NCBI GenBank assembly: GCA_026388095.1
Contig: JAPLKL010000014.1
Location: forward strand, 1 to 64,000
DNA length: 64,000 nucleotides
Origin: Elusimicrobiota bacterium
Lineage (GTDB): Bacteria; Elusimicrobiota; Elusimicrobia; UBA1565; UBA9628
Reading direction: 5' to 3'
How positions within the stretch are numbered: position 1 is the stretch's first letter; every line of letters starts with the position of its first letter. Positions 1-64,000 of this stretch are shown here, piece after piece. The position numbers were made by a program, and so were the translations under genes. The notes below the pieces were generated by a model, which was not told the DNA's origin, searched no databases, and saw nothing but the letters and a program-made list of their open reading frames with translations.

Positions 1-1560
1 CCTGCGGCTTTTGACGGTCTGGGGCTTTCCCTTGATCTGAACGGAGGGCACTGGGGCCCGGTCCTCCTTGAGAAGTCTCTCGGTCTGTCCCGAGGCTTGT
101 TCCGGGGCCGCCTGCGCGGCGGCTGCCGGTTTCTTGACCGCGGCAGCCGCCGGAGCGGGCTTCTCCACCGTCTCCGCCTTCTTGGGAGCCGCCTTTACGG
201 CCGACGCCGGCGCGGCAGGCGCAGCCGCCGGCGCGCCCGCAGCGACGAGCTGGATCCAACGGTGGAGAGTGCGGGTGCGGCTCTTGGCGTCCGTGGCCGA
301 CAGCACGCACTCATAGCGCCCCCCGGGCAAGCTGCTCCCGAAGTAGTTCTGGCGCCCGTTCCAATATATTTGGTGGAACACCGGGCCGCCCCCCGCGACT
401 TCTTGGAGCGGGGCCAGCTCAGCGCCGCCCGAGGCCGGCTGCAGGAGCTGGAATTTCCAGGACACCAGCCCCGCGGGAGGGTCGGAGACGGAGAACTCGA
501 TGACCGCGCCTTCGTTGTCCTCCGGCCGGAGGGCCTGAGGATAGACCCCGAGGCTGATGGGCGGGCCGGCCTCCTCCCCCAGGGAACTCTCCACGACCAG
601 TTCCAGCGGCCGGTTATAGACGAAGACGATGACGACTCCCTTGAAATCCTGCAACGGCTTGGGGATCTCGACCTGGCTGTTGAGCAGGTTCACCCTGACC
701 CGCGGGGTCGCGACCCCGGTGCTGAAGAGGTAGGCGCTGATGCCCATGCTTCGGCGCATGTCCTGCACCTTGGCGTCGCCCGTGGCGGCGTCCTCGGGAA
801 GGATGACCACCTGCGTGCTGCCCAGGCTGAAGACCAGACGCGCCATGGAATCAAGCAGGCGCGCGGCATCCTTATTGAAAGTGATCCCGGAAGAGAAGAG
901 CAGGGCCGACGGGATCCCCAAGGCCTGCGGGTCCCCGTTCTCGAGCATCAGCACCCGGAGGCCGTCGTAGGCCTTGAGCTCCTTGAGGCTGGTCTCGAGC
1001 AGGTAGCGCAGCCTGGCACGGATCTCTTTCTTCATGAGGTCCCGGTTGGCGGGCGGCAGGGCCGCGTCGCTGCGCACCGCCGGGCGCACCGCAGGCGCCG
1101 GAGCGACTGGGCGGGCGGGAGTCGCCGCGGCGAGCTCGATGCCGGGGGAGTCGGGCTCGGCGATGCGGGGTGCGGCTGATGCGGCCTTGCGGGCCGGCTC
1201 ACTGGCCACCGTCTCCACCTGGGGTGCGGCCTTGCGGGCCGGCTCGATGGCCACCACCGTCTCCACCTGGGTGGCGGCCGGCGGGGGGGTGCGTTTGAAA
1301 TCCTTGGTGCCGATGTTCATGCGATGCGTGATCAGGTTGAGATACTCGTTGGCCATGGCCCGCTCCGACGGGTCTCCCTTGACCAGGAGGTCCATGAACC
1401 TGTCCATGGCCTGCATGTCGTCTCCCCGCTCGTAGAACATGATGGCTGTCTTCATCGCGCGGCTCTGGCTCGACCCCGGATTCTCTTCATCCTCCTGAGC
1501 AGGCGCCGCGACAGCGAGCGCCGCCGCTGCGGCGAAGATCCAGACTAGCCGAATTCTCAT
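1..1560 (-). CDS. Secreted protein with OmpA/MotB-like domain, partial (C-terminus off left edge)
   Basis: The frame stays open from an ATG at 1560 to the window edge, giving 520 codons without a stop, so the C-terminus is missing. It opens with a signal peptide (MRIRLVWIFAAAAALAVAAP) followed by a short helical region. Residues about 175-340 read like an OmpA/MotB peptidoglycan-binding fold: an ALLFSSG start, a LLDSMARLV helix and a final SAYLFSTGVATPRV segment. The usual HTD loop is replaced by ILPEDA, so peptidoglycan binding may be lost. A beta-rich segment (residues about 355-440) ends in PGGRYECVLSATDA, like FlgD-Ig-type repeats, then an Ala/Pro/Lys-rich tail. It lies 57 bases downstream of the ligase gene on the same strand. 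The fold assignment is inferred by eye and the function is unknown. Confidence 0.7.
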   Translation of the reverse strand, partial: MRIRLVWIFAAAAALAVAAPAQEDEENPGSSQSRAMKTAIMFYERGDDMQAMDRFMDLLVKGDPSERAMANEYLNLITHRMNIGTKDFKRTPPPAATQVETVVAIEPARKAAPQVETVASEPARKAASAAPRIAEPDSPGIELAAATPARPVAPAPAVRPAVRSDAALPPANRDLMKKEIRARLRYLLETSLKELKAYDGLRVLMLENGDPQALGIPSALLFSSGITFNKDAARLLDSMARLVFSLGSTQVVILPEDAATGDAKVQDMRRSMGISAYLFSTGVATPRVRVNLLNSQVEIPKPLQDFKGVVIVFVYNRPLELVVESSLGEEAGPPISLGVYPQALRPEDNEGAVIEFSVSDPPAGLVSWKFQLLQPASGGAELAPLQEVAGGGPVFHQIYWNGRQNYFGSSLPGGRYECVLSATDAKSRTRTLHRWIQLVAAGAPAAAPAAPASAVKAAPKKAETVEKPAPAAAAVKKPAAAAQAAPEQASGQTERLLKEDRAPVPSVQIKGKPQTVKSRR

Positions 1561-1617
1561 GGAAATAGCGACGCAAGCCGCTTCTCGGATAAATCTTAGT
1601 TAAAAGCCATTACTGAT

Positions 1618-4191
1618 TTATTTCAGACCCAGGGACCTTAGACCGGCCAGCGCCCCCGCGTTGGCGGGGTCAAGGGATAGAGCCTGCCGGAATCTCGCCG
1701 CCGCTTCGCCGATCCGGCCCGCGGCCAGGTCGGCCTGCCCCAGATTGGCGAGCGCCGCGACGTTCTTGGGGTCATGGGAGACAACCCATTCCAAGTGAGG
1801 ACGAGCCTGCTCGGCCTTTTGGTGATATAGTAAGAGACTCCCGGCCAGGAAGCGCGCCTTGCTCATCTCCGGGAAGCGGGCGGCCAAGCGCAGGGCTTCG
1901 TCTAGACTGGCCTGGGAGTAGTCCCCCCGGCTCAGGCGCGCATCAAGCTCGCGCATACGAGCTATCCCTTCGACGATCTCCGGAGGTGGACGCCCCGCGC
2001 GCGCCGCCGCGGCCAGCAGGGCCTGCTCCGAGGACTTCATATCCGGAGTCAAGGCCAAGGCCCGGGAGTAGGCGTCCATGGCCTCGGGCCAGCGCTTCTC
2101 CAGAGCGAAGAGGTAGCCCAAGTTGTGCCAGTGCTGGGGGTTCGCCGGGAAGAAATGGGTGGCCCGTTGCAGGAGCTGCAGCGCCTCGGCGCGATGGCGG
2201 GGGAGGTCCTGCAGGAGCGCGGCGCTGAAGCCGTTGTAGACATCCGCGGAGAGTGGGTTGATGCTCCAGGCCATGCGGTAGTAGTCCAGGGCGCGTTCGG
2301 TCTGCTTGAGGCGGGAAATCTTGATCGTGGCGATGTTGAAATAGATCTCGTCGTAGCCCGCGTTGGCCCGCAGCGCCTCGGCATAGACCGAGTCCGCGTC
2401 CGAGAACCTGTCGGAGCGCGCGTAGGCGTTGCCCAACTCGTAGATGGCGTTGACCTCGCGGGGGCCCCAGGAGCGCGAGGTCTCCAGTTCCCGGATCGCC
2501 ATGGGCATGGTGCCCTGCCGGATGAGCTTGAACCCGGCGAAGTAGTGCACCTCCCGCTCCCAGACCCTGACCCAGTACCAGGAGGCCGCCAGGGCCGCGG
2601 CCACGGCTGCCGCGGCAAGGGCTTTGGCGACGGCCGGCCGGGGGATGGTCCGCCAGCGCCCCCCCTCCGGCTCGGCGCCCGCGGCGCCCATGGCCAGCCC
2701 GGCCATCCACCAGCACAGGAAACCCGGCACCGCGAAGTGGAGGGATACGTTGAGCATGTTGTCCACCAGCATGCCGGCGACGCCGGCGACCGCGGCCGTC
2801 CAGACGCCGGGGCGGCGGCCCTGCCTTGACCAGCGGCGCGCCACCGCGAAAAAGGTCGTCCACAGCCAGGCCCAGGCGCCCAGCCCGAACAGGCCGGTCT
2901 GGGACCAGACCTCGAGGATCTCGTTGTGGGCGTTGTTGGCATGAGTGCGCATACCCGCGAGGACGTCGAACGTGTTGAGCAGATGCCCTTGGTAGAAGGG
3001 GTAGAACAGCTCGAAGAGGCCCCACCCCTTCCCCGTGAGAGGATTCTCGGCTCCCATGAGCCAGGCGCCGCCCCAGATGAGCACGCGCTGGTAGAGAGGA
3101 CTATAGGGGACCGAAGACTTGGCGGCTTGGCTCATCTCGGTGAGGCGGCTGATGACGCTCGGCGTGTACCCCGTGGCGATGGAGCTCGCCGGCCAGAACA
3201 AGACAACGGCCAGCGCCGTGGCGGCGAGCAGCCCGCAAGGCCGGGGCGCCAGCGCGGCCGTCCGGCGCAGGTCGGTGGACAGGGCCAGGAGCAGAAGCAC
3301 CGCGGCCAGGGCGCCGGCCCAGGAAGAGCGGGTCATCGTGCAGAACAGGGCCGCCTGCAGCGCCAGCGCCACGGCCCCATACACGAGGCGGCCGAGCGAC
3401 GAGCGTGCCTCGATGAAGCAGGCCACCGCGACCGGCAGCAGCAGCACGTTGTACGAGGAGAGGAAATTGGGATTGCCGAACGTGGAGACCGAGCGGCCGC
3501 CGTAAGGGTTGAGCACGTTGGGCCAGATGAACTCGAAATTGAAGTATTGGCTGATCCCGTAGAGCGAGGCCAAGGCCCCCGCGGCCAAGGCCAGATGCAG
3601 GAAGTCTAGGACCCGTCCCCGTCGGCAAAGCCAGAAAGCCGCGGCCAGGCCGGAGGCCCAGACCAGAGCCCCGTAGGGATCCCACACATGGAGCCACGGA
3701 TCGGCGGACGGGCTGCTGGGCCCGCGCATCTGCGGGAACCCCACCCACAGGAAACCCCACAGGACGACGAAGGCGGACCACCAGCCCAAAGCCACGCCCT
3801 TGCGGTCCGGCCGCCCGCCGTCGTCCCAAGGCAGCGCGGCGGACAGGTAGTAGGGGAGCATCGCGTTGCAGACCAGGAAGAGCGCGCTGCGTGAACCTTC
3901 GCTGACCATGGCGGGGCGGAAGAAGGCGGCGTGCCCGACATAAGCGACGGCCCAGCTCGCGGCGCAGGCGGCCAAGGTCGCCAGCCAGGGCCCGTCTAGA
4001 GGAGAGCGGGGGACGCGGATGCCTCCGGGCGCCCAGGCCCCGCGCACGAGATAGGCGCCTCCCGCCGCGGCCAGAGCGGCATTGAGCAGGCAGATCTGGG
4101 TGATGTACGGATTGCGGGTCAGGTTGGTGAAGAACAGCAGCGGCGAGACGAAGTGAGCGACGACGAGGCAGAGGATGAAAGAAACGGTCAT
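1618..4191 (-). CDS. O-antigen ligase-like (Wzy_C) membrane protein with C-terminal TPRs
   Basis: The product is about 857 residues. The first ~520 residues hold a dozen or so hydrophobic segments, with a large loop containing NPNFLSSYN and NAHNEILEVWSQTGLFGLG, the signature of the WaaL/Wzy O-antigen polymerase-ligase superfamily. The remainder is a run of TPR units (for example YELGNAYARSDRFSDADSVY and HNLGYLFALEKRWPEAMDAY). This architecture suggests ligation or polymerisation of a surface polysaccharide, or glycosylation of a pilin or other protein, in the inner membrane with periplasmic TPRs. I chose the ATG at 4191 because the longer frame to 4236 would run into the tRNA gene and adds an unlikely N-terminus. 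No clear ribosome site precedes it. The substrate cannot be told from the sequence. Confidence 0.85.
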   Translation of the reverse strand: MTVSFILCLVVAHFVSPLLFFTNLTRNPYITQICLLNAALAAAGGAYLVRGAWAPGGIRVPRSPLDGPWLATLAACAASWAVAYVGHAAFFRPAMVSEGSRSALFLVCNAMLPYYLSAALPWDDGGRPDRKGVALGWWSAFVVLWGFLWVGFPQMRGPSSPSADPWLHVWDPYGALVWASGLAAAFWLCRRGRVLDFLHLALAAGALASLYGISQYFNFEFIWPNVLNPYGGRSVSTFGNPNFLSSYNVLLLPVAVACFIEARSSLGRLVYGAVALALQAALFCTMTRSSWAGALAAVLLLLALSTDLRRTAALAPRPCGLLAATALAVVLFWPASSIATGYTPSVISRLTEMSQAAKSSVPYSPLYQRVLIWGGAWLMGAENPLTGKGWGLFELFYPFYQGHLLNTFDVLAGMRTHANNAHNEILEVWSQTGLFGLGAWAWLWTTFFAVARRWSRQGRRPGVWTAAVAGVAGMLVDNMLNVSLHFAVPGFLCWWMAGLAMGAAGAEPEGGRWRTIPRPAVAKALAAAAVAAALAASWYWVRVWEREVHYFAGFKLIRQGTMPMAIRELETSRSWGPREVNAIYELGNAYARSDRFSDADSVYAEALRANAGYDEIYFNIATIKISRLKQTERALDYYRMAWSINPLSADVYNGFSAALLQDLPRHRAEALQLLQRATHFFPANPQHWHNLGYLFALEKRWPEAMDAYSRALALTPDMKSSEQALLAAAARAGRPPPEIVEGIARMRELDARLSRGDYSQASLDEALRLAARFPEMSKARFLAGSLLLYHQKAEQARPHLEWVVSHDPKNVAALANLGQADLAAGRIGEAAARFRQALSLDPANAGALAGLRSLGLK

Positions 4192-4209
4192 GTAAACATG
4201 AAGAAATCT

Positions 4210-4281
4210 AGCCGGGGATGGGGCTCGAACCCACAACCTATCGCTTACGAAGCGATTGCTCTACCGTTGAGCTACCCCGGC
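4210..4281 (-). tRNA. tRNA-Thr(CGT)
   Basis: Read on the minus strand, the sequence folds into a full cloverleaf. The acceptor stem is GCCGGGG/CCCCGGC, the D-arm is GCTC/GAGC, and the anticodon stem ATCGC/GCGAT encloses the loop TTCGTAA with anticodon CGT (threonine, codon ACG). The variable loop has five bases, and the T-arm is GTGGG/CCCAT with loop TTCGAGC. No CCA is encoded. It lies only 19 bases upstream of the O-antigen-ligase-like start on the same strand. Confidence 0.96.
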
Positions 4282-4341
4282 GCGACAGGGATTCTACCAC
4301 ATTATCGCGTTCAAAGTGGAAACTGCCGACCCCTTTTAAAG

Positions 4342-4347
4342 TATAAT
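4342..4347 (+). promoter_or_regulatory. -10 box (TATAAT), leaderless-type, for squalene-hopene cyclase operon
   Basis: A consensus TATAAT ends 8 bases before the ATG at 4356 and no Shine-Dalgarno sequence lies between. Transcription starting the usual 6-8 bases after the box would begin at or next to the start codon. It probably drives the whole hopanoid operon. Confidence 0.7.
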
Positions 4348-4355
4348 CTTAAAAC

Positions 4356-6425
4356 ATGATTAGAAAGATGATTCCCGAGTGGATGGTCCCTCGGGGCGGG
4401 ACGTTCCGCAAACCCAAGGACTGGGCGGACAATCTCAAGCCGGACCCCGCGGCCGCCCCCGCGCATCCTGAGATCCCCCACGACCTGCGCCAGGCCATCC
4501 GGAAAGCCCAAGAAGCGGTCTTGCGTCTCCAGGACAAGGAAGAGGGCTATTGGTGCGCGGATCTCAAGGCCGACACCACCATCGATTCCGACACCATCAT
4601 GCTGTACAACTTCCTGGGCCGCGGGACCTCGGTCAAGATCCGCAAGCTCGCCGCCCACATCCTCAAAGAGCAGCTCCCCTGTGGAGGCTGGCCTATCTAT
4701 CGCAACGGCCCGGCCGACATCTCGGCCACTGTGAAGGCCTACTGGGCCCTCAAGTTCGCGGGTTTCTCCGCCACGGACGAGCGCCTCGCCAAGGCCCGAC
4801 GCCGCATCCGGGAGCTCGGCGGCATCCACAAGGTCAACACCTACACCAAGTTCTACATGGCCATCTTCGGGCAGTACGACTGGCGCGGCGTGCCCACCAT
4901 CCCGCCGGAGCTGATGCTGTTCCCGAAATGGTTCTATTTCAACATCTACGAGATGTCCTCCTGGACCCGGGCCATCGTGGTCCCCCTGTCCATCGTCTGG
5001 TCCTACCAGCCCGCCATCCCTTGCCCGCCCCACGCGGCGCTGGGCGAGCTGTTCCCTGATTCCCGGCGCCACATCCCCCTCAAGGACGCGGTGGGGGCGC
5101 ACAGCTTCCTCTCCTGGACCACCTTCTTCCTCCTCTGGGACCAGGGGTTGAAGGCCATGGAGGGACGGGGCGGGCACTGGATCCGGATCTGGGCACTGCG
5201 CCTGGCCGAGGATTGGATGCTGGAGCGGCTGCAGGACTCCGACGGCCTGGGCGCCATATACCCCGGCATCGTCAACACCATCATGGCCATGAAGTGCCTG
5301 GGCTATCCGGACACCGACCCGCGCCTGGTCGAGCAGCTCGAGGAGCTCGACCGCCTGGAGCTGCCTCAAGAGGGCGGCGAGTCGACCGAGTGGCAGCCCT
5401 GCCGCTCACCGGTCTGGGACACGGCCATCTCCGTCATCGCCCTGGCCGAGTCCGGCATGGAGCGCGGCCACCCGGCTCTGGTGCGCGCCGCCGACTGGCT
5501 CATGAGCAAGGAGATCAAGACCGCCGGCGACTGGAAGGTGACCAACCCGGCCGGCCCGGTCGGCGGCTGGGCCTTCGAGTTCAACAACGCGTTCTATCCC
5601 GACATCGACGACTCCGCCATGGTCATGCTGGCCCTGCGCCACGTCCATCTCGACGAGCACACGGCCCATCGGCGGGAGAAGTCCTGCCTGCGCGGGCTCA
5701 ACTGGCTGCTCTCCATGCAGTCCAAGGACGGCGGCTGGGCCGCCTTCGACAAGGACAACAACAAGGTCATCCTGACCAAGATCCCGTTCTCCGACCACAA
5801 CGCCATGATCGACCCGCCCTGGGCCGACATCACCGGCCGGGTGCTCGAGTTCCTGGGCTACATCGGTTACGACCAGAGCTACCCGGCCGTGGCCCGGGCC
5901 GTGCGCTTCCTGCGCGAGGAGCAGGAAGAGGACGGCTCCTGGTTCGGCCGCTGGGGGGTCAACTACATCTACGGGACCTGGCAGGTCCTGCGGGGCCTGG
6001 CGGCCATCGACGAGGACATGAGCCTGCCCTACGTGCGCCGGGCCGTGGACTGGCTCCGCTCCGTGCAGCTGCCGGACGGCGGCTGGGGCGAGACCTGCGC
6101 CACCTACGAGGATCCCTCCCTGAAGGGCAAAGGCCCAGCCACGCCCTCCCAGACCGCCTGGGCCATCATGGGTCTTATGGCCGCCGGGATCTATGACGAC
6201 TCCGTGAGCCGGGGCGTCGAGTACCTGGTGCGCACGCAGAGGACGGATGGGACCTGGGACGAGACCGAGTACACGGGGACGGGCTTCCCCAAGGTCTTCT
6301 ATTTGGAATACACGATGTACCGCAATTATTTCCCCATCCACGCCCTCGGAGTCTACCAATCGGCCCTGGGAGAGGCGCTCTGCGAGGACGACGAGACGGC
6401 TCCGGCCGGAGCCGAGGTCCGCTAG
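4356..6425 (+). CDS. shc: Squalene-hopene cyclase
   Basis: The enzyme cyclises squalene to hopene/hopanol at the membrane, the committed step of hopanoid synthesis. The 689-residue product is slightly longer than typical family members. The catalytic acid motif is DIDDS at about residues 416-420 (family DxDD[TS]A), where the middle Asp protonates squalene. Several QW-type repeats follow the family pattern, such as QSKDGGWAAFD, QLPDGGWGE and RTQRTDGTWDE, and FGRWGVNYIYGTWQVL is a characteristic C-terminal block. It is the first gene of the operon and is followed after 6 bases by hpnH. The start is the ATG just downstream of a TATAAT box. Identification is firm. Confidence 0.97.
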   Translation: MIRKMIPEWMVPRGGTFRKPKDWADNLKPDPAAAPAHPEIPHDLRQAIRKAQEAVLRLQDKEEGYWCADLKADTTIDSDTIMLYNFLGRGTSVKIRKLAAHILKEQLPCGGWPIYRNGPADISATVKAYWALKFAGFSATDERLAKARRRIRELGGIHKVNTYTKFYMAIFGQYDWRGVPTIPPELMLFPKWFYFNIYEMSSWTRAIVVPLSIVWSYQPAIPCPPHAALGELFPDSRRHIPLKDAVGAHSFLSWTTFFLLWDQGLKAMEGRGGHWIRIWALRLAEDWMLERLQDSDGLGAIYPGIVNTIMAMKCLGYPDTDPRLVEQLEELDRLELPQEGGESTEWQPCRSPVWDTAISVIALAESGMERGHPALVRAADWLMSKEIKTAGDWKVTNPAGPVGGWAFEFNNAFYPDIDDSAMVMLALRHVHLDEHTAHRREKSCLRGLNWLLSMQSKDGGWAAFDKDNNKVILTKIPFSDHNAMIDPPWADITGRVLEFLGYIGYDQSYPAVARAVRFLREEQEEDGSWFGRWGVNYIYGTWQVLRGLAAIDEDMSLPYVRRAVDWLRSVQLPDGGWGETCATYEDPSLKGKGPATPSQTAWAIMGLMAAGIYDDSVSRGVEYLVRTQRTDGTWDETEYTGTGFPKVFYLEYTMYRNYFPIHALGVYQSALGEALCEDDETAPAGAEVR

Positions 6426-6431
6426 CCGGCG

Positions 6432-7484
6432 ATGCCCTCCCCTTTGGCGCTGCAGTTGGCGGTGTTCCGCTACATCCTGGGCCGAAAGCTCAAGGGCGAT
6501 AAGCGCTTCCCCCTGGTGCTCATGCTCGAGCCGCTTTTCGCCTGCAACCTTGAGTGCGCGGGCTGCGGCAAGGTCCAGTTCCCCGCGGAGGTCCTCAAGA
6601 AGCGCCTGACCCCGGAGGAGTGCTGGGAAGCGGCCGGGGAGTGCGGCGCGCCCGTGATCTCCGTGGCGGGCGGCGAGCCCCTCATACACCCGCAGATCGA
6701 CGAGATCGTGAGGGGTCTCGTGGAGCGCGGCAAGTACGTGTTCCTGTGCACCAACGCCTTGCTGCTGGAAAAGAATCTGCACCGCTTCAAGCCCTCCGCC
6801 CACCTCATCCTCTCCGTGCACCTCGACGGCCGCGAGCCGGTGCACGACCGCATCGTGTGCCGCGAGGGCGTGCACAAGACCGCGGTCTCGGCCATCAAGG
6901 CGGCCAAGGCCGCGGGCTTCCGGGTGATGACCAACTCCACCATCTTCCAGGGCCAGGACCCGGCCGAGTTCCGGCTCTTCTGCGAGGAGCTCGCGGGCCT
7001 GGGCACGGACGGCATCATGATCGCGCCCGGCTTCGCCTACTCCAAGGCCAAGGGCCAGGAGATGTTCCTCAAGAAGGAGCAGACCCGGACCTGGTTCCGC
7101 GAGGCCCTGAAGGACTGGCGCAAGATGGGCTGGGACTTCAACCACAGCCCCTTCTACCTGGACTTCCTCGAGGGCAAGCGCGAGTACGACTGCACGCCCT
7201 GGGGCCTGCCCCTGCGCAACGTGTTGGGCTGGCAGAGGCCCTGCTACCTCTTCGAGGAGGGCGGCTACGCCAAGACCTACAAGGAGCTGCTCGAGACCAC
7301 GCCCTGGGACAAGTACGGCCGGGCCTCGGGCCATCCGGCCTGCGCCCACTGCATGTCGCACGTGGGCTTCGAGCCCTCCTCCGTGGTCGACGCCTTCTCC
7401 TCGCCCAAGAGGTTCCTGGAGCTCATCTGGGACTTCGCCACCATCCGCGGGCCGCGCAAGGCGCAGGCCGCCTACCCGCGGTGA
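6432..7484 (+). CDS. hpnH: HpnH, adenosyl-hopane synthase (radical SAM)
   Basis: This radical SAM enzyme joins the 5'-deoxyadenosyl group to hopene (diploptene) to give adenosylhopane, the first step of side-chain extension. The 350-residue product has the cluster motif CNLECAGC (Cys38, Cys42, Cys45) followed by SVAGGEPLIHPQ, the SAM-binding GGEP region. The C-terminal region contains the family-typical PCYLFEEGGYAKTY and HPACAHCMSHVGFEPS with extra cysteines. It sits between shc and hpnA, the order seen in other hopanoid loci. Its stop overlaps the next start (ATGA), so translational coupling is likely. Confidence 0.97.
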   Translation: MPSPLALQLAVFRYILGRKLKGDKRFPLVLMLEPLFACNLECAGCGKVQFPAEVLKKRLTPEECWEAAGECGAPVISVAGGEPLIHPQIDEIVRGLVERGKYVFLCTNALLLEKNLHRFKPSAHLILSVHLDGREPVHDRIVCREGVHKTAVSAIKAAKAAGFRVMTNSTIFQGQDPAEFRLFCEELAGLGTDGIMIAPGFAYSKAKGQEMFLKKEQTRTWFREALKDWRKMGWDFNHSPFYLDFLEGKREYDCTPWGLPLRNVLGWQRPCYLFEEGGYAKTYKELLETTPWDKYGRASGHPACAHCMSHVGFEPSSVVDAFSSPKRFLELIWDFATIRGPRKAQAAYPR

Positions 7485-8485
7485 TGGACAAAGCCTTCCT
7501 TACAGGCGGCACCGGCTTCGTGGGCGCCAACCTGGCGCGCCTCCTGCTCGAGCAGGGCTTCGCGGTGAAGGTCCTGGCCCGGCAGGGCTCGGACCGCCGG
7601 AACCTCGACGGGCTGCCCGTTGAGTTCGTCAGCGGCGGGCTGCTGGACAAGGACGCCCTGGCCGCGGGCTGCGCCGGGGCGCGCTACGTCTTCCACGTGG
7701 CCGCCGACTACCGCATCTGGGTGCCGGACCCGGCCGAGATGCGGCGGGTCAACGTGGACGGCAGCGTCAACGTGGTCCGGGCCGCGGCCGAGGCGGGCGC
7801 CGAGCGCATCGTCTACTGCTCCAGCGTGGCCGCGATCATGCCGCCCGACGGCCGGACCGCGGTCGACGAGAGATCCCGCTATCCCGGGGTGGACGCGGTG
7901 CCCGGCGACTACAAGAAGTCCAAATATCTCGCGGAACTGGCCGTGCTGGAGCTGGCCGCCAAGGGCGCGCCCGTGGTGGCGGTCAACCCGGCCGCGCCCA
8001 TCGGTCCCTGGGACCGCAAGCCTACGCCCACCGGGAAGATCCTGGTCGATTTTCTCAACGGCCGCATGCCTTCCTACATCGACACGGGCCTCAACGTGGT
8101 GCACGTGCGCGACGTGGCGCTGGGGCACCTGCTCGCGGCCCGCAAGGGCCGGGTGGGCGAGCGCTACATCCTGGGCGGCGAGAACCTCACCTTCAAGGGG
8201 ATTCTGGACATCCTCTCCGAGGTCTCCGGCCGGCGCGCGCCGCGCTTCAGGACCCCTTACGCCGTGGCCTACGGCTTCGCGGCGGTGGACACGGCCTTCT
8301 CGCGCCTGACCGGCTCCGAGCCCCGCGCCCCGCTCGACGCGGTGCGCATGGCGAAGCACTACATGTGGTACGACTCGGGCAAAGCGGTCCGCGAGCTGGG
8401 CTACGCCCCGGTCCCGGCGCGCCAGGCCCTGGCCGACGCGGTGGCTTGGTTCAAGGCCAACGGCTACGTGAGGGCCGCGTCGTGA
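7484..8485 (+). CDS. hpnA: HpnA, hopanoid-associated NAD-dependent sugar epimerase
   Basis: The 333-residue product is an extended short-chain dehydrogenase. It has the Rossmann motif TGGTGFVGANLARLLLEQ at the N-terminus, a YCSSVAAI serine region and a YKKSKYLAE active-site Tyr-Lys pair. The end VRELGYAPVPARQALADAVAWF is characteristic of the hopanoid-associated HpnA family. The family is linked to hopanoid side-chain processing, but its exact reaction is not settled. I chose the ATG at 7484 because it overlaps the hpnH stop by one base and the nucleotide-binding motif begins six residues later. The stop overlaps the GTG of hpnG. Confidence 0.94.
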   Translation: MDKAFLTGGTGFVGANLARLLLEQGFAVKVLARQGSDRRNLDGLPVEFVSGGLLDKDALAAGCAGARYVFHVAADYRIWVPDPAEMRRVNVDGSVNVVRAAAEAGAERIVYCSSVAAIMPPDGRTAVDERSRYPGVDAVPGDYKKSKYLAELAVLELAAKGAPVVAVNPAAPIGPWDRKPTPTGKILVDFLNGRMPSYIDTGLNVVHVRDVALGHLLAARKGRVGERYILGGENLTFKGILDILSEVSGRRAPRFRTPYAVAYGFAAVDTAFSRLTGSEPRAPLDAVRMAKHYMWYDSGKAVRELGYAPVPARQALADAVAWFKANGYVRAAS

Positions 8486-9084
8486 GCGGAATCCTCGTGG
8501 CCGCGGCCACGCGCTGGGAGTCGGAGCCCATCCGCAAGGCCCTGCGGGGCTCCCGCCCGGCGCTCGTTCTGCGCACAGGCATGGGTCCGAAAGCCGCGAC
8601 AGCGGCCCTCTCGCGCCTGGAGACCGAGCCCGCTCTCGTGGTCAGCGCGGGCTTCGCCGGCGCCCTGCAGGCGGACCTGCGCTGCGGGGACCTGGTGGCT
8701 TGCCAGCTCACACCCTGCCCGCTGGCTGCCCAGGCCCTGGAGACCTCCGCCGTGGCCCTGGGAATGGTCCCGCGCTTCGGCCGCATCCTGCACTCGGATT
8801 TCGTGCTGACCACGCCCGAGCAGAAGCGGGAGGCTGGCGAGCGCACCGGCGCCCTGGCCGTGGACATGGAGTCCTCGGCTATCGCGGAGTGGGCCCAAAA
8901 ACGCGGCCTGCCGGCTTTGGCCGTGCGCGTGGTCTTCGACGAGTTGGACCGGCCTCTGCCCGCCGCGGGCTGGGCCATGCTCAACCCGTTCTTCTGGCCC
9001 CGGCTGGCCGCGTTCTGGCCCGTTCAGCGGCGCGCGGCCGCGGTCCTGGCTTCCGTCATGAGATCCTTCCTGGAGGCGCTGTGA
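8482..9084 (+). CDS. hpnG: HpnG, adenosylhopane nucleosidase/phosphorylase
   Basis: HpnG removes adenine from adenosylhopane to give the ribosyl-hopane used for bacteriohopanepolyols. The 200-residue product belongs to the nucleoside phosphorylase fold. It has a glycine-rich TGMGPKAA, VVSAGFAGAL, the purine-site DMESSAIAEWAQ with its key Glu, and VVFDELD near the C-terminus. It is slightly short for the family. I chose the GTG at 8482 (GTGA overlap with the hpnA stop) rather than longer in-frame starts inside hpnA, because residue 3 onward begins the first beta strand. It is coupled again (GTGA) to the following prenyl synthase. Confidence 0.92.
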   Translation: MSGILVAAATRWESEPIRKALRGSRPALVLRTGMGPKAATAALSRLETEPALVVSAGFAGALQADLRCGDLVACQLTPCPLAAQALETSAVALGMVPRFGRILHSDFVLTTPEQKREAGERTGALAVDMESSAIAEWAQKRGLPALAVRVVFDELDRPLPAAGWAMLNPFFWPRLAAFWPVQRRAAAVLASVMRSFLEAL

Positions 9085-9992
9085 ACAGCCTGCTCAACCG
9101 GTATCTGGAATCCACCTCGAAGCGCGTCGAAGCGGTCCTCGACCGCCTGCTCAAGGCTAAGTCCGAAGAGCCCGAGTCCATCCGCAAGGCCATGCGCTAC
9201 TCGCTCTTCGCGGGCGGCAAGCGTCTGCGGCCGGGCCTGGTGGCGGCCGGCGCCGAGTGCTGCGGCGGCCGAGCCGTCCGGGTCCTCAAGCCGGGAGCCG
9301 CCCTGGAGATGATCCACACCTATGCCCTCATCCACGACGACCTCCCGGCCATGGACGACGACGACCTGCGCCGCGGCAAGCCCACCAGCCACAAGGTCTT
9401 CGGGGAAGCCCTGGCCATCCTCGCCGGCGACGGGCTTCTGACTTTGGCCTTCGAGACCGCGGCCGCCAACGCGCGCGAGTGCCGCCTGTCCGGTCCCGCG
9501 ACCGCCGAGCTGATCCGGGTCATCGCCGCGGGCGCGGGCACCTCGGGCATGGTGGGCGGCCAGGTCGCGGACCTGGGCGCCGAGAAGTGGCGCGGCCGCC
9601 TCTCGCGCCCGCGCGCCGCGCGCCTGCTCGAGTACATCCACCTGCACAAGACCGGCGCCCTCATCACGGCCAGCCTGGAGGCCGGGGCCATCCTGGCCAG
9701 GGCTTCCGCAGCCCAGCGCCGCGCCCTGCGCGCCTACGGCCGGGCCATCGGGCTCTCCTTCCAGGTCGCCGACGATATCCTCGACGTGGTCGGGGACAAG
9801 AAGAAATTGGGGAAAAAGGGCTCGGACGCGGCGAACCAGAAGCTCACCTACGTCTCGCTCCACGGGCTGGAGCGCGCCCGGGCCGAAGCCGCCAAATGGA
9901 CCCGCCGCGCCCACGCCGCCCTGCGCCCGTTCGGCCGGCGCGCCCGGGTCCTGCACGAGCTGGCCGACTATATCGTCACGAGGGATAGATGA
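9081..9992 (+). CDS. ispA: Polyprenyl diphosphate synthase (farnesyl/geranylgeranyl type)
   Basis: The enzyme condenses IPP with allylic diphosphates; in this operon the likely product is farnesyl diphosphate for squalene. The 303-residue product has the first aspartate-rich motif as DDLPAMD (the DDx4D form of bacterial short-chain synthases), GGKRLRPGL near the N-terminus and the second motif DDILD. It starts with GTG at 9081, overlapping the hpnG stop. The chain length, and hence the symbol, is inferred from the motif spacing and hopanoid context. A geranylgeranyl product is possible. Confidence 0.9.
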   Translation: MNSLLNRYLESTSKRVEAVLDRLLKAKSEEPESIRKAMRYSLFAGGKRLRPGLVAAGAECCGGRAVRVLKPGAALEMIHTYALIHDDLPAMDDDDLRRGKPTSHKVFGEALAILAGDGLLTLAFETAAANARECRLSGPATAELIRVIAAGAGTSGMVGGQVADLGAEKWRGRLSRPRAARLLEYIHLHKTGALITASLEAGAILARASAAQRRALRAYGRAIGLSFQVADDILDVVGDKKKLGKKGSDAANQKLTYVSLHGLERARAEAAKWTRRAHAALRPFGRRARVLHELADYIVTRDR

Positions 9993-11883
9993 CCATGGAA
10001 CTGCTGCCCCGCATCCAGGACCCCGCGGACCTGCGCAAGCTCAAGCCGGAACAGCTGCCCCAGGTCTGCGACGAGCTGCGCGAGACCATCATCGACACCA
10101 TCTCCAAGAGCGGCGGTCACCTGGGCTCTAGCCTGGGGGCCACGGAGATCATCACGGCCCTGCACTACGTCTTCCAGACCCCGCGCGACAAGGTCATCTT
10201 CGACACCGGCCACCAGAGCTACAGCCACAAGCTCCTGACCGGCCGCCGGGAGAAGTTCGCCGGCATCCGGCAGTTCGGCGGCATCTCGGGGTTCCCCAAG
10301 CGCTCCGAATCCGAGTACGACGTCTTCGGCACGGGACACGCCTCCACCGCCATCTCCGCGGCCCTGGGCGTGGCGTCCGCGCGCGACCTCAAGGGCGAGG
10401 ACTTCAAGGTGGTGGCCTTGGTCGCCGACGGCTGCATGACCGGAGGCGAGGCCTACGAAGGCCTGCAGAACGCCGGCATGCTGCAGTCGGACCTGCTCGT
10501 CATCCTCAACGACAACCAGATGTTCATCTCTAAGCGCGTGGGGGCCTGGGGCACCTTCCTGACCAAGCTCCTGACGCTGGGCGCGGTGCGCGGCGCCGAG
10601 GACTCGGTCAAGAAGTTCCTGGCGCGCTTCCAGTTCTGGGGCTCCAGCATCCTGCGCGTGGCCAAGCGCGCGCGGGTCCTGCTCTTCCCGGGCATGCTCT
10701 TCGAGGAGATGGGCTTCGCCTACTTCGGCCCGGTCGACGGCCACGACGTGGTCCAGCTCGTCGAGGTCCTGCGCCACGTCAGGACCCTGCGCGGGCCGGT
10801 GCTGCTGCACTGCGTCACGAAGAAGGGCAAGGGCTACCCGTACGCGGAGAACGACGCCACCGCCTTCCACGGTCCCAGCCGCTTCGACGTGAGCACGGGG
10901 CACTTCCTCAAGAACCCCACGCCCAAGGCACCCCCGCCCAGCTACACCGCGGTCTTCGGCAAGGCGGTCGTGGAGGAGGCCCGGCGCGACCCGCGCGTGA
11001 CGGCGATCACCGCGGCCATGCCCGAGGGCACGGGCCTCGACGAATTCCGCGAGGAGTTCCCACGCCGCTTCTACGACGTGGGCATCGCCGAGGCGCACGC
11101 GGTCACCTTCGCGGCGGGCCTGGCGGCCGAAGGCTACCGGCCGGTGGTCGCCCTCTACTCCAGCTTCCTTCAGCGCGGTTTCGACCAGGTGGCGCACGAC
11201 GTCTGCCTGCAGAACCTGCCGGTGACCTTCGCCATCGACCGCGGCGGCCTGGTGGGCGAGGACGGCCCCACGCATCACGGGGTCTTCGACCTGGGCTTCC
11301 TGCGCCTGCTGCCCAACATCACGGTGATGGCGCCGGCGGACGAGAACGAGCTGCAGCACATGCTGCGCACCGCGCTGTCCTTGGGCACGCCGGCCGCGCT
11401 GCGCTACCCCCGAGGCCTGGGGGAGGGAGTGGCCATGGACCCGGAGCCCCAGCCCCTGCCCGTGGGCAAGGGCGTGCGTCTCAAGGACGGCTCGGCCGTG
11501 ACCATCCTGGCCATCGGCGACCGCGTGCACCCCGCTCTGGCGGCCGCGCATCTGCTCGACGACCAGGGACTCTCCACGGGCGTCATCAACATGCGCTTCG
11601 TCAAGCCCCTCGACGCGGAGCTCGTGCGCCAGGCCGCGGCCGCCACGCCGCGTCTGGTCACGGTGGAGGACAACGCCCTGCCGGGCGGCTTCGGCCCCTG
11701 GAGTCCTCGCCGGCGCAGGTCCTGCGCCTGGGGATCCCGGACCACTGGGTGGAACACGGCTCCCTGGACAAGCTCTACGACCTGACGGGGATCTCATCCA
11801 AGAAAATCGCGCAGCGCGTCGCCGAGTGGCTGGGGCACAAGCCCCGCCCGGCCGGAGAGCCGGCCGGCGCAAGAAATGCCTGA
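9989..11883 (+). CDS. dxs: 1-deoxy-D-xylulose-5-phosphate synthase, frameshifted near C-terminus
   Basis: DXS makes DXP from pyruvate and glyceraldehyde 3-phosphate with thiamine diphosphate, the entry to the MEP isoprenoid pathway. It has DTGHQSYSHKLLTGRR, SGFPKRSESEYDVFGTGHAS, a cofactor motif VADGCMTGGEA...NDN (the usual GDG is ADG) and GIAEAHAVTFAAGLA with DGPTHHG. The zero frame ends at 11785 with a nonsense tail after GGFGP. In the next frame, from 11701, the expected end LRLGIPDHWVEHGSLDKLYDL runs on to a stop at 11883. One missing base in the C run at 11696-11699 explains this and would restore about 631 residues, the usual DXS length. Either sequencing error or a real mutation is possible. 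Confidence 0.9.
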
Positions 11884-11896
11884 GAGGTATCCGCCT

Positions 11897-12217
11897 ATGA
11901 TCACTGACGAGACCAAGACTTTGACCGAAGAAGAGTTCGCGGTGCTGACCGAGGACCAGCAGGCCGAGGCCCCGGTCGCGCCTCCCGCGGAGGAGACCGA
12001 CCCCGAGAAGCTGAAGAAGATCGCGCGCAAGCCGCCCAAGGAAGGGCCGTGCAAGCGCTGCGGCCAGGACCGGCCCCTCAACCGCCTGATGCTGTGCTAC
12101 CCTTGCTGGGTCAAGACCGAGCTCGAGAAGACCGGCTGGAGGGAAGGCATGCCCCACCCGGACTGGTGCCACTGCGAGGGCATCAAGGACCACCAGCGCA
12201 AGTCCGACGGGAACTGA
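11897..12217 (+). CDS. Small acidic protein with zinc-ribbon-like cysteines
   Basis: The 106-residue product has a Glu-rich N-terminal half and a C-terminal half containing CKRCGQ, CYPCW and WCHCEG, a Cys arrangement that suggests a bound zinc. I do not recognise a family. I chose ATG 11897 because GAGAGG lies 9 bases upstream; an in-frame ATG at 11876 overlapping the dxs stop would add 7 residues. It closes the hopanoid operon and is followed by a strong hairpin. It may be unrelated to hopanoids and simply cotranscribed. Confidence 0.75.
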   Translation: MITDETKTLTEEEFAVLTEDQQAEAPVAPPAEETDPEKLKKIARKPPKEGPCKRCGQDRPLNRLMLCYPCWVKTELEKTGWREGMPHPDWCHCEGIKDHQRKSDGN

Positions 12218-12264
12218 AAGGCCTTTGTGAGGGGCGCCCGCAAAGAGGAATAGCGCGGGCGCGA

Positions 12265-12287
12265 CTGCCGGCGCGAAGCGCCGGCAG
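12265..12287. terminator. Hairpin terminator between convergent genes
   Basis: A perfect 10-bp stem CTGCCGGCGC/GCGCCGGCAG with a GAA loop lies between the end of the hopanoid operon and the oligoribonuclease stop. On the plus strand it is followed by a short T-rich stretch (TTCTATTT). It probably serves both directions. Confidence 0.75.
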
Positions 12288-12289
12288 TT

Positions 12290-12829
12290 CTATTTAAAGA
12301 CCATCTTGCGGTAGTGCGCCAACTCCGCGATGGACTCGCGCACGTCGGCCAGGGCCTCGTGCTGCTTGGCCTTGTCGTACGCGCAGGACTTGCCCAGATA
12401 CCACCGCTGCGCCAGCTCCTTGACCGTGCTGACGTCGATGGAGCGGTAGTGGAAGAAGTCATGCAGCAGCGGCATGTAGCGCACCAGGAAGCGGCGGTCC
12501 TGGCCGATGGTGTTGCCGCACAGCAGGGACTTGCCGGGCCGGCACCACCGGACCAAGAACTCCAGGGTCCGCGCCTGCGCGTCGGCCACGGTGACTGTGG
12601 ACCGGCGCACGCGCTCGGTCAGGCCGGACTGGCCGTGGTGCTCCACGCACCAGGGGTCCATGCCGGCCAGGACCTCGTCCGGTTGGTGGATGGCCAGGCA
12701 GGGGCCCTCGGCCAGCTCGCGCAGATCGCTGTCCGTGACGATGGTGGCGATCTCGAGGATGGTGTCCTTTTCGGGATACAGGCCCGTCATTTCCAGATCG
12801 AGCCAGACCAGGTTCTTTTCGCTGACCAT
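12290..12829 (-). CDS. orn: Oligoribonuclease
   Basis: Orn degrades 2-5 nucleotide RNAs (and pGpG) in the cytosol. The 179-residue product is the normal family length and carries the DEDDh exonuclease motifs: WLDLEMTGL (Asp-Glu of Exo I), GNTIGQDRRFL (Exo II) and the C-terminal YDKAKQHEALADVRESI with the Exo III His and Asp. I chose the ATG at 12829 (MVSEKNLVWLDLEMTG), which matches the family start. A longer frame to 12910 adds an unrelated N-terminus. A TATCCT box lies 7 bases before the start. Confidence 0.95.
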   Translation of the reverse strand: MVSEKNLVWLDLEMTGLYPEKDTILEIATIVTDSDLRELAEGPCLAIHQPDEVLAGMDPWCVEHHGQSGLTERVRRSTVTVADAQARTLEFLVRWCRPGKSLLCGNTIGQDRRFLVRYMPLLHDFFHYRSIDVSTVKELAQRWYLGKSCAYDKAKQHEALADVRESIAELAHYRKMVFK

Positions 12830-12836
12830 ATTGTCG

Positions 12837-12842
12837 AGGATA
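12837..12842 (-). promoter_or_regulatory. Possible -10 box (TATCCT), leaderless-type, for orn
   Basis: TATCCT on the minus strand ends 7 bases before the orn ATG, the same spacing as at several other genes in the window. It is weaker than the TATAAT examples. Confidence 0.35.
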
Positions 12843-12925
12843 ACGGCCGAGGCATGATAGCAAATCTGTGCGTGAGCGCGGCCGCCCTCAGGGATCGCGT
12901 TGGCTGTCATGTGACTTAAATCACC

Positions 12926-12955
12926 TTGACACCGGTTTTGGGCTTCTGTTAGACT
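12926..12955 (+). promoter_or_regulatory. Sigma-70-type promoter of the LPP20/LpoB operon
   Basis: TTGACA at 12926-12931 and TAGACT at 12950-12955 are 18 bases apart. A leader of about 50 bases follows, with AGGAGG-like sequence before the ATG at 13011. Unlike many genes here, this one has a -35 consensus and a normal leader. Confidence 0.75.
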
Positions 12956-13010
12956 AGCTACGCAGGTACGCCGACCCGTTTACGGCAAACCAATGAGGAG
13001 GACTCAGGAA

Positions 13011-13586
13011 ATGCAACGACTCGCAAAGTTGAGTGTTCTCGTCGCCGCCGCAGCCGTGAGCGTGGTGGTCGGCTGCTCCGCCCCGCAGAAAGCCAGCCCT
13101 ATCGCCAGCAACGCGCCGGAATGGGTCAATAAGGGCTCCGGAGCCTTCAAGGACGCGCAGGGCGCCGCCGTGTTCTACGGCGTGGGCATCGCCCAGGGCA
13201 TCCGCAACCGCGCCCTGCAGGTGACGGCCGCCGATGACCGCGGCCGCGCCGAGATCGCCAAGATCATGAACAGCTACGTCGTGGTCCTGACCAAGGACTA
13301 CATGGCCTCCGTCACGGCCGGCGACATGAGCAAGTCCAGCGAAGAGCAGATGGTCAGTTCGACCATGAAGAACTTCGCCAAGTTCACCCTGCACGGCGCC
13401 ATGCCGGTGGACCACTGGAAGGACCCGACGGACGGCACGCTCTTCGCCCTCATCAAGCTCGACATGGGCGCGGTCAAGAAGAGCCTCGATGAGTCCAAGG
13501 AGCTGGATTCCAAGATGCGTGACTACGTCAAGGCCAACGCGGAGAAGGCTTTCGACGAGCTCGCGGCTGAGGAAGCCAAGCACTAA
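13011..13586 (+). CDS. LPP20-family lipoprotein
   Basis: The 191-residue product has a lipoprotein signal peptide with lipobox VVGC (Cys22), so it is probably anchored in the outer membrane. The segment PEWVNKGSGAFKDAQGAAVFYGVG, followed by a conserved NRALQVTAADDRGRAEIAKIM helix, matches the LPP20 family, which includes Vibrio FlgP and Helicobacter LPP20. I chose ATG 13011 with AGGAGG about 9 bases upstream over the in-frame ATG at 12993 that overlaps that site. It is the first gene of a four-gene envelope operon. Its specific role is unknown. Confidence 0.85.
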   Translation: MQRLAKLSVLVAAAAVSVVVGCSAPQKASPIASNAPEWVNKGSGAFKDAQGAAVFYGVGIAQGIRNRALQVTAADDRGRAEIAKIMNSYVVVLTKDYMASVTAGDMSKSSEEQMVSSTMKNFAKFTLHGAMPVDHWKDPTDGTLFALIKLDMGAVKKSLDESKELDSKMRDYVKANAEKAFDELAAEEAKH

Positions 13587-13612
13587 GCCGGCCCGGCGTT
13601 AGAGGACCGGTC

Positions 13613-13646
13613 CCCAGCGGCAGGCGCATCGCCGCCTGCCGCTGGG
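13613..13646 (+). terminator. Strong intercistronic hairpin without T-run
   Basis: A 14-bp perfect stem (CCCAGCGGCAGGCG with its complement) closes a CATCGC loop between the LPP20 gene and the LpoB-like gene. No T tract follows, so it may be a partial terminator or an mRNA-stabilising hairpin that keeps the upstream lipoprotein message more abundant. Confidence 0.55.
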
Positions 13647-13673
13647 AGCTATCCGACACCTGAAGGAGAGACC

Positions 13674-14279
13674 ATGTTCAAATCCCTGCTACCCGTCTGT
13701 ATCGCCGTCCTGTTGTTCCCGGTCCTGGCCGGCTGCGCCGCGACCGAGGTCAAGCGCATGGACGTGGCCGAGGTCAAGGACCTCAGCGGCCGCTGGAACG
13801 ACACCGACTCCCGCCTGGTCGCCGAAGAGATGATCAAGGACTGCCTCTCCCGCCCCTGGCTGGCCACCGCCACCTCGTTCAAGGGCAAGAACCCCACCGT
13901 CATCGTGGGCACCGTGCGCAACCAGAGCAGCGAGCATATCGCCACCGACACGTTCACAGAGGACCTGCAACGCGAGCTCATCAACTCGGGCAAGGTCGAG
14001 TTCGTGGCGAGCAAGGGTGAGCGCGGCGACGTCCGCGACGAGCGCCTCGACCAGGACACCAACTCATCCGAGGAGACCCGCAAGGAGCACGGCCAGGAGC
14101 TCGGCGCCGACTTCATGCTCAGCGGCATCATCAGCACCATCACGGACCAGGAAGGCGGCCAGTCGGTGGTGCTCTACCAGACCAACCTCAAGCTGCTCAA
14201 TATGAAGAGCAACCAGATCGCCTGGAACGGCCAGAAGAAAATCAAGAAGTACGTCAAGCGCGCCAAGGCCTCTTGGTAA
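13674..14279 (+). CDS. LpoB-like lipoprotein (penicillin-binding protein activator family)
   Basis: The 201-residue product has a lipobox VLAGC (Cys21). The mature part starts with DLSGRWNDTDSRLVAEEMIKDCLS, the signature of the LpoB/YcfM family. In E. coli, LpoB reaches from the outer membrane through the peptidoglycan to activate PBP1b. The C-terminal ELGADFMLSGIIST block fits the same CsgG/TolB-N-like fold. An RBS-like GAAGGAGAG lies just upstream. It stands between LPP20 and COG3014 lipoproteins, a combination that suggests an outer-membrane complex. An actual PBP partner is not shown by the sequence. Confidence 0.85.
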   Translation: MFKSLLPVCIAVLLFPVLAGCAATEVKRMDVAEVKDLSGRWNDTDSRLVAEEMIKDCLSRPWLATATSFKGKNPTVIVGTVRNQSSEHIATDTFTEDLQRELINSGKVEFVASKGERGDVRDERLDQDTNSSEETRKEHGQELGADFMLSGIISTITDQEGGQSVVLYQTNLKLLNMKSNQIAWNGQKKIKKYVKRAKASW

Positions 14280-14315
14280 GCCGGTGACCGTCAGCTGCCG
14301 CCGTCCGGAGAGAAC

Positions 14316-15740
14316 ATGCTAAGGATTCCCTCATACATCCCCATCCGGACGGCGGCGGCCGCCGTGTTGCTGTGCGCCGTGGTCGGCTGCCAGTCCGGGC
14401 CGTCCGGCTCGTACAAGAAGAAGATCAACACCGACTTGGCGGCGCAGAACTACGCCCAGGCCGAGATGGACGTCGAAAAAGCCAAAGAGGGCGAATACGG
14501 CAAGAAGAACATGGTGCTGTTCTACCTCGACAAGGGCACGGTCCTGCACCACGCAGGCAAGTACGCGGAAAGCGACAGCGCCTTCGACCAGGCCGAGCAG
14601 CGCATGGTGGAGCTCTACACCAAGAGCATCACCAAGGCCGCGGGCATGCTGGTCCTCAACGACGGCACCGCGGACTACGCGGGCGAGCCCTTCGAGCGCG
14701 CGATGACCAACGTGTACCGGGCCTTCAACTGGCTCTTCCAGGGCAAGCTCGACGAGGCCCTGGTCGAGGCGCGCAAGGCGGGCATCTTCCTCGACGAGCT
14801 CAACCGCACGTTGGAGGGCAAGGCCAAGTACAAGGACGACGCCTTCGCCCAGTACCTCGCGGCCCTGCTCTACGCCGACGCGGGCAAGATGGACGACGCC
14901 CGCATCTCCATGGATAGGGCCATGGACGCCTACGGCTGGTACCAGTCCTCCTACGGCTCGGCCAAGCCGCACTTCGAATTCCCCAAGGAGGACAAGAAAG
15001 CCCAGCGCGGCGAGCTGGTCTTCGTGCACTTCAACGGCGCGGCGCCGATCAAGGTGTCCAAGACCTTCCAGGTCGCCTGGGGCAACGCCGTCGCCATCGC
15101 CAAGGAGAACGACACCGAAGCCCAGGGCGCGCAGTTCTCCAACGGCCTGCGCGCGGGCATCACGGGCAACTCCATCACGGTGTCCTATCCCGAGTATGTG
15201 GCCCAGCCGTTCCGTACCAAGGGCTCCGAGGTCTCGGTCGACGGCGGCGAGGCCCTCCCGGCCACGCTGATGGAGGACATCCAGGCCATCGCCACCAAGA
15301 CCCTGCAGGACCGCATGGCCATCATCCGGACCCGGGCCATCGCGCGGGCCACGGTGAAATACGTCCTGGCCGAGGTGGCGTCCCGGGCCGCGGCCAAGGG
15401 CTGCGACCAGATCGGCGGGTTCGGCGCCATCGCCTGCAAGGCCTTGGCCCGCGGCGCGGCCCACGGCATCGCCGCGGCCAGCGAGGTCGCGGACACCCGC
15501 TGCTGGGGCACCTTGCCCGCCGAGATCCGCATGGCGCGCCTGAAGCTGCCCGTGGGCAAGCACACGGTCTCGGTCAACTTCAAGGACGCCGCCGGCAACG
15601 TCGTCGGCACGCATGTCTTCAATGATGTGGACATCGCCAAAGGAAAGCGGACTTATCTGAGTTATCGCACCGCTGACGCGGTGGAGCCGGGGCAGCCGGC
15701 CGCCGGGTCTCAGGCGGCGAAATCGGGGGTCAAAAGATGA
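14316..15740 (+). CDS. COG3014-type lipoprotein with TPR-like N-terminus
   Basis: The 474-residue product has a lipoprotein signal (lipobox AVVGC, Cys25). The first half contains helical, TPR-like units such as FYLDKGTVLHHAGKYAESDSAFDQAEQ and NWLFQGKLDEALVEARKAG. The second half is beta-rich with a hydrophobic AAAKGCDQIGGFGAIACKAL segment. This matches an uncharacterised lipoprotein family (COG3014) that occurs beside LpoB and LPP20 genes in other bacteria. GGAGAG precedes the ATG. The stop overlaps the next start (ATGA). The function is unknown; the context points to an envelope assembly. Confidence 0.8.
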   Translation: MLRIPSYIPIRTAAAAVLLCAVVGCQSGPSGSYKKKINTDLAAQNYAQAEMDVEKAKEGEYGKKNMVLFYLDKGTVLHHAGKYAESDSAFDQAEQRMVELYTKSITKAAGMLVLNDGTADYAGEPFERAMTNVYRAFNWLFQGKLDEALVEARKAGIFLDELNRTLEGKAKYKDDAFAQYLAALLYADAGKMDDARISMDRAMDAYGWYQSSYGSAKPHFEFPKEDKKAQRGELVFVHFNGAAPIKVSKTFQVAWGNAVAIAKENDTEAQGAQFSNGLRAGITGNSITVSYPEYVAQPFRTKGSEVSVDGGEALPATLMEDIQAIATKTLQDRMAIIRTRAIARATVKYVLAEVASRAAAKGCDQIGGFGAIACKALARGAAHGIAAASEVADTRCWGTLPAEIRMARLKLPVGKHTVSVNFKDAAGNVVGTHVFNDVDIAKGKRTYLSYRTADAVEPGQPAAGSQAAKSGVKR

Positions 15741-16771
15741 AGAAGACACTGCTAATCCTCATGTCGCTGGCCTGCGCCTGCGCGAGCCCGACTCCGGCCA
15801 AGGCCAATCCCCGGAATCCGAAGCCGGAGTGGGTGGACGGCTCCAGCATGGAGTACTCCCGGGACAAGTACCTGACCGGAGTCGGCAGCGCCGACGACCG
15901 GGCCACGGCGCAGGAGCGCGCCCGCGGGGAGATATCCAAGATCTTCTCCTCGCAGATCACGGTCAACACGGCCTCGCTGGCGGCCGAATCCACCGTGCAG
16001 GTCACGGGCAAGAAGGACCAGAACTCCTTCTCGCAATCGGTCTCCAACAGCGTGGAGAACGTGTCCAAGAAGGTCTTGGAGGGCGTGGAGATCCCGGAGA
16101 CCTGGCAGGACGACGCTTCGCGGGTCTATTACGCCCTGGCGGTGCTGGATAAGTCCAAGTCCGTATCCGCCATCACGGACAAGATCGCGGACTTCGACGC
16201 CCAGGTCAAGCAGTGGTACGCGCAGATGGTCCAAGCCACGGACAAGCTGCTCAAGGTCAAGGCCGGGATGAAGCTCCTGGCCCTGTTCAAGGCCCGCAAG
16301 GGCCTGGAGAGCGACCTGCGCATCCTCGACGGCAAGGGCATGCCCAATCCGGTGGACGAGGCGGCGGTGCGCGCCGCGGCCGCCAAGACCCTCTCCGAGC
16401 TGGACGTGGCCATCGACGTCTCGGGCACCAAGTCCCGCGAGGTGGAGACGGGCGTGGTCAAGGCCTTGAACGGCTTCGGCCTGCAGGCCACGGCCGGCGC
16501 CCCGCAGGGCGCGGTGGACATTCTGGTCACGGGCGAGGCTGAGACCAACCCGGTGGAGGGCACGGACGTGCGCTGGAAGTTCGCGCGCTCCTACGTGACC
16601 GTGAGCCTCAAGGACGGCCGCACCAACAAGGTCTTCCTGCAGTTCGACGTGGCCGAGAAGGGCTCCTCAGGCGACTACAACACCGCGGCGCGCAGGAGCC
16701 TCGCCAACCTCTCCAAGAAGGTGGCGTCGGCTATCAACGACGGCATCACCGAGTATTTCGAGAACCAGTAA
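15737..16771 (+). CDS. Second LPP20-family exported protein
   Basis: The 344-residue product has a signal peptide with cysteines (MSLACACAS) that could be a lipobox or a normal cleavage site after AKA. The mature N-terminus NPKPEWVDGSSMEYSRDKYLTGVGSADDRATAQERARGEI is the LPP20 pattern, and a C-terminal domain (about 210-344) resembles the partner domain seen in longer family members. It is translationally coupled to the COG3014 gene and ends the operon before a strong terminator. Having two LPP20 proteins in one operon suggests a hetero-oligomeric ring or layer, which is inference. Confidence 0.82.
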   Translation: MKKTLLILMSLACACASPTPAKANPRNPKPEWVDGSSMEYSRDKYLTGVGSADDRATAQERARGEISKIFSSQITVNTASLAAESTVQVTGKKDQNSFSQSVSNSVENVSKKVLEGVEIPETWQDDASRVYYALAVLDKSKSVSAITDKIADFDAQVKQWYAQMVQATDKLLKVKAGMKLLALFKARKGLESDLRILDGKGMPNPVDEAAVRAAAAKTLSELDVAIDVSGTKSREVETGVVKALNGFGLQATAGAPQGAVDILVTGEAETNPVEGTDVRWKFARSYVTVSLKDGRTNKVFLQFDVAEKGSSGDYNTAARRSLANLSKKVASAINDGITEYFENQ

Positions 16772-16780
16772 GCTCCGACA

Positions 16781-16821
16781 AAGAAGCCCCGCTCGCCGCA
16801 TGGAGCGGGGCTTCTTGTTTT
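16781..16821. terminator. Bidirectional rho-independent terminator
   Basis: A 14-bp perfect stem AAGAAGCCCCGCTC/GAGCGGGGCTTCTT with an 8-base loop is followed by GTTTTAT on the plus strand and preceded by AAAG-type sequence for the minus strand. It separates the lipoprotein operon from the convergent endonuclease gene. Confidence 0.9.
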
Positions 16822-17719
16822 ATCGGGAGCCATCCCAGCGGGAGGCACGCTGGAAGGCGTCGACGCCGACGCGGTCGGCCAGGGATGGGTCGTCTGTGAA
16901 GGGGTTGCGGTTGCCCTGGAATCGCTCGATGAGATCGTTGCGCCGCATCTCGTCCGGGCCGGGCGGGAAGCTCCGGTTCCAGGACAGGAGCAGCTCCAGC
17001 TTCTGGTTCCAGAAGGCGGGGTTGAACCCACCGTTGGAGATGTTCTGGTCGCAGTACCGGGTGTAGAAGTAGAGCAGGGCCCGGGCGACCCGGCCCTTGG
17101 CCGCGTCCGGCGGTTCGAAGACGCCCTGCCCGGACTTGGCGCCGCCGTCGTTGTGGTACTCGCCCTGCCCCTGGACCACGCCGAAGGGCATGCTGCCCCG
17201 CATCCCGTTGGGATGGATGAAGGTGGCCAGCAGATGGTGCAGGTCGGACTTCATGGGCAGGCGCTTGGAGAAGAAGGACTGCGGCCAGGTGTGCTCCACG
17301 TTCATGCCCTGGCTGTCCACGAAGGCGTCGCCGTTCTGGTCGCCGCTCTCCCGGTAGTCGGAGCCTTCCGCGCTGGTCCCGGCCACGAAGACGCCCGAAT
17401 AGGCGTCGATCACGCCGCGCCGGCCCCCGCGCTCGACGTTGTCCGCGGTGGAGAACATGTAGTGGGAGGCCTCTTGATATTCGTGCTGGCGGTAGCCGCG
17501 GCCGGAGCTCTCGTGCAGCGAGGCGAGGAGTTGGGCTCCGGATCCGGCCGCCGCGGCGGGAGCGGCGACCGCGGCCCGGACCGCGGGGACCTCGACGGCA
17601 GGCGCGCCGCCCGAGAGACGGCGCAGGGAGTCGAGCGCGGCGTCGTCCTGCTGGGCGCCGCAGAGCGCGGCGGAGAAAGGCAGGACCAGGGCCAGGGCCA
17701 GGCGCCTGAGTTGGGGCAT
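16820..17719 (-). CDS. Secreted endonuclease I family nuclease
   Basis: The 299-residue product has a signal peptide (ALALVLPFSAALCGA) and an Ala/Pro-rich linker. The catalytic domain is of the EndA/NucM beta-beta-alpha-metal type: NVEHTWPQSFF (catalytic His), SDLHHLLATFIHPNGMRGSMPFG and the C-terminal NDLIERFQGNRNPFTDDPSLADRVG. It probably degrades extracellular or periplasmic DNA/RNA for nutrients or defence. The start is the ATG at 17719, with TATACT 6 bases upstream and no Shine-Dalgarno sequence, so leaderless expression is likely. Its stop lies inside the 3' edge of the preceding terminator. Confidence 0.92.
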   Translation of the reverse strand: MPQLRRLALALVLPFSAALCGAQQDDAALDSLRRLSGGAPAVEVPAVRAAVAAPAAAAGSGAQLLASLHESSGRGYRQHEYQEASHYMFSTADNVERGGRRGVIDAYSGVFVAGTSAEGSDYRESGDQNGDAFVDSQGMNVEHTWPQSFFSKRLPMKSDLHHLLATFIHPNGMRGSMPFGVVQGQGEYHNDGGAKSGQGVFEPPDAAKGRVARALLYFYTRYCDQNISNGGFNPAFWNQKLELLLSWNRSFPPGPDEMRRNDLIERFQGNRNPFTDDPSLADRVGVDAFQRASRWDGSR

Positions 17720-17725
17720 AGGCCC

Positions 17726-17731
17726 AGTATA
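17726..17731 (-). promoter_or_regulatory. -10 box (TATACT), leaderless-type, for endonuclease gene
   Basis: TATACT on the minus strand ends 6 bases before the ATG at 17719. A GGCCCAG element lies further upstream at 17777-17783, 52 bases from the box, which is farther than in the other cases. Confidence 0.65.
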
Positions 17732-17790
17732 GGTCGCAAGACCCAGAAGCGCCAGGGGCTGCGGGCCCAGAGCCTCCTGGGCCTAAAGAC

Positions 17791-20700
17791 CTACTGCCCG
17801 CCCGTCGGCGCCGCCTCTTCCTGGGGCGCCCTCTGGAAGAACTGCTTGATGAACTTGCCCACCTGCGTCTTGGTCACGGGCTTGTCGAAACTGCCCGTCA
17901 CCTTGATCTCCATGGGCGCCACCCGCCCCACCTGGGCCGTCACGGTGAGGTCGAGCTTCTCCGTGGGAAGATTGATCGTCCCCTGCGACTCCACCTGCGC
18001 CGCGTCGCTGTAAAGGTGCGTGTCCCGCACCGTCATCACGCCCTTATCGAACTTGTAGTCCCCCGCGATCTCCGTGAACGTGATGTTGTTGAAATCCGGA
18101 AAGATCCGGATGCCCCCGATGCCCCCGATCTTCTGGATGATGAGCAGAGGGAAGATCAGGACCTTCACGATTGGCGACTGCGTCGCCAGCTTGCCGATGT
18201 TGTTGAAATTCCCCCCCGCCACCTGTAAGGTCGCGGTCCCGTCCAAGGACTTCATGTCCGGCGTCATGTCCGAAAGCTCCCAGAAGGCCTTGACCCCCTT
18301 GGCCGTCACGTTCGGATGGCGCAGCTCCCCGACGGTGAAGCGACCCCGCATGGAGAGGGGAGGCGTCGGCTTGGGCTTCTCCCCCGTCTTCGCCTCTTTC
18401 TTGGCTTCTTTCTCCTTCTGCTGGGCCGCCAGAGCCGCCTTAGCCGTCAGATATCTGCCCAAATCGAAGCGGTCGAGGTCGGCCACCAGGTCGATGAACG
18501 GCTCGGCCCGGTAGTTTTTCACCGTCAGGTCCATCGCCAGCTTGCCGTCGGCCACCTTGCCCGTCAGGTTCGGGATGTCTATGCGCCGCTCGTCGAAGGA
18601 CGCCGTGCCCGTGAACTCCGACAGCGCCAGGCCCGCCACCGTCGCGCCGATCCCATCGAACTTCATCTTCCCGCCCACCAGGAACTTCGAGGCCGGCCCA
18701 GAAAGGCTCAAGGCGAAGAAGCCCTTGCCGCTCAGTTTCTGCTCCCGCGTCTCCGGGGTCACCTGCGTCAGTTCGTCGAGCACGAACGAGCGGCACTTGA
18801 GAAGGAGGTCCAAGACCGGATCCTTGGAGCGCACCGACTTCACCTTGCCCGACACCTCCAGGTCGTTCTTGCCCACCACCAAGCGCAGCCGGCTGAACTC
18901 CACATTGTCCATCCCGCCCGATGCGGAGAGCTCTACCTTGGAAGCCGGCACTTGCAGGTCCGGCGGAACCTGCGGGAACGGGATATCCGCGGACTTGAAG
19001 GCCGGCAGGGCCAGATTCGCGGTCACGGAAAGCTCCGGCTCCGGGCTGCCTGAGAACGGCTTGCGCACGAGGCCCTTGATCTCCGCTTCGCCCGCGGAAG
19101 TCTTGATCTTGATCGAGTCCACGGTCACATCTTCCCCGTCGGAGCGCAAGACCGCGTCCACCTTGGCCGCCGGAACGACCAGTCCCGCCGGCAGCTTCAC
19201 CAGCGCAACATCCTCCGCCTTGGTCGCCGGGAAGTCCAGCCGCAATCTGGCCTTAAAATCGCGCCCCTTCGGCTTGCCCATCAGGTCCGAGACCTCGCCC
19301 GAGGCCTCCAGGTCCGCGCCCGCCGCCTTCACCTTCAGGCTCGTGATGCTCGCGTCCCAGCCCCGCAGGGCCAAGTCCGCATCCACGGTCGCGGCCGGTA
19401 TGACCAGGTCCGCCGGCAGCTTGACGAACGGGACGGCCGAGCCCTTGGTCTTGGGAAGCTCCACATGAGCCTTCGCCTTGAGCTCGCCCGGAGTCGGCTT
19501 GCCCATCAGGTCCTTGACCGAGCCTGAAGCGTCGATGGTCGTGCCCTCCGCCTTCACGCGCAGAGAGCTGATCGAAGCGTCCCATCCTTGCAGAGCCAGC
19601 TCCGCGTCCACCTTGGCCGCGGGTATGACCAGTTCGGGGGGCATCTTCAGATAGGGGACCGTCGAGGCCTTGGTCTTAGGGATGTCCAGGCTCACCTTGA
19701 CCTTGAATCCCTGAGGCCGGGGCAAGGACGCCAGCAGGTCCGCCACCGTGCCCGAAGCCTCGACCTGCGCCCCCGCGGTCTTCACGCGCAGGGAATCGAA
19801 GGAGGCTTGCCAGGCCGTGAGCTTCAGGCTCGCGTCCACGGTCGCCCGCGGGATGACCAGTCCGGGCGGCAGCTTCACGCCGGGGATAGCCTTGGTCTCA
19901 GGGACTTCCAGGTGCACCTGCGCCTTGAGGTCAGGCTCGGGCTTTGCCGAGTAGACCTTCGCCAGCCGGCCTGTGGATTCAACGGTGCCCAGCTTGGTCC
20001 TGACCTTGAGCCCGTCGAAGGCGAGCTCGTCGCCGGCCAGCTTGAAGCGCCCCGCCAAGTCGGCCTCAGGCACCAGCAGGCCCTTGGGCAAGGGCAGGCT
20101 CACCAAGGCCTGCAGGGCCGGCGCCCGCGGGTCGAAGCCGGGCGTATGGACCTTGAGCGTCAGGTCCCCGGCCGGCTTGGGACCGGTGCTGGTGATCACG
20201 CCCTTGGCCTCCACCGAGGCCAGCTCCGCGCCGGCGAGGCTCAATTTGGCCGCCAAGTCGAGCTTGGGCGCGGCGAGGTTGGCGACCTTGCCGGAGAGGC
20301 GCAGCTCCCGGCCGGAGTCCTCCAGACGCAGGGACTTGATCACCGCGGACATGCGTTCCGGCTTGCCGTCGCCCAGGTTCACCTTGCCCGAGAAGGCCAG
20401 CGACGCGGCCAAGGGCTTGCCCGCGACCTTGCCGTCCGCGCGCAGGTCCAGGTCCACGTTGAAAGGCCCGTCCAGGTGGAAGTCCGAGACCTTGGCGCTG
20501 GCCACGGTCAGCTTCACGTCCTGGCCCGCGGCCGCGTCCTTATAGGAAATGCCGGCGTTGCGGAGGACCGCCTTCTTGACGAGCAAGGACAAGGCCATGC
20601 CCCCCGGGACCGCGCCCGCGGCCGGGGCCGTTGAGCCCCCGATATCCGAGAAGTTGAAGACGCCGTCGGAGCGGCGCACGACCGAGACCTTGAGGCCATC

Positions 20701-21048
20701 GGCCGTCACCTTGTCCACGGCGAGCTGTCCGTGCAGCAGGGGGAAGAAGGCCAGGCTCACGGAGAAAGCGTCGGCCTCGGCGAATCGGCCGGCCTTGAAG
20801 TCCGGCCGCTCCGACACGGCGAGCTTCTCCACCACCAGTCCCTGCACGAGCCCTACGGAGATGCTCCCCAGGCTCACCTCGCGCTGGAGGGACTTGCGCG
20901 CCTGGCTGACGATCAGGTCGCGGACGCGCTGGGGGGTCAGATAGCGCTGCAGCGCCCAGGTCCCGATGCCCAGGCCGATGAGGCCGAGGACCGCGAGGGC
21001 GGCCCCGATCTTAAGGATCGTCTGCAAAAGTGATTTTTTCATGGTCAT
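17791..21048 (-). CDS. AsmA-family envelope protein with ~75-residue tandem repeats
   Basis: The 1085-residue product has one N-terminal membrane anchor (residues about 10-32) followed by the AsmA start: YLTPQRVRDLIVSQARKSLQREVSLGSISVGLVQGL. AsmA-like proteins form long beta grooves thought to move phospholipid between membranes or control outer-membrane biogenesis. The middle holds at least five beta-rich units with the pattern VIPAAKVDAELALQGWDAS at 73-76-residue spacing (nt 18790-20079). The C-terminal part (MTPDMKSLDGTATLQVAGG onward) is the conserved AsmA domain. An ATG two codons in (21042) is an alternative start. Its upstream TATAAT leaves about 21 bases of leader. Confidence 0.88.
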   Translation of the reverse strand: MTMKKSLLQTILKIGAALAVLGLIGLGIGTWALQRYLTPQRVRDLIVSQARKSLQREVSLGSISVGLVQGLVVEKLAVSERPDFKAGRFAEADAFSVSLAFFPLLHGQLAVDKVTADGLKVSVVRRSDGVFNFSDIGGSTAPAAGAVPGGMALSLLVKKAVLRNAGISYKDAAAGQDVKLTVASAKVSDFHLDGPFNVDLDLRADGKVAGKPLAASLAFSGKVNLGDGKPERMSAVIKSLRLEDSGRELRLSGKVANLAAPKLDLAAKLSLAGAELASVEAKGVITSTGPKPAGDLTLKVHTPGFDPRAPALQALVSLPLPKGLLVPEADLAGRFKLAGDELAFDGLKVRTKLGTVESTGRLAKVYSAKPEPDLKAQVHLEVPETKAIPGVKLPPGLVIPRATVDASLKLTAWQASFDSLRVKTAGAQVEASGTVADLLASLPRPQGFKVKVSLDIPKTKASTVPYLKMPPELVIPAAKVDAELALQGWDASISSLRVKAEGTTIDASGSVKDLMGKPTPGELKAKAHVELPKTKGSAVPFVKLPADLVIPAATVDADLALRGWDASITSLKVKAAGADLEASGEVSDLMGKPKGRDFKARLRLDFPATKAEDVALVKLPAGLVVPAAKVDAVLRSDGEDVTVDSIKIKTSAGEAEIKGLVRKPFSGSPEPELSVTANLALPAFKSADIPFPQVPPDLQVPASKVELSASGGMDNVEFSRLRLVVGKNDLEVSGKVKSVRSKDPVLDLLLKCRSFVLDELTQVTPETREQKLSGKGFFALSLSGPASKFLVGGKMKFDGIGATVAGLALSEFTGTASFDERRIDIPNLTGKVADGKLAMDLTVKNYRAEPFIDLVADLDRFDLGRYLTAKAALAAQQKEKEAKKEAKTGEKPKPTPPLSMRGRFTVGELRHPNVTAKGVKAFWELSDMTPDMKSLDGTATLQVAGGNFNNIGKLATQSPIVKVLIFPLLIIQKIGGIGGIRIFPDFNNITFTEIAGDYKFDKGVMTVRDTHLYSDAAQVESQGTINLPTEKLDLTVTAQVGRVAPMEIKVTGSFDKPVTKTQVGKFIKQFFQRAPQEEAAPTGGQ
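18790..20079 (-). repeat. Intragenic ~225-bp tandem repeats in AsmA gene
   Basis: Units begin at 20079, 19860, 19632, 19407, 19182 and 18957 on the minus strand, giving periods of 73, 76, 75, 75 and 75 codons. Each unit starts with an L(V/Q)(I/V)P.A.V motif. The central units are similar even at DNA level, so the array probably grew by in-frame duplication. Confidence 0.85.
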
Positions 21049-21069
21049 ATTTGGCGTGCGACGCGAGTG

Positions 21070-21075
21070 ATTATA
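21070..21075 (-). promoter_or_regulatory. -10 box (TATAAT) for AsmA gene
   Basis: A consensus TATAAT on the minus strand lies 21 bases before the ATG at 21048 (27 before 21042), giving a short leader. No clear -35 hexamer or Shine-Dalgarno sequence is seen. Confidence 0.5.
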
Positions 21076-21118
21076 GCAAAGAGGAGCCGGAAGGCTTGCC
21101 CCGGGCCGCCCGAATTGA

Positions 21119-21124
21119 TAAATT
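21119..21124 (+). promoter_or_regulatory. Possible -10 box (TAAATT), leaderless-type, for trypsin-like protease
   Basis: TAAATT ends 6 bases before the ATG at 21131. The box is weak, but the spacing repeats the pattern seen at other genes. Confidence 0.35.
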
Positions 21125-21130
21125 CACACT

Positions 21131-23071
21131 ATGAACACGAGAGTAGTCCTCGCCGCCCTGCTGTGCCTGACCTTGACCGCGGACCTGGCCCGCGCCGCCT
21201 CCGCCCCCAAACCGCGGCACCCGGCGAAGGCAGCTGCCTCCACCTCCTTGCTCAAGCGCATCGCCGATTACATCAACTCCGACCCGGTGCAGAAGGCGCC
21301 GCTCGCCATCGCCGTGGCCGCGGTGCGGGGCGGCATCCCCACGGACCAGGGCGAGAACCTCGACCAGCGCCTGCTCGACCGGGCCGAGCTCCTGCGCCGC
21401 ACGCTCTTGGCCGCCCCATCGTCCGCGGACGAAAAGGCGCTCAAGCCCATCTACCGCGCCCTGGCCGTCTCCCAGTTGGTCCAGGCCGCGGGGCTCGCCC
21501 CCCGGCCGGCCGTGGCCCAGGAGATATCTTCCTCCCTCAAGGAGCTCTCGGCTAGCATGCCCGAGGCTCTGCGCTCCCTCCTCAAAGGCCCGGTCGACGG
21601 CTTGAACGACAAGGCCTTGGTGGCCGCGGGCTGGGGCAAGTACTGCCGGGAGCTGACTCCCGCCGCGAGCCGCGAAGCCCCGGCCGCTCCGGACATGATC
21701 GCCGCCCCGGAGACGGCGCGCATCGACGAGACTCTCAAGAGCCTCCAGGACTCCTGGTCGCTCAAGTCCCTGCCCCAGGACCAGGAGGCGGAGGCGCATT
21801 TCCTGGCCGGGCAGGTCTACGTCCAACTGGCCCACGCGGAGTACGCCGGAGTAGCCGCGCAAGCGGCTTCAGCCTCGGCCGCGCCGTCCGAGCCCGTGGT
21901 CCCGGCGGCGCCCCGCCTGGCCGCGCCTGAAGCCATGCAGCCCGTCGCTGCGGGGCCGGAGTTCAACCCCCGTTCCATTTACGCCAAGGCCTCCCCCGCC
22001 GTGGTGCTCATCATCTGCTCGGACAAGGACGGCGGCGGTGAATTGGGCAGCGGCAGCATGCTCGATGTCTCCGGAAAGGTCCTGACCAACGCGCATGTGG
22101 TCATCCGCGACTCCACGCGCCAGCCCTGGCCGGTCATCCGGGTCTACTTCAAGCCGGCCAAGATGACCGGCGACCCGCAGCAGGACCTGGTCGACCCCGC
22201 GGAGGCCGAGGTCCTGCAGTACGACTCCAGCCTGGACCTGGCCCTGATTCGGACCAAGACCGCGCCTCCGCGGGCGGCGACCTTGTCCTTGGGCGACCCG
22301 GAGGGGGTCTCGGTCGGCGACCGCGTGGCCGCCATCGGGCACCCGGAGCAGGGCGGCATGTGGACCTTGACCACGGGCATCGTCAGCACCGTGGTCGCCA
22401 ATCTGGGCAACGTGAAAGGCAAGAAAGGCTTCCAGACCGACGCCTCCATCAACCGGGGCAATTCCGGCGGGCCCCTGGTGGACGCCTCGGGCAACATCAT
22501 CGGCGTGAACACCTTGATGTCGCGCAAGGCCGCCGACGGGCTGGCCATCACGGGCGTGAACTACGCGGTGCGCGCGGACGTGGCCAAGCGCTGGCTGGCG
22601 CAGAAAGCCGGCCTGCAGCTCGCCTATGCCGGCCCCGCGGCGGGCGCCCCTGCCGCCGTGGCTATGGACACGCCGGCCCCGGCTCCCTTCCTGCGCAAGT
22701 CTCCGGTCCTGCCTCCGGCCCCGCCGCCGGCGGCCACGGTGGCGCAGAACACCCGGGTGGCGCCGCCTCCCGCCGCCATACCCTCCGAACTGCCCATGGC
22801 CGACCGGTCCCGGCCGCTGCCGCCGCCCACGATGCGCGAGGGCGTGACCCAGGCAAACCGCGCTGCACGGACCTTCCCCTACAAGCCGCCCCCGGCCGCA
22901 GCTGCGAAGGCGCCGCCGGCAGCGCCCGCCGTCAAGGACGCCCAGCACCAGACCGTCACCGAGAGCCGGCCTTATGACCGCGACGCGGTCATCGAGGCCC
23001 AGATCAAGGAGATGGAGGACCTGGGCGAAGAGATGCACCAGGAGATCATGAAGCGCCAAGGGAGCCATTGA
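21131..23071 (+). CDS. Secreted trypsin-like (S1C/HtrA-type) serine protease without PDZ
   Basis: The 646-residue product has a signal peptide (LAALLCLTLTADLARA). An uncharacterised helical region (about 30-270) is followed by a trypsin-2 domain with catalytic triad His322 (TNAHVV), Asp369 (SSLDLAL) and Ser445 (NRGNSGGPL). The C-terminal ~160 residues are Pro/Ala-rich with a final coiled segment (KEMEDLGEEMHQEIMKRQ); no PDZ domain is visible, unlike DegP. It probably acts in periplasmic quality control or processes envelope proteins. The stop overlaps the next gene's start region, so it forms an operon with the NlpC/P60 hydrolase. Confidence 0.9.
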   Translation: MNTRVVLAALLCLTLTADLARAASAPKPRHPAKAAASTSLLKRIADYINSDPVQKAPLAIAVAAVRGGIPTDQGENLDQRLLDRAELLRRTLLAAPSSADEKALKPIYRALAVSQLVQAAGLAPRPAVAQEISSSLKELSASMPEALRSLLKGPVDGLNDKALVAAGWGKYCRELTPAASREAPAAPDMIAAPETARIDETLKSLQDSWSLKSLPQDQEAEAHFLAGQVYVQLAHAEYAGVAAQAASASAAPSEPVVPAAPRLAAPEAMQPVAAGPEFNPRSIYAKASPAVVLIICSDKDGGGELGSGSMLDVSGKVLTNAHVVIRDSTRQPWPVIRVYFKPAKMTGDPQQDLVDPAEAEVLQYDSSLDLALIRTKTAPPRAATLSLGDPEGVSVGDRVAAIGHPEQGGMWTLTTGIVSTVVANLGNVKGKKGFQTDASINRGNSGGPLVDASGNIIGVNTLMSRKAADGLAITGVNYAVRADVAKRWLAQKAGLQLAYAGPAAGAPAAVAMDTPAPAPFLRKSPVLPPAPPPAATVAQNTRVAPPPAAIPSELPMADRSRPLPPPTMREGVTQANRAARTFPYKPPPAAAAKAPPAAPAVKDAQHQTVTESRPYDRDAVIEAQIKEMEDLGEEMHQEIMKRQGSH

Positions 23072-23073
23072 CC

Positions 23074-24462
23074 ATGTCCAAGACCATCCCGACCGTCCTG
23101 GCCCTGCTGCTTCTGGCCTTGGCCGCGGCCCCGTGCCGAGCCGAGGCCAGGCAGAACCTGATCGAATACATCAGCGCGAACCTGAAGAAGGACGGGGGCC
23201 TGCCCCCGGCCGACCAGGCCCGCATCGTCTCCGCCTTCGGCAGCCAATGCGCGGCCCACAAGCTCGACGTGGTGCCGGCCAAGGACACGACCAAGGCGGA
23301 CGTGGTCATGCGCATGATCATCGAGGGCGTGTTCGATCAGAGCCCGGCGGAGCGCATCGCGGACGTGGCCTGCGCGGCCGAACGGGCTCTCTCCAAGGGC
23401 GCGCCGCCGGACGTTGTGGAAGGCATCGCGCTCTACGGCTACCGCAAGAAGATCGCGGGTGAGCGCATCGCGCTCTGGGCCAGGGGCTACAAGGACCTGA
23501 CCGACGCGAAGGTCCCTCCGGAAGTGGCCGCGGACCTGATCCGCAACGCGATGGAGAAGGACTGGGAAGACTCCACCTTCTTCATGTTCAAGGACAACAT
23601 GTACACGGCGGCCAAGTCGCGCTTCAACATGCAGGACTACGCGACCTATCTGTTCGGTCATTATCTGGAGGGCCAGAAGCGGCCCGGGGCCATGGGCGCA
23701 GACGCCCTGGCGTATTTCAGGAAATGCGCGGCGACCAAGACGGCGCCGAGCCTGCCGCCTTACCAGGGCGTGTTCACGGCCAAGCCGTTCGCGGGAATCG
23801 TCTATGAGGCCAAGCCGAAGGAGGAGGCTCCGGCGGCTCAGCCTGAGCCGGTGCAGCCCGCCGTGGAACCGGCGCAGCCGACGCCAGCGGTGCCGGCGAC
23901 TCCGGAGCCGGTCAAGCCCGTAGTCGAGCCGGCCCAGCCCGCGCCCCCGGTCCAGGCGGAGCCGGTCAAGCCGGTGAGCCCGGCCAAGCCGGCGACTCCG
24001 GTCAAGCCCGCGACTCCGGTCAAGCCGGCGACGACGCCGAAGCCGGCGCCTCGGCCGACGCCGGCGGAGATGGGGCTGGCCATGGGCGCGGTGTGGCCCG
24101 GCCTGTACACCTCGGCGCAGTCTTATCTGGGCACGCCTTATGTCTGGGGCGGCACCACGCACCAGGGCATCGACTGTTCGGCCTTCACGCAGAACTCCTA
24201 CGGCGAGAACAAGGTGCGCATCCCGCGCGTGAGCCGCGACCAGTGGAAGACGGGCGACCCCATCCAATGGAAGGACCTGCAGAAAGGGGACCTGGTGTTC
24301 TTCAACACCATGGGCGCGGGAGTCTCCCACGTCGGGTTGGTCGTGGACCCGGTGGGGCCGAAGTTCTTCCACGCCTCATCGTCGCACGGGGTGATGGCGC
24401 AGGACCTGAGCAAGAACTACTACAAGTCGCGGTATCTGGGCGCGCGGCGCATCATCCCGTAA
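23074..24462 (+). CDS. Exported NlpC/P60 peptidoglycan hydrolase
   Basis: The 462-residue product has a signal peptide and an unknown helical domain of about 220 residues. A Pro/Lys-rich linker with PVKPATPVKPAT repeats leads to a C-terminal NlpC/P60 domain. The catalytic residues are Cys368 (GIDCSAF), His419 (VSHVGLV) and probably His433 (FFHASSS), with the usual YVWGG entry motif. Such enzymes cut D-Glu-diaminopimelate-type bonds in cell-wall peptides. I chose ATG 23074; a TTG at 23068 in the same frame is less likely. The gene follows the trypsin-like protease with almost no gap, suggesting joint envelope remodelling. Confidence 0.9.
   Translation: MSKTIPTVLALLLLALAAAPCRAEARQNLIEYISANLKKDGGLPPADQARIVSAFGSQCAAHKLDVVPAKDTTKADVVMRMIIEGVFDQSPAERIADVACAAERALSKGAPPDVVEGIALYGYRKKIAGERIALWARGYKDLTDAKVPPEVAADLIRNAMEKDWEDSTFFMFKDNMYTAAKSRFNMQDYATYLFGHYLEGQKRPGAMGADALAYFRKCAATKTAPSLPPYQGVFTAKPFAGIVYEAKPKEEAPAAQPEPVQPAVEPAQPTPAVPATPEPVKPVVEPAQPAPPVQAEPVKPVSPAKPATPVKPATPVKPATTPKPAPRPTPAEMGLAMGAVWPGLYTSAQSYLGTPYVWGGTTHQGIDCSAFTQNSYGENKVRIPRVSRDQWKTGDPIQWKDLQKGDLVFFNTMGAGVSHVGLVVDPVGPKFFHASSSHGVMAQDLSKNYYKSRYLGARRIIP
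23962..24050 (+). repeat. Pro/Lys-rich coding repeat (VKPAT)
   Basis: A degenerate 15-base coding repeat (GTCAAGCCSGCGACTCCG-like) gives successive VKPATP units in the linker of the NlpC/P60 protein. It is a typical flexible cell-wall-spanning linker. Confidence 0.6.
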
Positions 24463-24474
24463 GACGGCGCCAAG

Positions 24475-25716
24475 TCAAGCCCCCCTGGCCTCAGAGGCGA
24501 GGGGGGTCTGTTCCCGGGCGCCGACCACCGCCGGCAGCAGCCACCAGCAGGCGAACGTGCACGCGGAACCGATCAGGATCAGCACCGCAGCTGAGCAATA
24601 TGAAGGATTCCCCGCGGCCGCGAACACCAGCTTCATCTTGTCGTAAAGCGTCCCCCCCACCGTGTTGGAGCCTAAAGCCGCCAGGTTGAAAACGGCCATG
24701 TACACCGCGAAAGCCGTCGCCTCCGCGTGCTTCGGGCAGGACTGCGCGGCCAGGTCCATCAAAGCCAGCCGAAACACCACGCCCAGGAAGCCGAACAGCA
24801 CGGTCAGCACCCCCGCAGAGACCGGACCAAGATAGAGCAGGTAGAGCAGGCTCGTCGCCCCAGACACCAAGATCCCGAAGCGCAGGAACCGGCCCGTGCC
24901 CCAGCGCCGGATCGTCGTGCCGAAGAAAGCCGCTCCCGCCATGCCCGCTGCCCCGCCCATGGTGCTTAGAGCCCCGATGTACACCGGGCCCAGATGCAGA
25001 GCCTCGCTCTGATAGTAGAACTGGGCCGAGCCCAGGAACGGATAGAAGCTCCACAGGAAGATCATCAGGCACAAGGCCCAGAAAGACTTCTCGCGCATCA
25101 GCCCCAGCAGGTTGCGCGCCCCCTCGCGGGCCGGCTCGCGCGCCGGGAGCTCCTTGACCCATATTGCCGAGCCTGCGATCAGCAGGGGGAACACCGCGGC
25201 CAGAGCGAACACCGTGCGCATCGAAGCGTGCGCGGAAAGCCAGCCCCCGCCCAGGCCCGTCAGCACCAAGGTCGCGTAGAGCGTCCCGATCTGCACCGCC
25301 TGGTACGTCCCCGTCTTGCCCGCGGCCTTGCCCGTCTCCACCATCACCCCGTCGCAGACCACGTCGCAGAACACTACAGAGAAGTTCACCGCGGCCAGCA
25401 GGATCAGGAGCGGCGCGTAGCGGTGCGTCGGATGCAGGGCGAGTATGATCCAGCAGACCGAGCCCAGCAGAGCCCCCAGCACCAGGTGCGGCCGGCGCAG
25501 CCCCCCCGGCAGGCGCACCAGGTCGGTCAAAAGGCCGAAGAGCGGCTTTATGAGAAAGGGCGCGGTCATCCAGGCCACGAACACGGCGGTCTGGCCCGCG
25601 CTGAGCTTGAGGCCGTCCTTGAGCAGGTAGTTCACCGGCTCGTAGACGATCCCCGCCATCCCCTGGGCGAAATAATTTACGGCGCAGAACAGATAGAGGC
25701 TGTCGAATCCAGGCAC
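24475..25716 (-). CDS. MFS transporter, folate-biopterin (BT1)-like family
   Basis: The 413-residue product has about 12 hydrophobic segments. The N-terminal pattern FAQGMAGIVYEPVNYLLKDGLKLSAGQTAVFVAWMTAPFLIKPLFGLLTD fits the BT1 family of major-facilitator carriers (folate/biopterin in protists and cyanobacteria). FCDVVCDGVMVE in the fourth segment is also family-like. The substrate in this organism is unknown. It starts with GTG at 25716, 8 bases after a TAGAAT box and without Shine-Dalgarno sequence. It is divergent from the small secreted protein gene at 25764, and its 3' end contains a GC-rich inverted repeat. Confidence 0.85.
   Translation of the reverse strand: MPGFDSLYLFCAVNYFAQGMAGIVYEPVNYLLKDGLKLSAGQTAVFVAWMTAPFLIKPLFGLLTDLVRLPGGLRRPHLVLGALLGSVCWIILALHPTHRYAPLLILLAAVNFSVVFCDVVCDGVMVETGKAAGKTGTYQAVQIGTLYATLVLTGLGGGWLSAHASMRTVFALAAVFPLLIAGSAIWVKELPAREPAREGARNLLGLMREKSFWALCLMIFLWSFYPFLGSAQFYYQSEALHLGPVYIGALSTMGGAAGMAGAAFFGTTIRRWGTGRFLRFGILVSGATSLLYLLYLGPVSAGVLTVLFGFLGVVFRLALMDLAAQSCPKHAEATAFAVYMAVFNLAALGSNTVGGTLYDKMKLVFAAAGNPSYCSAAVLILIGSACTFACWWLLPAVVGAREQTPLASEARGA
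24480..24506. terminator. GC-rich inverted repeat at convergent gene ends
   Basis: CCCCCCT at 24480-24486 pairs with AGGGGGG at 24500-24506, and GCCTC/GAGGC pairs inside with a single mismatch between. It overlaps the last codons of the MFS gene and follows the NlpC/P60 stop. No T-run is present, so the terminator role is tentative. Confidence 0.5.
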
Positions 25717-25724
25717 GGGCGCAG

Positions 25725-25730
25725 ATTCTA
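25725..25730 (-). promoter_or_regulatory. -10 box (TAGAAT), leaderless-type, for MFS gene
   Basis: TAGAAT on the minus strand ends 8 bases before the GTG at 25716. It lies within 30 bases of the divergent TAGAAT that serves the plus-strand gene. Confidence 0.6.
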
Positions 25731-25751
25731 GCAGTTTCCGCCAAATCTATG

Positions 25752-25757
25752 TAGAAT
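25752..25757 (+). promoter_or_regulatory. -10 box (TAGAAT), leaderless-type, for small secreted protein
   Basis: TAGAAT ends 6 bases before the ATG at 25764, with no Shine-Dalgarno sequence between. Confidence 0.65.
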
Positions 25758-25763
25758 GGCGCT

Positions 25764-26306
25764 ATGGCGACCCTGCCGCTGCTGCTCCTCGGGCTCTGTC
25801 TCTCCGTTCAGGCGGATCCCCCCGACGCTCCCTCCCAGCTGCCGGAGCTGGAGGGGCAGCCGGCGCAGCCAGCCGCCTCCATCGGAAAGCCCGGCCCGGC
25901 GGTCGTTTCGGACACGGAGGACCAGCCCGCCTCCCGCCCCATGTCCCTCGCCGACGCGCGCATGAATTTCGCCACCGTCGTCGAGAGCTTCATCGCCGCC
26001 CACAGCCCGGACGGCTACTGGCCGCTCAAGCAGAAGAGCACGGGCAAGGCCCTCAAGCTCAGGTTCGAGAGCATCCTGCCCGACAGCGTCCGCGAGATCC
26101 AGGATGGCCGCTTCATGGGCCGCGCGGTCCTGCGCGATGTCGAAGCGAACATCCCGGTCAAGGCCGACTTCACCGTGGACTTCAGCGGACACCAATGGCA
26201 GGTCGAGAGCCTGAGCCTGGTCTCCGCCGCCCCCCGGGCCCGCAAGCCGCCGCGCAAAGCCCCGGCCCGGCGGCCCGCGGCCGGGCGGAGCCCGGAGCCT
26301 CGCTGA
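25764..26306 (+). CDS. Small secreted protein of unknown function
   Basis: The 180-residue product has a short signal peptide (ATLPLLLLGLCLSVQA) and a Pro-rich stretch. A compact alpha/beta region (about 60-150) contains FATVVESFIAAHSPDGYWPLKQKSTGKALKL and FTVDFSGHQWQVESLSLV, then a basic Arg/Pro/Ala tail. I do not recognise the family. Its stop TGA abuts the opposing tatC stop inside the palindrome TGATCA, so there is no spacer between the convergent genes. Confidence 0.75.
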   Translation: MATLPLLLLGLCLSVQADPPDAPSQLPELEGQPAQPAASIGKPGPAVVSDTEDQPASRPMSLADARMNFATVVESFIAAHSPDGYWPLKQKSTGKALKLRFESILPDSVREIQDGRFMGRAVLRDVEANIPVKADFTVDFSGHQWQVESLSLVSAAPRARKPPRKAPARRPAAGRSPEPR

Positions 26307-27038
26307 TCAGCGCAGGGCCAGCAGGGTCAGCTCGAAGACGACGATCGTGGGGACGGCCAGGGCGATCTGCGAGAACACGTCCGGCGGGGTCAGCGCCCCG
26401 GCCACGACGAAGGCTCCCAGATAGACGAAGCGCCAGCGCTCGCGCAGGGTCCGGCGCGAGACGATGCCCAGCCGGTTGAGCAACACCAGAACGATCGGCA
26501 TCTGGAACACCGCTCCGAAGGCCAAGGCGAGCCCCGTCACGAACCCCAGATAGCCGCTCAAGGTCATGAGCGGCCGTATCTCCTCGCTGCCGAAGGCCAG
26601 CAGGAACCGCATCGCCGACGGCACCACCACGAACATCGCGAGCGCCGCCCCCAGGGCGAAGAGGATGTAGGAGGCGGCCGCCAGGCCGAAGGCCAGCCGG
26701 CGCAGCCCCGGGCTGAAGGCCCGGGCCACGAAGAGCCAGACCTGGTGCAGGATCAGCGGCAACGAGGCCAGAAGCCCCGTGAAGGCCGCCGTCTTGAGCC
26801 GGACCATGAAGGCCTCGGTCGGCAGCGTGAACACCACGCCGCCCGCGCTGCGGGCCAGCCAGGTCAGCAGCTTGCCCGAAGCGCCGTAGCAGAGCACCGT
26901 CCCCGCGCACCAGTAGGCCAGACAAAAGACCAGACGCCGCCGCAATTCGATGATATGGTCGGTCAAAGGCTCGGAGGGGTCGCGCTCCGGTTCGGGCCGG
27001 ACCCCGGCAGCGCCGTCTAGGACAGAAGATACTGGCAC
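26307..27038 (-). CDS. tatC: TatC, twin-arginine translocase subunit
   Basis: TatC recognises twin-arginine signal peptides and forms the core of the Tat channel in the inner membrane. The 243-residue product has six hydrophobic segments. Family blocks include LTDHIIELRRRLVFCL at the N-terminus, PTEAFMVRLKTAAFTGLLASLPLILHQVW, FSPGLRR, an FGAVFQMPIVLVLLNRLGIV segment and AGALTPPDVFSQIALAVPTIVVFELTL. The start is GTG at 27038 with GAGGAG 8 bases upstream. It overlaps the preceding nucleotidyltransferase gene by 22 bases. No tatA or tatB is present in the window. Confidence 0.95.
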   Translation of the reverse strand: MPVSSVLDGAAGVRPEPERDPSEPLTDHIIELRRRLVFCLAYWCAGTVLCYGASGKLLTWLARSAGGVVFTLPTEAFMVRLKTAAFTGLLASLPLILHQVWLFVARAFSPGLRRLAFGLAAASYILFALGAALAMFVVVPSAMRFLLAFGSEEIRPLMTLSGYLGFVTGLALAFGAVFQMPIVLVLLNRLGIVSRRTLRERWRFVYLGAFVVAGALTPPDVFSQIALAVPTIVVFELTLLALR

Positions 27039-27418
27039 GCGTGGTGCTCCTCTTTGCCCGGGCTCCAGGGCAGCGCGACGACCCGCACGCCCAGCTCCCG
27101 CACGGCCGCCTCGGTGGCGGCGTCGGGCAGCCGCTGGTCATAGCCCAAAGCGAGTATGTCCGGACGCTCGCGGCGCAGGCTCTGGGCGAAGCTCCCCGCC
27201 GCGCCCACCACCACTTTGTCAGCCAAGCCCAGCTCCCGCATGCGCGCCAGGCGCTGCCGGGCCGGGACGGCGTTGGGCTTGTGGTTATGCGCGTCGTGAG
27301 ACAGGACCACGACCAGGCGGTCGCCCAGGGCCCGGGCCAGGCGCAGCGTGCGCAGGTGCGCCTTGTGCACGCGGTTGAAGCAGCCGGCCACGAAGACCGT
27401 CGTCTTGGGCTCGCTCAC
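27017..27418 (-). CDS. Small nucleotidyltransferase (cytidylyltransferase-like fold)
   Basis: The 133-residue product starts with TTVFVAGCFNRVHKAHLRTLRLARALGDRLVVVLSHD, the nucleotide-binding start of the cytidylyltransferase-like superfamily (TagD, archaeal RibL, FMN adenylyltransferases). The second His motif is HKAH instead of the usual HxGH. The C-terminal part has PDILALGYDQRLPD, close to the family GxDQ pattern. It could transfer AMP or CMP to a small phosphorylated substrate. It starts with GTG at 27418. The gene is coupled to tatC by a 22-base overlap, which looks like packing rather than a shared function. Confidence 0.82.
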   Translation of the reverse strand: MSEPKTTVFVAGCFNRVHKAHLRTLRLARALGDRLVVVLSHDAHNHKPNAVPARQRLARMRELGLADKVVVGAAGSFAQSLRRERPDILALGYDQRLPDAATEAAVRELGVRVVALPWSPGKEEHHACQYLLS

Positions 27419-27442
27419 GGCCCGGCCATTCTATCATTTTGG

Positions 27443-27448
27443 TACAAT
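27443..27448 (+). promoter_or_regulatory. -10 box (TACAAT), leaderless-type, for radical SAM gene
   Basis: TACAAT ends 6 bases before the ATG at 27455 with no Shine-Dalgarno sequence. Confidence 0.65.
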
Positions 27449-27454
27449 CGCCTC

Positions 27455-28435
27455 ATGGCGGTGGACTTTCGCTTCGTGCTGACCGGAGCCAAGCGGGTCT
27501 TCGACTCGCGGCCCATGTACGCCCAGCTGGTGGTCACGGACGACTGCAACCTGGCCTGCGCCTACTGCGATGAGTACCAGGCCAACGCGCCCCTGCCCCC
27601 TCGCGACGAGCTCAAGCGCCGCGTGGACCTACTGGACCGGCTGGGGGTCCAGGTCTACGATTTCCTGGGCGGCGAGCCCCTGCTGCACCCCGGCATCGCC
27701 GAGCTCGTCCGCCACGCCAAATCCAAGCGCGGCGGCTCCAACTTGGTCACCATCATCACCAACGGCTTCCTCCTGAAGGAGGAAACCGTGCGCGCGCTCA
27801 ACGCCGCGGGCCTGGACTTCATGCAGGTCTCGGTGGACTCCATCGAGCCCACGCAGATGTCCCAGAAGGCGCTCAAGACCCTCATGCCCCGCCTCCAAAT
27901 GCTGGCCAAGGAGGCGCGCTTCCAGGTCGAGGTCCAGACCGTCCTCAACGAGGCGACCCGGGACTCCTACGCCCAGTTCCGCGCCCTGCTCAAAGACCTG
28001 CCCTTCGCCTTCGGCTTCTCCATCATGCACGGCCGGGGCGGCCGCATCGCCATCCAGGGTTCCGAGTACCTGGCCTTGCTCGAGAAGTACGGGGTCTTCG
28101 AAGGCGTGAACTTCTACGGCCAGCACCTGCGCGAGATGCTCCAAGGCGATTTCTCCCGCCCTTGGCTTTGCTTGGCGGGGTCGAAGTTCCTTTATGTGAA
28201 CGGCAAGGGCGAAGCCCAATGGTGCGGCCAGCAGCGCGAATGCCGGCGCAAGCTGGAGGACATCGACCTAGCCTGGCTGCGCTCCAACCGCCGGCACAAG
28301 CCCTGCGAGCCCGGCTGCGCCCTGGGCTGCGTGCGCCTCATCTCAGCGACCTTGGGCGAGCCTTTCCAGACCCTGGGCGCGAGCCTCTCTTTGGCCCTGG
28401 GCCTGGGCAGGAAAGCGGGCGGCGGCAGCGCATAG
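27455..28435 (+). CDS. Radical SAM protein, SPASM-like, function unknown
   Basis: The 326-residue product has the cluster motif CNLACAYC (Cys31, Cys35, Cys38) and a FLGGEPLLHPG SAM-binding segment. The C-terminal part has several cysteines (WLCLAGSKFLYVNGKGEAQWC, QQREC, KPCEPGCALGC) that resemble a SPASM or twitch auxiliary iron-sulfur cluster. The overall shape recalls HpnH/MoaA-like enzymes, but I cannot assign a substrate. It stands alone, with no peptide precursor or transporter next to it. The long frame that starts at 27041 is not the real start. The likely start is ATG 27455 just after TACAAT. Confidence 0.85.
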   Translation: MAVDFRFVLTGAKRVFDSRPMYAQLVVTDDCNLACAYCDEYQANAPLPPRDELKRRVDLLDRLGVQVYDFLGGEPLLHPGIAELVRHAKSKRGGSNLVTIITNGFLLKEETVRALNAAGLDFMQVSVDSIEPTQMSQKALKTLMPRLQMLAKEARFQVEVQTVLNEATRDSYAQFRALLKDLPFAFGFSIMHGRGGRIAIQGSEYLALLEKYGVFEGVNFYGQHLREMLQGDFSRPWLCLAGSKFLYVNGKGEAQWCGQQRECRRKLEDIDLAWLRSNRRHKPCEPGCALGCVRLISATLGEPFQTLGASLSLALGLGRKAGGGSA

Positions 28436-28455
28436 CGATACCATAATACGCTTCC

Positions 28456-28484
28456 TTGACAGGCCCTGAAAAGGAATATAGACT
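28456..28484 (+). promoter_or_regulatory. Sigma-70-type promoter of DUF3015 gene
   Basis: TTGACA at 28456-28461 and TAGACT at 28479-28484 are exactly 17 bases apart. About 45 bases of leader follow, ending in AAAGGAG 5 bases before the GTG start. It is the most canonical promoter in the window and may be strong. Confidence 0.8.
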
Positions 28485-28535
28485 TACCTTGCTCTAAGGG
28501 GCAGGACGAACAGAATCCAGGGGAAAGGAGACACA

Positions 28536-29027
28536 GTGAAAAAAACGATGGTGATGGCGTTGGCAATGCTGACGTTGGCTTCGGCGGCGTACGCGCTGGG
28601 AGCCAGTGATCCGAACGCCGGATGCGGCTGGGGCACCAGCGCGTTCGAGGGTAAGACCGACAAGAAGCTGTATGCGCTCTTTGCGGCCACGACCAACGGG
28701 ACGTACACGCAGACCTTCGGCATCAGCTCCGAGACGGCGGGCTGCACGTTGAAGGGCGGCTGGGTCAAGAACGAGAAGAAAGCGGCGGTCTACGCCGAGG
28801 TCAACCTGCAGAGGATCTCCAAGGAGATGGCGCAGGGCGGCGGCGAGTACCTCACCGCTTTGGCCACGCTCTTGGGCTGCCAGAATGAGCAGGCCAAGCA
28901 GGCCTTCTTCAAGACGACCCAGAAGAACTACGAGTCCATCTTCACGACCGCCAGCATCGACTCGGCGACCATGCTCCGGAACCTCCGGAACGTGATGGCC
29001 GCTGACCCCACGCTCGCGACGCTCTAA
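28536..29027 (+). CDS. DUF3015 family secreted protein
   Basis: The 163-residue product has a signal peptide (MVMALAMLTLASAAYA). The mature part NAGCGWGTSAFEG, LYALFAATTNGTYTQTFGISSETAGC with paired cysteines is the DUF3015 signature of small periplasmic proteins found in Gram-negative bacteria. The function of the family is unknown. It starts with GTG at 28536 after a good Shine-Dalgarno sequence, behind a near-consensus promoter and before a very strong terminator. It is therefore probably expressed alone and at a high level. Confidence 0.9.
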   Translation: MKKTMVMALAMLTLASAAYALGASDPNAGCGWGTSAFEGKTDKKLYALFAATTNGTYTQTFGISSETAGCTLKGGWVKNEKKAAVYAEVNLQRISKEMAQGGGEYLTALATLLGCQNEQAKQAFFKTTQKNYESIFTTASIDSATMLRNLRNVMAADPTLATL

Positions 29028-29053
29028 AGCGGAACCGAGTTCGGGATCGAGGT

Positions 29054-29097
29054 ACGCGGGCGGGACGCCCCTGCGGCGTTCCGCCCGCGTCATTTTC
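29054..29097 (+). terminator. Rho-independent terminator after DUF3015 gene
   Basis: A 16-bp stem (29054-29069 with 29075-29090, one G-T pair) with a CCTGC loop is followed by CATTTTC. It lies immediately before the ATG of the DUF4105 gene. Confidence 0.9.
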
Positions 29098-29100
29098 AAC

Positions 29101-30990
29101 ATGCGCGCGATACTCGTCGGGCTGGCCTGTCTCCTGGCCGCGCGCGCGGCCTTCGGCCAGGACGCCGCCTACCGCGACGAACTCATCGGGCGCTCGCGCG
29201 AGCTCGAGCTCTCCGGGCTGCGCAAATGGCACCGGCTCCTGCATTACCAGGCGCGCGGGAAAGGGTGGCGCAGCGAAGCCGACGGAGCGAAGTTCTTCAT
29301 CTCCCCCCAGGGCCGGACCGACCCGGCGGCCGAACTCGAGGCGACCATCGCGTCCTTCTTCGGGCCGCCGCCGGCTGACGCCAAGTCCCAGCATCCCCAG
29401 TGCCGCTTCCCGGCGCGCTATGCCTGGCTCAAGGACAAGCTGGCCTTCGCCCCGGAGCGCCTCCCGGAACACCCCTGCCCCGACTTCGAAGCCTGGCGCA
29501 ACGCCATCGGCGCGCAGGCCGTCTCCTTGGTCTTCGCCGACGCCTTCCTGGGCAACCCCTCGTCCATGTACGGGCACACCTTCCTGCGCATGCACCGGCA
29601 GGCGGCCGGGGAGGGCGACGCCCTGCTGGACTACACGATCAACTTCGAAGGCATCCCGAATACCGACAACGTGATCCTCTACACCCTGCGGGGGGTCTAT
29701 GGAGGCTTCCGGGGCGAATTCTCGCTGATGCCCTTCTATATGAAGACGCAGGAGTACAGCAACCTGGAGTGCCGCGACCTCTGGGACTACCGCCTCAACT
29801 TCTCTGCGGCGCAGATCGACCTCCTGCTCAGGCACGCCTGGGAGATGGGCAGCACCTACTTCGACTATTACTTCTTCACCAAGAACTGCTCCTATCAGCT
29901 GCTGACTTTGCTGGAGTCGGCCGACGACTCCCTCGACCTCAGCGCGCGCTTCCCCCTGGCGGTCATCCCCGCGGACACCGTGCGCGTCCTGCTCTCCCAG
30001 CCGGGGCTCGCGGGCGAGACCCATTACCGGCCTTCTTTCGTGACCGAGATGAAGGCCCGGCGCGCCCGCCTCTCCGAAGGCGAGCTGGCCGCGGCCGCCA
30101 GGCTCGGCCGGAAGGTCGACGATGCGGAGCTCGGCGCGCTCCAGTCCTTCCCCCCCGGGCGCCAGGCCCTGGTCCTGGACTCCGCTCACGACTACCTGCT
30201 CTACAACAGCGGCTTCTACACGAAGCCGAGCACCGAGACGTCCACGGCAGAGCACGCCCTGCTCGTGGCTCGCGGCCGCCTGGGGGAGCCCCCCGCGCCC
30301 TTCACCATCCCGCCCCCCCGGCCCCTCGAGGCCGGCCACGACACGGCCCGAGCCGGCCTGGGCTTCGGGACGAACCGGAGGTTCTCCTTCGAGGAGCTGT
30401 CCTGGCGCGGCTCCCTGCACGACCTGCCCGCCTCCGACGACGGCTACATCCCCGACAGCCAGCTCGAGATGCTCAACGCTCGCCTACGCTTCGACAACAA
30501 CGGCCGACAGCCTTACATCGAGCGCCTCGACCTCTTCGACATCGTCGCGCTGACGCCATGGGACCCCTGGCTGCGCAAGCTCTCCTGGAGAATCTCGACC
30601 GGCGTGGACCAGGCCAAGGAGCTGGGCTGCAACGGCGCCTCGTGCATGTATTACGGCCTGGGCGGCGGCGCCGGCCTCTCGGCCCTGACCCACCTGGGCC
30701 GCCGCGAGCTCTTCTACGCCCTGGCCGAGGCGGATCTCGGCGCGGCCCCGGTTTTCGACCAGGGCTGGCGCTCGGGGGCCGGCGGGACCGCGGGCCTGAT
30801 GCTGGACCTGACGCGCTCCTGGAGGACGCTCTTCGAGGCGACCTACATCGGCTACGCGGGAAGCCCGGCCCAGCAGCGGCTGCGCTTGGCGAGCTCCTGG
30901 CACCTCAGCCGGGACGCGGAACTGCGCCTGAGCCTCGACCGCCGGGTCCCGGATGAGGAGGCGGGGCTCTCCTTCTTCCTGTATTTCTGA
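29101..30990 (+). CDS. DUF4105 (Lnb N-terminal-like) periplasmic protein
   Basis: The 629-residue product has a signal peptide (LVGLACLLAARAAFGQ). A domain of about residues 120-290 contains VFADAFLGNPSSMYGHTFLRM, DYTINFEG, GGFRGEFSLMPFYMK and TKNCSYQLLTLLE, with the conserved His and Cys of DUF4105. That domain is a papain-like fold related to the N-terminal part of lacto-N-biosidase LnbX. The C-terminal ~280 residues are beta-rich and end in YLSFFLYF, like an outer-membrane barrel (final Phe). It may be an outer-membrane-linked hydrolase. The activity is unknown. The next gene starts 2 bases after its stop. Confidence 0.87.
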   Translation: MRAILVGLACLLAARAAFGQDAAYRDELIGRSRELELSGLRKWHRLLHYQARGKGWRSEADGAKFFISPQGRTDPAAELEATIASFFGPPPADAKSQHPQCRFPARYAWLKDKLAFAPERLPEHPCPDFEAWRNAIGAQAVSLVFADAFLGNPSSMYGHTFLRMHRQAAGEGDALLDYTINFEGIPNTDNVILYTLRGVYGGFRGEFSLMPFYMKTQEYSNLECRDLWDYRLNFSAAQIDLLLRHAWEMGSTYFDYYFFTKNCSYQLLTLLESADDSLDLSARFPLAVIPADTVRVLLSQPGLAGETHYRPSFVTEMKARRARLSEGELAAAARLGRKVDDAELGALQSFPPGRQALVLDSAHDYLLYNSGFYTKPSTETSTAEHALLVARGRLGEPPAPFTIPPPRPLEAGHDTARAGLGFGTNRRFSFEELSWRGSLHDLPASDDGYIPDSQLEMLNARLRFDNNGRQPYIERLDLFDIVALTPWDPWLRKLSWRISTGVDQAKELGCNGASCMYYGLGGGAGLSALTHLGRRELFYALAEADLGAAPVFDQGWRSGAGGTAGLMLDLTRSWRTLFEATYIGYAGSPAQQRLRLASSWHLSRDAELRLSLDRRVPDEEAGLSFFLYF

Positions 30991-30992
30991 CC

Positions 30993-31832
30993 ATGCGGCG
31001 GCTCCCCCTCCTGCTGGCTCCGCTCGCGCTCGCCGCCTGCACGTCCGTCTTCTTCCAGCCGACGCGCCGTTTCTACGTCGCCCCGGAAGAATTCAAGCTC
31101 GAGTACGAAACGGTCCGATTCCGGTCTCAGGACGGGACCGGGTTGACGGGCCTGTACCTGCACGCCTCCACGGCTCCGGTCCGCGGCACGGTCATCCAAT
31201 TCCACGGCAACGGCGAGAACATGACCTCGCACTATGCCTACGCGGCTTGGCTCGCAGCCAGGGGCTACAACGTCTTCGCCTTCGACTACCGGGGCTACGG
31301 AGCCTCGCAGGGCATCGCGGGGATGCGGGGCGCCGTGGAGGACGGCATGGCGGCGGTCGATTATGTCATGGGGCGCCCGGACGTGGACCCGGCCCGGGTC
31401 GCGGTGTGGGGCCAGAGCCTGGGCGGCGCGCTGGCCATCGCGGCCCTGGGCTCGCGGCGCGGTCCCGCGGTCCGGGCCTTGGTGCTGGAGAGCACCTTCG
31501 ACTCCTACCGCGACATGGCCCAGGACGCCCTGTCGCGAAGCTGGCTGACCTGGCCTTTGCAGTGGCCGCTCTCGCGTCTGCTCATATCCGACCGCTACAG
31601 ACCCGCCAGATATGTCGATAGGCTGCCGCCCTGCCGCATCCTCGTCATGCACAGCGAGGCGGACCAGGTCGTGCCGTTCCGGCTCGGGCAGAGGCTCTTC
31701 TCGCGCCTGCCCGAGCCTAAGGAGTTCTGGAGGGTGGAGCGGGCCCGACACCTGGAGATCTTCGGCGACTACGGCGCGGTCTACAGGCCCCGGCTGACGG
31801 AATTCCTCGACCGCGCCTGGTCAGGCCGCTAG
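30993..31832 (+). CDS. Lipoprotein alpha/beta hydrolase
   Basis: The 279-residue product has a lipobox (LALAAC, Cys16). The hydrolase fold shows GNGENMTSH (oxyanion region), DYRGYGASQG, nucleophile elbow GQSLGGAL, an acid in HSEADQVVPF and the catalytic His in ARHLEIFG. This resembles the YfhR/ABHD13 group of serine hydrolases. It is probably an envelope-bound esterase or peptidase; the substrate is unknown. It is cotranscribed with the DUF4105 gene. Its TAG stop overlaps the opposing gene's stop in CTAG. Confidence 0.9.
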   Translation: MRRLPLLLAPLALAACTSVFFQPTRRFYVAPEEFKLEYETVRFRSQDGTGLTGLYLHASTAPVRGTVIQFHGNGENMTSHYAYAAWLAARGYNVFAFDYRGYGASQGIAGMRGAVEDGMAAVDYVMGRPDVDPARVAVWGQSLGGALAIAALGSRRGPAVRALVLESTFDSYRDMAQDALSRSWLTWPLQWPLSRLLISDRYRPARYVDRLPPCRILVMHSEADQVVPFRLGQRLFSRLPEPKEFWRVERARHLEIFGDYGAVYRPRLTEFLDRAWSGR

Positions 31833-33664
31833 AACAGGTCGCCGATGCCTGGTCCCGGGACGACCATGCGCGAAGCCGCCTCGAAGAAGGCGTGGTAGAA
31901 GGCGTACCAGCCCGCGAAGATACCCGCCACCACCAAGGCCAGCACGAGCGCGGCGCCGGCCAGCTTCCAGTAGCGCAGCGGGTCGGCCGTATCGGCCGGC
32001 CGGGAGGCCACGGAGCGCAGGACTTCTAAGGAAGCGGCGGCGCCCTTGCCGGGCAGGACGTAGGCATGCGCCATGCGCGGGTCAGCGCTGTTGCCCACGC
32101 TCAGGGCCAGCATGCCGGGCAAAGCCTTCTCCATGTTGCGGTCCGTCTCGTTGCCGGTGAAGGGCAGGGGACGGCCGGCGATGCGCTCGGCCAAGCGCTG
32201 TGCCAAGGCGGCCAGACGGCTGGGATGCTCCGGGCTCTGGGGCACGTACATGTTGTCGCCCAGAGCCAGGGCCTCCCAGGGCTCGACGCCCAGGGCTCCC
32301 GCGATGTATTTGACCGAGAAGGACTTGTCGACTATGGAGAACTGGATGTAGGCCGGGTTGGCCGGGTCCTTGGGCACGCGAGCGTTGACCTTCACGTCGA
32401 GCCCGCGCTTCCTGAGCTCCGCCTCGAAGAGGCGCGAGGCATTCTTGACCGCGGCCTCCGGAGTGCCCACGGCCAGCATCATGGCGTAGCTGTAGGGACC
32501 CCAGCTCTCGGCCGGGTTCTTGGCGTCGCCGGGGTGCTGGGAGGTGCCCAGAGCGGGCAGTTGGGACTTCAGAGCGGCGATGGCCTCCAGGACGGGGCCC
32601 CTGCGCGACTCATCGAACGCCGGGTACTCCCAGACCTTCACGGGCTCCCCCTTCTCGTCGTACCGGTAGACCTTGCCGCCGCTGACAGCCGCGACGTACA
32701 TGCCGGCGCGGTCCGCGGCCGGGATGGCGGCCAAGGATTCGAAGGCGCTGCGCTGGTTGCCGCCGGACACGTCCGTGCGGTCCGTGATGACCGCCACTTC
32801 CTTGCCCGCCTTGCGGATGGCGGCCAGGGCCGCGGCCATCTCCGGAGTCAGGACGCTGTTGTACGGCCCGAGGGTGTCGTCGAAATCGCTGAACACCACG
32901 CGCTTGTGCCCGGCCTCGGCCAGGACCGCGGCGGCCAGCTGCGGGCCGGACGGGGGCAGGCTCGCGGTCACGCCGAAGATGGAGGCCACGGCCGCGAGCA
33001 TCTTGCGCTTGACGTTGTAGGCGAAGCGGCCTTCCACGGGCTTGACCGCCTGCGCCGGAGCGGAGGGCTTGGCTGCGGCCTTCTCCACGGAGGGGGCCGA
33101 GGGTGCGAGCTGGGACGGGGAAGCCGCCTGCTCCGGAGCGGCCAGCACGGCGGCCGATATGTCTCCGGAGCCGACGGAGCGCCGGCCCGTGATGATGTCC
33201 TCCATGCGCTGGCCGGCGGAGGATGAATCCTCGGCGCCGATGTCCGGCTTCGCGATGACCTGGACCTCGGCGGATACCGCTTCGGAGAGCTTGGCCACCG
33301 GGGCCGAAGGCCCCGCGGCCTGCTCGGCCTGCGGCGCGGAGACCGGGACGGCCGCGGCCGGAGCCGCGAAGATGATGCCGGAGGGTGAAAGGACGGCGGC
33401 GGTCTTGACCGCGGCGGCCGCGGGGGCCGGGGTCAGCGTGGAAAGATTCGAGATGAGTCCCGGGGCGGCAAGGGACATGACCGGGGAGCCGACGCCGGAG
33501 ATCGTCTTGGACAAGCCCGCAGGCCCCGCGTTGGGCACAGCGGCCGTCTCGACCGTGGTCGCCACGCGCGCGGCGCCGGCCCATGACTGGCAGGCCCACA
33601 AGAGCGATGAGATGACGAGAGCGGCGACCGTCGTGTTCTTGCGGCGGGCCTGGGTTTCTGTCAT
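31829..33664 (-). CDS. Exported HAD-family phosphatase with C-terminal membrane anchor
   Basis: The 611-residue product has an N-terminal signal-like segment (VAALVISSLLWACQSWAGAA). About 190 residues of Ala/Pro/Val-rich low-complexity sequence lead to a HAD subfamily IIB domain: motif I VFSDFDDTL, motif II VITDRTD, motif III KSFSVKYIAGALG and motif IV ALGDN. One transmembrane helix lies near the end (AGAALVLALVVAGIFAGWYAFY). HAD IIB enzymes usually hydrolyse sugar or nucleotide phosphates in the cytosol, so an exported, anchored form is unusual. TATAAT lies 6 bases before the ATG and a GGCCCAG element 28 bases further up. Confidence 0.82.
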   Translation of the reverse strand: MTETQARRKNTTVAALVISSLLWACQSWAGAARVATTVETAAVPNAGPAGLSKTISGVGSPVMSLAAPGLISNLSTLTPAPAAAAVKTAAVLSPSGIIFAAPAAAVPVSAPQAEQAAGPSAPVAKLSEAVSAEVQVIAKPDIGAEDSSSAGQRMEDIITGRRSVGSGDISAAVLAAPEQAASPSQLAPSAPSVEKAAAKPSAPAQAVKPVEGRFAYNVKRKMLAAVASIFGVTASLPPSGPQLAAAVLAEAGHKRVVFSDFDDTLGPYNSVLTPEMAAALAAIRKAGKEVAVITDRTDVSGGNQRSAFESLAAIPAADRAGMYVAAVSGGKVYRYDEKGEPVKVWEYPAFDESRRGPVLEAIAALKSQLPALGTSQHPGDAKNPAESWGPYSYAMMLAVGTPEAAVKNASRLFEAELRKRGLDVKVNARVPKDPANPAYIQFSIVDKSFSVKYIAGALGVEPWEALALGDNMYVPQSPEHPSRLAALAQRLAERIAGRPLPFTGNETDRNMEKALPGMLALSVGNSADPRMAHAYVLPGKGAAASLEVLRSVASRPADTADPLRYWKLAGAALVLALVVAGIFAGWYAFYHAFFEAASRMVVPGPGIGDLF

Positions 33665-33670
33665 AAGGAC

Positions 33671-33676
33671 ATTATA
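33671..33676 (-). promoter_or_regulatory. -10 box (TATAAT), leaderless-type, for HAD gene
   Basis: Consensus TATAAT on the minus strand ends 6 bases before the ATG at 33664. The motif GGCCCAG (33698-33704) starts 28 bases upstream of the box in place of a -35 consensus. Confidence 0.7.
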
Positions 33677-33793
33677 GCCCGGCCCCTCGGCGGCGGGCTG
33701 GGCCGTTGGGGCAGAGGGGAAAGTTTTTCGGCCTAGGCCTTTGGACCCATACGAGCCTGGGCCTTCAGGCCCTTTTTCGGACCAAAGGGCCCA

Positions 33794-33799
33794 TATAAA
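33794..33799 (+). promoter_or_regulatory. Probable -10 box (TATAAA) for subtilisin gene
   Basis: TATAAA lies 45 bases before the chosen start. The upstream 70 bases are packed with GGCC/GGGCC-type palindromes (33731-33793), shared with the divergent HAD gene's control region. Confidence 0.5.
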
Positions 33800-33844
33800 C
33801 TACCCACAAGTCCTAACCATATGAAGCCGACAAGGAGAATCCGA

Positions 33845-35095
33845 ATGATCCGCGCCGAGAGACTCGCCTTGATCCTCACTCTGGGCCTTCTGGTCCCCGC
33901 AGCCGCACACGCCAAATCCTGCCCTACGGACACCAGCAAGCTGCGCCGCCACATCGTTTCGTGCCGGGCCGAGAACAGCATGGCGCAATGCCGCAAGGCC
34001 GTGGCCGCCATCAGCTGCTCCGTGCAGCGCGAGCTCGCCCTCATCAACGCCGTCGTCATCACGGTCCCGGAAGATGAGATGGGGACTCTGGAGTACAAGC
34101 TGGCTTCCGCTCCCGAGGTCCAGGCCTACGAAGAGGACAAGTACGTCAAATGGATCACAGCCGCGGAGCTGACGCTGCCCAAGTTCGAGTTCCCCCCCAT
34201 CCAGAGCCTGGTCCCGGCTTTCCAGTCCACGTCCAAGGCCGGGCCGAAGGCTGGCGCCCAACTGCCCTGGGGGATCGCGCGGGTCAACGCCCCCGCCGCC
34301 TGGAAGACCAGCATGGGAGCGGGCGTGAAGGTCGCGGTCATCGACACGGGCATCGACTATAACCACGCGGCCCTCAAGGTCAACGTGAAGGGCGGGTTCA
34401 ACGCCGTCGACGAGAAGAACCCGAACGACTTCATGGACGACCAGGGGCACGGCAGCCATGTCTCCGGCACCATCGCCGGGGTCTACAACGGCGGCAACGG
34501 CGCCGGCAATTCAGGCGTCATCGGCGTGGCCCCCAAGGCCAGCCTCTACGGCGTCAAGGTCCTCGACGCCCAGGGCGGCGGGAGCTACTCCACCATCATC
34601 GCCGGCATCGAGTGGGCCGTGAAGAACGGGATGCAGGTGGCCAACATGAGCTTGGGCGCGCCGGAGGGCACGGACGCCCTGCACCAGGCGATCATAGCGG
34701 CCAAGAAGGCGGGGCTGGTCATCATGGCCGCGGCGGGCAACGACTCGGGCGCGCCGGTGGGCTACCCGGCCGCCTACCCGGAGACCATCTGCGTCACGGC
34801 CTCCAACGACCAGGACCAGATGGCCTCGTTCTCCAGCAAGGGCTCCGCGCTGACCTTCATCGCCCCCGGCGAGGACATCCTGTCCGTGAAACTCGGCGGC
34901 GGCTACATCAAGCACTCCGGCACGTCCATGGCCACCCCGCACATGACGGGCCTGGGCGCTCTGGCCATCGCCTCCGGAGCCAAGGGCTTCGCCGGCGTCA
35001 AGAACGCGCTGATGAAAGCCGCCACGCAGCTGCCAGGACTGGCCGCCGACGAGCAGGGCTACGGGCTGGTGGACGCGGCCAAGCTCGTGCGCTAG
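33845..35095 (+). CDS. Secreted subtilisin-like serine protease (S8)
   Basis: The 416-residue product has a signal peptide (LALILTLGLLVPAAAHA). An inhibitor-I9-like propeptide follows (VITVPEDEMGTLEYKLASAPEVQAYEED), then a subtilase domain. The catalytic residues are Asp167 (VIDTGIDYNH), His202 (GHGSHVSGT) and Ser361 (SGTSMATPHMTG), with oxyanion Asn in AAAGNDSG. It is probably autoprocessed and extracellular. I chose ATG 33845 with AAGGAG 9 bases upstream; an in-frame ATG at 33821 overlaps that site. A TATAAA box lies at 33794-33799. A strong terminator follows. Confidence 0.95.
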   Translation: MIRAERLALILTLGLLVPAAAHAKSCPTDTSKLRRHIVSCRAENSMAQCRKAVAAISCSVQRELALINAVVITVPEDEMGTLEYKLASAPEVQAYEEDKYVKWITAAELTLPKFEFPPIQSLVPAFQSTSKAGPKAGAQLPWGIARVNAPAAWKTSMGAGVKVAVIDTGIDYNHAALKVNVKGGFNAVDEKNPNDFMDDQGHGSHVSGTIAGVYNGGNGAGNSGVIGVAPKASLYGVKVLDAQGGGSYSTIIAGIEWAVKNGMQVANMSLGAPEGTDALHQAIIAAKKAGLVIMAAAGNDSGAPVGYPAAYPETICVTASNDQDQMASFSSKGSALTFIAPGEDILSVKLGGGYIKHSGTSMATPHMTGLGALAIASGAKGFAGVKNALMKAATQLPGLAADEQGYGLVDAAKLVR

Positions 35096-35110
35096 ACTCT
35101 GCCCTAACAG

Positions 35111-35146
35111 AAGCCCGGCTGGGATTTGGCTCCCAGCCGGGCTTTT
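35111..35146 (+). terminator. Rho-independent terminator after subtilisin gene
   Basis: A 14-bp perfect stem AAGCCCGGCTGGGA/TCCCAGCCGGGCTT with a 6-base loop is followed by TTCG. It lies between the subtilisin gene and the convergent LOG-like gene. Confidence 0.88.
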
Positions 35147-35169
35147 CGCTGTCCGTCTCGCCGTGAGGA

Positions 35170-36498
35170 CTACGGCAAGGGCATGGACGGGACCTCGTCC
35201 GCGGAATCGACCACGCTGAAGAGCTCCTCGGGCTTGGATCCCAGAAGGCCGTCCTCGTAGAGGCGCCGGTACTGCTCGCTCAGGCTGCGGAAGAAATCGC
35301 GACCGATGAGGTAGATGCGCAAGGGCGGGTTCTTGCCCCGGTATTTGTTCCGGGCGATGAGCGTGGCCGCTTCCTGCAGGGCGGTCGGGCCGCCCGGATA
35401 GACCAAATAGGCTCCCCCCACCTGGCGGGTGTAGCCGCCGGCCGGATCCCGGGAAGGCTTGGCCGGCTTCACCGCCTGGGCTGGAGCCGTCACCGCGGCG
35501 ATGATCTCGTCGGCCGAATCCACGACCTGGAAAAGCTCGCGCGGCTTGGCCGCCAGGAGCCCCTGCGCGTAGAGCCGGTCGTACTGCGCCTCCAGGCCGC
35601 GGTAGAAATCCCGGCCTACGAACAAGATGCGTTTGGGCGGTTCGCTGCCCCGGCGTTCGTTCTGGCCGATCAAGAACGAGGCTTCCTGGATGCTGGAGGC
35701 GCCGCCGGGGAACACGAGGAAGGTGTCCGAGACCTTATGGAACTTCTCGATGCGCGCCGCCTCGGAATCCGCGATGCCGATGGCGCGGGCATCCGCCAGG
35801 TTCTCGTCGCCCCAAGCCGGGATCCGCACGATGGCCAAATTTTCGCCGGCGCGCGCGCCCGTGCGCGCCGCCTCTTTGGAGGCGGCTGCGGCCGCGTCGT
35901 AGGCCGCGCCCATAATGCCGGCGTTGCCGCAGCCGGACAGGATGTTGTAGCCGCGGCGCACCAGCTCCCCTGCGATTCGGGCGGCCAGGTCCATGTGCCG
36001 GAGGATCGGGTCCGCGGCGCGGGAACTGCCCAGGACGGTCACGGTCCGGGAGCGCGAATCAGGGGTGGTGTAGCGTTCGTCCAGAGCAGGGATCTCGTCG
36101 AAAGTGGCGGGCTTGGGGTCGGCGGCGCCATCGAAAGCCTGGGCCGAGAGCGTCCCCAACTCGTCCTGCCCCCTCTGCCGAGAGGCCTCGATGCCCGCGG
36201 TGAGTCCTTGCAGCGAGCCCATGGCCGTGGGCTGGGCCGCGGGCGCCGGAAGGACGGCAGGGGCGGCCGGCACCGCCACCGGCACGGGGAGCAGCAGGGA
36301 AAAGGCGGGAGCGGCCAGGAGCGCCGGCGTCAGCGAGGTGAGGCCGGGGTCGGAGAGCAGGTTGTGCGTGACGATCGCGGGGACCAATACTGGCGGAGCC
36401 GAGACCCGGCCCCCGGTGAGGAAAATCGCGGCCCCAGCGGACCGCCCCAGGCCGGCAGCCAAGCAGACTGCGCTCAGAACGAGTGACACACGTCTCAT
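35170..36498 (-). CDS. Exported LOG-like (lysine-decarboxylase-fold) protein with duplicated C-terminal half
   Basis: The 442-residue product has a signal-like N-terminus and an Ala/Pro/Val-rich stretch (to about 130). A Rossmann domain follows of the LOG/TIGR00730 type: VTVLGSSRAADP, ARIAGELVRRGYNILSGCGNAGIMGAAYDAA and FLVFPGGASSIQEASFLIGQN. LOG enzymes release free cytokinin bases from nucleotides and need PGGxGTxxE; here the equivalents are PGGASSIQE and, in a second copy, PGGPTALQE. The last 74-residue block is duplicated almost exactly. Function is uncertain, especially for an exported protein. TATACT lies 6 bases before the ATG. Confidence 0.78.
   Translation of the reverse strand: MRRVSLVLSAVCLAAGLGRSAGAAIFLTGGRVSAPPVLVPAIVTHNLLSDPGLTSLTPALLAAPAFSLLLPVPVAVPAAPAVLPAPAAQPTAMGSLQGLTAGIEASRQRGQDELGTLSAQAFDGAADPKPATFDEIPALDERYTTPDSRSRTVTVLGSSRAADPILRHMDLAARIAGELVRRGYNILSGCGNAGIMGAAYDAAAAASKEAARTGARAGENLAIVRIPAWGDENLADARAIGIADSEAARIEKFHKVSDTFLVFPGGASSIQEASFLIGQNERRGSEPPKRILFVGRDFYRGLEAQYDRLYAQGLLAAKPRELFQVVDSADEIIAAVTAPAQAVKPAKPSRDPAGGYTRQVGGAYLVYPGGPTALQEAATLIARNKYRGKNPPLRIYLIGRDFFRSLSEQYRRLYEDGLLGSKPEELFSVVDSADEVPSMPLP
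35188..35409 (-). repeat. Second copy of 74-residue PGG half-domain in LOG-like gene
   Basis: This block (YLVYPGGPTALQEA to VVDSADEVP) matches the block at 35500-35721 position by position with the same length, including YRGLEAQYDRLYAQGLL versus FRSLSEQYRRLYEDGLL. Confidence 0.88.
35500..35721 (-). repeat. First copy of 74-residue PGG half-domain in LOG-like gene
   Basis: This block (FLVFPGGASSIQEA to VVDSADEII) is in the normal position of the LOG catalytic half. It is separated from the second copy by a 30-residue linker. Confidence 0.88.
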
Positions 36499-36504
36499 AA
36501 CCTC

Positions 36505-36510
36505 AGTATA
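36505..36510 (-). promoter_or_regulatory. -10 box (TATACT), leaderless-type, for LOG-like gene
   Basis: TATACT on the minus strand ends 6 bases before the ATG at 36498. GGCCCAG at 36532-36538 starts 28 bases upstream of the box, the same spacing as at the HAD gene. Confidence 0.68.
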
Positions 36511-36576
36511 AAGGGCTCGCTGCGCGGGCGCCTGGGCCGACGGGGAAAGCCGCCGGGGACAAAAGGCCTAAAGGAA

Positions 36577-36607
36577 ACGCCCCCTGGCCAGGGCGGACAG
36601 GGGGCGT
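36577..36607 (-). terminator. Hairpin after secreted unknown gene
   Basis: ACGCCCCCT and AGGGGGCGT form a 9-bp stem around a 13-base loop just past the stop at 36623. On the minus strand it is followed by TTTCCTTT. A likely terminator. Confidence 0.65.
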
Positions 36608-36622
36608 CGGTGCGGCCGGGCG

Positions 36623-37507
36623 TCAGCGCGGCGCGCAGGCGTCGAATACGATCTTGCCCTTGGTGTAAGAGACCATGTCGCGGCAGTCGATCATGTGGGC
36701 ATGGAGCACGCTCTTGACCACATGGGTCTTGAGGTCGCACATGTCCACGTCCGCGCAGATGTCGCAGGGCTCGGAGTAATAGTATGCCGCCGTGTCCGTG
36801 AGCAAGACCAAGGACATCACGGTCGCCCCGCCTTCGCCGTAGCGGGCCGCGTCATAGCCCAGGTACGGCTTCTGTCCGTCGCGGAACACGGTCTTGGAGT
36901 AGCTGCTGGGCTGGTCCAGGGCCGCCTCGCAGGCCTTGAGCTCCGGATAGTCCGGCAGGCCGCGCAGCCGCGCCGGGGCCTTGGCCTGGTCCAGGCTGAG
37001 GATCTCGCCCGCGGCGATCTCTTCGCCGGAGGCCAGCTTGGCGTTGGCGAGCTTGCCGAAATTGCCGACCCAGTCCTTGCCCTTGGAGACCAGAACTTCC
37101 GAGTTCTCGGCGCCTTCATCCGTGACGATGGTCAGGCCGTAGCCGTCCTGCCCCTTATAGTAGCGCTCGGTGTAGGGCGGCAGATAATCGTTGCGGCCTT
37201 CCTCACGGCAGCCCGCATAGGAGAACTCCAGTTCGCGGCCGCCGGTCAGGGTCAGCGCAAACGGCATCTCGAGCTCCTTGGCGTCCCCGCAGGAAGAAGG
37301 CTGAGCCATGGCCAGCGCGGCCGCGGCCTCCCGTTTGCCGAGATCCCTCGGCAGGGCGCCGGCGGCCAATTCCTGGGAGATCACGGATTGGACTGCGGAG
37401 ACGGCGGCGTTGAATCCCGCGTCGTGGTCAGTTTGCGCGGCGGCCGGGGCTGCGGCCAGAGCGGCGAGAACGACGAAGAGCATCATGGGCTTCTCGGCAT
37501 GGGGCAT
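36623..37507 (-). CDS. Secreted protein of unknown function
   Basis: The 294-residue product has a signal peptide (MMLFVVLAALAAAPAAAQ). The mature protein has about nine cysteines, including a C-terminal CDICADVDMCDLKTHVVKSVLHAHMIDC cluster, and many Tyr-rich stretches (YLPPYTERYYKGQDGYG). No family is recognised. The Cys clustering suggests disulfides or metal binding. I chose the ATG at 37507 because AGGAGG sits 6 bases upstream; the longer frame to 37582 has no such site. A TACAAT box at the divergent spacer (about 37550) may serve as its promoter. Confidence 0.75.
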   Translation of the reverse strand: MPHAEKPMMLFVVLAALAAAPAAAQTDHDAGFNAAVSAVQSVISQELAAGALPRDLGKREAAAALAMAQPSSCGDAKELEMPFALTLTGGRELEFSYAGCREEGRNDYLPPYTERYYKGQDGYGLTIVTDEGAENSEVLVSKGKDWVGNFGKLANAKLASGEEIAAGEILSLDQAKAPARLRGLPDYPELKACEAALDQPSSYSKTVFRDGQKPYLGYDAARYGEGGATVMSLVLLTDTAAYYYSEPCDICADVDMCDLKTHVVKSVLHAHMIDCRDMVSYTKGKIVFDACAPR

Positions 37508-37665
37508 CGCGTTCCTCCTGTCGGGCGTCTCTGTCATGAGGCCCAACCATTGTACCGCGGCTTCGCTCCGGCCAGATGACAATCAGTTGACAAAAAGACC
37601 CGTGCCTGACGTCCTAGGGGCATTAGGTCCCAAGGCCCAGGCGCGCCAGGCGGGCGGGGCTTTTG

Positions 37666-37671
37666 TATAAT
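37666..37671 (+). promoter_or_regulatory. -10 box (TATAAT), near-leaderless, for FabH-like operon
   Basis: TATAAT ends 9 bases before the ATG at 37681. The element GGCCCAG (37634-37640) starts 32 bases upstream of the box, within AAGGCCCAGGCGCGCCAGG. Confidence 0.68.
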
Positions 37672-37680
37672 CATCCCATC

Positions 37681-38679
37681 ATGCTGAGCATATTAGGCTT
37701 GGGTTATTCGCTCGCCAAGACGGAGCTCGACAACGACTTCCTGCACAAGGAGGTCGGCCTGGCTTTGGGTCCGGACTGGGTCAAGGCGCGTCTGGGCATC
37801 TACAAGCGGTTCACCATCCTCAGCAAGGACTACATCAAGGACACCAAGAACGCCAATCCCAACGCCGCCATCGCGTTGGCCCGCAGCCAAGGGCAGACCC
37901 CCGTCACCTTGGGTGCCGAGGCCGCCCGCCAAGCCCTGGAGCATGCCGGCGTCAAGCCCGAGCAGATCGGCCTCGTCATCGCCAACAACGACACCCCCTT
38001 CGAGACCATCCCCAGCACCGCCAACCTGGTGGCCAAGGCCCTGGGCATCGGCTCCGGCCCCCATTTCGACGCCAACACCTCATGCTCGAGCTTCGCCCGC
38101 CATATGCAGCTGCTCTGCGAGATGGAGCCCAGCCTGCCCGAATATGTGCTCGCCGTGCAGACCGCGGCCTACACCACCCGCACCGACTACACCACCCGTT
38201 GCATGGACGGCTACATCTGGGGCGACGGGGCCGCGGCCCAGGTGCTCTCCGCCAAGCGGCCCGGACGGCTGAAGGTCACGCCCGTCGAATTCGGCACCAA
38301 GCCGGACGGCGCCGATGACGTGGTCATCGACGCCGCCGGCCATTTCCACCAGAAGGGAGCGGCGGTCAAGGAGTTCGCGCTGGCCAAGACCTGCGAACTC
38401 TTCCGGACCGCGGCGCAGCGCCACGGCCTGGACCTCAAGACCGTCTACACCATCGCCCACCAGAACAATTTCACCATGCAGAGCAAGATCGTCAAAGCCC
38501 TGGAGCTCCCCGAGGAGCGCCACCTGCGCAACGTCCAGGACCAGGGCAACACCGCCGCCGCGGGCGTGCCCTCGGTGCTGGCCCAGAACCTGCCCCGCCT
38601 CAAGGCCGGCGACTGCATCGTCTACGCCGTGGTCGGCTCCGGCCTGGCCTGGGGCGCGGGAGTCCTCGAGGTCCTGTGA
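37681..38679 (+). CDS. 3-oxoacyl-ACP synthase III-like (FabH family) ketosynthase
   Basis: FabH-type enzymes start a fatty or polyketide chain by joining an acyl-CoA to malonyl-ACP. The 332-residue product keeps the full triad: Cys135 (NTSCSSF), His260 (AHQNN) and Asn290 (QGNTAAAG). The N-terminus LSILGLGYSLAKTELDNDFL and GLVIANNDTPFETIPSTANLVAKALGI are family-like. It is the first of five plus-strand genes. Its stop overlaps the GTG of the next gene. The neighbours make a specialised rather than housekeeping role plausible; this is inference. Confidence 0.92.
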   Translation: MLSILGLGYSLAKTELDNDFLHKEVGLALGPDWVKARLGIYKRFTILSKDYIKDTKNANPNAAIALARSQGQTPVTLGAEAARQALEHAGVKPEQIGLVIANNDTPFETIPSTANLVAKALGIGSGPHFDANTSCSSFARHMQLLCEMEPSLPEYVLAVQTAAYTTRTDYTTRCMDGYIWGDGAAAQVLSAKRPGRLKVTPVEFGTKPDGADDVVIDAAGHFHQKGAAVKEFALAKTCELFRTAAQRHGLDLKTVYTIAHQNNFTMQSKIVKALELPEERHLRNVQDQGNTAAAGVPSVLAQNLPRLKAGDCIVYAVVGSGLAWGAGVLEVL

Positions 38680-39404
38680 AGGACGGCATCGCGGTCGTCA
38701 CCGGAGCCACGGGCGGCATCGGCCGCGCCGTGGCCCTGCTCATCGCCGAGCGCTCCCGCGGCCGCCTGCGCCTGGCCCTGCACTGCCGAGGCAATCGGGC
38801 CGCGGCCGAAGAGCTCTCGCGCCGCATCCCCGGCTCCTTCGTGGTGGCCGCGGACCTTGCCAGCGGCGAGGGCCGCCAAGCCCTTCTCGACGCGGTACTG
38901 GCCCAGGGGGAGCCCACAGTCCTGGTCAACAGCGCGGGCGTGGACAAGCCCTACGAGCCCGGCCTGCTCATCCGGGAGGAGTCCTTCGACCGCATCCTGG
39001 CCATCAACCTCAAAGCCCCCCTCTTCCTGATGAAGCTCTTCGGCAAGGTCATGACAGGCTCCGGCGGCGGAGCCATCGTCAACGTGAGCTCGGCCCTGGC
39101 CAGCCAAGCCCTGGCCGGCTGCTCCGTCTACCGCGCCTCCAAGGCCGCTTTGGAGGCGCTGACCAAGCAGTTCGCCTTCGAGCTGGGCCGCGGCGGCGTA
39201 CGGGTCAACGCGGTCGCGCCCGGCTTCGTGGAGACGCCCATGACCGCCGACGTGCCTGAGCAGGTCCGGGAGGGCATCCGCTCCGGGACCGCGCTGGGCC
39301 GCTTCGCGACCCCGGAAACCGTGGCCGAGGCCGTCTGGCAGCTCATCGACAACGAATCCATCAGCGGCGCCGTGCTCCCCGTCGACGGGGGCATGAACCT
39401 CTAG
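38676..39404 (+). CDS. 3-oxoacyl-ACP reductase-like SDR (FabG family)
   Basis: The 242-residue product is a classical short-chain dehydrogenase. It has VTGATGGIGRAVA (NADPH binding), the LVNSAG strand, catalytic Ser in VNVSSALAS, Tyr152 and Lys156 (VYRASKAALE) and GFVETPMTADVPE. The end GAVLPVDGGMNL is FabG-like. It probably reduces the ketone made by the upstream ketosynthase. It starts with GTG at 38676 (GTGA overlap). The next start is 8 bases after its stop with AGGAGG between. Confidence 0.93.
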   Translation: MKDGIAVVTGATGGIGRAVALLIAERSRGRLRLALHCRGNRAAAEELSRRIPGSFVVAADLASGEGRQALLDAVLAQGEPTVLVNSAGVDKPYEPGLLIREESFDRILAINLKAPLFLMKLFGKVMTGSGGGAIVNVSSALASQALAGCSVYRASKAALEALTKQFAFELGRGGVRVNAVAPGFVETPMTADVPEQVREGIRSGTALGRFATPETVAEAVWQLIDNESISGAVLPVDGGMNL

Positions 39405-39412
39405 GAGGCCCA

Positions 39413-40363
39413 ATGAGCCCGAAATACTGCGTGCTTTTCGCCGGACAATCCGTGCAGGCCCAGGGGATGTGCCGTGAGCTCTGGCGCATACCCGCCGCCC
39501 GGGACATTCTGGAGCGGCTCAAGCCCTCCTTGGGCGACGACTTGGAGCACATCACCACCGAGATGCCCGGCCCGGAGCTGGCCAAGACCTTCAATGCCCA
39601 GCGCGCCATACACGCCCATCATCTGGGCAATTGGTTCGCCTACAAGGCCGCGCATCCGGAGTTGGAGCTCTGCGGCGCGGTCGGCCACTCCATGGGCGTG
39701 GTCGCGGCCCTGGTCGCGGCCGGGGCGCTGAGCGTGGAGGACTCCGGGCTCTTCATCCGGGCCCGGGCCCAGGCCTTCTCCGACGTGTGCCGGACCTTCG
39801 CCGAGCCCCAGGGCATGGCCGCGGTCATCACCAAGAAGCTCGGCGAGTTCAAAGACCGCATCGCGGCTTTCCCCGGGGTGTCCTTGGCCCTGCACAACAC
39901 GCTGGGCAAGGGCACCATCGGAGGCAAGCTCGCGGACATCGAGGCCTTCGCGGCGCACGTCAAGAAGGAAGGCTGGCCCATGAAGGTGCTGGTCCTGAAG
40001 GTCGAGGGCCCGTATCACACCGCGGCCTTCACCCCGTGCAAGCCGGCCCTTCAGGCCGCGGTGGAGAAGATCGCCCTGCGGCCGCCGCAGATCCCGGTCT
40101 TCATGGGAACCTCCGGGCGCGCCGAATCCGACCCGGCGCGCATCCGGTCGCTCCTGGTGGAACAGGCCGACCATCTGGAGCGGCACTTCGACGCGGTCCG
40201 GGCCGCCTTCGACGGCGGCTGCCGGGACTTCATCGAGGTCGGGTACAAGCCTCAGCCCATCGCCTGGCTCTCCGACCAGCTCGTCGGCGAAGACGGCAAG
40301 GCTCTGGCCGGGGTGGCGGCCCTCGCGGTCAAGACCGAAGCGCTCGGGGAAAAGGTAGAATAG
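39413..40363 (+). CDS. Malonyl-CoA:ACP acyltransferase-like (FabD family)
   Basis: FabD enzymes load malonyl units onto acyl carrier protein. The 316-residue product has the nucleophile motif GHSMG (Ser93; usual form GHSLG) and the catalytic His202 in GPYHTAAF. FAGQSVQAQGMCREL at the N-terminus is the family start (FPGQGxQ). Some positions differ from housekeeping FabD, so a different acyl donor is possible. AGGAGG precedes the ATG. It sits between the FabG-like gene and the first aminotransferase. No acyl carrier protein gene is present in the cluster. Confidence 0.88.
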   Translation: MSPKYCVLFAGQSVQAQGMCRELWRIPAARDILERLKPSLGDDLEHITTEMPGPELAKTFNAQRAIHAHHLGNWFAYKAAHPELELCGAVGHSMGVVAALVAAGALSVEDSGLFIRARAQAFSDVCRTFAEPQGMAAVITKKLGEFKDRIAAFPGVSLALHNTLGKGTIGGKLADIEAFAAHVKKEGWPMKVLVLKVEGPYHTAAFTPCKPALQAAVEKIALRPPQIPVFMGTSGRAESDPARIRSLLVEQADHLERHFDAVRAAFDGGCRDFIEVGYKPQPIAWLSDQLVGEDGKALAGVAALAVKTEALGEKVE

Positions 40364-40384
40364 GCCCGCAGGAGGAGAATCCCG

Positions 40385-41743
40385 ATGCCCGCCATCGCTG
40401 AGCGCCGCTACCCGCACTCGCCGGTCTTCTACCGCAACCTGCGCCGACCCATGCCCTGCATCGTGCGCGGGGAGGGCTGCTATCTCTACGACGAGGCGGG
40501 CAAGCGCTACCTCGACGCCTCGGGTGGGGCCTTCGTGGCCAACATCGGCCACGGAGTGGAGGAGCTCAGCCGCGCCCTCTTCGAGCAGGGGTCCAAGGTG
40601 GCCTACGTCAACGGCACCGCCTTCACGAGCGAGCCGGTGGAGGAGCTCGCCGCGGAGCTGGCCACCCTCTCCCCCGCGGGGATGGACAAGGCCTACTTCC
40701 TATCCAGCGGCTCCGAGGCCGTGGAGGCGGCGCTCAAGCTCGCCCGGCAGCACTGGGTCGAGATGGGCTTGCACGCCAAGCATAAGGTCATCTCCCAGAC
40801 CCCGGGCTACCACGGCAACACGCTGCTGGCCCTCTCGGCCTCGGCCCGGGAGCACTACAAGAAGCTCTACGGCCCCTGGCTGGTCAAGGTGCCCATGATT
40901 CCGGCGCCCTATCCCTACCGCTGCTCCTGCGCGGGCGCGGCGGAATGCCCGGTCTGCACCGGCGCGGTCCTCGAGGAGGCCATCCTGCGCGAGGATCCCG
41001 AGACCGTGGCCGCGTTCATCGCCGAGCCCATCGGCGGCTCCTCCACCGGGGCCAGCGTGCCGCGCCCTGACTACTACAAGCGCGTGCGGGACATCTGCGA
41101 CCGCTACCAGGTGCTGTTCATCGCCGACGAGGTGCTGACCGGCGCCGGCCGCACGGGCAAGTGGCTGGCCATGGAGTATTACGGTACCCAGCCCGACATC
41201 ATCACGATGGGCAAGGGCATCAGCGGCGGCTACGTCCCCCTCTCCGCCGTGATCACCTCGCCGCGCATCATCGACCCCATCGCGCGCGGCAGCGGCGCCT
41301 TCAAGCACGCCCAGACCTTCTCCCACGTCCCCTCCATCTGCGCCGTGGGGTTGGCCGCGGTGCGCTACATCAAGTCGCGCAAGCTCGTGGACCTGGCCGC
41401 CGAGACGGGGCAGACCCTCCAGAAGCGGCTCAAGACCCTGCAGAGCCTGCCCGGTGTGGGCGACGTGCGCGGCATCGGGATGCTGGCCGCCGTCGAGTTC
41501 GTGGCCGACAAGGCGACCCGCCGGCCGTTCCCGCGGGCGCTCAAGTTCGCCGAGACCTTCACCGAGGCGGCCCAGGAGGCCGGCCTGGTGGTCTGGCCGA
41601 ACGTGGGCCAGGCCGACGGCGAGGACGGCGACTTGGTCATGATCGCTCCCCCGTTCATCATCAGCCCGGCGGAGATCGACTCGCTGGTCTCCCTGTTCAA
41701 GACCGCCCTGGAGGCGACCCTCCACAAGACCCAAGGAGCCTGA
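40385..41743 (+). CDS. Class III PLP-dependent aminotransferase (1)
   Basis: The 452-residue product is a fold-type I, class III aminotransferase. It has LYDEAGKRYLDASGG near the N-terminus, SSGSEAVEAALKLAR (phosphate cup), FIADEVLTGAGRTG (Asp for the pyridine nitrogen) and PLP lysine Lys277 in MGKGISGG. Four cysteines around YRCSCAGAAECPVC (about residues 178-190) are an extra feature. This group handles omega-amino groups, for example diamines or beta-amino acids. AGGAGG precedes the ATG. It is followed by a second aminotransferase 3 bases later. Confidence 0.92.
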   Translation: MPAIAERRYPHSPVFYRNLRRPMPCIVRGEGCYLYDEAGKRYLDASGGAFVANIGHGVEELSRALFEQGSKVAYVNGTAFTSEPVEELAAELATLSPAGMDKAYFLSSGSEAVEAALKLARQHWVEMGLHAKHKVISQTPGYHGNTLLALSASAREHYKKLYGPWLVKVPMIPAPYPYRCSCAGAAECPVCTGAVLEEAILREDPETVAAFIAEPIGGSSTGASVPRPDYYKRVRDICDRYQVLFIADEVLTGAGRTGKWLAMEYYGTQPDIITMGKGISGGYVPLSAVITSPRIIDPIARGSGAFKHAQTFSHVPSICAVGLAAVRYIKSRKLVDLAAETGQTLQKRLKTLQSLPGVGDVRGIGMLAAVEFVADKATRRPFPRALKFAETFTEAAQEAGLVVWPNVGQADGEDGDLVMIAPPFIISPAEIDSLVSLFKTALEATLHKTQGA

Positions 41744-41746
41744 TCC

Positions 41747-43066
41747 ATGACGACCAAGACCGCCCCCGCCCAGACCGACTACCCCCGCATCGTGACCGTC
41801 CCCCCCGGCCCCAAGGCCCGGAAGGTCATCGCCCTGGACAAGCAGTGGACCTCGCCCTCCTACATCAAGGAGTATCCCCTGGTCATGGCCGGGGGCAAGG
41901 GCGCCATGGTCGAGGACGTGGACGGCAACCGCTACATCGACTGGATGGCCGGCATCGCCGTCAATTCGACGGGCTACAACCACCCCCGGGTCATCAAAGC
42001 CATCCACGAGGCCGCCGACAAGTTCCTCCACATCTGCGGCACGGATTTCTATTACGAGTCCCTGGCCCTGCTGTGCGAGAAGCTCGCCAAGAGCGCGCCC
42101 GGCCCGGACAAATACCGCGTGTTCCTTACGAATTCCGGCACCGAGGCGGTCGAGGGCGCGGTCAAGCTCGCGCGCTACCACACCAAGAGGCCCCAACTCA
42201 TCGCCTTCGAGGGCGCCTTCCACGGCCGCTCTTACGCCGCGGTGAGCCTGACCTCCAGCAAGGTCAAGTATCGGGCCGGCTTCGGGCCCATGCTCCCGGG
42301 AATCAGCCACCTCCCCTACGACAACCCCTACCGGGGCGGCGACCCCATGGCCGCGGCGCACAAGCTCTTCGAGAGCAGGGTCTCGCCCAAGGACGTGGCC
42401 GCGGTGTTCATGGAGCCTATCCAGGGAGAGGGCGGCTACATCATGCCCCGGCCCGAGTTCGTGCGCGCCTGGCGCAAGCTCTGCGACGAGCACGGCATCC
42501 TGCTTGTCTTCGACGAGATCCAGTCCGGCGTGGGCCGCACCGGCAAGATGTGGGCCTGCGAGCACTTCGGCGTGGAGCCGGACATTCTGCTCACGGCCAA
42601 GGGACTGGGCTCCGGCCTGCCCATCGGCGCGATCGTGGCCAAGGAGAAGGTCATGACCTGGGGCCTGGGCACCCACGGCACGACCTTCGGCGGCAATCCG
42701 GTCTGCTGCGCCGCGGCTTTGGCCACCCTGGAAATCGTCGAGGGCGGGCTCCTCGCCAACGCGGCCAAGATGGGCGAGCGCCTGCTCGCCGGACTGCGCA
42801 AGCTGCAGGAGAATCATCCCTGCATCGGCGATGTCCGCGGCGTGGGCCTGATGATCGGGGTGGAGTTCGTCAAGGACCGCAAGACCAAGGTCCCGGACAC
42901 CGACCTGGTGGCCAAGCTTGAGCAGCTCGCCTTCCTCAAGGGCCTGCTGCTGCTCTCCTGCGGCAAGGCCGTCATCCGGGTGGCGCCGCCCTTGGTGCTC
43001 AACGCTCACGACGTGGACGCGGGCCTGGACATCCTGGACCAGTGCCTCGCCGAGCTGGGAGGCTGA
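41747..43066 (+). CDS. Class III PLP-dependent aminotransferase (2), GABA/acetylornithine-like
   Basis: The 439-residue product resembles 4-aminobutyrate or acetylornithine-type aminotransferases: VEDVDGNRYIDWMAGIAVNSTGYNHP, LTNSGTEAVEGAVKLARYHT, FEGAFHGRSYAAVSLTSSKVKYR, LVFDEIQSGVGRTGKMWACEHFGVEPDI and Lys285 in TAKGLGSGLPIGAI. It is not a close copy of the upstream aminotransferase, so the two probably act on different substrates or steps. AGGAG lies before the ATG. It is the last gene of the cluster and is followed by two GC-rich hairpins. Confidence 0.93.
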   Translation: MTTKTAPAQTDYPRIVTVPPGPKARKVIALDKQWTSPSYIKEYPLVMAGGKGAMVEDVDGNRYIDWMAGIAVNSTGYNHPRVIKAIHEAADKFLHICGTDFYYESLALLCEKLAKSAPGPDKYRVFLTNSGTEAVEGAVKLARYHTKRPQLIAFEGAFHGRSYAAVSLTSSKVKYRAGFGPMLPGISHLPYDNPYRGGDPMAAAHKLFESRVSPKDVAAVFMEPIQGEGGYIMPRPEFVRAWRKLCDEHGILLVFDEIQSGVGRTGKMWACEHFGVEPDILLTAKGLGSGLPIGAIVAKEKVMTWGLGTHGTTFGGNPVCCAAALATLEIVEGGLLANAAKMGERLLAGLRKLQENHPCIGDVRGVGLMIGVEFVKDRKTKVPDTDLVAKLEQLAFLKGLLLLSCGKAVIRVAPPLVLNAHDVDAGLDILDQCLAELGG

Positions 43067-43089
43067 GCATCCGGCCGGTACGGGTCATT

Positions 43090-43136
43090 CCGCCCCGCTG
43101 CGCGGGGCGGTGGCGGGCGAGCTGGCGCTCGCCCGC
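43090..43136. terminator. Two adjacent GC-rich hairpins between convergent genes
   Basis: CCGCCCCGC/GCGGGGCGG (43090-43110, 3-base loop) is followed directly by GCGGGCGAGC/GCTCGCCCGC (43113-43136, 4-base loop). Both stems are perfect and neither has a T-run. They separate the aminotransferase operon from the histidine kinase operon. Confidence 0.65.
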
Positions 43137-43153
43137 TCGGCACGGCGACGGAT

Positions 43154-44959
43154 TTACGCCGAAGCTATGCGCTCTCCTTCTTCCGACGGCAAAGTGAAGT
43201 AGAAAGTCGAGCCCTTGCCTTCCTCGCTCTGCACCCAGACCGTCCCGCCGTGAAGCTTGATGAATTCGCTGACCAGCGCCAGGCCCAGGCCCACGCCCGG
43301 CTGGGAGCCGTCGTTGCTGCCGACCTGGGAGAACTTCTCGAAGAGCTTCTTGATGCCCTCCTTGGATATGCCGCAGCCGGTGTCCTTTACCGCGCAGATC
43401 ACATGCCCGTGCGCGTCCGGCTTGGCAGCGGCAGCGGCCACGATCTGGCCGCCCTCCGGGGTGAACTTGATGGCGTTGGAGATGAGGTTGGCGAGCACCT
43501 GCACGATGCGCTGATGGTCGGCCATGACCATCAGGTCCGGAGACGGGGCCCGGAAGGAGAGGCTGATCCCCTTGTTGTTGGCCCAGGGCTGGAGGCTGTC
43601 CACCGCTTCCTTGAGCAGCCCGGTGAGGGAAGTGGGAGCCTGCCGGATGCTGATCTTGCCGGCGCGCAGCTTGGAGAAGTCCAGGATCTCGCTGATCATG
43701 GAGCCGAGCTGCTGGCTGTTGCGCAGGCAGACGTCCAGGAAACCGTTGTCCTCCGGCCCCAGCGTCGCTCCGGCCCGCTCGCTCAAGAGCTCCAGCGCGC
43801 AGTTGATGGAGGCCAGCGGGGCCTGCAGGTCATGGGTCACGCGCGAGAGGAACTCCTCCTGGAGCCGGAGCGTCTCCTTGAACTTGACCACGTCCGGCAG
43901 CCCGGTGTAGGTGCCCACGACCCGGCCGGAGTCGTCCTCGACTACGGCCATGGACCGGCGCAGGGCCCGTCCGACCTCGTGGTCCGCGGACACAGCCACC
44001 TCCGGATTGGTCCCAGGCTCGGCGCCGAGGTCCTTGGCCATGGCCACCATATTCTCGCCCGTGGAGACGCTCTCCATGATATTCTTGCCCGCCATATCGG
44101 CCAAGCTCTTGCCCGCGAGCTCCTCGGCGGCCGGGTTCATCATGAGGACATTGCCTTCCTTGTCCACGATGACCTTGCCTTCGGCCACGGAGGTGAGCAC
44201 TTTCGCGGTCAGCGCCTTCTCGCCCCGCAAGGCCGCGGTGGCCTGGGCCACGTGCTCATCCATGGCCTCTTTGACCAGGCGCACCGTGTCCTCGTAGAGA
44301 TGGACCCGCTCGCCAGGGTCCTCCACCGCGGACTCGACCAGCTTCTTGAGGACGGAGCCGAAGCTCAGCCCGGCCTTGCTGGACGGAGCCGCCGCGCTGG
44401 GCGGCTGGGCGGCCCCAGCGCCGGGGCCCGGGCCCGGCGCGGCGCGCGGCGCCGCAGGCAGCGGCTTGGCCGAAGCGCGGGAGTAGCGCTCCTGGTCGTG
44501 CCTGATGTGCTTGACGCCCCTCTGGACGAAGAAATCGTCCACCGCGCCCTGGGCCCGCTCCGGCGGTACCGCGGCCAGTTCGCACATGGCGGCAAGCTCG
44601 AAAGGCTTTATCCCGCGCCAAAAACTCAGGCTGCGCAAGCCATGCCCCTGGAACAGGATCCGTATGGAGTCAGGGGCCTGGGTCTCGGCCAGCGCCGGCG
44701 TCTCGTTGACCAGCCAGCGTCCGTCGGCCAAGGACAGGTCCACGCGCTCCTGCTGCGCGGTCGCGAAGGCCAGGTCCAGAAGGTTGTAGGCTTCACGGAT
44801 GGCCTCGGCGGCCATGGGGTGGTTGCTGCGGTAGAGCGCCGCCAGCTTGATCGCACGGCCCAGACTGGCGATGTACTCCGCGCCAATCTCCGCCAGGGAC
44901 GGGGCCTTGGTCCGCGCCGGTCTGGAAGACTCTGAAGCGCCGCCTGGCTTGAGCATCAC
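43154..44959 (-). CDS. Sensor histidine kinase with novel N-terminal region
   Basis: The 601-residue product has no clear membrane segment, so it is probably cytosolic. Residues about 25-170 form a helical/beta region (RAIKLAALYRSNHPMAAEAIREAYNLLD, VDLSLADGRWLVNETP). An Ala/Pro-rich linker, a PAS-like domain (GKVIVDKEGNVLMMNPAAEEL) and the kinase core follow. His376 in RVTHDLQAPLASI is the phosphorylation site. The ATPase boxes are NLISNAIKFT, KDTGCGIS, FEKFSQ and GVGLGLAL. It overlaps the TPR gene by 4 bases in a four-gene operon with two receiver proteins, which are likely targets. Confidence 0.92.
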   Translation of the reverse strand: MMLKPGGASESSRPARTKAPSLAEIGAEYIASLGRAIKLAALYRSNHPMAAEAIREAYNLLDLAFATAQQERVDLSLADGRWLVNETPALAETQAPDSIRILFQGHGLRSLSFWRGIKPFELAAMCELAAVPPERAQGAVDDFFVQRGVKHIRHDQERYSRASAKPLPAAPRAAPGPGPGAGAAQPPSAAAPSSKAGLSFGSVLKKLVESAVEDPGERVHLYEDTVRLVKEAMDEHVAQATAALRGEKALTAKVLTSVAEGKVIVDKEGNVLMMNPAAEELAGKSLADMAGKNIMESVSTGENMVAMAKDLGAEPGTNPEVAVSADHEVGRALRRSMAVVEDDSGRVVGTYTGLPDVVKFKETLRLQEEFLSRVTHDLQAPLASINCALELLSERAGATLGPEDNGFLDVCLRNSQQLGSMISEILDFSKLRAGKISIRQAPTSLTGLLKEAVDSLQPWANNKGISLSFRAPSPDLMVMADHQRIVQVLANLISNAIKFTPEGGQIVAAAAAKPDAHGHVICAVKDTGCGISKEGIKKLFEKFSQVGSNDGSQPGVGLGLALVSEFIKLHGGTVWVQSEEGKGSTFYFTLPSEEGERIASA

Positions 44960-45723
44960 ACACCTCCGAGAGCCGGTGTCCCGTCGCCGCCGGCCGCGGC
45001 GTCCCCGAGGATGCGGGCCCAGGCCAGGGCGACCAACGGGTCTCCAGGGTCGGCCTCGTCGCGAAGCAGGGATTGCGCCCGCGCCTCCTGGCCGCTCTCA
45101 GCCAGGAGCATGGCCCAGTTGGAGACGGCCAAGGGATGTCCGGGGATGACCTTGAGCGCCTTCTCGAAATAGAAGCCGGCGTCCTGAAGCCGGCCGGCCG
45201 CATAGAGCGCCACTCCCATGTCGTTGGGCGCGGCGAAGAAGCCGGGGTCCAGAGCCATGGCCTGGAAAATGGCCGGGGCGTCGGGCTGATAGCCGGAGGC
45301 GCACCAGAACTCATGGCAGTTCTGCGCGTCGTAGGCATTGAGCTTCATGGCTTGCTGGCTCTCGGCCAGCCGGCGGTCGGGGTCGGCGCGCTGCCCGCGG
45401 CGCAATGCCTTGGCCATGGCGCGATGGGTCTCGGTCAGGTTAGGAGCCGCTTCGAGGGCCTGTTGCGCCTCGTCATAGGCCAATTCGTAGTAGCTGGCGC
45501 ACTCCTGGCCCGATATCTCGCGCCGGAAGCCCCAAAGGGCGTAGGTCTCGGCTAAAGCCGCAGTGGTCGAGGCCCACAGGCCTGGCTCGAGGTCCCGGGC
45601 CTCCAAGTATAGCGCCACCGCCTCCTGGTAGCCCTGGATATCGAAGCGCCGGGCTTGCCTGCGCCCCTCATCGCGCAGGCTCTGGGCTGAGGTCTGGGGA
45701 AGGTCCAATACAGCTTCGGGCAT
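44956..45723 (-). CDS. TPR-repeat protein
   Basis: The 255-residue product has no signal peptide and is built of TPR-like helices, for example AVALYLEARDLEPGLWASTTAALAETYALWG, LAYDEAQQALEAAPNLTETHRAMAKAL and GVALYAAGRLQDAGFYFEKALKVIPGHPLAVSNWAML. Such proteins act as scaffolds. It is encoded between the receiver-ATPase fusion (1 base gap) and the kinase (4-base overlap), so it may bridge them or bind pilus-assembly proteins. No enzyme motif is seen. Confidence 0.85.
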   Translation of the reverse strand: MPEAVLDLPQTSAQSLRDEGRRQARRFDIQGYQEAVALYLEARDLEPGLWASTTAALAETYALWGFRREISGQECASYYELAYDEAQQALEAAPNLTETHRAMAKALRRGQRADPDRRLAESQQAMKLNAYDAQNCHEFWCASGYQPDAPAIFQAMALDPGFFAAPNDMGVALYAAGRLQDAGFYFEKALKVIPGHPLAVSNWAMLLAESGQEARAQSLLRDEADPGDPLVALAWARILGDAAAGGDGTPALGGV

Positions 45724-45724
45724 A

Positions 45725-47800
45725 TCATCCTCCCATCATGATCTTGAGGGCTTCGTCGACCGAGGTATCCCCGGAGGCCACCACCCGCAGAGCCGCTTGG
45801 CGCAGGGTGGTCAGACCCTCCTTTTCCACGAGGTCCTGGAGGGCATCAGCCTGCTGGCTGTTGACGATGAGCTGGCGCAGGGCCAAGCTGTCGACCGGCA
45901 TCACTTCAAAGACCGACTTGCGGCCCGAGTAGCCGGTTTGATGGCAGTAACCGCAGCCCGGAGCGCGGAACACGGTCTTAAGGGCCGCGACCTCTGCCTC
46001 GTTGAGGAACTTCTTGTCCTCGTCCGAGAGCTCGCCCGCCCTCTTGCACCGGGGGCAGAGTTTGCGCACCAGGCGCTGGGCGACGATCAGGCGCACGCTC
46101 GCCGCCACCAGATAAGGAGCGACACCCATGTGGACCAGCCGGACGATGGACGCCGGCGCGCTGTTGGTGTGCAAAGTCGAGAAGACTAGGTGCCCGGTGA
46201 TAGAGGCCTTGACCGCGATCTCCGCGGTCTCCAAGTCCCGGATCTCCCCGATGAGCATGATGTCCGGGTCCTGGCGCAGGAAGGCGCGCAGCGCGGATTC
46301 GAAGGTGAGCCCGATGCTGGGCCGGATCTTGACCTGGGAGATGCCGGCCAGCTCGTATTCGACCGGATCCTCCGCGGTCATGATGTTGACGTCCGGACGA
46401 TTGAGCATGCTGATCATGGTGTAGAGGGTGGTGGTCTTGCCGCTGCCCGTGGGGCCCGTGACCAGGATGAGGCCGTGCGGCGCGTGCAGGGCTTTTTCCA
46501 CGCAGGCCAGGTCCCGAGGCGTGAGGTCGAGGTCGGCCAGGTTGCCCTTGAGCTTGCTCTGGCCGAGGACGCGCATGACGATCTTCTCGCCCCGGGAGCA
46601 GGGCAAGGTGCTGATGCGGAACTCGACCTTGCTGCCTTTGATCTGCGCCCGGAACTGGCCGTCCTGGGGCAAGCGCCGCTCCGTGATGGAGAGGTTGGAC
46701 ATGATCTTGATGCGCGCGGTCAGGCGCGGGTGGATGGCGATGGGCAAGGTGCAGAGCAGCTTGAGGGAGCCGTCGACGCGCACGCGCACGGTGACCTTGT
46801 CCTCCCCCGGCTCGATGTGGATGTCGGAGGCCCGCATCTCGACGGCGCGCATGAGGATGCGGTTGACGCGGTTGATGAGGGGAGAATCCTGCGCCAACTC
46901 CTCGAGGCCGTGGAGGTCCGCGGCCTCCTCCTTCTTGTCGTCCGCGGACTCGACCGCGATATCGTTATCCCCGGACAGGTCATCCAGAGACTCCTCCCCA
47001 ATGAGGCCCTCCTCGTCCAGCGCCGCCGGAGCGGTGACCTCCGGAGGAAGCGGAGCCTCGGGCTGCGGCGCTCTGGCCGCGGCTGGGGGGCTTGCCCGAG
47101 GCTCCGCTGAACGATCCCCCGGAGGTAAGATGGTGGGCAACTGCACGGGCGGCGCGGGGGTGAAGAAGTCTTCTTCCTCTATGGAAGGGGGCAAAGACGG
47201 CGCGACGGTGTTCTCCTCACGCGCGGCCTGGCCCTCTTCGGGGGCTGCGTCGGCCGTCATGGGCGGCGCCGCGTCCGGGGCCGCCTCACCGGGAGTCTCG
47301 GGCTCAGGCAGGGACTCCAGCGCCTTCCTGACGCTCTCCAGGAGCTTCCCGTTGCTGACCGGCTTCTCCAGGAAATCCGAGACCTCCAGGTTGATGCTCT
47401 TGAGGTGCTGCCGGTTGGGCGCGCCCGTGAACATGATGACCGGGATGCTCCGCAGCTCCATGCGGCTGCGCAGCTCCTGGAGCAGCTCGTAGCCGTTCAT
47501 CCTGGGCATGTTGAAATCGAGGATGATCAAGTCCGGCTGGTGGCGCAGCACAGACTCCAGAGCGCTGCGCCCGTCCGCCGCCTCCATCACCCGATAGGAG
47601 TGCCTGGAGAGCAGGACGCTGACCAAGGAGCGGTAGTCCTTATTGTCTTCGACGACCAGGATGGTCCGCGGCGTCGCCTTCAACTGCACAGACTCCGCTT
47701 CAGGTTCAGAAGGCGCGACCGCCGCCGCCCCGTCTCGAGCCCGCCCGCGGAGCATGGCGTCTATTTTCTCGCCCAGCTCCATCAACGGATCCTGATCCAT
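45725..47800 (-). CDS. Receiver domain-GspE/PilB ATPase fusion
   Basis: The 691-residue product starts with a response-regulator receiver domain (about 46-165): acidic pair Glu51-Asp52, phosphoacceptor Asp95 (LIILDFNMPR), Thr125 and Lys146 (LEKPV). A Pro/Glu-rich linker (to about 285) leads to a full type II secretion/type IV pilus assembly ATPase. That part has ASDIHIEPGEDKV, Walker A GPTGSGKTTTLYTM, the Asp box EDPVEYEL, Walker B MLIGEIRD, His box TGHLVFSTLHTNSA and a zinc site CPRCK...CGYC. Phosphorylation may thus switch the motor directly. ATG 47800 is preceded by GGGGGGAA; ATG 47821 is an alternative. Confidence 0.92.
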   Translation of the reverse strand: MDQDPLMELGEKIDAMLRGRARDGAAAVAPSEPEAESVQLKATPRTILVVEDNKDYRSLVSVLLSRHSYRVMEAADGRSALESVLRHQPDLIILDFNMPRMNGYELLQELRSRMELRSIPVIMFTGAPNRQHLKSINLEVSDFLEKPVSNGKLLESVRKALESLPEPETPGEAAPDAAPPMTADAAPEEGQAAREENTVAPSLPPSIEEEDFFTPAPPVQLPTILPPGDRSAEPRASPPAAARAPQPEAPLPPEVTAPAALDEEGLIGEESLDDLSGDNDIAVESADDKKEEAADLHGLEELAQDSPLINRVNRILMRAVEMRASDIHIEPGEDKVTVRVRVDGSLKLLCTLPIAIHPRLTARIKIMSNLSITERRLPQDGQFRAQIKGSKVEFRISTLPCSRGEKIVMRVLGQSKLKGNLADLDLTPRDLACVEKALHAPHGLILVTGPTGSGKTTTLYTMISMLNRPDVNIMTAEDPVEYELAGISQVKIRPSIGLTFESALRAFLRQDPDIMLIGEIRDLETAEIAVKASITGHLVFSTLHTNSAPASIVRLVHMGVAPYLVAASVRLIVAQRLVRKLCPRCKRAGELSDEDKKFLNEAEVAALKTVFRAPGCGYCHQTGYSGRKSVFEVMPVDSLALRQLIVNSQQADALQDLVEKEGLTTLRQAALRVVASGDTSVDEALKIMMGG

Positions 47801-47854
47801 TTTTCCCCCCAGCTGTTGCATCTCAAGTGTAACAGGAGGGCGTCAAGGAATTGT

Positions 47855-47876
47855 CAAGCGCGCCTCAGCGCGCTTG
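47855..47876 (-). terminator. Small perfect hairpin between regulator and ATPase genes
   Basis: CAAGCGCGC/GCGCGCTTG forms a 9-bp stem with a 4-base loop between the OmpR-type regulator stop and the fusion ATPase start. There is no T-run, so it may only partly uncouple the two genes. Confidence 0.45.
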
Positions 47877-47938
47877 TGCTGACCGTCTCAGGAAGGATGT
47901 TGGCGGTCATGCGCCAGCCCGGATGCTGGGGGCGGACC

Positions 47939-48649
47939 TCAGAGCTCGAAGCGGTAGCCGCTGCCCGGCACCGTCACGATGCGGCGGCCCAGACGCGGCC
48001 CGAGCTTGCGGCGCAGGGAGGAAAGGTGCACGGTCACGGTGTGCGGATCGTTGTACTCGGCCAAGTCGTAGCCCCAGACCGACTCGAGCAAAAACTTCGG
48101 GGTGAGCACGTGCCCGCGCTTGCGCAGCAGAAGGGTCAGGAGGTCGAACTCCTTGCGGGTGAGGTCGACGCGCCGGCCGCCGTGGCTGACGGTCCGGGCC
48201 TGCACGTCGAGGGCCACTCCGTCGGCCCGCAGGATCTCGCAGAACTCGGCCGCGGTGGCGTAGCGGCGCAGAACGGCCATGATTTTGGCCAGGAGGATGG
48301 GCGGCTCGAAAGGCTTGAGCACGTAGTCGTCGGCGCCCAGCGAGAAGCCCTCCAACTGGTCCCGTTCCTGCCTGCTGGCGCCGGACATGAGCACGATGGG
48401 GAGCGCCGCGGTCCGGCGTTCCGCGCGCAAGCGGCGGCAGAGCTCGAAACCACCCATCTCCGGCATCTGCACGTCGGAGATGACGATGTCCGGCTGGGAA
48501 TCCACCGCGGCGAGCAAGGCCTCCCGGCCCGAGTCAGCGTCGAGCACGGTATGGCCGGCCTCGCGCAGGAAGGAACGCAGCATCTTGCGGAAATCCTCCT
48601 CGTCGTCGACGAGCAAGATCTTGTAGCGCAGCGTGGGGCCTTCGGTCAT
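47939..48649 (-). CDS. OmpR/PhoB-type response regulator
   Basis: The 236-residue product has an N-terminal receiver domain with Asp15/Asp16 (LVDDEED), phosphoacceptor Asp59 (VISDVQMPE) and Lys112 (LKPFEP). A C-terminal winged-helix DNA-binding domain follows (LTRKEFDLLTLLLRKRGHVLTPKFLLESVWG, VTVHLSSLRRKLG, RIVTVPGSGYRF). It is the first gene of the minus-strand signalling block and probably receives phosphate from the kinase encoded three genes downstream. Its targets may include this operon or pilus genes elsewhere; this is inference. Confidence 0.95.
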   Translation of the reverse strand: MTEGPTLRYKILLVDDEEDFRKMLRSFLREAGHTVLDADSGREALLAAVDSQPDIVISDVQMPEMGGFELCRRLRAERRTAALPIVLMSGASRQERDQLEGFSLGADDYVLKPFEPPILLAKIMAVLRRYATAAEFCEILRADGVALDVQARTVSHGGRRVDLTRKEFDLLTLLLRKRGHVLTPKFLLESVWGYDLAEYNDPHTVTVHLSSLRRKLGPRLGRRIVTVPGSGYRFEL

Positions 48650-48691
48650 GAGCGATGTTCCCTGGGGCAGGCGGAGACCTGACCGGAGTCA

Positions 48692-48697
48692 ATTATA
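48692..48697 (-). promoter_or_regulatory. -10 box (TATAAT) for response regulator operon
   Basis: Consensus TATAAT on the minus strand lies 42 bases before the ATG at 48649, giving a normal leader. It is divergent from the CoA-transferase promoter less than 50 bases away. Confidence 0.6.
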
Positions 48698-48739
48698 GCT
48701 CTATTCCCGCCCCCCGCGCAGACCGGTCCTCAATTTAGC

Positions 48740-48745
48740 TAGAAT
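48740..48745 (+). promoter_or_regulatory. -10 box (TAGAAT) for CoA-transferase operon
   Basis: TAGAAT lies 27 bases before the ATG at 48773. A Shine-Dalgarno GAGGAG follows in the leader, so this gene is not leaderless. Confidence 0.6.
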
Positions 48746-48772
48746 ACCCGCATCGCTGCGAGGAGTCCCTGC

Positions 48773-49678
48773 ATGAAGAACAAAGTGGTCAGCATGAAGG
48801 AGGCCGTCTCCGGCCTGGTCAAGGACGGCGACATCGTGGTCATCGAGGGCTTCACGCACCTGATCTGCTTCGCCGCGGGCCACGAGATCATCCGCCAGGG
48901 CCGCAAGGACCTGACCTTGGCGCGCCTGACCCCCGACCTAATCTACGACCAGATGATCGCGGCCGGGGTGGCGCGCAAGCTGGTCTTCTCCTGGGCCGGC
49001 AACCCGGGCGTGGGGTCTTTGCACGCCTTCCGCCGCGCGGTCGAAGCCCAGCCGCCCAAGCTCGAGATCGAGGAGTACTCCCATTTCGGCATGGTGGCGC
49101 GATTCTCGGCGGGCTGCGCCAACGTCCCTTTCTGGATCATGCGCGATTACAAGGGCTCGGACATCCCGGCCGCCAATCCCTTGATCCGCGCCGTCAAGTG
49201 CCCCTATACCGGCGAGGAGTTGGCCACGGTCCCGGCCTTGCGGCCGGACGTGACCATCGTGCACGCCCAGCGCGCCGACAAGACCGGCAACACCCAGATC
49301 TGGGGCCTGCTGGGCGTGCAGAAGGAGGCCGCCTTCGCCTCCCGCAAGGTCATCGTGGTGGCCGAGGATATCGTCGACGAGTCCGTGGTGCGCTCCGACC
49401 CCAACCGCACGCTCATCCCGGGCTTCCAGGTGGACGCCGTGGTTCATGAGCCCTGGGGCGCGCACCCCTCCTTCGCCCAGGGCTACTACGACCGCGACAA
49501 CGATTTCTACGTAAGCTGGGACAAGATCGCGCGCGACGAGGCCAGCCTCAAGAAGTACCTCGACGAGTTCGTCTACGGCGTCAGCGGCCGGGCCGAGTAT
49601 ATGAAGAAGCAGCCGGGCCTGGCCGAGCGCCTGAGCGCCAAGAACATGGTCTGCCAGGGGGTCAACTATGGCTACTGA
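48773..49678 (+). CDS. CoA-transferase family I, alpha subunit
   Basis: The 301-residue product is the A subunit of a two-subunit CoA-transferase (GctA/IpdA-like). It shows GLVKDGDIVVIEGFTHLICFAAGHEIIRQG at the N-terminus, SWAGNPGVGSLHAFRRAVE, PNRTLIPGFQVDAVVHEPWGAHPS and YDRDNDFYVSWDKIA. Such enzymes move CoA between carboxylic acids, for example glutaconate or 3-oxoacids; IpdAB relatives instead open rings in steroid breakdown. The start has GAGGAG 9 bases upstream. It overlaps the beta-subunit gene by 11 bases. The substrate is not clear from the sequence. Confidence 0.9.
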   Translation: MKNKVVSMKEAVSGLVKDGDIVVIEGFTHLICFAAGHEIIRQGRKDLTLARLTPDLIYDQMIAAGVARKLVFSWAGNPGVGSLHAFRRAVEAQPPKLEIEEYSHFGMVARFSAGCANVPFWIMRDYKGSDIPAANPLIRAVKCPYTGEELATVPALRPDVTIVHAQRADKTGNTQIWGLLGVQKEAAFASRKVIVVAEDIVDESVVRSDPNRTLIPGFQVDAVVHEPWGAHPSFAQGYYDRDNDFYVSWDKIARDEASLKKYLDEFVYGVSGRAEYMKKQPGLAERLSAKNMVCQGVNYGY

Positions 49679-50453
49679 GACGAAGGCCGCCACCGACTAC
49701 ACCCTCAACGAGCTCATGACGGTGCTGGCAGCCCGGGAGATCCGGGATGGGGACGTCGTTTTCGTTGGCATAGGGCTGCCCAATCTCGCCTGCAACCTGG
49801 CCCGCCACACGCACGCGCCCAACATGTGCCTCATCTACGAATCCGGAGCCGTGGGCGCTGTGCCCGACCGCGTCCCGCCGTCCATCGGCGACCCGGCCCT
49901 GGTGACCGGCTCCTTGATGGTGGCCAGCATGCAGGACGTATTCCAGGCCATGCTCCAGAACGGCAAGATCCAGGTGGGCTTCCTGGGCGGCGCCCAGATC
50001 GACCGCTACGGCAACATCAACACCACGGTGGTGGGAGACTATCGGAAGCCCAAGGTGCGCCTGCCCGGCTCGGGCGGGGCCTGCGAGATCGCCATCCACG
50101 CCCAGCGCGTGCTGCTCATCGCCAAGCTGGACAAGCGAGCCTTCCCGGAGAAGGTGGACTTCATCACCAGCCCCGGCACCGTGTCCAAAGGCAAGACGCG
50201 CGCGGAGTGGGGACATCCGGGCCGCGGCCCGGTCAAGTGCATCACCAACATGGGCATTCTTGAGCCCGACGAGCGGACCGGCGAACTGGTCCTGACCGCC
50301 ATCTACCCGGGTGTGACCATCGACCAGGTGCGCGCCAACGTGGGCTGGGCGCTCAAGGCGAAGGAGCCCTTGCAGGGCGTGGCCCTGCCCACCGCGCGCG
50401 AGATCCGGCTGCTGCGCGAGAAGCTCGACCCCAAGAAGCTGCACATCAAGTGA
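49668..50453 (+). CDS. CoA-transferase family I, beta subunit
   Basis: The 261-residue product pairs with the preceding subunit. It has GDVVFVGIGLPNLACNLARHTHAPN, the catalytic glutamate Glu58 in LIYESGAVGA (the ESG motif of family I) and GFLGGAQIDRYGNINTTVVGDYRKPKVRLPGSGG, which matches GctB/IpdB. The C-terminal part KCITNMGILEPDERTGELVL is family-typical. The overlap with the alpha gene indicates translational coupling. No clear terminator follows. Confidence 0.91.
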   Translation: MATETKAATDYTLNELMTVLAAREIRDGDVVFVGIGLPNLACNLARHTHAPNMCLIYESGAVGAVPDRVPPSIGDPALVTGSLMVASMQDVFQAMLQNGKIQVGFLGGAQIDRYGNINTTVVGDYRKPKVRLPGSGGACEIAIHAQRVLLIAKLDKRAFPEKVDFITSPGTVSKGKTRAEWGHPGRGPVKCITNMGILEPDERTGELVLTAIYPGVTIDQVRANVGWALKAKEPLQGVALPTAREIRLLREKLDPKKLHIK

Positions 50454-50537
50454 TTCGACGGACCTTCATGAGGGTGCGCAAGACAGCTTTTTTTATTTCA
50501 GGAGTCGCCGTCCAATCCCCCTTATCCTGAGAGGACC

Positions 50538-51857
50538 ATGAAACTCAACGAACGCCTCGACTCGATGCCGTTGTCCCGGTTCCATTGGTCCTTGGTCACG
50601 GCTTCGGGTCTGGGCTGGCTCTTCGACGCGTTCGATTCCGGGCTGGTCTCCTTCGTGCTGGCCGTGCTGGCCAAGGAGTGGCTGCTCACTCCGGCGCAGG
50701 TGGGCCGCATCGGCAGCATGGGCCTGGTCGGCATGTTCGCCGGCGCGGCCTTGGTCGGCCTGCTGGCAGACCGCTTCGGCCGCAAGCTCCTCTTCCAGAG
50801 CACGCTCATCGTCTTCAGCGCCGCCACCGGGCTCTGCGGCCTGGCCACGGGCTACGGGGCTCTGCTGGCCATGCGCTTTTTGGTCGGCTTCGGCCTGGGC
50901 GGAGAGCTGCCGGTGGCCAGCACCTTGGTCAGCGAGTTCGCGCCCAAGGCGCACCGGGGAAAGATGATCGTGATCCTGGAGAGCTTCTGGGCTCTGGGAT
51001 GGGCCCTGGCCGCGCTCGTCGCATTCCTGCTCATCCCTCGCTGGGGCTGGCGCATGGCCTTCTTCCTGGGAGCCGCGCCCGCGCTCTACGTCCTCTACCT
51101 GCGCCGCTTCGTGCCCGAATCTCCGCGGTTCCTGGAGGCCAGCGGCCGCTTCGAGGACGCGGCCTTGGTCGTGCGCGAAGTCGAGCGCGCCTGCGGCCAG
51201 CCGCCTTCCCCGCTGGAGCCCTCGCAGGAGAAGCCCGCGGAGAGGCCGGGCATGCGCGCCCTTTGGTCGCCGGCCATGTCCCGGCGCACGGCCATGCTCT
51301 GGATCCTGTGGTTCGCCATGATCTACTCCTACTACGGGATCTTCATCTGGCTGCCTTCCTTGCTTGTGGCCGCGGGCTTCCCCCTGGTCAAGTCCTTCTC
51401 GTATGTCCTGATTATAACGGCCGCGCAAGTGCCGGGCTATTTCAGCGCGGCCTGGCTGGTGGACCGCTGGGGCCGCAAGCCGACCTTGGTGGCCTACCTC
51501 GCCGGCTGCGTGGTGAGCTCCTTCGTGTTCGGCAAGGTGGGCTCCCCCGCCGGCGTCATCCTCTGGGGCTGCCTCATCTCGTTCTTCAACCTGGGAGCCT
51601 GGGGCGTGGTCTACACCTACACGCCTGAGCTTTATCCCACGGCGCTGCGCGCCACGGGCGCGGGTTGGGCCTCCGGCTTGGGCCGCGTCGGCGGCATCCT
51701 GGCGCCTCTGGTGGTCGGATGGATCATGGGGACCTTCCCCGGCCGCCAGGACCTGGTCTTCGCGCAGTTCGCCTTCGTCGTGTTCATCGGGCTGCTGGCC
51801 GTGGCTTTCCTGGGACAGGAGACCAAAGGGCGCAGCCTGGAAGACATCGCCGCTTAG
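50538..51857 (+). CDS. MFS metabolite:proton symporter (AAHS/NiaP-like)
   Basis: The 439-residue product has 12 predicted hydrophobic segments with the MFS loop motifs LLADRFGRKLL and LVDRWGRKPTL, and PELYPTALRATGAGWASGLGRVGG near the C-terminus. SRFHWSLVTASGLGWLFDAFDSGLVSFVLA at the N-terminus resembles the aromatic acid/niacin group of proton symporters. Being just downstream of the CoA-transferase, it may import or export an organic acid used by that enzyme. GAGAGG precedes the ATG. Confidence 0.88.
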   Translation: MKLNERLDSMPLSRFHWSLVTASGLGWLFDAFDSGLVSFVLAVLAKEWLLTPAQVGRIGSMGLVGMFAGAALVGLLADRFGRKLLFQSTLIVFSAATGLCGLATGYGALLAMRFLVGFGLGGELPVASTLVSEFAPKAHRGKMIVILESFWALGWALAALVAFLLIPRWGWRMAFFLGAAPALYVLYLRRFVPESPRFLEASGRFEDAALVVREVERACGQPPSPLEPSQEKPAERPGMRALWSPAMSRRTAMLWILWFAMIYSYYGIFIWLPSLLVAAGFPLVKSFSYVLIITAAQVPGYFSAAWLVDRWGRKPTLVAYLAGCVVSSFVFGKVGSPAGVILWGCLISFFNLGAWGVVYTYTPELYPTALRATGAGWASGLGRVGGILAPLVVGWIMGTFPGRQDLVFAQFAFVVFIGLLAVAFLGQETKGRSLEDIAA

Positions 51858-51879
51858 CCCGGCTCCCTGCCGGAAAAAG

Positions 51880-51885
51880 TAGAAT
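51880..51885 (+). promoter_or_regulatory. -10 box (TAGAAT), leaderless-type, for ettA
   Basis: TAGAAT ends 6 bases before the ATG at 51892. No Shine-Dalgarno sequence lies between. Confidence 0.65.
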
Positions 51886-51891
51886 ATCCGC

Positions 51892-53585
<1,694 letters not shown>

Positions 53586-53589
<4 letters not shown>

Positions 53590-54023
53590 GGCGGGGGGCC
53601 TTCCTGGCCCTCGGGGCCCTGGCCCTGTCCGCCTGCATCCAGGTGAGCTTCCGCCGGTCCGCCACGCAGGAGGAGGCCGCCCTGCAGGCCGAGATTCGGC
53701 GCACCTACTGGGAGGTGGCGGCGGCCTTCGCGGCCGGCGATGCCGAGGCCCTGGCCGCCCTCTTCTCGCCTGACATCTCGCACCCCATGACCCAAGGCCA
53801 GATCCGGGACTGGGCCCGCGATTTCTTCGCCCGCAACGGCCGCGCCCGCTTCCATGTCACGGAGCTGAGCTTCGACGAACTGGGCTACACGCACGCGGTG
53901 GTGACCTTGAAGTACCGCGTGGATCCCGCCAAGCCCGAGGGGGCTTTCGGGGGGACCGAGACGGACCGCCTCGACCGCCGCCAAGGGCGCTGGGCCGTGA
54001 CCTCCTGGGACCGCGGCCCCTAG
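53586..54023 (+). CDS. Small lipoprotein with SnoaL/NTF2-like domain
   Basis: The 145-residue product has a lipobox (LALSAC, Cys17). A cone-shaped alpha+beta fold of the NTF2/SnoaL kind follows: EIRRTYWEVAAAFAAGDAEALAALFSPDI, then beta strands ending in TDRLDRRQGRWAVTSWD. Such domains bind small molecules or serve as scaffolds, with no defined activity here. It is coupled to ettA by ATGA, probably by gene packing. The family call is by pattern only. Confidence 0.72.
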
Positions 54024-54029
54024 CAGGCC

Positions 54030-54058
54030 TTGCGACAAAAGCGTTCCGGGGCTATACT
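54030..54058 (+). promoter_or_regulatory. Sigma-70-type promoter for HELLGH protein operon
   Basis: TTGCGA at 54030-54035 and TATACT at 54053-54058 are 17 bases apart. A GAGGAC site then precedes the ATG at 54077. Confidence 0.6.
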
Positions 54059-54076
54059 TTTTCCGAGGACACCCCG

Positions 54077-55672
54077 ATGACCCTGATCCTCAGGCGCGCG
54101 TTCTTCGCGGCACTCCTGGCCGTCCTGTGGAGCGCGCCCGCCTTTTCCTGCAAATACTGCGACTCGCCTCCGTCATCCCCCCCGGCGACGCTCCAGCCCG
54201 CCGAGCCCCTGGACCTGCGCGCGACGCCTGGTCTGCTGCCTGATGAACTGCCCTACCTCCAGAGCCTGGACAACGGCCGCTTCGTCCGCCGGGGCAGCTA
54301 CCTCGACGACGCCAAGGCCGCCGACCGCAGCGCCCATCTCCTGACCAACGCCGCGGCCCAGTCCTTGCTCAAGACCCGCGCCGAAGCCGTGGTCTCGGTC
54401 CTGCGCGAAAAGCAGAAGTCGGGGCTCATCCAGGACGCGGACCGCAAAGGAGCTCTCCTGCTGTATTGGTACCGCGCCCCCCTCCTGGCCCAGGCCGACC
54501 GGGAATTCCTCTCCAGCCTCAATGCCGCATCCTTGGGCAAAGCGCCGGCGGGGCCGGCTTGGGGAGAGAAGCCCCCCGGACAGCTGGTCGTGGCCGGAGA
54601 CGCAGACGGTCTGGCGGGGCGCTTCCTGCGCCAAGTCGAGCTGGCCGGCGACGCGGAGCAGAAAGCCTCCCTCCAGGAGGCCGTCGGCCTCGTGCTCGCC
54701 ACACCCACCGGCCGCCAGCTCGCCGATGAGTTCTCCGCCACGGGCGCCAAGGCCCGGATCTCCTTCGGCGCCTTCGAGGGCTCGCAGGTCCTGGAAGTGA
54801 ACGGCAAGAAGGTGCTCAGCGGCACGTACGCCGTGACGGACACGTCCGGCGAGACCGTCGAGATCCTCGTCAACCAGGATTTCCTTAAGACCGACCGCTA
54901 TTTCCGGCAGAGCAAGCTGGCCCCGACCTTGGCCCACGAGCTTCTGGGCCACGGACTGGAGACGGTCGGCGCCAAGCGGGCCGGAGTCCTGGATGCCTAT
55001 AACTCCTATTATCGGGACAACGAGACCAACGCCCGCCTGGTCGGCTGGACCGTGGAAGCCGAGCTCGGCGGCAAGATCCATACCCCCCTCATCTGGAGCT
55101 ATCTCAAGGACCCCGAGGCCTACCACCGCACGCTCCAGACTACCTTGCCCTACTACGCGACGACCGTCAGCCCGGCCGAGAGCCGGGACATGCTGGGCAC
55201 TTTGCAGGCCCGCCTCGAGCGGACCAACGAGGAGCTGGCCGCCACCCCCCAAGCCATCGCGCAGGCGCAGGGCTGGCGTCCGGTCATCGAGCATTTCGTC
55301 ACGGTGCACAAGATGGACCGCGGCTCCTTCCGCTCCGTGACCGAGAAGATCGACCTCGTTTCCCAGAAGTCCCTGCCCGCCCGCGGCGAGGCCCTCAAGG
55401 GCATCGCAGCACGCCTGGAGGCGAACATCAAGTCCTTCGCGGGCCCGTCCGGCGGCCCGCGCCTGCAGGATATGCAAGGCCAATTCAGCCGCGATTTCTT
55501 CGCCCAGGAAGAGGCCCGGGTCCAGGCGCGCCGGGCGCGCCTGGAGGAGCTGGTCCGGGGCAGGAGCTGCGAGACCGTCTCCCCGCCGCCGCCCGGCCAG
55601 GTCAGCTGGGACGAGCTCAAGAAGATGCGTCAGGACGACCAGAAGGCACAACCCGGCCACTGGAAGACATGA
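54077..55672 (+). CDS. Secreted protein with HELLGH motif, possible metallopeptidase
   Basis: The 531-residue product has a signal peptide (AALLAVLWSAPAFS) with CKYC directly after. Residues about 215-345 resemble a peptidase core: DEFSATGAKARISFG, then VNQDF and LAHELLGHGLE with His287, Glu288 and His292, and a downstream NETNAR (Glu316) that could be a third metal ligand. The two His are five apart (HExxxH), not the canonical HExxH, so zinc binding is uncertain. The C-terminal third is helical and coiled. I do not recognise a named family. The next gene overlaps its stop (ATGA). Confidence 0.78.
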   Translation: MTLILRRAFFAALLAVLWSAPAFSCKYCDSPPSSPPATLQPAEPLDLRATPGLLPDELPYLQSLDNGRFVRRGSYLDDAKAADRSAHLLTNAAAQSLLKTRAEAVVSVLREKQKSGLIQDADRKGALLLYWYRAPLLAQADREFLSSLNAASLGKAPAGPAWGEKPPGQLVVAGDADGLAGRFLRQVELAGDAEQKASLQEAVGLVLATPTGRQLADEFSATGAKARISFGAFEGSQVLEVNGKKVLSGTYAVTDTSGETVEILVNQDFLKTDRYFRQSKLAPTLAHELLGHGLETVGAKRAGVLDAYNSYYRDNETNARLVGWTVEAELGGKIHTPLIWSYLKDPEAYHRTLQTTLPYYATTVSPAESRDMLGTLQARLERTNEELAATPQAIAQAQGWRPVIEHFVTVHKMDRGSFRSVTEKIDLVSQKSLPARGEALKGIAARLEANIKSFAGPSGGPRLQDMQGQFSRDFFAQEEARVQARRARLEELVRGRSCETVSPPPPGQVSWDELKKMRQDDQKAQPGHWKT

Positions 55673-56190
55673 GGGCCTTCGTCCTGGCCGTCCTGCTCTG
55701 CCCCGCCGCGGCCGCCCCGGTCAAGCAACTCGCCGATTTCGCCGGCGTGGCCAAGGTCCAGGCGCAGGAGGGCTGGACGGTCAGGAGGACGGAAGGCAAC
55801 GACCCGGCCCTGCGCCTTTCCCTGGGCTCGGACATCATCAGCGCGAGGCTCTTCGGCGGCGAGGGTTCCCGCTACCTCGGGCTCCATGACTACCTCAAGG
55901 GCTTCGAGGCCACGACCATGGGAAGCCCGCCGGAGCGGGTCCGCGAGGCTACGGTGGGCGGACTGCGGGTCTGGTTCTACCGCCATGGCTACCCCATCAA
56001 CCTCGGCGACCCCGACACGGCCAGAGCCGGCCCGCCGGAGCTCGCCGCGGAGGAGTTCTGCATCCTGCCAGTCGGCCGCAGGTTCCTGGTCCTCAGCTGG
56101 GCGCACGAGAGCCCCGTGCCGGACCCGGAAGACTCCGGTGAGGCGGCCTGGCGGGAGTTCCTGTCCGACTTCTCGCTCATCAAGAAATAG
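55669..56190 (+). CDS. Small secreted protein of unknown function
   Basis: The 173-residue product has a short signal peptide (FVLAVLLCPAAAA). The mature part is a compact alpha/beta domain with FYRHGYPINLGDPDTA and LAAEEFCILPVGRRFLVLSWAHESPVPDPE; it resembles small fold proteins that measure surface binding, but no family is recognised. It is coupled to the HELLGH gene by ATGA, so it may be its partner, inhibitor or substrate. This is inference from overlap alone. Confidence 0.7.
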   Translation: MRAFVLAVLLCPAAAAPVKQLADFAGVAKVQAQEGWTVRRTEGNDPALRLSLGSDIISARLFGGEGSRYLGLHDYLKGFEATTMGSPPERVREATVGGLRVWFYRHGYPINLGDPDTARAGPPELAAEEFCILPVGRRFLVLSWAHESPVPDPEDSGEAAWREFLSDFSLIKK

Positions 56191-56230
56191 CGCCCCGGCC
56201 GGCAGCCCCTCCCTTCCCCGCCAAATAACC

Positions 56231-56236
56231 TATAAT
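56231..56236 (+). promoter_or_regulatory. -10 box (TATAAT), leaderless-type, for NYN-like gene
   Basis: TATAAT ends 8 bases before the ATG at 56245, with no Shine-Dalgarno sequence. Confidence 0.65.
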
Positions 56237-56244
56237 AGCCCATC

Positions 56245-57015
56245 ATGGAAAACACCGATCAATCGACCCTCCGCGCCGGACTGGTGGACTCGGTCCTGCT
56301 CATCGACGCGGACAATGACCCGCACCTGCCGTCTGATTTCGTCCTGACCCAGTCCACCTTGGTCCGTGTCTTCCTCCGGGCCAAAGCCGAGCTGTCCAAG
56401 AGCCTCCAGAAGCGCATCGGCGGCCTGCCCCTGTTCGCGAACATCGTCGCGCCGCTGGGAACCAAGAACGCGGCGGACTTCGTCATGTCCATGCACGCGG
56501 GCCTGTTGCACGCCAGCATCCCCATGCACGTGCCGTTCTCCATCGTGACCAACGACAAGGCGCTCACCGGCATCGTCCAGGAGCTTCAGCGCGTGGGCCG
56601 CGTGGCCACCCTGTGGACCTCGCACCCGGATCGGGAGGAGATGTCCCGCTCCGCTTCCACGCGCCGTTCCTCTTCGACTTCCTCCAGCCGCTCATCGCGG
56701 TCCCGCCGCGGCGGCCGGGGCCGGAGCCGAGCCGCCAAGCCGGCGGCCGTGACCGAGACGACGGCCGCGCCGGCGGAAGTACCGGCCTCCGCTCCGGCTC
56801 GTCCGTCCCCCGCCAAGTCCCTGGAAGAGGTGACCATCGCCTACGAGCGCATGCTCTCCCGGGCCAAGAACCCGCCCAGCCGGCTCAAGGCGCTGCTCAA
56901 CGACATCGGCAACCGCACCGCCAACTTCGGCTACTCGGCCGAAGCCATCCTCGAAGAGCTCAAACGGAATCACGGCCTGAGCATAGACGAAAGGGGCCGC
57001 GTCAGCCGCAAGTAG
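56245..57015 (+). CDS. NYN/PIN-like putative RNase with Ser/Arg-rich linker
   Basis: The 256-residue product has an N-terminal domain (about 15-125) with VLLIDADNDPHLPSDF, APLGTKNAADFVMSMHAGLLHA and FSIVTNDKALTGIV. These are the acidic and KNAADF-type motifs of NYN/PIN nuclease folds (limkain/MARF1 and LabA-like). A striking linker of alternating Ser and Arg (about 132-162) and Ala/Pro sequence then leads to a C-terminal helical domain (LEEVTIAYERMLSRAKNPPSRLKALLNDIGNRTANFGYSAEAILEELK), possibly a winged helix. The protein may cut or bind RNA. Activity is inferred from motifs only. Confidence 0.8.
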   Translation: MENTDQSTLRAGLVDSVLLIDADNDPHLPSDFVLTQSTLVRVFLRAKAELSKSLQKRIGGLPLFANIVAPLGTKNAADFVMSMHAGLLHASIPMHVPFSIVTNDKALTGIVQELQRVGRVATLWTSHPDREEMSRSASTRRSSSTSSSRSSRSRRGGRGRSRAAKPAAVTETTAAPAEVPASAPARPSPAKSLEEVTIAYERMLSRAKNPPSRLKALLNDIGNRTANFGYSAEAILEELKRNHGLSIDERGRVSRK

Positions 57016-57027
57016 GCTGCCGAGGCC

Positions 57028-57567
57028 TTGAGCGATATCCAGCTGGCGGTCCTGCTCGCGGCCCTGGCCGGTCTGGCTTACTACGTCCGCATTGGCCTAG
57101 AGCGCGAAAGCGGCCCCAGCGGACTGCTCGACGCCCAGCCCCACCCGACGCCGACCGACCGCGCCGCGACCGGCGTGAGCTCCTTGCTTTGGGGCCACCT
57201 TTTCTGCCTGCTCGCCTGCATACCGCTCTTGGCCTATTCCCCCTACAGCCTCGACGAGGGCCATTCCATGGGCCGCTGGCTTTCGGATTTCCTGAGGGCC
57301 TGGCTGCTCTGGGCCGGGCTGCTCCAGCTCATCTACCTGGTACCGCTGTGGCGCAGCCTGCGCGCCCAGAGCCGTCCCGCCGCGGCCCGCGGCCTGCTCC
57401 TGGCCGGCGGCGCCACGGTCTCGGCCAGCGGCCTGTCCTGGGCTTTCGCCCTCAACATGGGGCGCGCCCCGGCCGCAGTCCAGGCCGGCTCCGGCCTACT
57501 GGCGCTGGCCTCGGTCGTAGCCCTGATCTGGTGCGGCCGCGAGCTGCGCCGTTCCTTGCGCGGCTGA
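57028..57567 (+). CDS. Small membrane protein of unknown function
   Basis: The 179-residue product has about four hydrophobic segments (AVLLAALAGLAYYV, LFCLLACIPLLAY, AWLLWAGLLQLIYLVPLW, and SGLLALASVVALIWC). It starts with TTG at 57028, 12 bases after the NYN gene stop, with GAGG just upstream at rather short spacing. No family is recognised. It is probably cotranscribed with the NYN-like gene. The start is the least certain part. Confidence 0.62.
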   Translation: MSDIQLAVLLAALAGLAYYVRIGLERESGPSGLLDAQPHPTPTDRAATGVSSLLWGHLFCLLACIPLLAYSPYSLDEGHSMGRWLSDFLRAWLLWAGLLQLIYLVPLWRSLRAQSRPAAARGLLLAGGATVSASGLSWAFALNMGRAPAAVQAGSGLLALASVVALIWCGRELRRSLRG

Positions 57568-57579
57568 CCGCAAACCGGC

Positions 57580-57585
57580 TACAAT
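57580..57585 (+). promoter_or_regulatory. -10 box (TACAAT), leaderless-type, for KamA-family gene
   Basis: TACAAT ends 6 bases before the ATG at 57592. TTGCGC lies 18 bases upstream and could be a weak -35 box. Confidence 0.65.
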
Positions 57586-57591
57586 AGGCGC

Positions 57592-58968
57592 ATGAAGAGT
57601 ACAGCCAAGACCGTCAAAGCCGATTCCGCCCAACAGCCCTTCAAATATCCCCTCCAGCGCCGATATATAGAGCCGGACTGGCGCCGCCTGCCCGGCTACA
57701 AGGACGTGTCCCAGAAGGAGTGGGAGAGCGCCCTGTGGCAGCGCCAGCACACGGTCAAGAACCTCAAGGAGCTCAAGGCCGTCCTGGGGATCTTCCTCGA
57801 TGATGCTTTGCTCGCGGACCTTGAGGCGGACCAGCGCGACTGGGCCACCATGTCCATCCTCATGCCGCCCCAGATGATCAACTGCATGGACGAGCGCGAC
57901 CTGCGCGCCGACCCGGTGCGCCGCTACATGCTGCCCGCGGCCAGCGACCGCCATCCCCAGTGGCCCTCCCATCCCATGGCCTCGCGCGACAGCCTGCACG
58001 AGAGCGAGATGTGGGCGGTGGAAGGCCTCACCCACCGCTACCCCACCAAGGTCCTGGCCGAGTTGGTCGCGACCTGCCCCCAGTACTGCGGCCACTGCAC
58101 GCGCATGGACCTCGTCGGCCTCTCTACCGCCCAGGTCAAGAAGGGCAAGTTCCAGACCCCTCCCAAGGAGCGCTTTGAGAGTATCCTCGAGTATCTGCGC
58201 AAGACCCCCGCGGTGCGCGACGTGGTGGTCTCTGGAGGCGACATCGCCAACGTGCCCATCGCCCAGCTTGAGCCTTTCGTGTCCGCGCTCATGGACATCC
58301 CCAACATCCGCGACATACGCTTGGCCACCAAGGGCCTGCAGGGCCTGCCCCAGCACTTCCTGCAGGACGAAGTCCTGCGCGGGCTGGAGCGCTTGGCCAA
58401 GAAGGCGCGCGAGCGCAACATCGACATCGCCATGCACACGCACATCAATTGCGCCTCCCAGGTCACTCCTTTGGTGGGCAAGGCCGTGCGCAAGATCCTT
58501 GACGTCGGGTTCCGGGACGTCCGCAACCAGGGCGTGCTCATGCGGGGAGTCAACAGCTCGGTCCAGGACATGCTGGAGCTCTGTTTCATGATGATCGACC
58601 ACGCCCGCATCATGCCCTACTACTTCTACATGTGCGACATCATCCCGAACTCCGAGCACTGGCGCCTCTCCGTGGCCGAGGCCCAGGCCCTGCAGCACGA
58701 CATCATGGGCTATCTGCCGGGCTTCGCCACCCCTCGGGTCACCTGCGACGTCCCCTTCGTGGGCAAGCGCTGGATCCACCAGCTGGCGGACTACGACCGG
58801 GTCAAGGGCATCTCCTACTGGACCAAGAACTACCGCACCTCCATCGAGCATGACGACCCCGAGGCGCTCTCGCGGCGCTACGAGTACTACGACCCGGTCT
58901 ACACCTTGCCGCCGGAAGGGGTCGCGTTCTGGCGCTCGCACAAGGCGAAGGCCCCGGCGCATCCCTGA
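57592..58968 (+). CDS. KamA-family radical SAM aminomutase (lysine 2,3-aminomutase-like)
   Basis: KamA-type enzymes use SAM, a 4Fe-4S cluster and PLP to move an alpha-amino group to the beta carbon. The 458-residue product has the cluster motif CPQYCGHCTR (Cys162, Cys166, Cys169), GLSTAQVKKGKFQ and VVVSGGDIANVPIAQLE. The usual PLP-lysine motif GGGGK is replaced by PFVGK (Lys392), so the lysine is retained in a different setting. Lysine, glutamate or another amino acid could be the substrate. The epimerase RfbC follows with a 1-base overlap; no other lysine fermentation genes are next to it. Confidence 0.88.
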   Translation: MKSTAKTVKADSAQQPFKYPLQRRYIEPDWRRLPGYKDVSQKEWESALWQRQHTVKNLKELKAVLGIFLDDALLADLEADQRDWATMSILMPPQMINCMDERDLRADPVRRYMLPAASDRHPQWPSHPMASRDSLHESEMWAVEGLTHRYPTKVLAELVATCPQYCGHCTRMDLVGLSTAQVKKGKFQTPPKERFESILEYLRKTPAVRDVVVSGGDIANVPIAQLEPFVSALMDIPNIRDIRLATKGLQGLPQHFLQDEVLRGLERLAKKARERNIDIAMHTHINCASQVTPLVGKAVRKILDVGFRDVRNQGVLMRGVNSSVQDMLELCFMMIDHARIMPYYFYMCDIIPNSEHWRLSVAEAQALQHDIMGYLPGFATPRVTCDVPFVGKRWIHQLADYDRVKGISYWTKNYRTSIEHDDPEALSRRYEYYDPVYTLPPEGVAFWRSHKAKAPAHP

Positions 58969-59522
58969 TGCCCTTCAAGTCCACGCCCTACCGGCTCCCG
59001 GGGCTGCTCCTCATCGATGGGCGCTCCTTCCCGGACGAGAGGGGCTTCTTCATGGAGAGCTCCCGCGAGGACGAGCTGCGCGGCCTGGGACTGCCCCCCT
59101 TGTTGCAGGACAACCTCTCCCGCTCCCGCCAAGGCGTGCTGCGCGGCCTGCATTTCCAGAAGCCTCCCCGCCCCCAGGGCAAGCTCGTACGCTGCCTGCG
59201 CGGGCGCATCTTCGACGTGGCCGTGGACCTGCGCCGAGGCTCCCCCTCCTACGGGAAGTGGACCTCCGTCGAGCTCTCGGACGAGGGCAACCGCATGTTC
59301 TGGATACCGGCGGGCTTCGCCCACGGCTTCTGCGCGCTCTCGGAGCAGGCGGACGTGATGTACAAGGTCACGGACTACTGGGCGGCCGAACAGGATGCCG
59401 GCATCCGCTGGGACGACCCGGCCTTGGGCATAACCTGGCCCGAGCCGCGGCCGCTGGTCTCGGCGAAGGATCGCGGCCTGCCGTTGCTCAGAGAGGCCGA
59501 CCCCGGCTTCGTCTATCCCTAG
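58968..59522 (+). CDS. rfbC: dTDP-4-dehydrorhamnose 3,5-epimerase
   Basis: RfbC epimerises dTDP-4-keto-6-deoxyglucose on the way to dTDP-L-rhamnose for surface polysaccharide. The 184-residue product is the usual length. It has FPDERGFFMES, DNLSRSRQGVLRGLHFQ (catalytic His), GKLVRCLRGRIFDVAVDLRRGSPSYGKW, FWIPAGFAHGFCAL and the catalytic Tyr region VTDYWAAEQDAGIRWDDP. It starts with ATG at 58968, overlapping the stop of the aminomutase (ATGA). The partners rfbA, rfbB and rfbD are not in the window. Confidence 0.95.
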   Translation: MPFKSTPYRLPGLLLIDGRSFPDERGFFMESSREDELRGLGLPPLLQDNLSRSRQGVLRGLHFQKPPRPQGKLVRCLRGRIFDVAVDLRRGSPSYGKWTSVELSDEGNRMFWIPAGFAHGFCALSEQADVMYKVTDYWAAEQDAGIRWDDPALGITWPEPRPLVSAKDRGLPLLREADPGFVYP

Positions 59523-59547
59523 CCCGGCCTAAGTCCCCGCCAAAACG

Positions 59548-59579
59548 AACAGCCCCCGCTTGCGCGGGGGCTGTTGTTT
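59548..59579. terminator. Bidirectional rho-independent terminator
   Basis: A 12-bp perfect stem AACAGCCCCCGC/GCGGGGGCTGTT with a TTGC loop is followed by GTTTC and preceded by CAAAACG. It lies between rfbC and the convergent small secreted protein gene. Confidence 0.88.
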
Positions 59580-59592
59580 CGGATCTCAGGTC

Positions 59593-59859
59593 TTACTTGG
59601 TCGCCGGGGCGGCCGGGGTCGCGGGCGTCGCCGGGGTGGCGGGCTCAACGGCCTTCTCGTCCTTCATGCCCTTCTTGTGGTGCTTCTTGGCGGCCTTCTT
59701 GGCTTCCTTCTTGGCTTCTTTCTTGGCCTTCTTTTCAGCCTTCGGCGCGGGCTGGCTCTGGTCAACCGCCGGGGCGGCGGCCGGGGTGGCCGGGGCTTGG
59801 GCGAACGCGGCGCAGGAGAAGCCGAGCAAGGCAACGACGCTAACGAGGAGCTTGAACAT
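59593..59859 (-). CDS. Small secreted Lys/Ala-rich protein
   Basis: The 88-residue product has a clear signal peptide (LLVSVVALLGFSCAAFA). The mature part is low-complexity: an APATPAAAPA start, a Lys-rich helix (KAEKKAKKEAKKEAKKAAKKHHKKG) and an Ala-Thr-Pro tail. It resembles small, very basic exported proteins that bind DNA, polyanions or cell wall, though no function is known. I chose ATG 59859, with GGAGG 11 bases upstream, over longer in-frame starts to 59916 that lack one. A TATTAT/TATATA A+T-rich box lies further upstream near 59917-59928. Confidence 0.72.
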   Translation of the reverse strand: MFKLLVSVVALLGFSCAAFAQAPATPAAAPAVDQSQPAPKAEKKAKKEAKKEAKKAAKKHHKKGMKDEKAVEPATPATPATPAAPATK

Positions 59860-59957
59860 TTTTACAGGTACCTCCATCATGATGTAGCCACCTCTGAGAG
59901 GGGCTGTGTTGTGCACATATATAATACGGATGACCCTTGAAAAAGTTCGAACCCGGT

Positions 59958-60761
59958 TCAGGGATTGGCCTGCCGCCAGTCGTTCTCTGCCAGCAGGAAA
60001 GCCACGAAGCGCTTGTTGGCGATATCCTCATCCTTCCGGATCGAGAGCAGCATCTCCCGGGCGGGGTCGTTGGCTTGGAGCTTGGCCAATTGGGCGTCGG
60101 TCTCGGCCATGAGGTCCGGCAATTCGCTGGTCTTGGTCTCCTGGGCGATGCGGTAGAGGGCCATCTCGGATTTGTTGTCGAGCCAGACCTTGAATTCCTT
60201 GGCCAGGGCCGCGTCCGCATAGCCGTCCAAAGGCTCGATGACGGGCAGGCGGGTCCTGTCGCCGCCCAGTTCGAGCCAGGAGCGGACCTCGATGGAGCGC
60301 TCCATGTAGCGCCGCTCCGCGCAGTCCATCATGTCGCCGACCATGAGCTTGGCCATCTCCCGCGCGATGAGCGGGGCCAGGACGCGGGGGTAGAGGGACA
60401 CCGTGTCGCTGATGTAGAGGACGCGGGCACAGCCCTCGTGGGGGTCGACCGCGCCAGCCGGGCAGTCCATGACCGAGCTCTGGGACTGCTTGCGGAAGTC
60501 GATGAGGGTGCCCTTGTCCCTGACGGCAGCGACCACCTGGCCGCCGATCTCCGGGCCGTCGTTCATGGCGAGCAAGGCCCGGCTCACGGCGTTGATGCGC
60601 TGGACCTTCATCGGGTCCTGGATCGGGGTCTGGGCGCGCATATCGGCCAGCGCCTCGCCGATCTTGAGGCTGAACAAGGACTCCACATCCAGGTCCTTGG
60701 CTGAACCGGGGACCGTGCAGACGACGGCGGCCAGAGCGGCTAGGAGCAGCGTCTTTCTCAT
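59958..60761 (-). CDS. Secreted protein resembling a degenerate metallopeptidase
   Basis: The 267-residue product has a signal peptide (LLLAALAAVVCTVPGSA). The central part SDTVSLYPRVLAPLIAREMAKLMVGDMMDCAERRYMERSIEVRSWLELGG has the helix context of a zinc peptidase. However, the HExxH residues are Arg134, Glu135 and Lys138 (REMAK), so both zinc histidines are lost. It may act by binding rather than cutting. This reading is by eye. ATG 60761 is preceded by AGGAGG 7 bases upstream, and a TAGAAT box lies further up. Confidence 0.72.
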   Translation of the reverse strand: MRKTLLLAALAAVVCTVPGSAKDLDVESLFSLKIGEALADMRAQTPIQDPMKVQRINAVSRALLAMNDGPEIGGQVVAAVRDKGTLIDFRKQSQSSVMDCPAGAVDPHEGCARVLYISDTVSLYPRVLAPLIAREMAKLMVGDMMDCAERRYMERSIEVRSWLELGGDRTRLPVIEPLDGYADAALAKEFKVWLDNKSEMALYRIAQETKTSELPDLMAETDAQLAKLQANDPAREMLLSIRKDEDIANKRFVAFLLAENDWRQANP

Positions 60762-60790
60762 CCGTGACCTCCTAAGATAGCGACACCATC

Positions 60791-60796
60791 ATTCTA
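60791..60796 (-). promoter_or_regulatory. -10 box (TAGAAT) for degenerate peptidase-like gene
   Basis: TAGAAT on the minus strand lies 29 bases before the ATG at 60761, with a normal Shine-Dalgarno site in the leader. GGTCCCAG (60818-60825) begins 29 bases upstream of the box. Confidence 0.6.
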
Positions 60797-60854
60797 TCAG
60801 GATGCGCGCCATCCCCCCTGGGACCATAGGCCCAAAACCACCCTGGAAAACGGC

Positions 60855-61514
60855 CTATAGCGACAGGCCGTAGCGTCCTAGGACCCCAAGGAAATCCGCT
60901 CCGGGGGCAGAGCAGAGCCGGTAGGAGGCCCGGTCGAGCTCGAAGTCGAGCCGCCAGGCGTGGAGCATGAGGCGTCCGACGCCTCCCACGGGCCGGTCCT
61001 GGCCGTAGAGCGGATCTCCCAGTATGGGATGGCCGAGGCTGTGCAGGTGGACCCGGATCTGGTGGCGCCGGCCGGTCTCGGGAGCGGCCTCAAGCAGGCT
61101 GGCCTGCTCGGCGCGCCCCAGCACCCGGTAGCGCGTCAGCGACGCCTTGCCCGACCCCTTCGCGCAGAGGCCCATGCGTCCGGAACCGAAAGCCCGCAGG
61201 GGCCGGTCCACGACGCCGCCTCCTTCGAGGCGCCCCTGGACCAAGGCCAGGTAGAGCTTGCGCATGCGCCCGCCTTCGAAGAGCAGGCTGAGGTCCCGGT
61301 GCGTGGCCGCGTCCTTGGCGAAGATCACCAGGCCGCTGGCGCCTCGGTCGAGGCGGTGGACCACGAAGGCCTTGCCGCCGACAGCGCGGCTGGCCTGCAG
61401 GCTCAACGGCTCTTCCGCCAGCCCCCTCCCGGGGATGACGGCCAGGCCCGCGGGCTTGTCCACGGCCAGGATGCGGCCGTCCTCGTAGACGATGCGCAGC
61501 CGCGCTTGTTCCAT
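60855..61514 (-). CDS. RluA-family pseudouridine synthase
   Basis: These enzymes convert uridine to pseudouridine in rRNA or tRNA. The 219-residue product has ILAVDKPAGLAVIPGRG, the catalytic block FVVHRLDRGASGLVIFAKD (Asp of HRLD) and TGRRHQIRVHLHSLGHPILGDPLYG. No S4 domain is seen at the N-terminus, as in the RluA/TruC-like short forms. The target site cannot be told. It starts 13 bases after the caspase-like gene stop on the same strand and is probably cotranscribed with it. Confidence 0.93.
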   Translation of the reverse strand: MEQARLRIVYEDGRILAVDKPAGLAVIPGRGLAEEPLSLQASRAVGGKAFVVHRLDRGASGLVIFAKDAATHRDLSLLFEGGRMRKLYLALVQGRLEGGGVVDRPLRAFGSGRMGLCAKGSGKASLTRYRVLGRAEQASLLEAAPETGRRHQIRVHLHSLGHPILGDPLYGQDRPVGGVGRLMLHAWRLDFELDRASYRLCSAPGADFLGVLGRYGLSL

Positions 61515-61527
61515 CGCAGCCGCAGTC

Positions 61528-63804
61528 TCAGTAGCCGGTCAAAACGGTATCGGACAATCCGCCCAGGGGCTCGGGCCGGACTTCCGGCTCCTGCGCCGCG
61601 CCGAGCTCGTCGGCCGCGGCTTTGGGGACCATCCTGCGCAAATAGCCGGCGAGCTCTCCGAGCTGCACTTTGCCCTCGTGGTCCGCGTCCGCCTCGCCCT
61701 GGAGGCCCGCCAGCAGAAAATAAGTGAACAGGCCGTGGCTGGAGTCCTTCTTCTCGTTGCTGGTCTGGCTGCCGGAAGAAGCGGCCAAAAAAGCGGACCC
61801 GGGAGGCAGGGACAGCCTCTGGGCCGGGATCAAAGGCCGGCCCAAGGCCGCCAAGGATCGGCCGCCGCCGGCGAAGCACGAGTCCAAGATGACCACCGCG
61901 GCTCTGGCATGCGCCTTCTCCAAGGCCGCGAACACCCCGGCCAGCGGGAAGAGCCCCTCGCGATGCTCCGCGCCGCCTTCGAACGGCACCACCAGCTGGT
62001 AGTCTCCGCTCAAAGGGTCCGGGGTGCCGTGGCCGGCGTAGTAGACCACCACCTCGGCCCCGCCGCCCGCCGCCTTGACCATGCGCGGCAGCCAACTCTC
62101 GAAGACTTCCTTGAAATCAGTCATCAAAGCGTTCTCGTCGACGAGCACCTTGAGGTGTTCCTTGCTGACGCCCCCGGCCTCCTGCAGGTAGCGGGCCACG
62201 GTCTCGGCGTCGTGGCGCGCATTGGCCAGCGGAGCTATCCCGGCGTCGCGATGCTTGCCCACGCCGATGACCACGGCGAAGCGCTCCGGCGCCCGGAAGG
62301 CGCTGCTCGGCACCAGGTCCACGTCGACCACTCGCTGCACCGAGGTCGCGGCGCTCTTGAAGGAGAAGGAGAGCCGTTTGATCTGCGCCGGGGCGTAGCC
62401 CAGCATCTCGGAGACCCGGATATCCAGGCTCGCCTTGGCCGGCAGGACACTCGGCAATGTGCCTTTGAGGACTATCGTCTCCTCCTGTCCGGGCGCCATG
62501 TCGCCCACGGCCCGCCCGTTGCCCAGCAGTTCCACGAGAGGCTTGCTGCCGGCAAGGGCCAGGGCCACGCCCCGGGCCACGCCCGTCCCGGAGTTCTTGA
62601 GGCGGACTTTCAAGGCGAGCTCCTTGCCGCCTTCGAGTATGCCGCTGCCGTCGCTGTCCTGGCGGGAGATGTCGTATTCCAGTCTGGGCGGCTGGCGGGG
62701 ACCGGCGGAGACGGTGCGCAGGGTCGCCAGCTTGGCGCCCAGGCGCAAGGGCAGGCGCACCGCCGGCTTGCTGAAGAGCGGGTGCTTCTCGCTCAACACG
62801 GCGAAGACCGGCAGGTCCAGCGAACCCTTGTAGTGCTTGCTCAACGAAAGCTGGAATGCCGCTTCGCGCGAGCCGAAGGGCGCCAAGTCGCCGAGATCCA
62901 CCTGTTCGGGCGCCGCCAGGTTGATGTCCTGGTCCTGGGCCATGAGGCGGACTTTGACCTCGCGGGCTAGGCCTTCCCCTTTGTTGGCCACGCGCAGGCG
63001 CAGGCTGATGGGAACGCCCAGAGCCAGTTCCTGGGCTCCCCTGCCCAGACCGGTGTCCGAGACCTCCAGGTCCGGCGCGGGCAAGGCGGCGGTGGGGATG
63101 ACCAAAAGTATGGGGTCCGCGTCGTAGCCGAGCTCTTCCTTGGCTTCGACGCGCAGAATGAGGTTTCCCCCTGACAAAGCTTCCGCCGCGGAGACCGGCA
63201 CCCGCACGGAGCGCGTCCGGCCGGCGGGAAGGTCGCCGAGCTCCGGGGCCTCGCCCAATTCGACATCGAAGGGGCCGCTCTCCCTCTCCACGAAGAGCGA
63301 GACCGCATGCGCCGGGCCCGTGCCTTCGTTGCGCACGGTCAGGCGCAGGCCAGCGCTCTCCTCGGCGTCGAGCATGTTGTTGCGCTTGGCGCCTTTGGAG
63401 CCGCTGTCGTCGAACTCGGCCGACAAGACCAGTTTGGGCGGGGTCCCGGCCGCGACCTCCTTGAGTTTGGCCCGGCGCCGCTGGGCCTTGGCGATCTCGC
63501 TGTCCAGAGAGCGGCTGGCGGCCAGGGCCTCATCGCGCTCCGCGCAGCGCGGGCCTGCGTTGTAGACCGCCCGCAGCGGGAAAGCCAGGACGTCGAGCAC
63601 CGCGCAGCCGGCGTAGATGGGCAAGGAGATGACGGCCATGGCGGCGCGGGCCCCGCCTTCGCCGGGCGCGGGCAGCTGGGTCATCCACCAGGCCTGGGCC
63701 TTGTTGTAGGGCTTGGGTGGCCGGCACTCGGGGACCTGCACGCCCGCGGCGCGCAAAGAGGAGGCGGCCAGCAGCAGGCCCAGGACCGCGGCCGAGCGCC
63801 TCAT
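61528..63804 (-). CDS. Secreted caspase-like peptidase (C14, orthocaspase type) with beta-sandwich repeats
   Basis: The 758-residue product has a signal peptide (AAVLGLLLAASSLRAAG) and a short helix. Three CARDB/DUF11-like beta-sandwich segments follow (about 105-510, for example LEVSDTGLGRGAQELALGVPISLRLRVANKG). The caspase domain (about 525-755) has catalytic His592 (YYAGHG) and Cys643 (ILDSCFAGG). Near the end, DADHEGKVQLGE looks like an EF-hand loop, and many metacaspases need calcium. It probably cuts after Arg or Lys in the periplasm or outside. It overlaps the adenine deaminase stop by ATGA. Confidence 0.88.
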   Translation of the reverse strand: MRRSAAVLGLLLAASSLRAAGVQVPECRPPKPYNKAQAWWMTQLPAPGEGGARAAMAVISLPIYAGCAVLDVLAFPLRAVYNAGPRCAERDEALAASRSLDSEIAKAQRRRAKLKEVAAGTPPKLVLSAEFDDSGSKGAKRNNMLDAEESAGLRLTVRNEGTGPAHAVSLFVERESGPFDVELGEAPELGDLPAGRTRSVRVPVSAAEALSGGNLILRVEAKEELGYDADPILLVIPTAALPAPDLEVSDTGLGRGAQELALGVPISLRLRVANKGEGLAREVKVRLMAQDQDINLAAPEQVDLGDLAPFGSREAAFQLSLSKHYKGSLDLPVFAVLSEKHPLFSKPAVRLPLRLGAKLATLRTVSAGPRQPPRLEYDISRQDSDGSGILEGGKELALKVRLKNSGTGVARGVALALAGSKPLVELLGNGRAVGDMAPGQEETIVLKGTLPSVLPAKASLDIRVSEMLGYAPAQIKRLSFSFKSAATSVQRVVDVDLVPSSAFRAPERFAVVIGVGKHRDAGIAPLANARHDAETVARYLQEAGGVSKEHLKVLVDENALMTDFKEVFESWLPRMVKAAGGGAEVVVYYAGHGTPDPLSGDYQLVVPFEGGAEHREGLFPLAGVFAALEKAHARAAVVILDSCFAGGGRSLAALGRPLIPAQRLSLPPGSAFLAASSGSQTSNEKKDSSHGLFTYFLLAGLQGEADADHEGKVQLGELAGYLRRMVPKAAADELGAAQEPEVRPEPLGGLSDTVLTGY

Positions 63805-64000
63805 ATAAAGAGGGACACGACCTTGAAGTTCACGGCGTCTATGATGCCGCGGTCCGTGATCTTGAGCTCGGGTATGGGCGGCAAGGTCAGGAAAGACATG
63901 GCCATGTAAGGGTCCTTGAGCCTGGAGCCCATGGAATGCGCCGCGGCGATGAGGCGGTGCAGCTTCTCGCGCACGAACTCCGAGCTGCGGTCGGACATGA
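63801..64000 (-). CDS. ade: Adenine deaminase, C-terminal fragment (5' end off right edge)
   Basis: Only the last ~66 codons lie inside the window. They read AAAHSMGSRLKDPYMAMSFLTLPPIPELKITDRGIIDAVNFKVVSLF, which matches the C-terminal end of bacterial adenine deaminase (Ade), the enzyme that converts adenine to hypoxanthine. The ATG at 63998 is internal to the gene, not the start. The stop overlaps the caspase-like gene's ATG. Identification rests on the short conserved end, so it is likely but not certain. Confidence 0.72.
   Translation of the reverse strand, partial: MSDRSSEFVREKLHRLIAAAHSMGSRLKDPYMAMSFLTLPPIPELKITDRGIIDAVNFKVVSLFI

Follow-up and report, generated by a model that had tools for sequence, protein, structure and literature searches.

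The locus at positions 43154-48649 of the window (the whole stretch of 64,000 nucleotides of Elusimicrobiota DNA analysed here) raises the question of whether a kinase could control a pilus motor without intermediaries. Pilus biology has yet to settle how chemosensory and two-component signals are relayed to the extension ATPase PilB; the known routes run through separate receivers, FimX/PilZ, c-di-GMP and TPR adaptors. Here a receiver forms part of the motor protein and a presumed kinase is encoded next door, an arrangement in which a signal could switch the motor directly, without go-between proteins. Open-reading-frame calls and Pfam domains bear out the four minus-strand genes proposed in an earlier sequence-only reading: an OmpR/PhoB-type response regulator (47939-48649, 236 residues; Response_reg and Trans_reg_C), a receiver-PilB/GspE fusion (REC-PilB; 45725-47821, 698 residues from the first ATG), a cytoplasmic TPR protein (44956-45723, 255 residues; TPR) and a soluble histidine kinase (43154-44959, 601 residues from a GTG start; PAS, HisKA and HATPase_c). 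The spacing claimed for the last three genes is also correct, with a 1-base gap between the fusion and TPR genes and a 4-base overlap between the TPR and kinase genes; the regulator and fusion genes are separated by 117 bases. A GC-rich inverted repeat (43067-43153), possibly a bidirectional terminator, occupies the interval from the stop codon of an aminotransferase gene to that of the kinase.

Pfam recognizes Response_reg over residues 54-164 of the fusion (E = 6e-26) and T2SSE over residues 309-692 (E = 5e-133), and both domains are complete, as had been claimed. By alignment with its orthologues the receiver spans residues 53-169 (47315-47665, minus strand) and contains the acidic pair, the phospho-acceptor Asp102, Thr132 and Lys153 (Asp95, Thr125 and Lys146 in the earlier numbering, which began at Met8 of the present frame); the acidic pair, the aspartate, the Thr/Ser and the lysine are kept in every readable orthologue receiver that adjoins a kinase. 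The motor domain (45746-46897, minus strand) comprises Walker A, Walker B, a His box and a tetracysteine zinc site, with catalytic and zinc residues intact, and the Walker A lysine, Walker B glutamate, catalytic histidine and four zinc cysteines are invariant in 36 of the 36 motors aligned. The two domains are joined by a Pro/Ala/Glu/Ser-rich tether (46907-47293, minus strand; residues about 177-305), predicted to be disordered (model pLDDT below 50), which is 54-153 residues long in orthologues with a content of these four residue types of 47-69%. The receiver and the motor are modelled as folded with good confidence, the pLDDT of the receiver exceeding 90 over most of the domain. At one locus (L056:5187-7385, genome G037) the fusion is interrupted by an in-frame TAG codon early in the motor part, reflecting either a pseudogene or a sequencing error.

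The MshEN/N1 domain at the N-terminus of ordinary PilB proteins binds c-di-GMP or pilus-base proteins. No Pfam match to MshEN (PF05157) was obtained in the fusion with a library that detects MshEN in its paralogues; a receiver and linker stand at this position, where the sister motors L061 and L063 have MshEN. On these sequence comparisons the receiver has taken the place of the MshEN/N1 domain. In a tree of motor domains the receiver-PilB proteins form a single clade (SH-aLRT 98), in which the copies of the window's genus group with those of family f14 (99). This clade is nested in a wider one (SH-aLRT 100) that includes MshEN-bearing motors encoded beside kinase and regulator genes, together with a further, more distant receiver-PilB (L062) of unsure placement. 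The nesting fits an origin in which a PilB paralogue already associated with signalling genes exchanged its MshEN for a receiver, a clear example of a motor acquiring a different input. The receiver-less sister paralogues L061, L063 and L064 have as neighbours a short kinase, a regulator of the OmpR type and a hybrid kinase.

The genome that contains the window encodes at least ten PilB/GspE-like ATPases, compared with five T2SSF platform proteins, and a canonical MshEN-PilB gene followed by a PilT-like gene is present on contig C75. Since motors outnumber platforms and a canonical PilB is available, the fusion is an accessory motor, obliged either to share a platform or to act elsewhere. Two other receiver-motor arrangements were observed in genome G000. 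A 1078-residue protein (L171:6278-9514, contig C43, minus strand) combines Hpt, receivers, MshEN, T2SSE and a C-terminal receiver, possibly a phosphorelay built into a motor protein, with kinase genes a few kilobases away; a second protein of 722 residues (L172:4987-7155, contig C44) consists of MshEN, T2SSE and a C-terminal receiver.

Of the 341 genomes searched in the window's phylum, 39 contain an orthologue of the fusion (E <= 1e-138). They belong to three of the genus's seven species, to several genera within the family and order, and to many species in f14, another family of the class. Wherever contig and reading frames permit the check, the next gene downstream encodes a kinase whose N-terminal domain is the same as in the window (partial or uncalled kinases recovered by tblastn included), with three exceptions. 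One fusion, L059, is at a contig edge and is followed by a short kinase that lacks the N-terminal domain. The other two, L057 and L079, have no kinase nearby and possess the sole receivers to have lost the Thr/Ser (Ala and Met, respectively); being sister sequences in the tree, they are counted as one loss. A TPR gene stands between fusion and kinase in nearly all loci outside f14 and genome G006, in both of which it is missing, and it therefore cannot be essential everywhere. In five loci, one of them cut by the contig end, the fusion is directly preceded by a gene for a PilT-like ATPase (among them L048:7132-8250, L052:3243-4313, L060:7312-8412 and L077:3186-4283), giving an extension/retraction motor pair.

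The core of the cassette is thus the fusion and the kinase, usually with the TPR protein and sometimes with a PilT-like motor. Recurrence in related genomes, which the sequence-only reading named as support for a system, holds for the fusion and kinase, and in most cases the TPR protein, but the notion of a four-gene system is not supported: the OmpR-type regulator also occurs without the cassette, and in other families an AraC-type regulator or none takes its position. Kinase and receiver distances are correlated (0.88; partial correlation 0.31 given the motor), which fits co-inheritance and does not imply contact. Outside the phylum, a profile search of contigs with the fusion alignment identified no receiver on any of 88 PilB/GspE reading frames in 80 loci of other phyla, among the matches listed, and no orthologue-grade match was present in any of the 237 genomes of the phylum to which an Omnitrophota metagenome-assembled genome belongs; unrelated receiver-T2SSE fusions may nevertheless exist elsewhere.

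The kinase retains the phospho-acceptor His376, the N-box asparagine and the G1 aspartate, which are conserved in every relative whose alignment covers that region. It shows no transmembrane segment, and its cue is therefore probably cytoplasmic. Residues 1-250 contain no recognized domain, and the alignment delimits within them a domain of about 150 residues (44444-44917, minus strand) with an invariant LY...HP motif, for which Pfam gave no convincing match in 28 members. Its model is an alpha/beta structure with a pLDDT of 91.8. Foldseek returned no PDB match at E <= 0.001, a lack of match that does not amount to a new fold, and the best VIA-align superposition (Z = 6.5, r.m.s.d. 2.3 over 52 residues) covers a helical hairpin only. 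The domain has no name, but it was rejected as a feature special to the cassette: most genomes of the order have another, more distant kinase that carries it, and it occurs in 73 of 198 genomes of the phylum of a Nitrospirota metagenome-assembled genome (L089), where the proteins examined (L177-L186), likewise without a Pfam model for the domain, are PAS kinases, HD-domain proteins and HEAT-repeat proteins. In the TPR protein, weak NCBIfam hits suggested a PilW/Tgl-type pilotin, an assignment that is not favoured because no hydrophobic segment was found.

Direct control of the motor by the kinase is the best reading of the locus, given a complete receiver, a complete motor and the joint inheritance of fusion and kinase across many genomes. 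On the strength of these sequence comparisons, the cassette is probably a two-component system in which an accessory pilus extension motor is itself the output, under direct His-Asp control and with gated recruitment. The N-terminal and PAS domains of the soluble kinase would detect a cytoplasmic cue, and the kinase would pass phosphate to the receiver fused to the accessory PilB-type extension ATPase. Phosphorylation, which may turn the motor either on or off, would shift its binding to a candidate TPR adaptor and then to the pilus base, and the outcome would be a second motor recruited under a gate to a shared type IV pilus machine; in some lineages slower control might be added by an adjacent DNA-binding regulator. 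Given that the receiver is carried on a long flexible tether, phosphorylation most likely alters binding more than it rigidly alters catalysis, and recruitment is suggested both by this tether and by the FrzS-SgmX-PilB and PilG-PilB precedents discussed below.

Two further observations speak for direct control: the only fusions with no kinase near them, L057 and L079, are the only ones to have lost the Thr/Ser, and the MshEN-bearing relatives of REC-PilB also lie beside kinases and regulators. On the other side, the fusion and kinase could be neighbours with no phosphotransfer between them, and the missing TPR gene in f14 and G006, the lack of a pilin or PilC gene in the cassette and the absence of the cassette from four of the seven species of the genus count against the full scheme. 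A bolder form of the proposal falls just short of an even chance. In it, the extension ATPase is itself a response regulator phosphorylated by a dedicated soluble kinase, an input that stands where ordinary PilB takes c-di-GMP or adaptor signals, and in certain lineages the co-encoded PilT-like motor completes a kinase-controlled extension/retraction drive.

The direct-control reading could be extended to dual control, in which one kinase phosphorylates both the motor receiver and the adjacent DNA-binding regulator and so commands a fast and a slow branch. In each of the three species of the genus that have the cassette, a DNA-binding regulator is encoded directly upstream on the same strand; two genomic sites are represented (regulator and cassette are together at another site in G005), and a non-homologous AraC-type regulator (receiver and HTH_18) occupies the same place in 11 of 11 f14 loci. 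DNA-binding regulators were thus recruited to a place beside the cassette at least twice, from different families, and this repeated recruitment keeps dual control alive as a hypothesis. However, the OmpR-type regulator stands alone in the sister species G001 and G002, at the same site as in the window, between aminotransferase and CoA-transferase genes with the cassette cleanly absent, and it stands alone at a different site in G003; it is therefore independent of the cassette, was rejected as a core member and can function without this kinase. Most loci of f1, f2 and f3 have no regulator directly upstream. Dual control is regarded as plausible but less likely than not.

The identity of the driven machine bears on a second alternative, that what the motor powers is not a type IV pilus but a pseudopilus like that of type II secretion, or some other process driven by T2SSE. 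The PilB and GspE equivalog profiles score the fusion similarly and both below cut-off (517 of 675.65 bits and 501 of 630.25 bits, respectively). The cassette lacks genes for a pilin, PilC or a secretin, so that only two things point to a pilus as target: the family to which the motor belongs and the PilT-like gene that sometimes adjoins it. A PilT-like retraction ATPase is, however, a hallmark of type IV pili, and such a gene precedes the fusion in the five loci described above; moreover, the best solved-structure (PDB) matches of the fusion motor are PilB. A target other than a pilus is thus considered unlikely.

Less probable still is a receiver that serves for docking independently of phosphorylation, with the kinase acting on another target. 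Pseudo-receivers do control pilus proteins elsewhere, as in the case of FrzS (PMC11580455), and the two solitary copies L057 and L079 tolerate loss of the threonine, but docking alone would not be expected to preserve an active site, and Asp, Lys and Thr/Ser are fully conserved wherever a kinase adjoins. An assembly artefact, which the sequence-only reading had named as a possible refutation of the fusion, is rejected because dozens of genomes that were assembled independently share this architecture.

Direct control of an accessory motor by its neighbouring kinase is therefore retained as the preferred reading, and it can be set against characterized systems. The families involved are known throughout; what was not found described is a complete receiver on a PilB motor that is co-inherited with a dedicated kinase, a variant of two-component pilus control. 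The view that the receiver-motor fusion is undescribed agrees with the open literature searched, in which no account of it was found; the sections consulted of a 2024 review of PilB control (PMC11656802) cover c-di-GMP, FimX, PilZ and other routes and name no receiver on the motor.

Like PilB and GspE, the fusion has a T2SSE motor with an N2 domain, Walker A and B motifs, a His box and a tetracysteine zinc site, but it carries a phospho-receiver on a flexible tether in place of N1/MshEN and scores below the PilB equivalog cut-off. The MshE-type extension ATPases resemble it in having a regulatory input joined to the N-terminal end of the motor; they bind c-di-GMP, whereas the input to the fusion, which has no MshEN match, is presumably His-Asp phosphotransfer. 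In Myxococcus PilB is recruited by the TPR protein SgmX, to which the pseudo-receiver protein FrzS binds (PMC11580455), so that a receiver fold, a TPR protein and PilB lie on one recruitment path, as proposed for the cassette; in contrast to the cassette, FrzS is a separate pseudo-receiver that works without phosphorylation, and SgmX, with its 14 TPRs, acts together with the GTPase MglA. In the Pil-Chp system of Pseudomonas a kinase and a receiver control the recruitment of PilB, which is delocalized when PilG or its phosphorylation is lost (PMC12632253), and a corresponding role is proposed for the cassette; there the receiver is a separate protein served by a CheA-like kinase, whereas in the cassette it is part of the motor.
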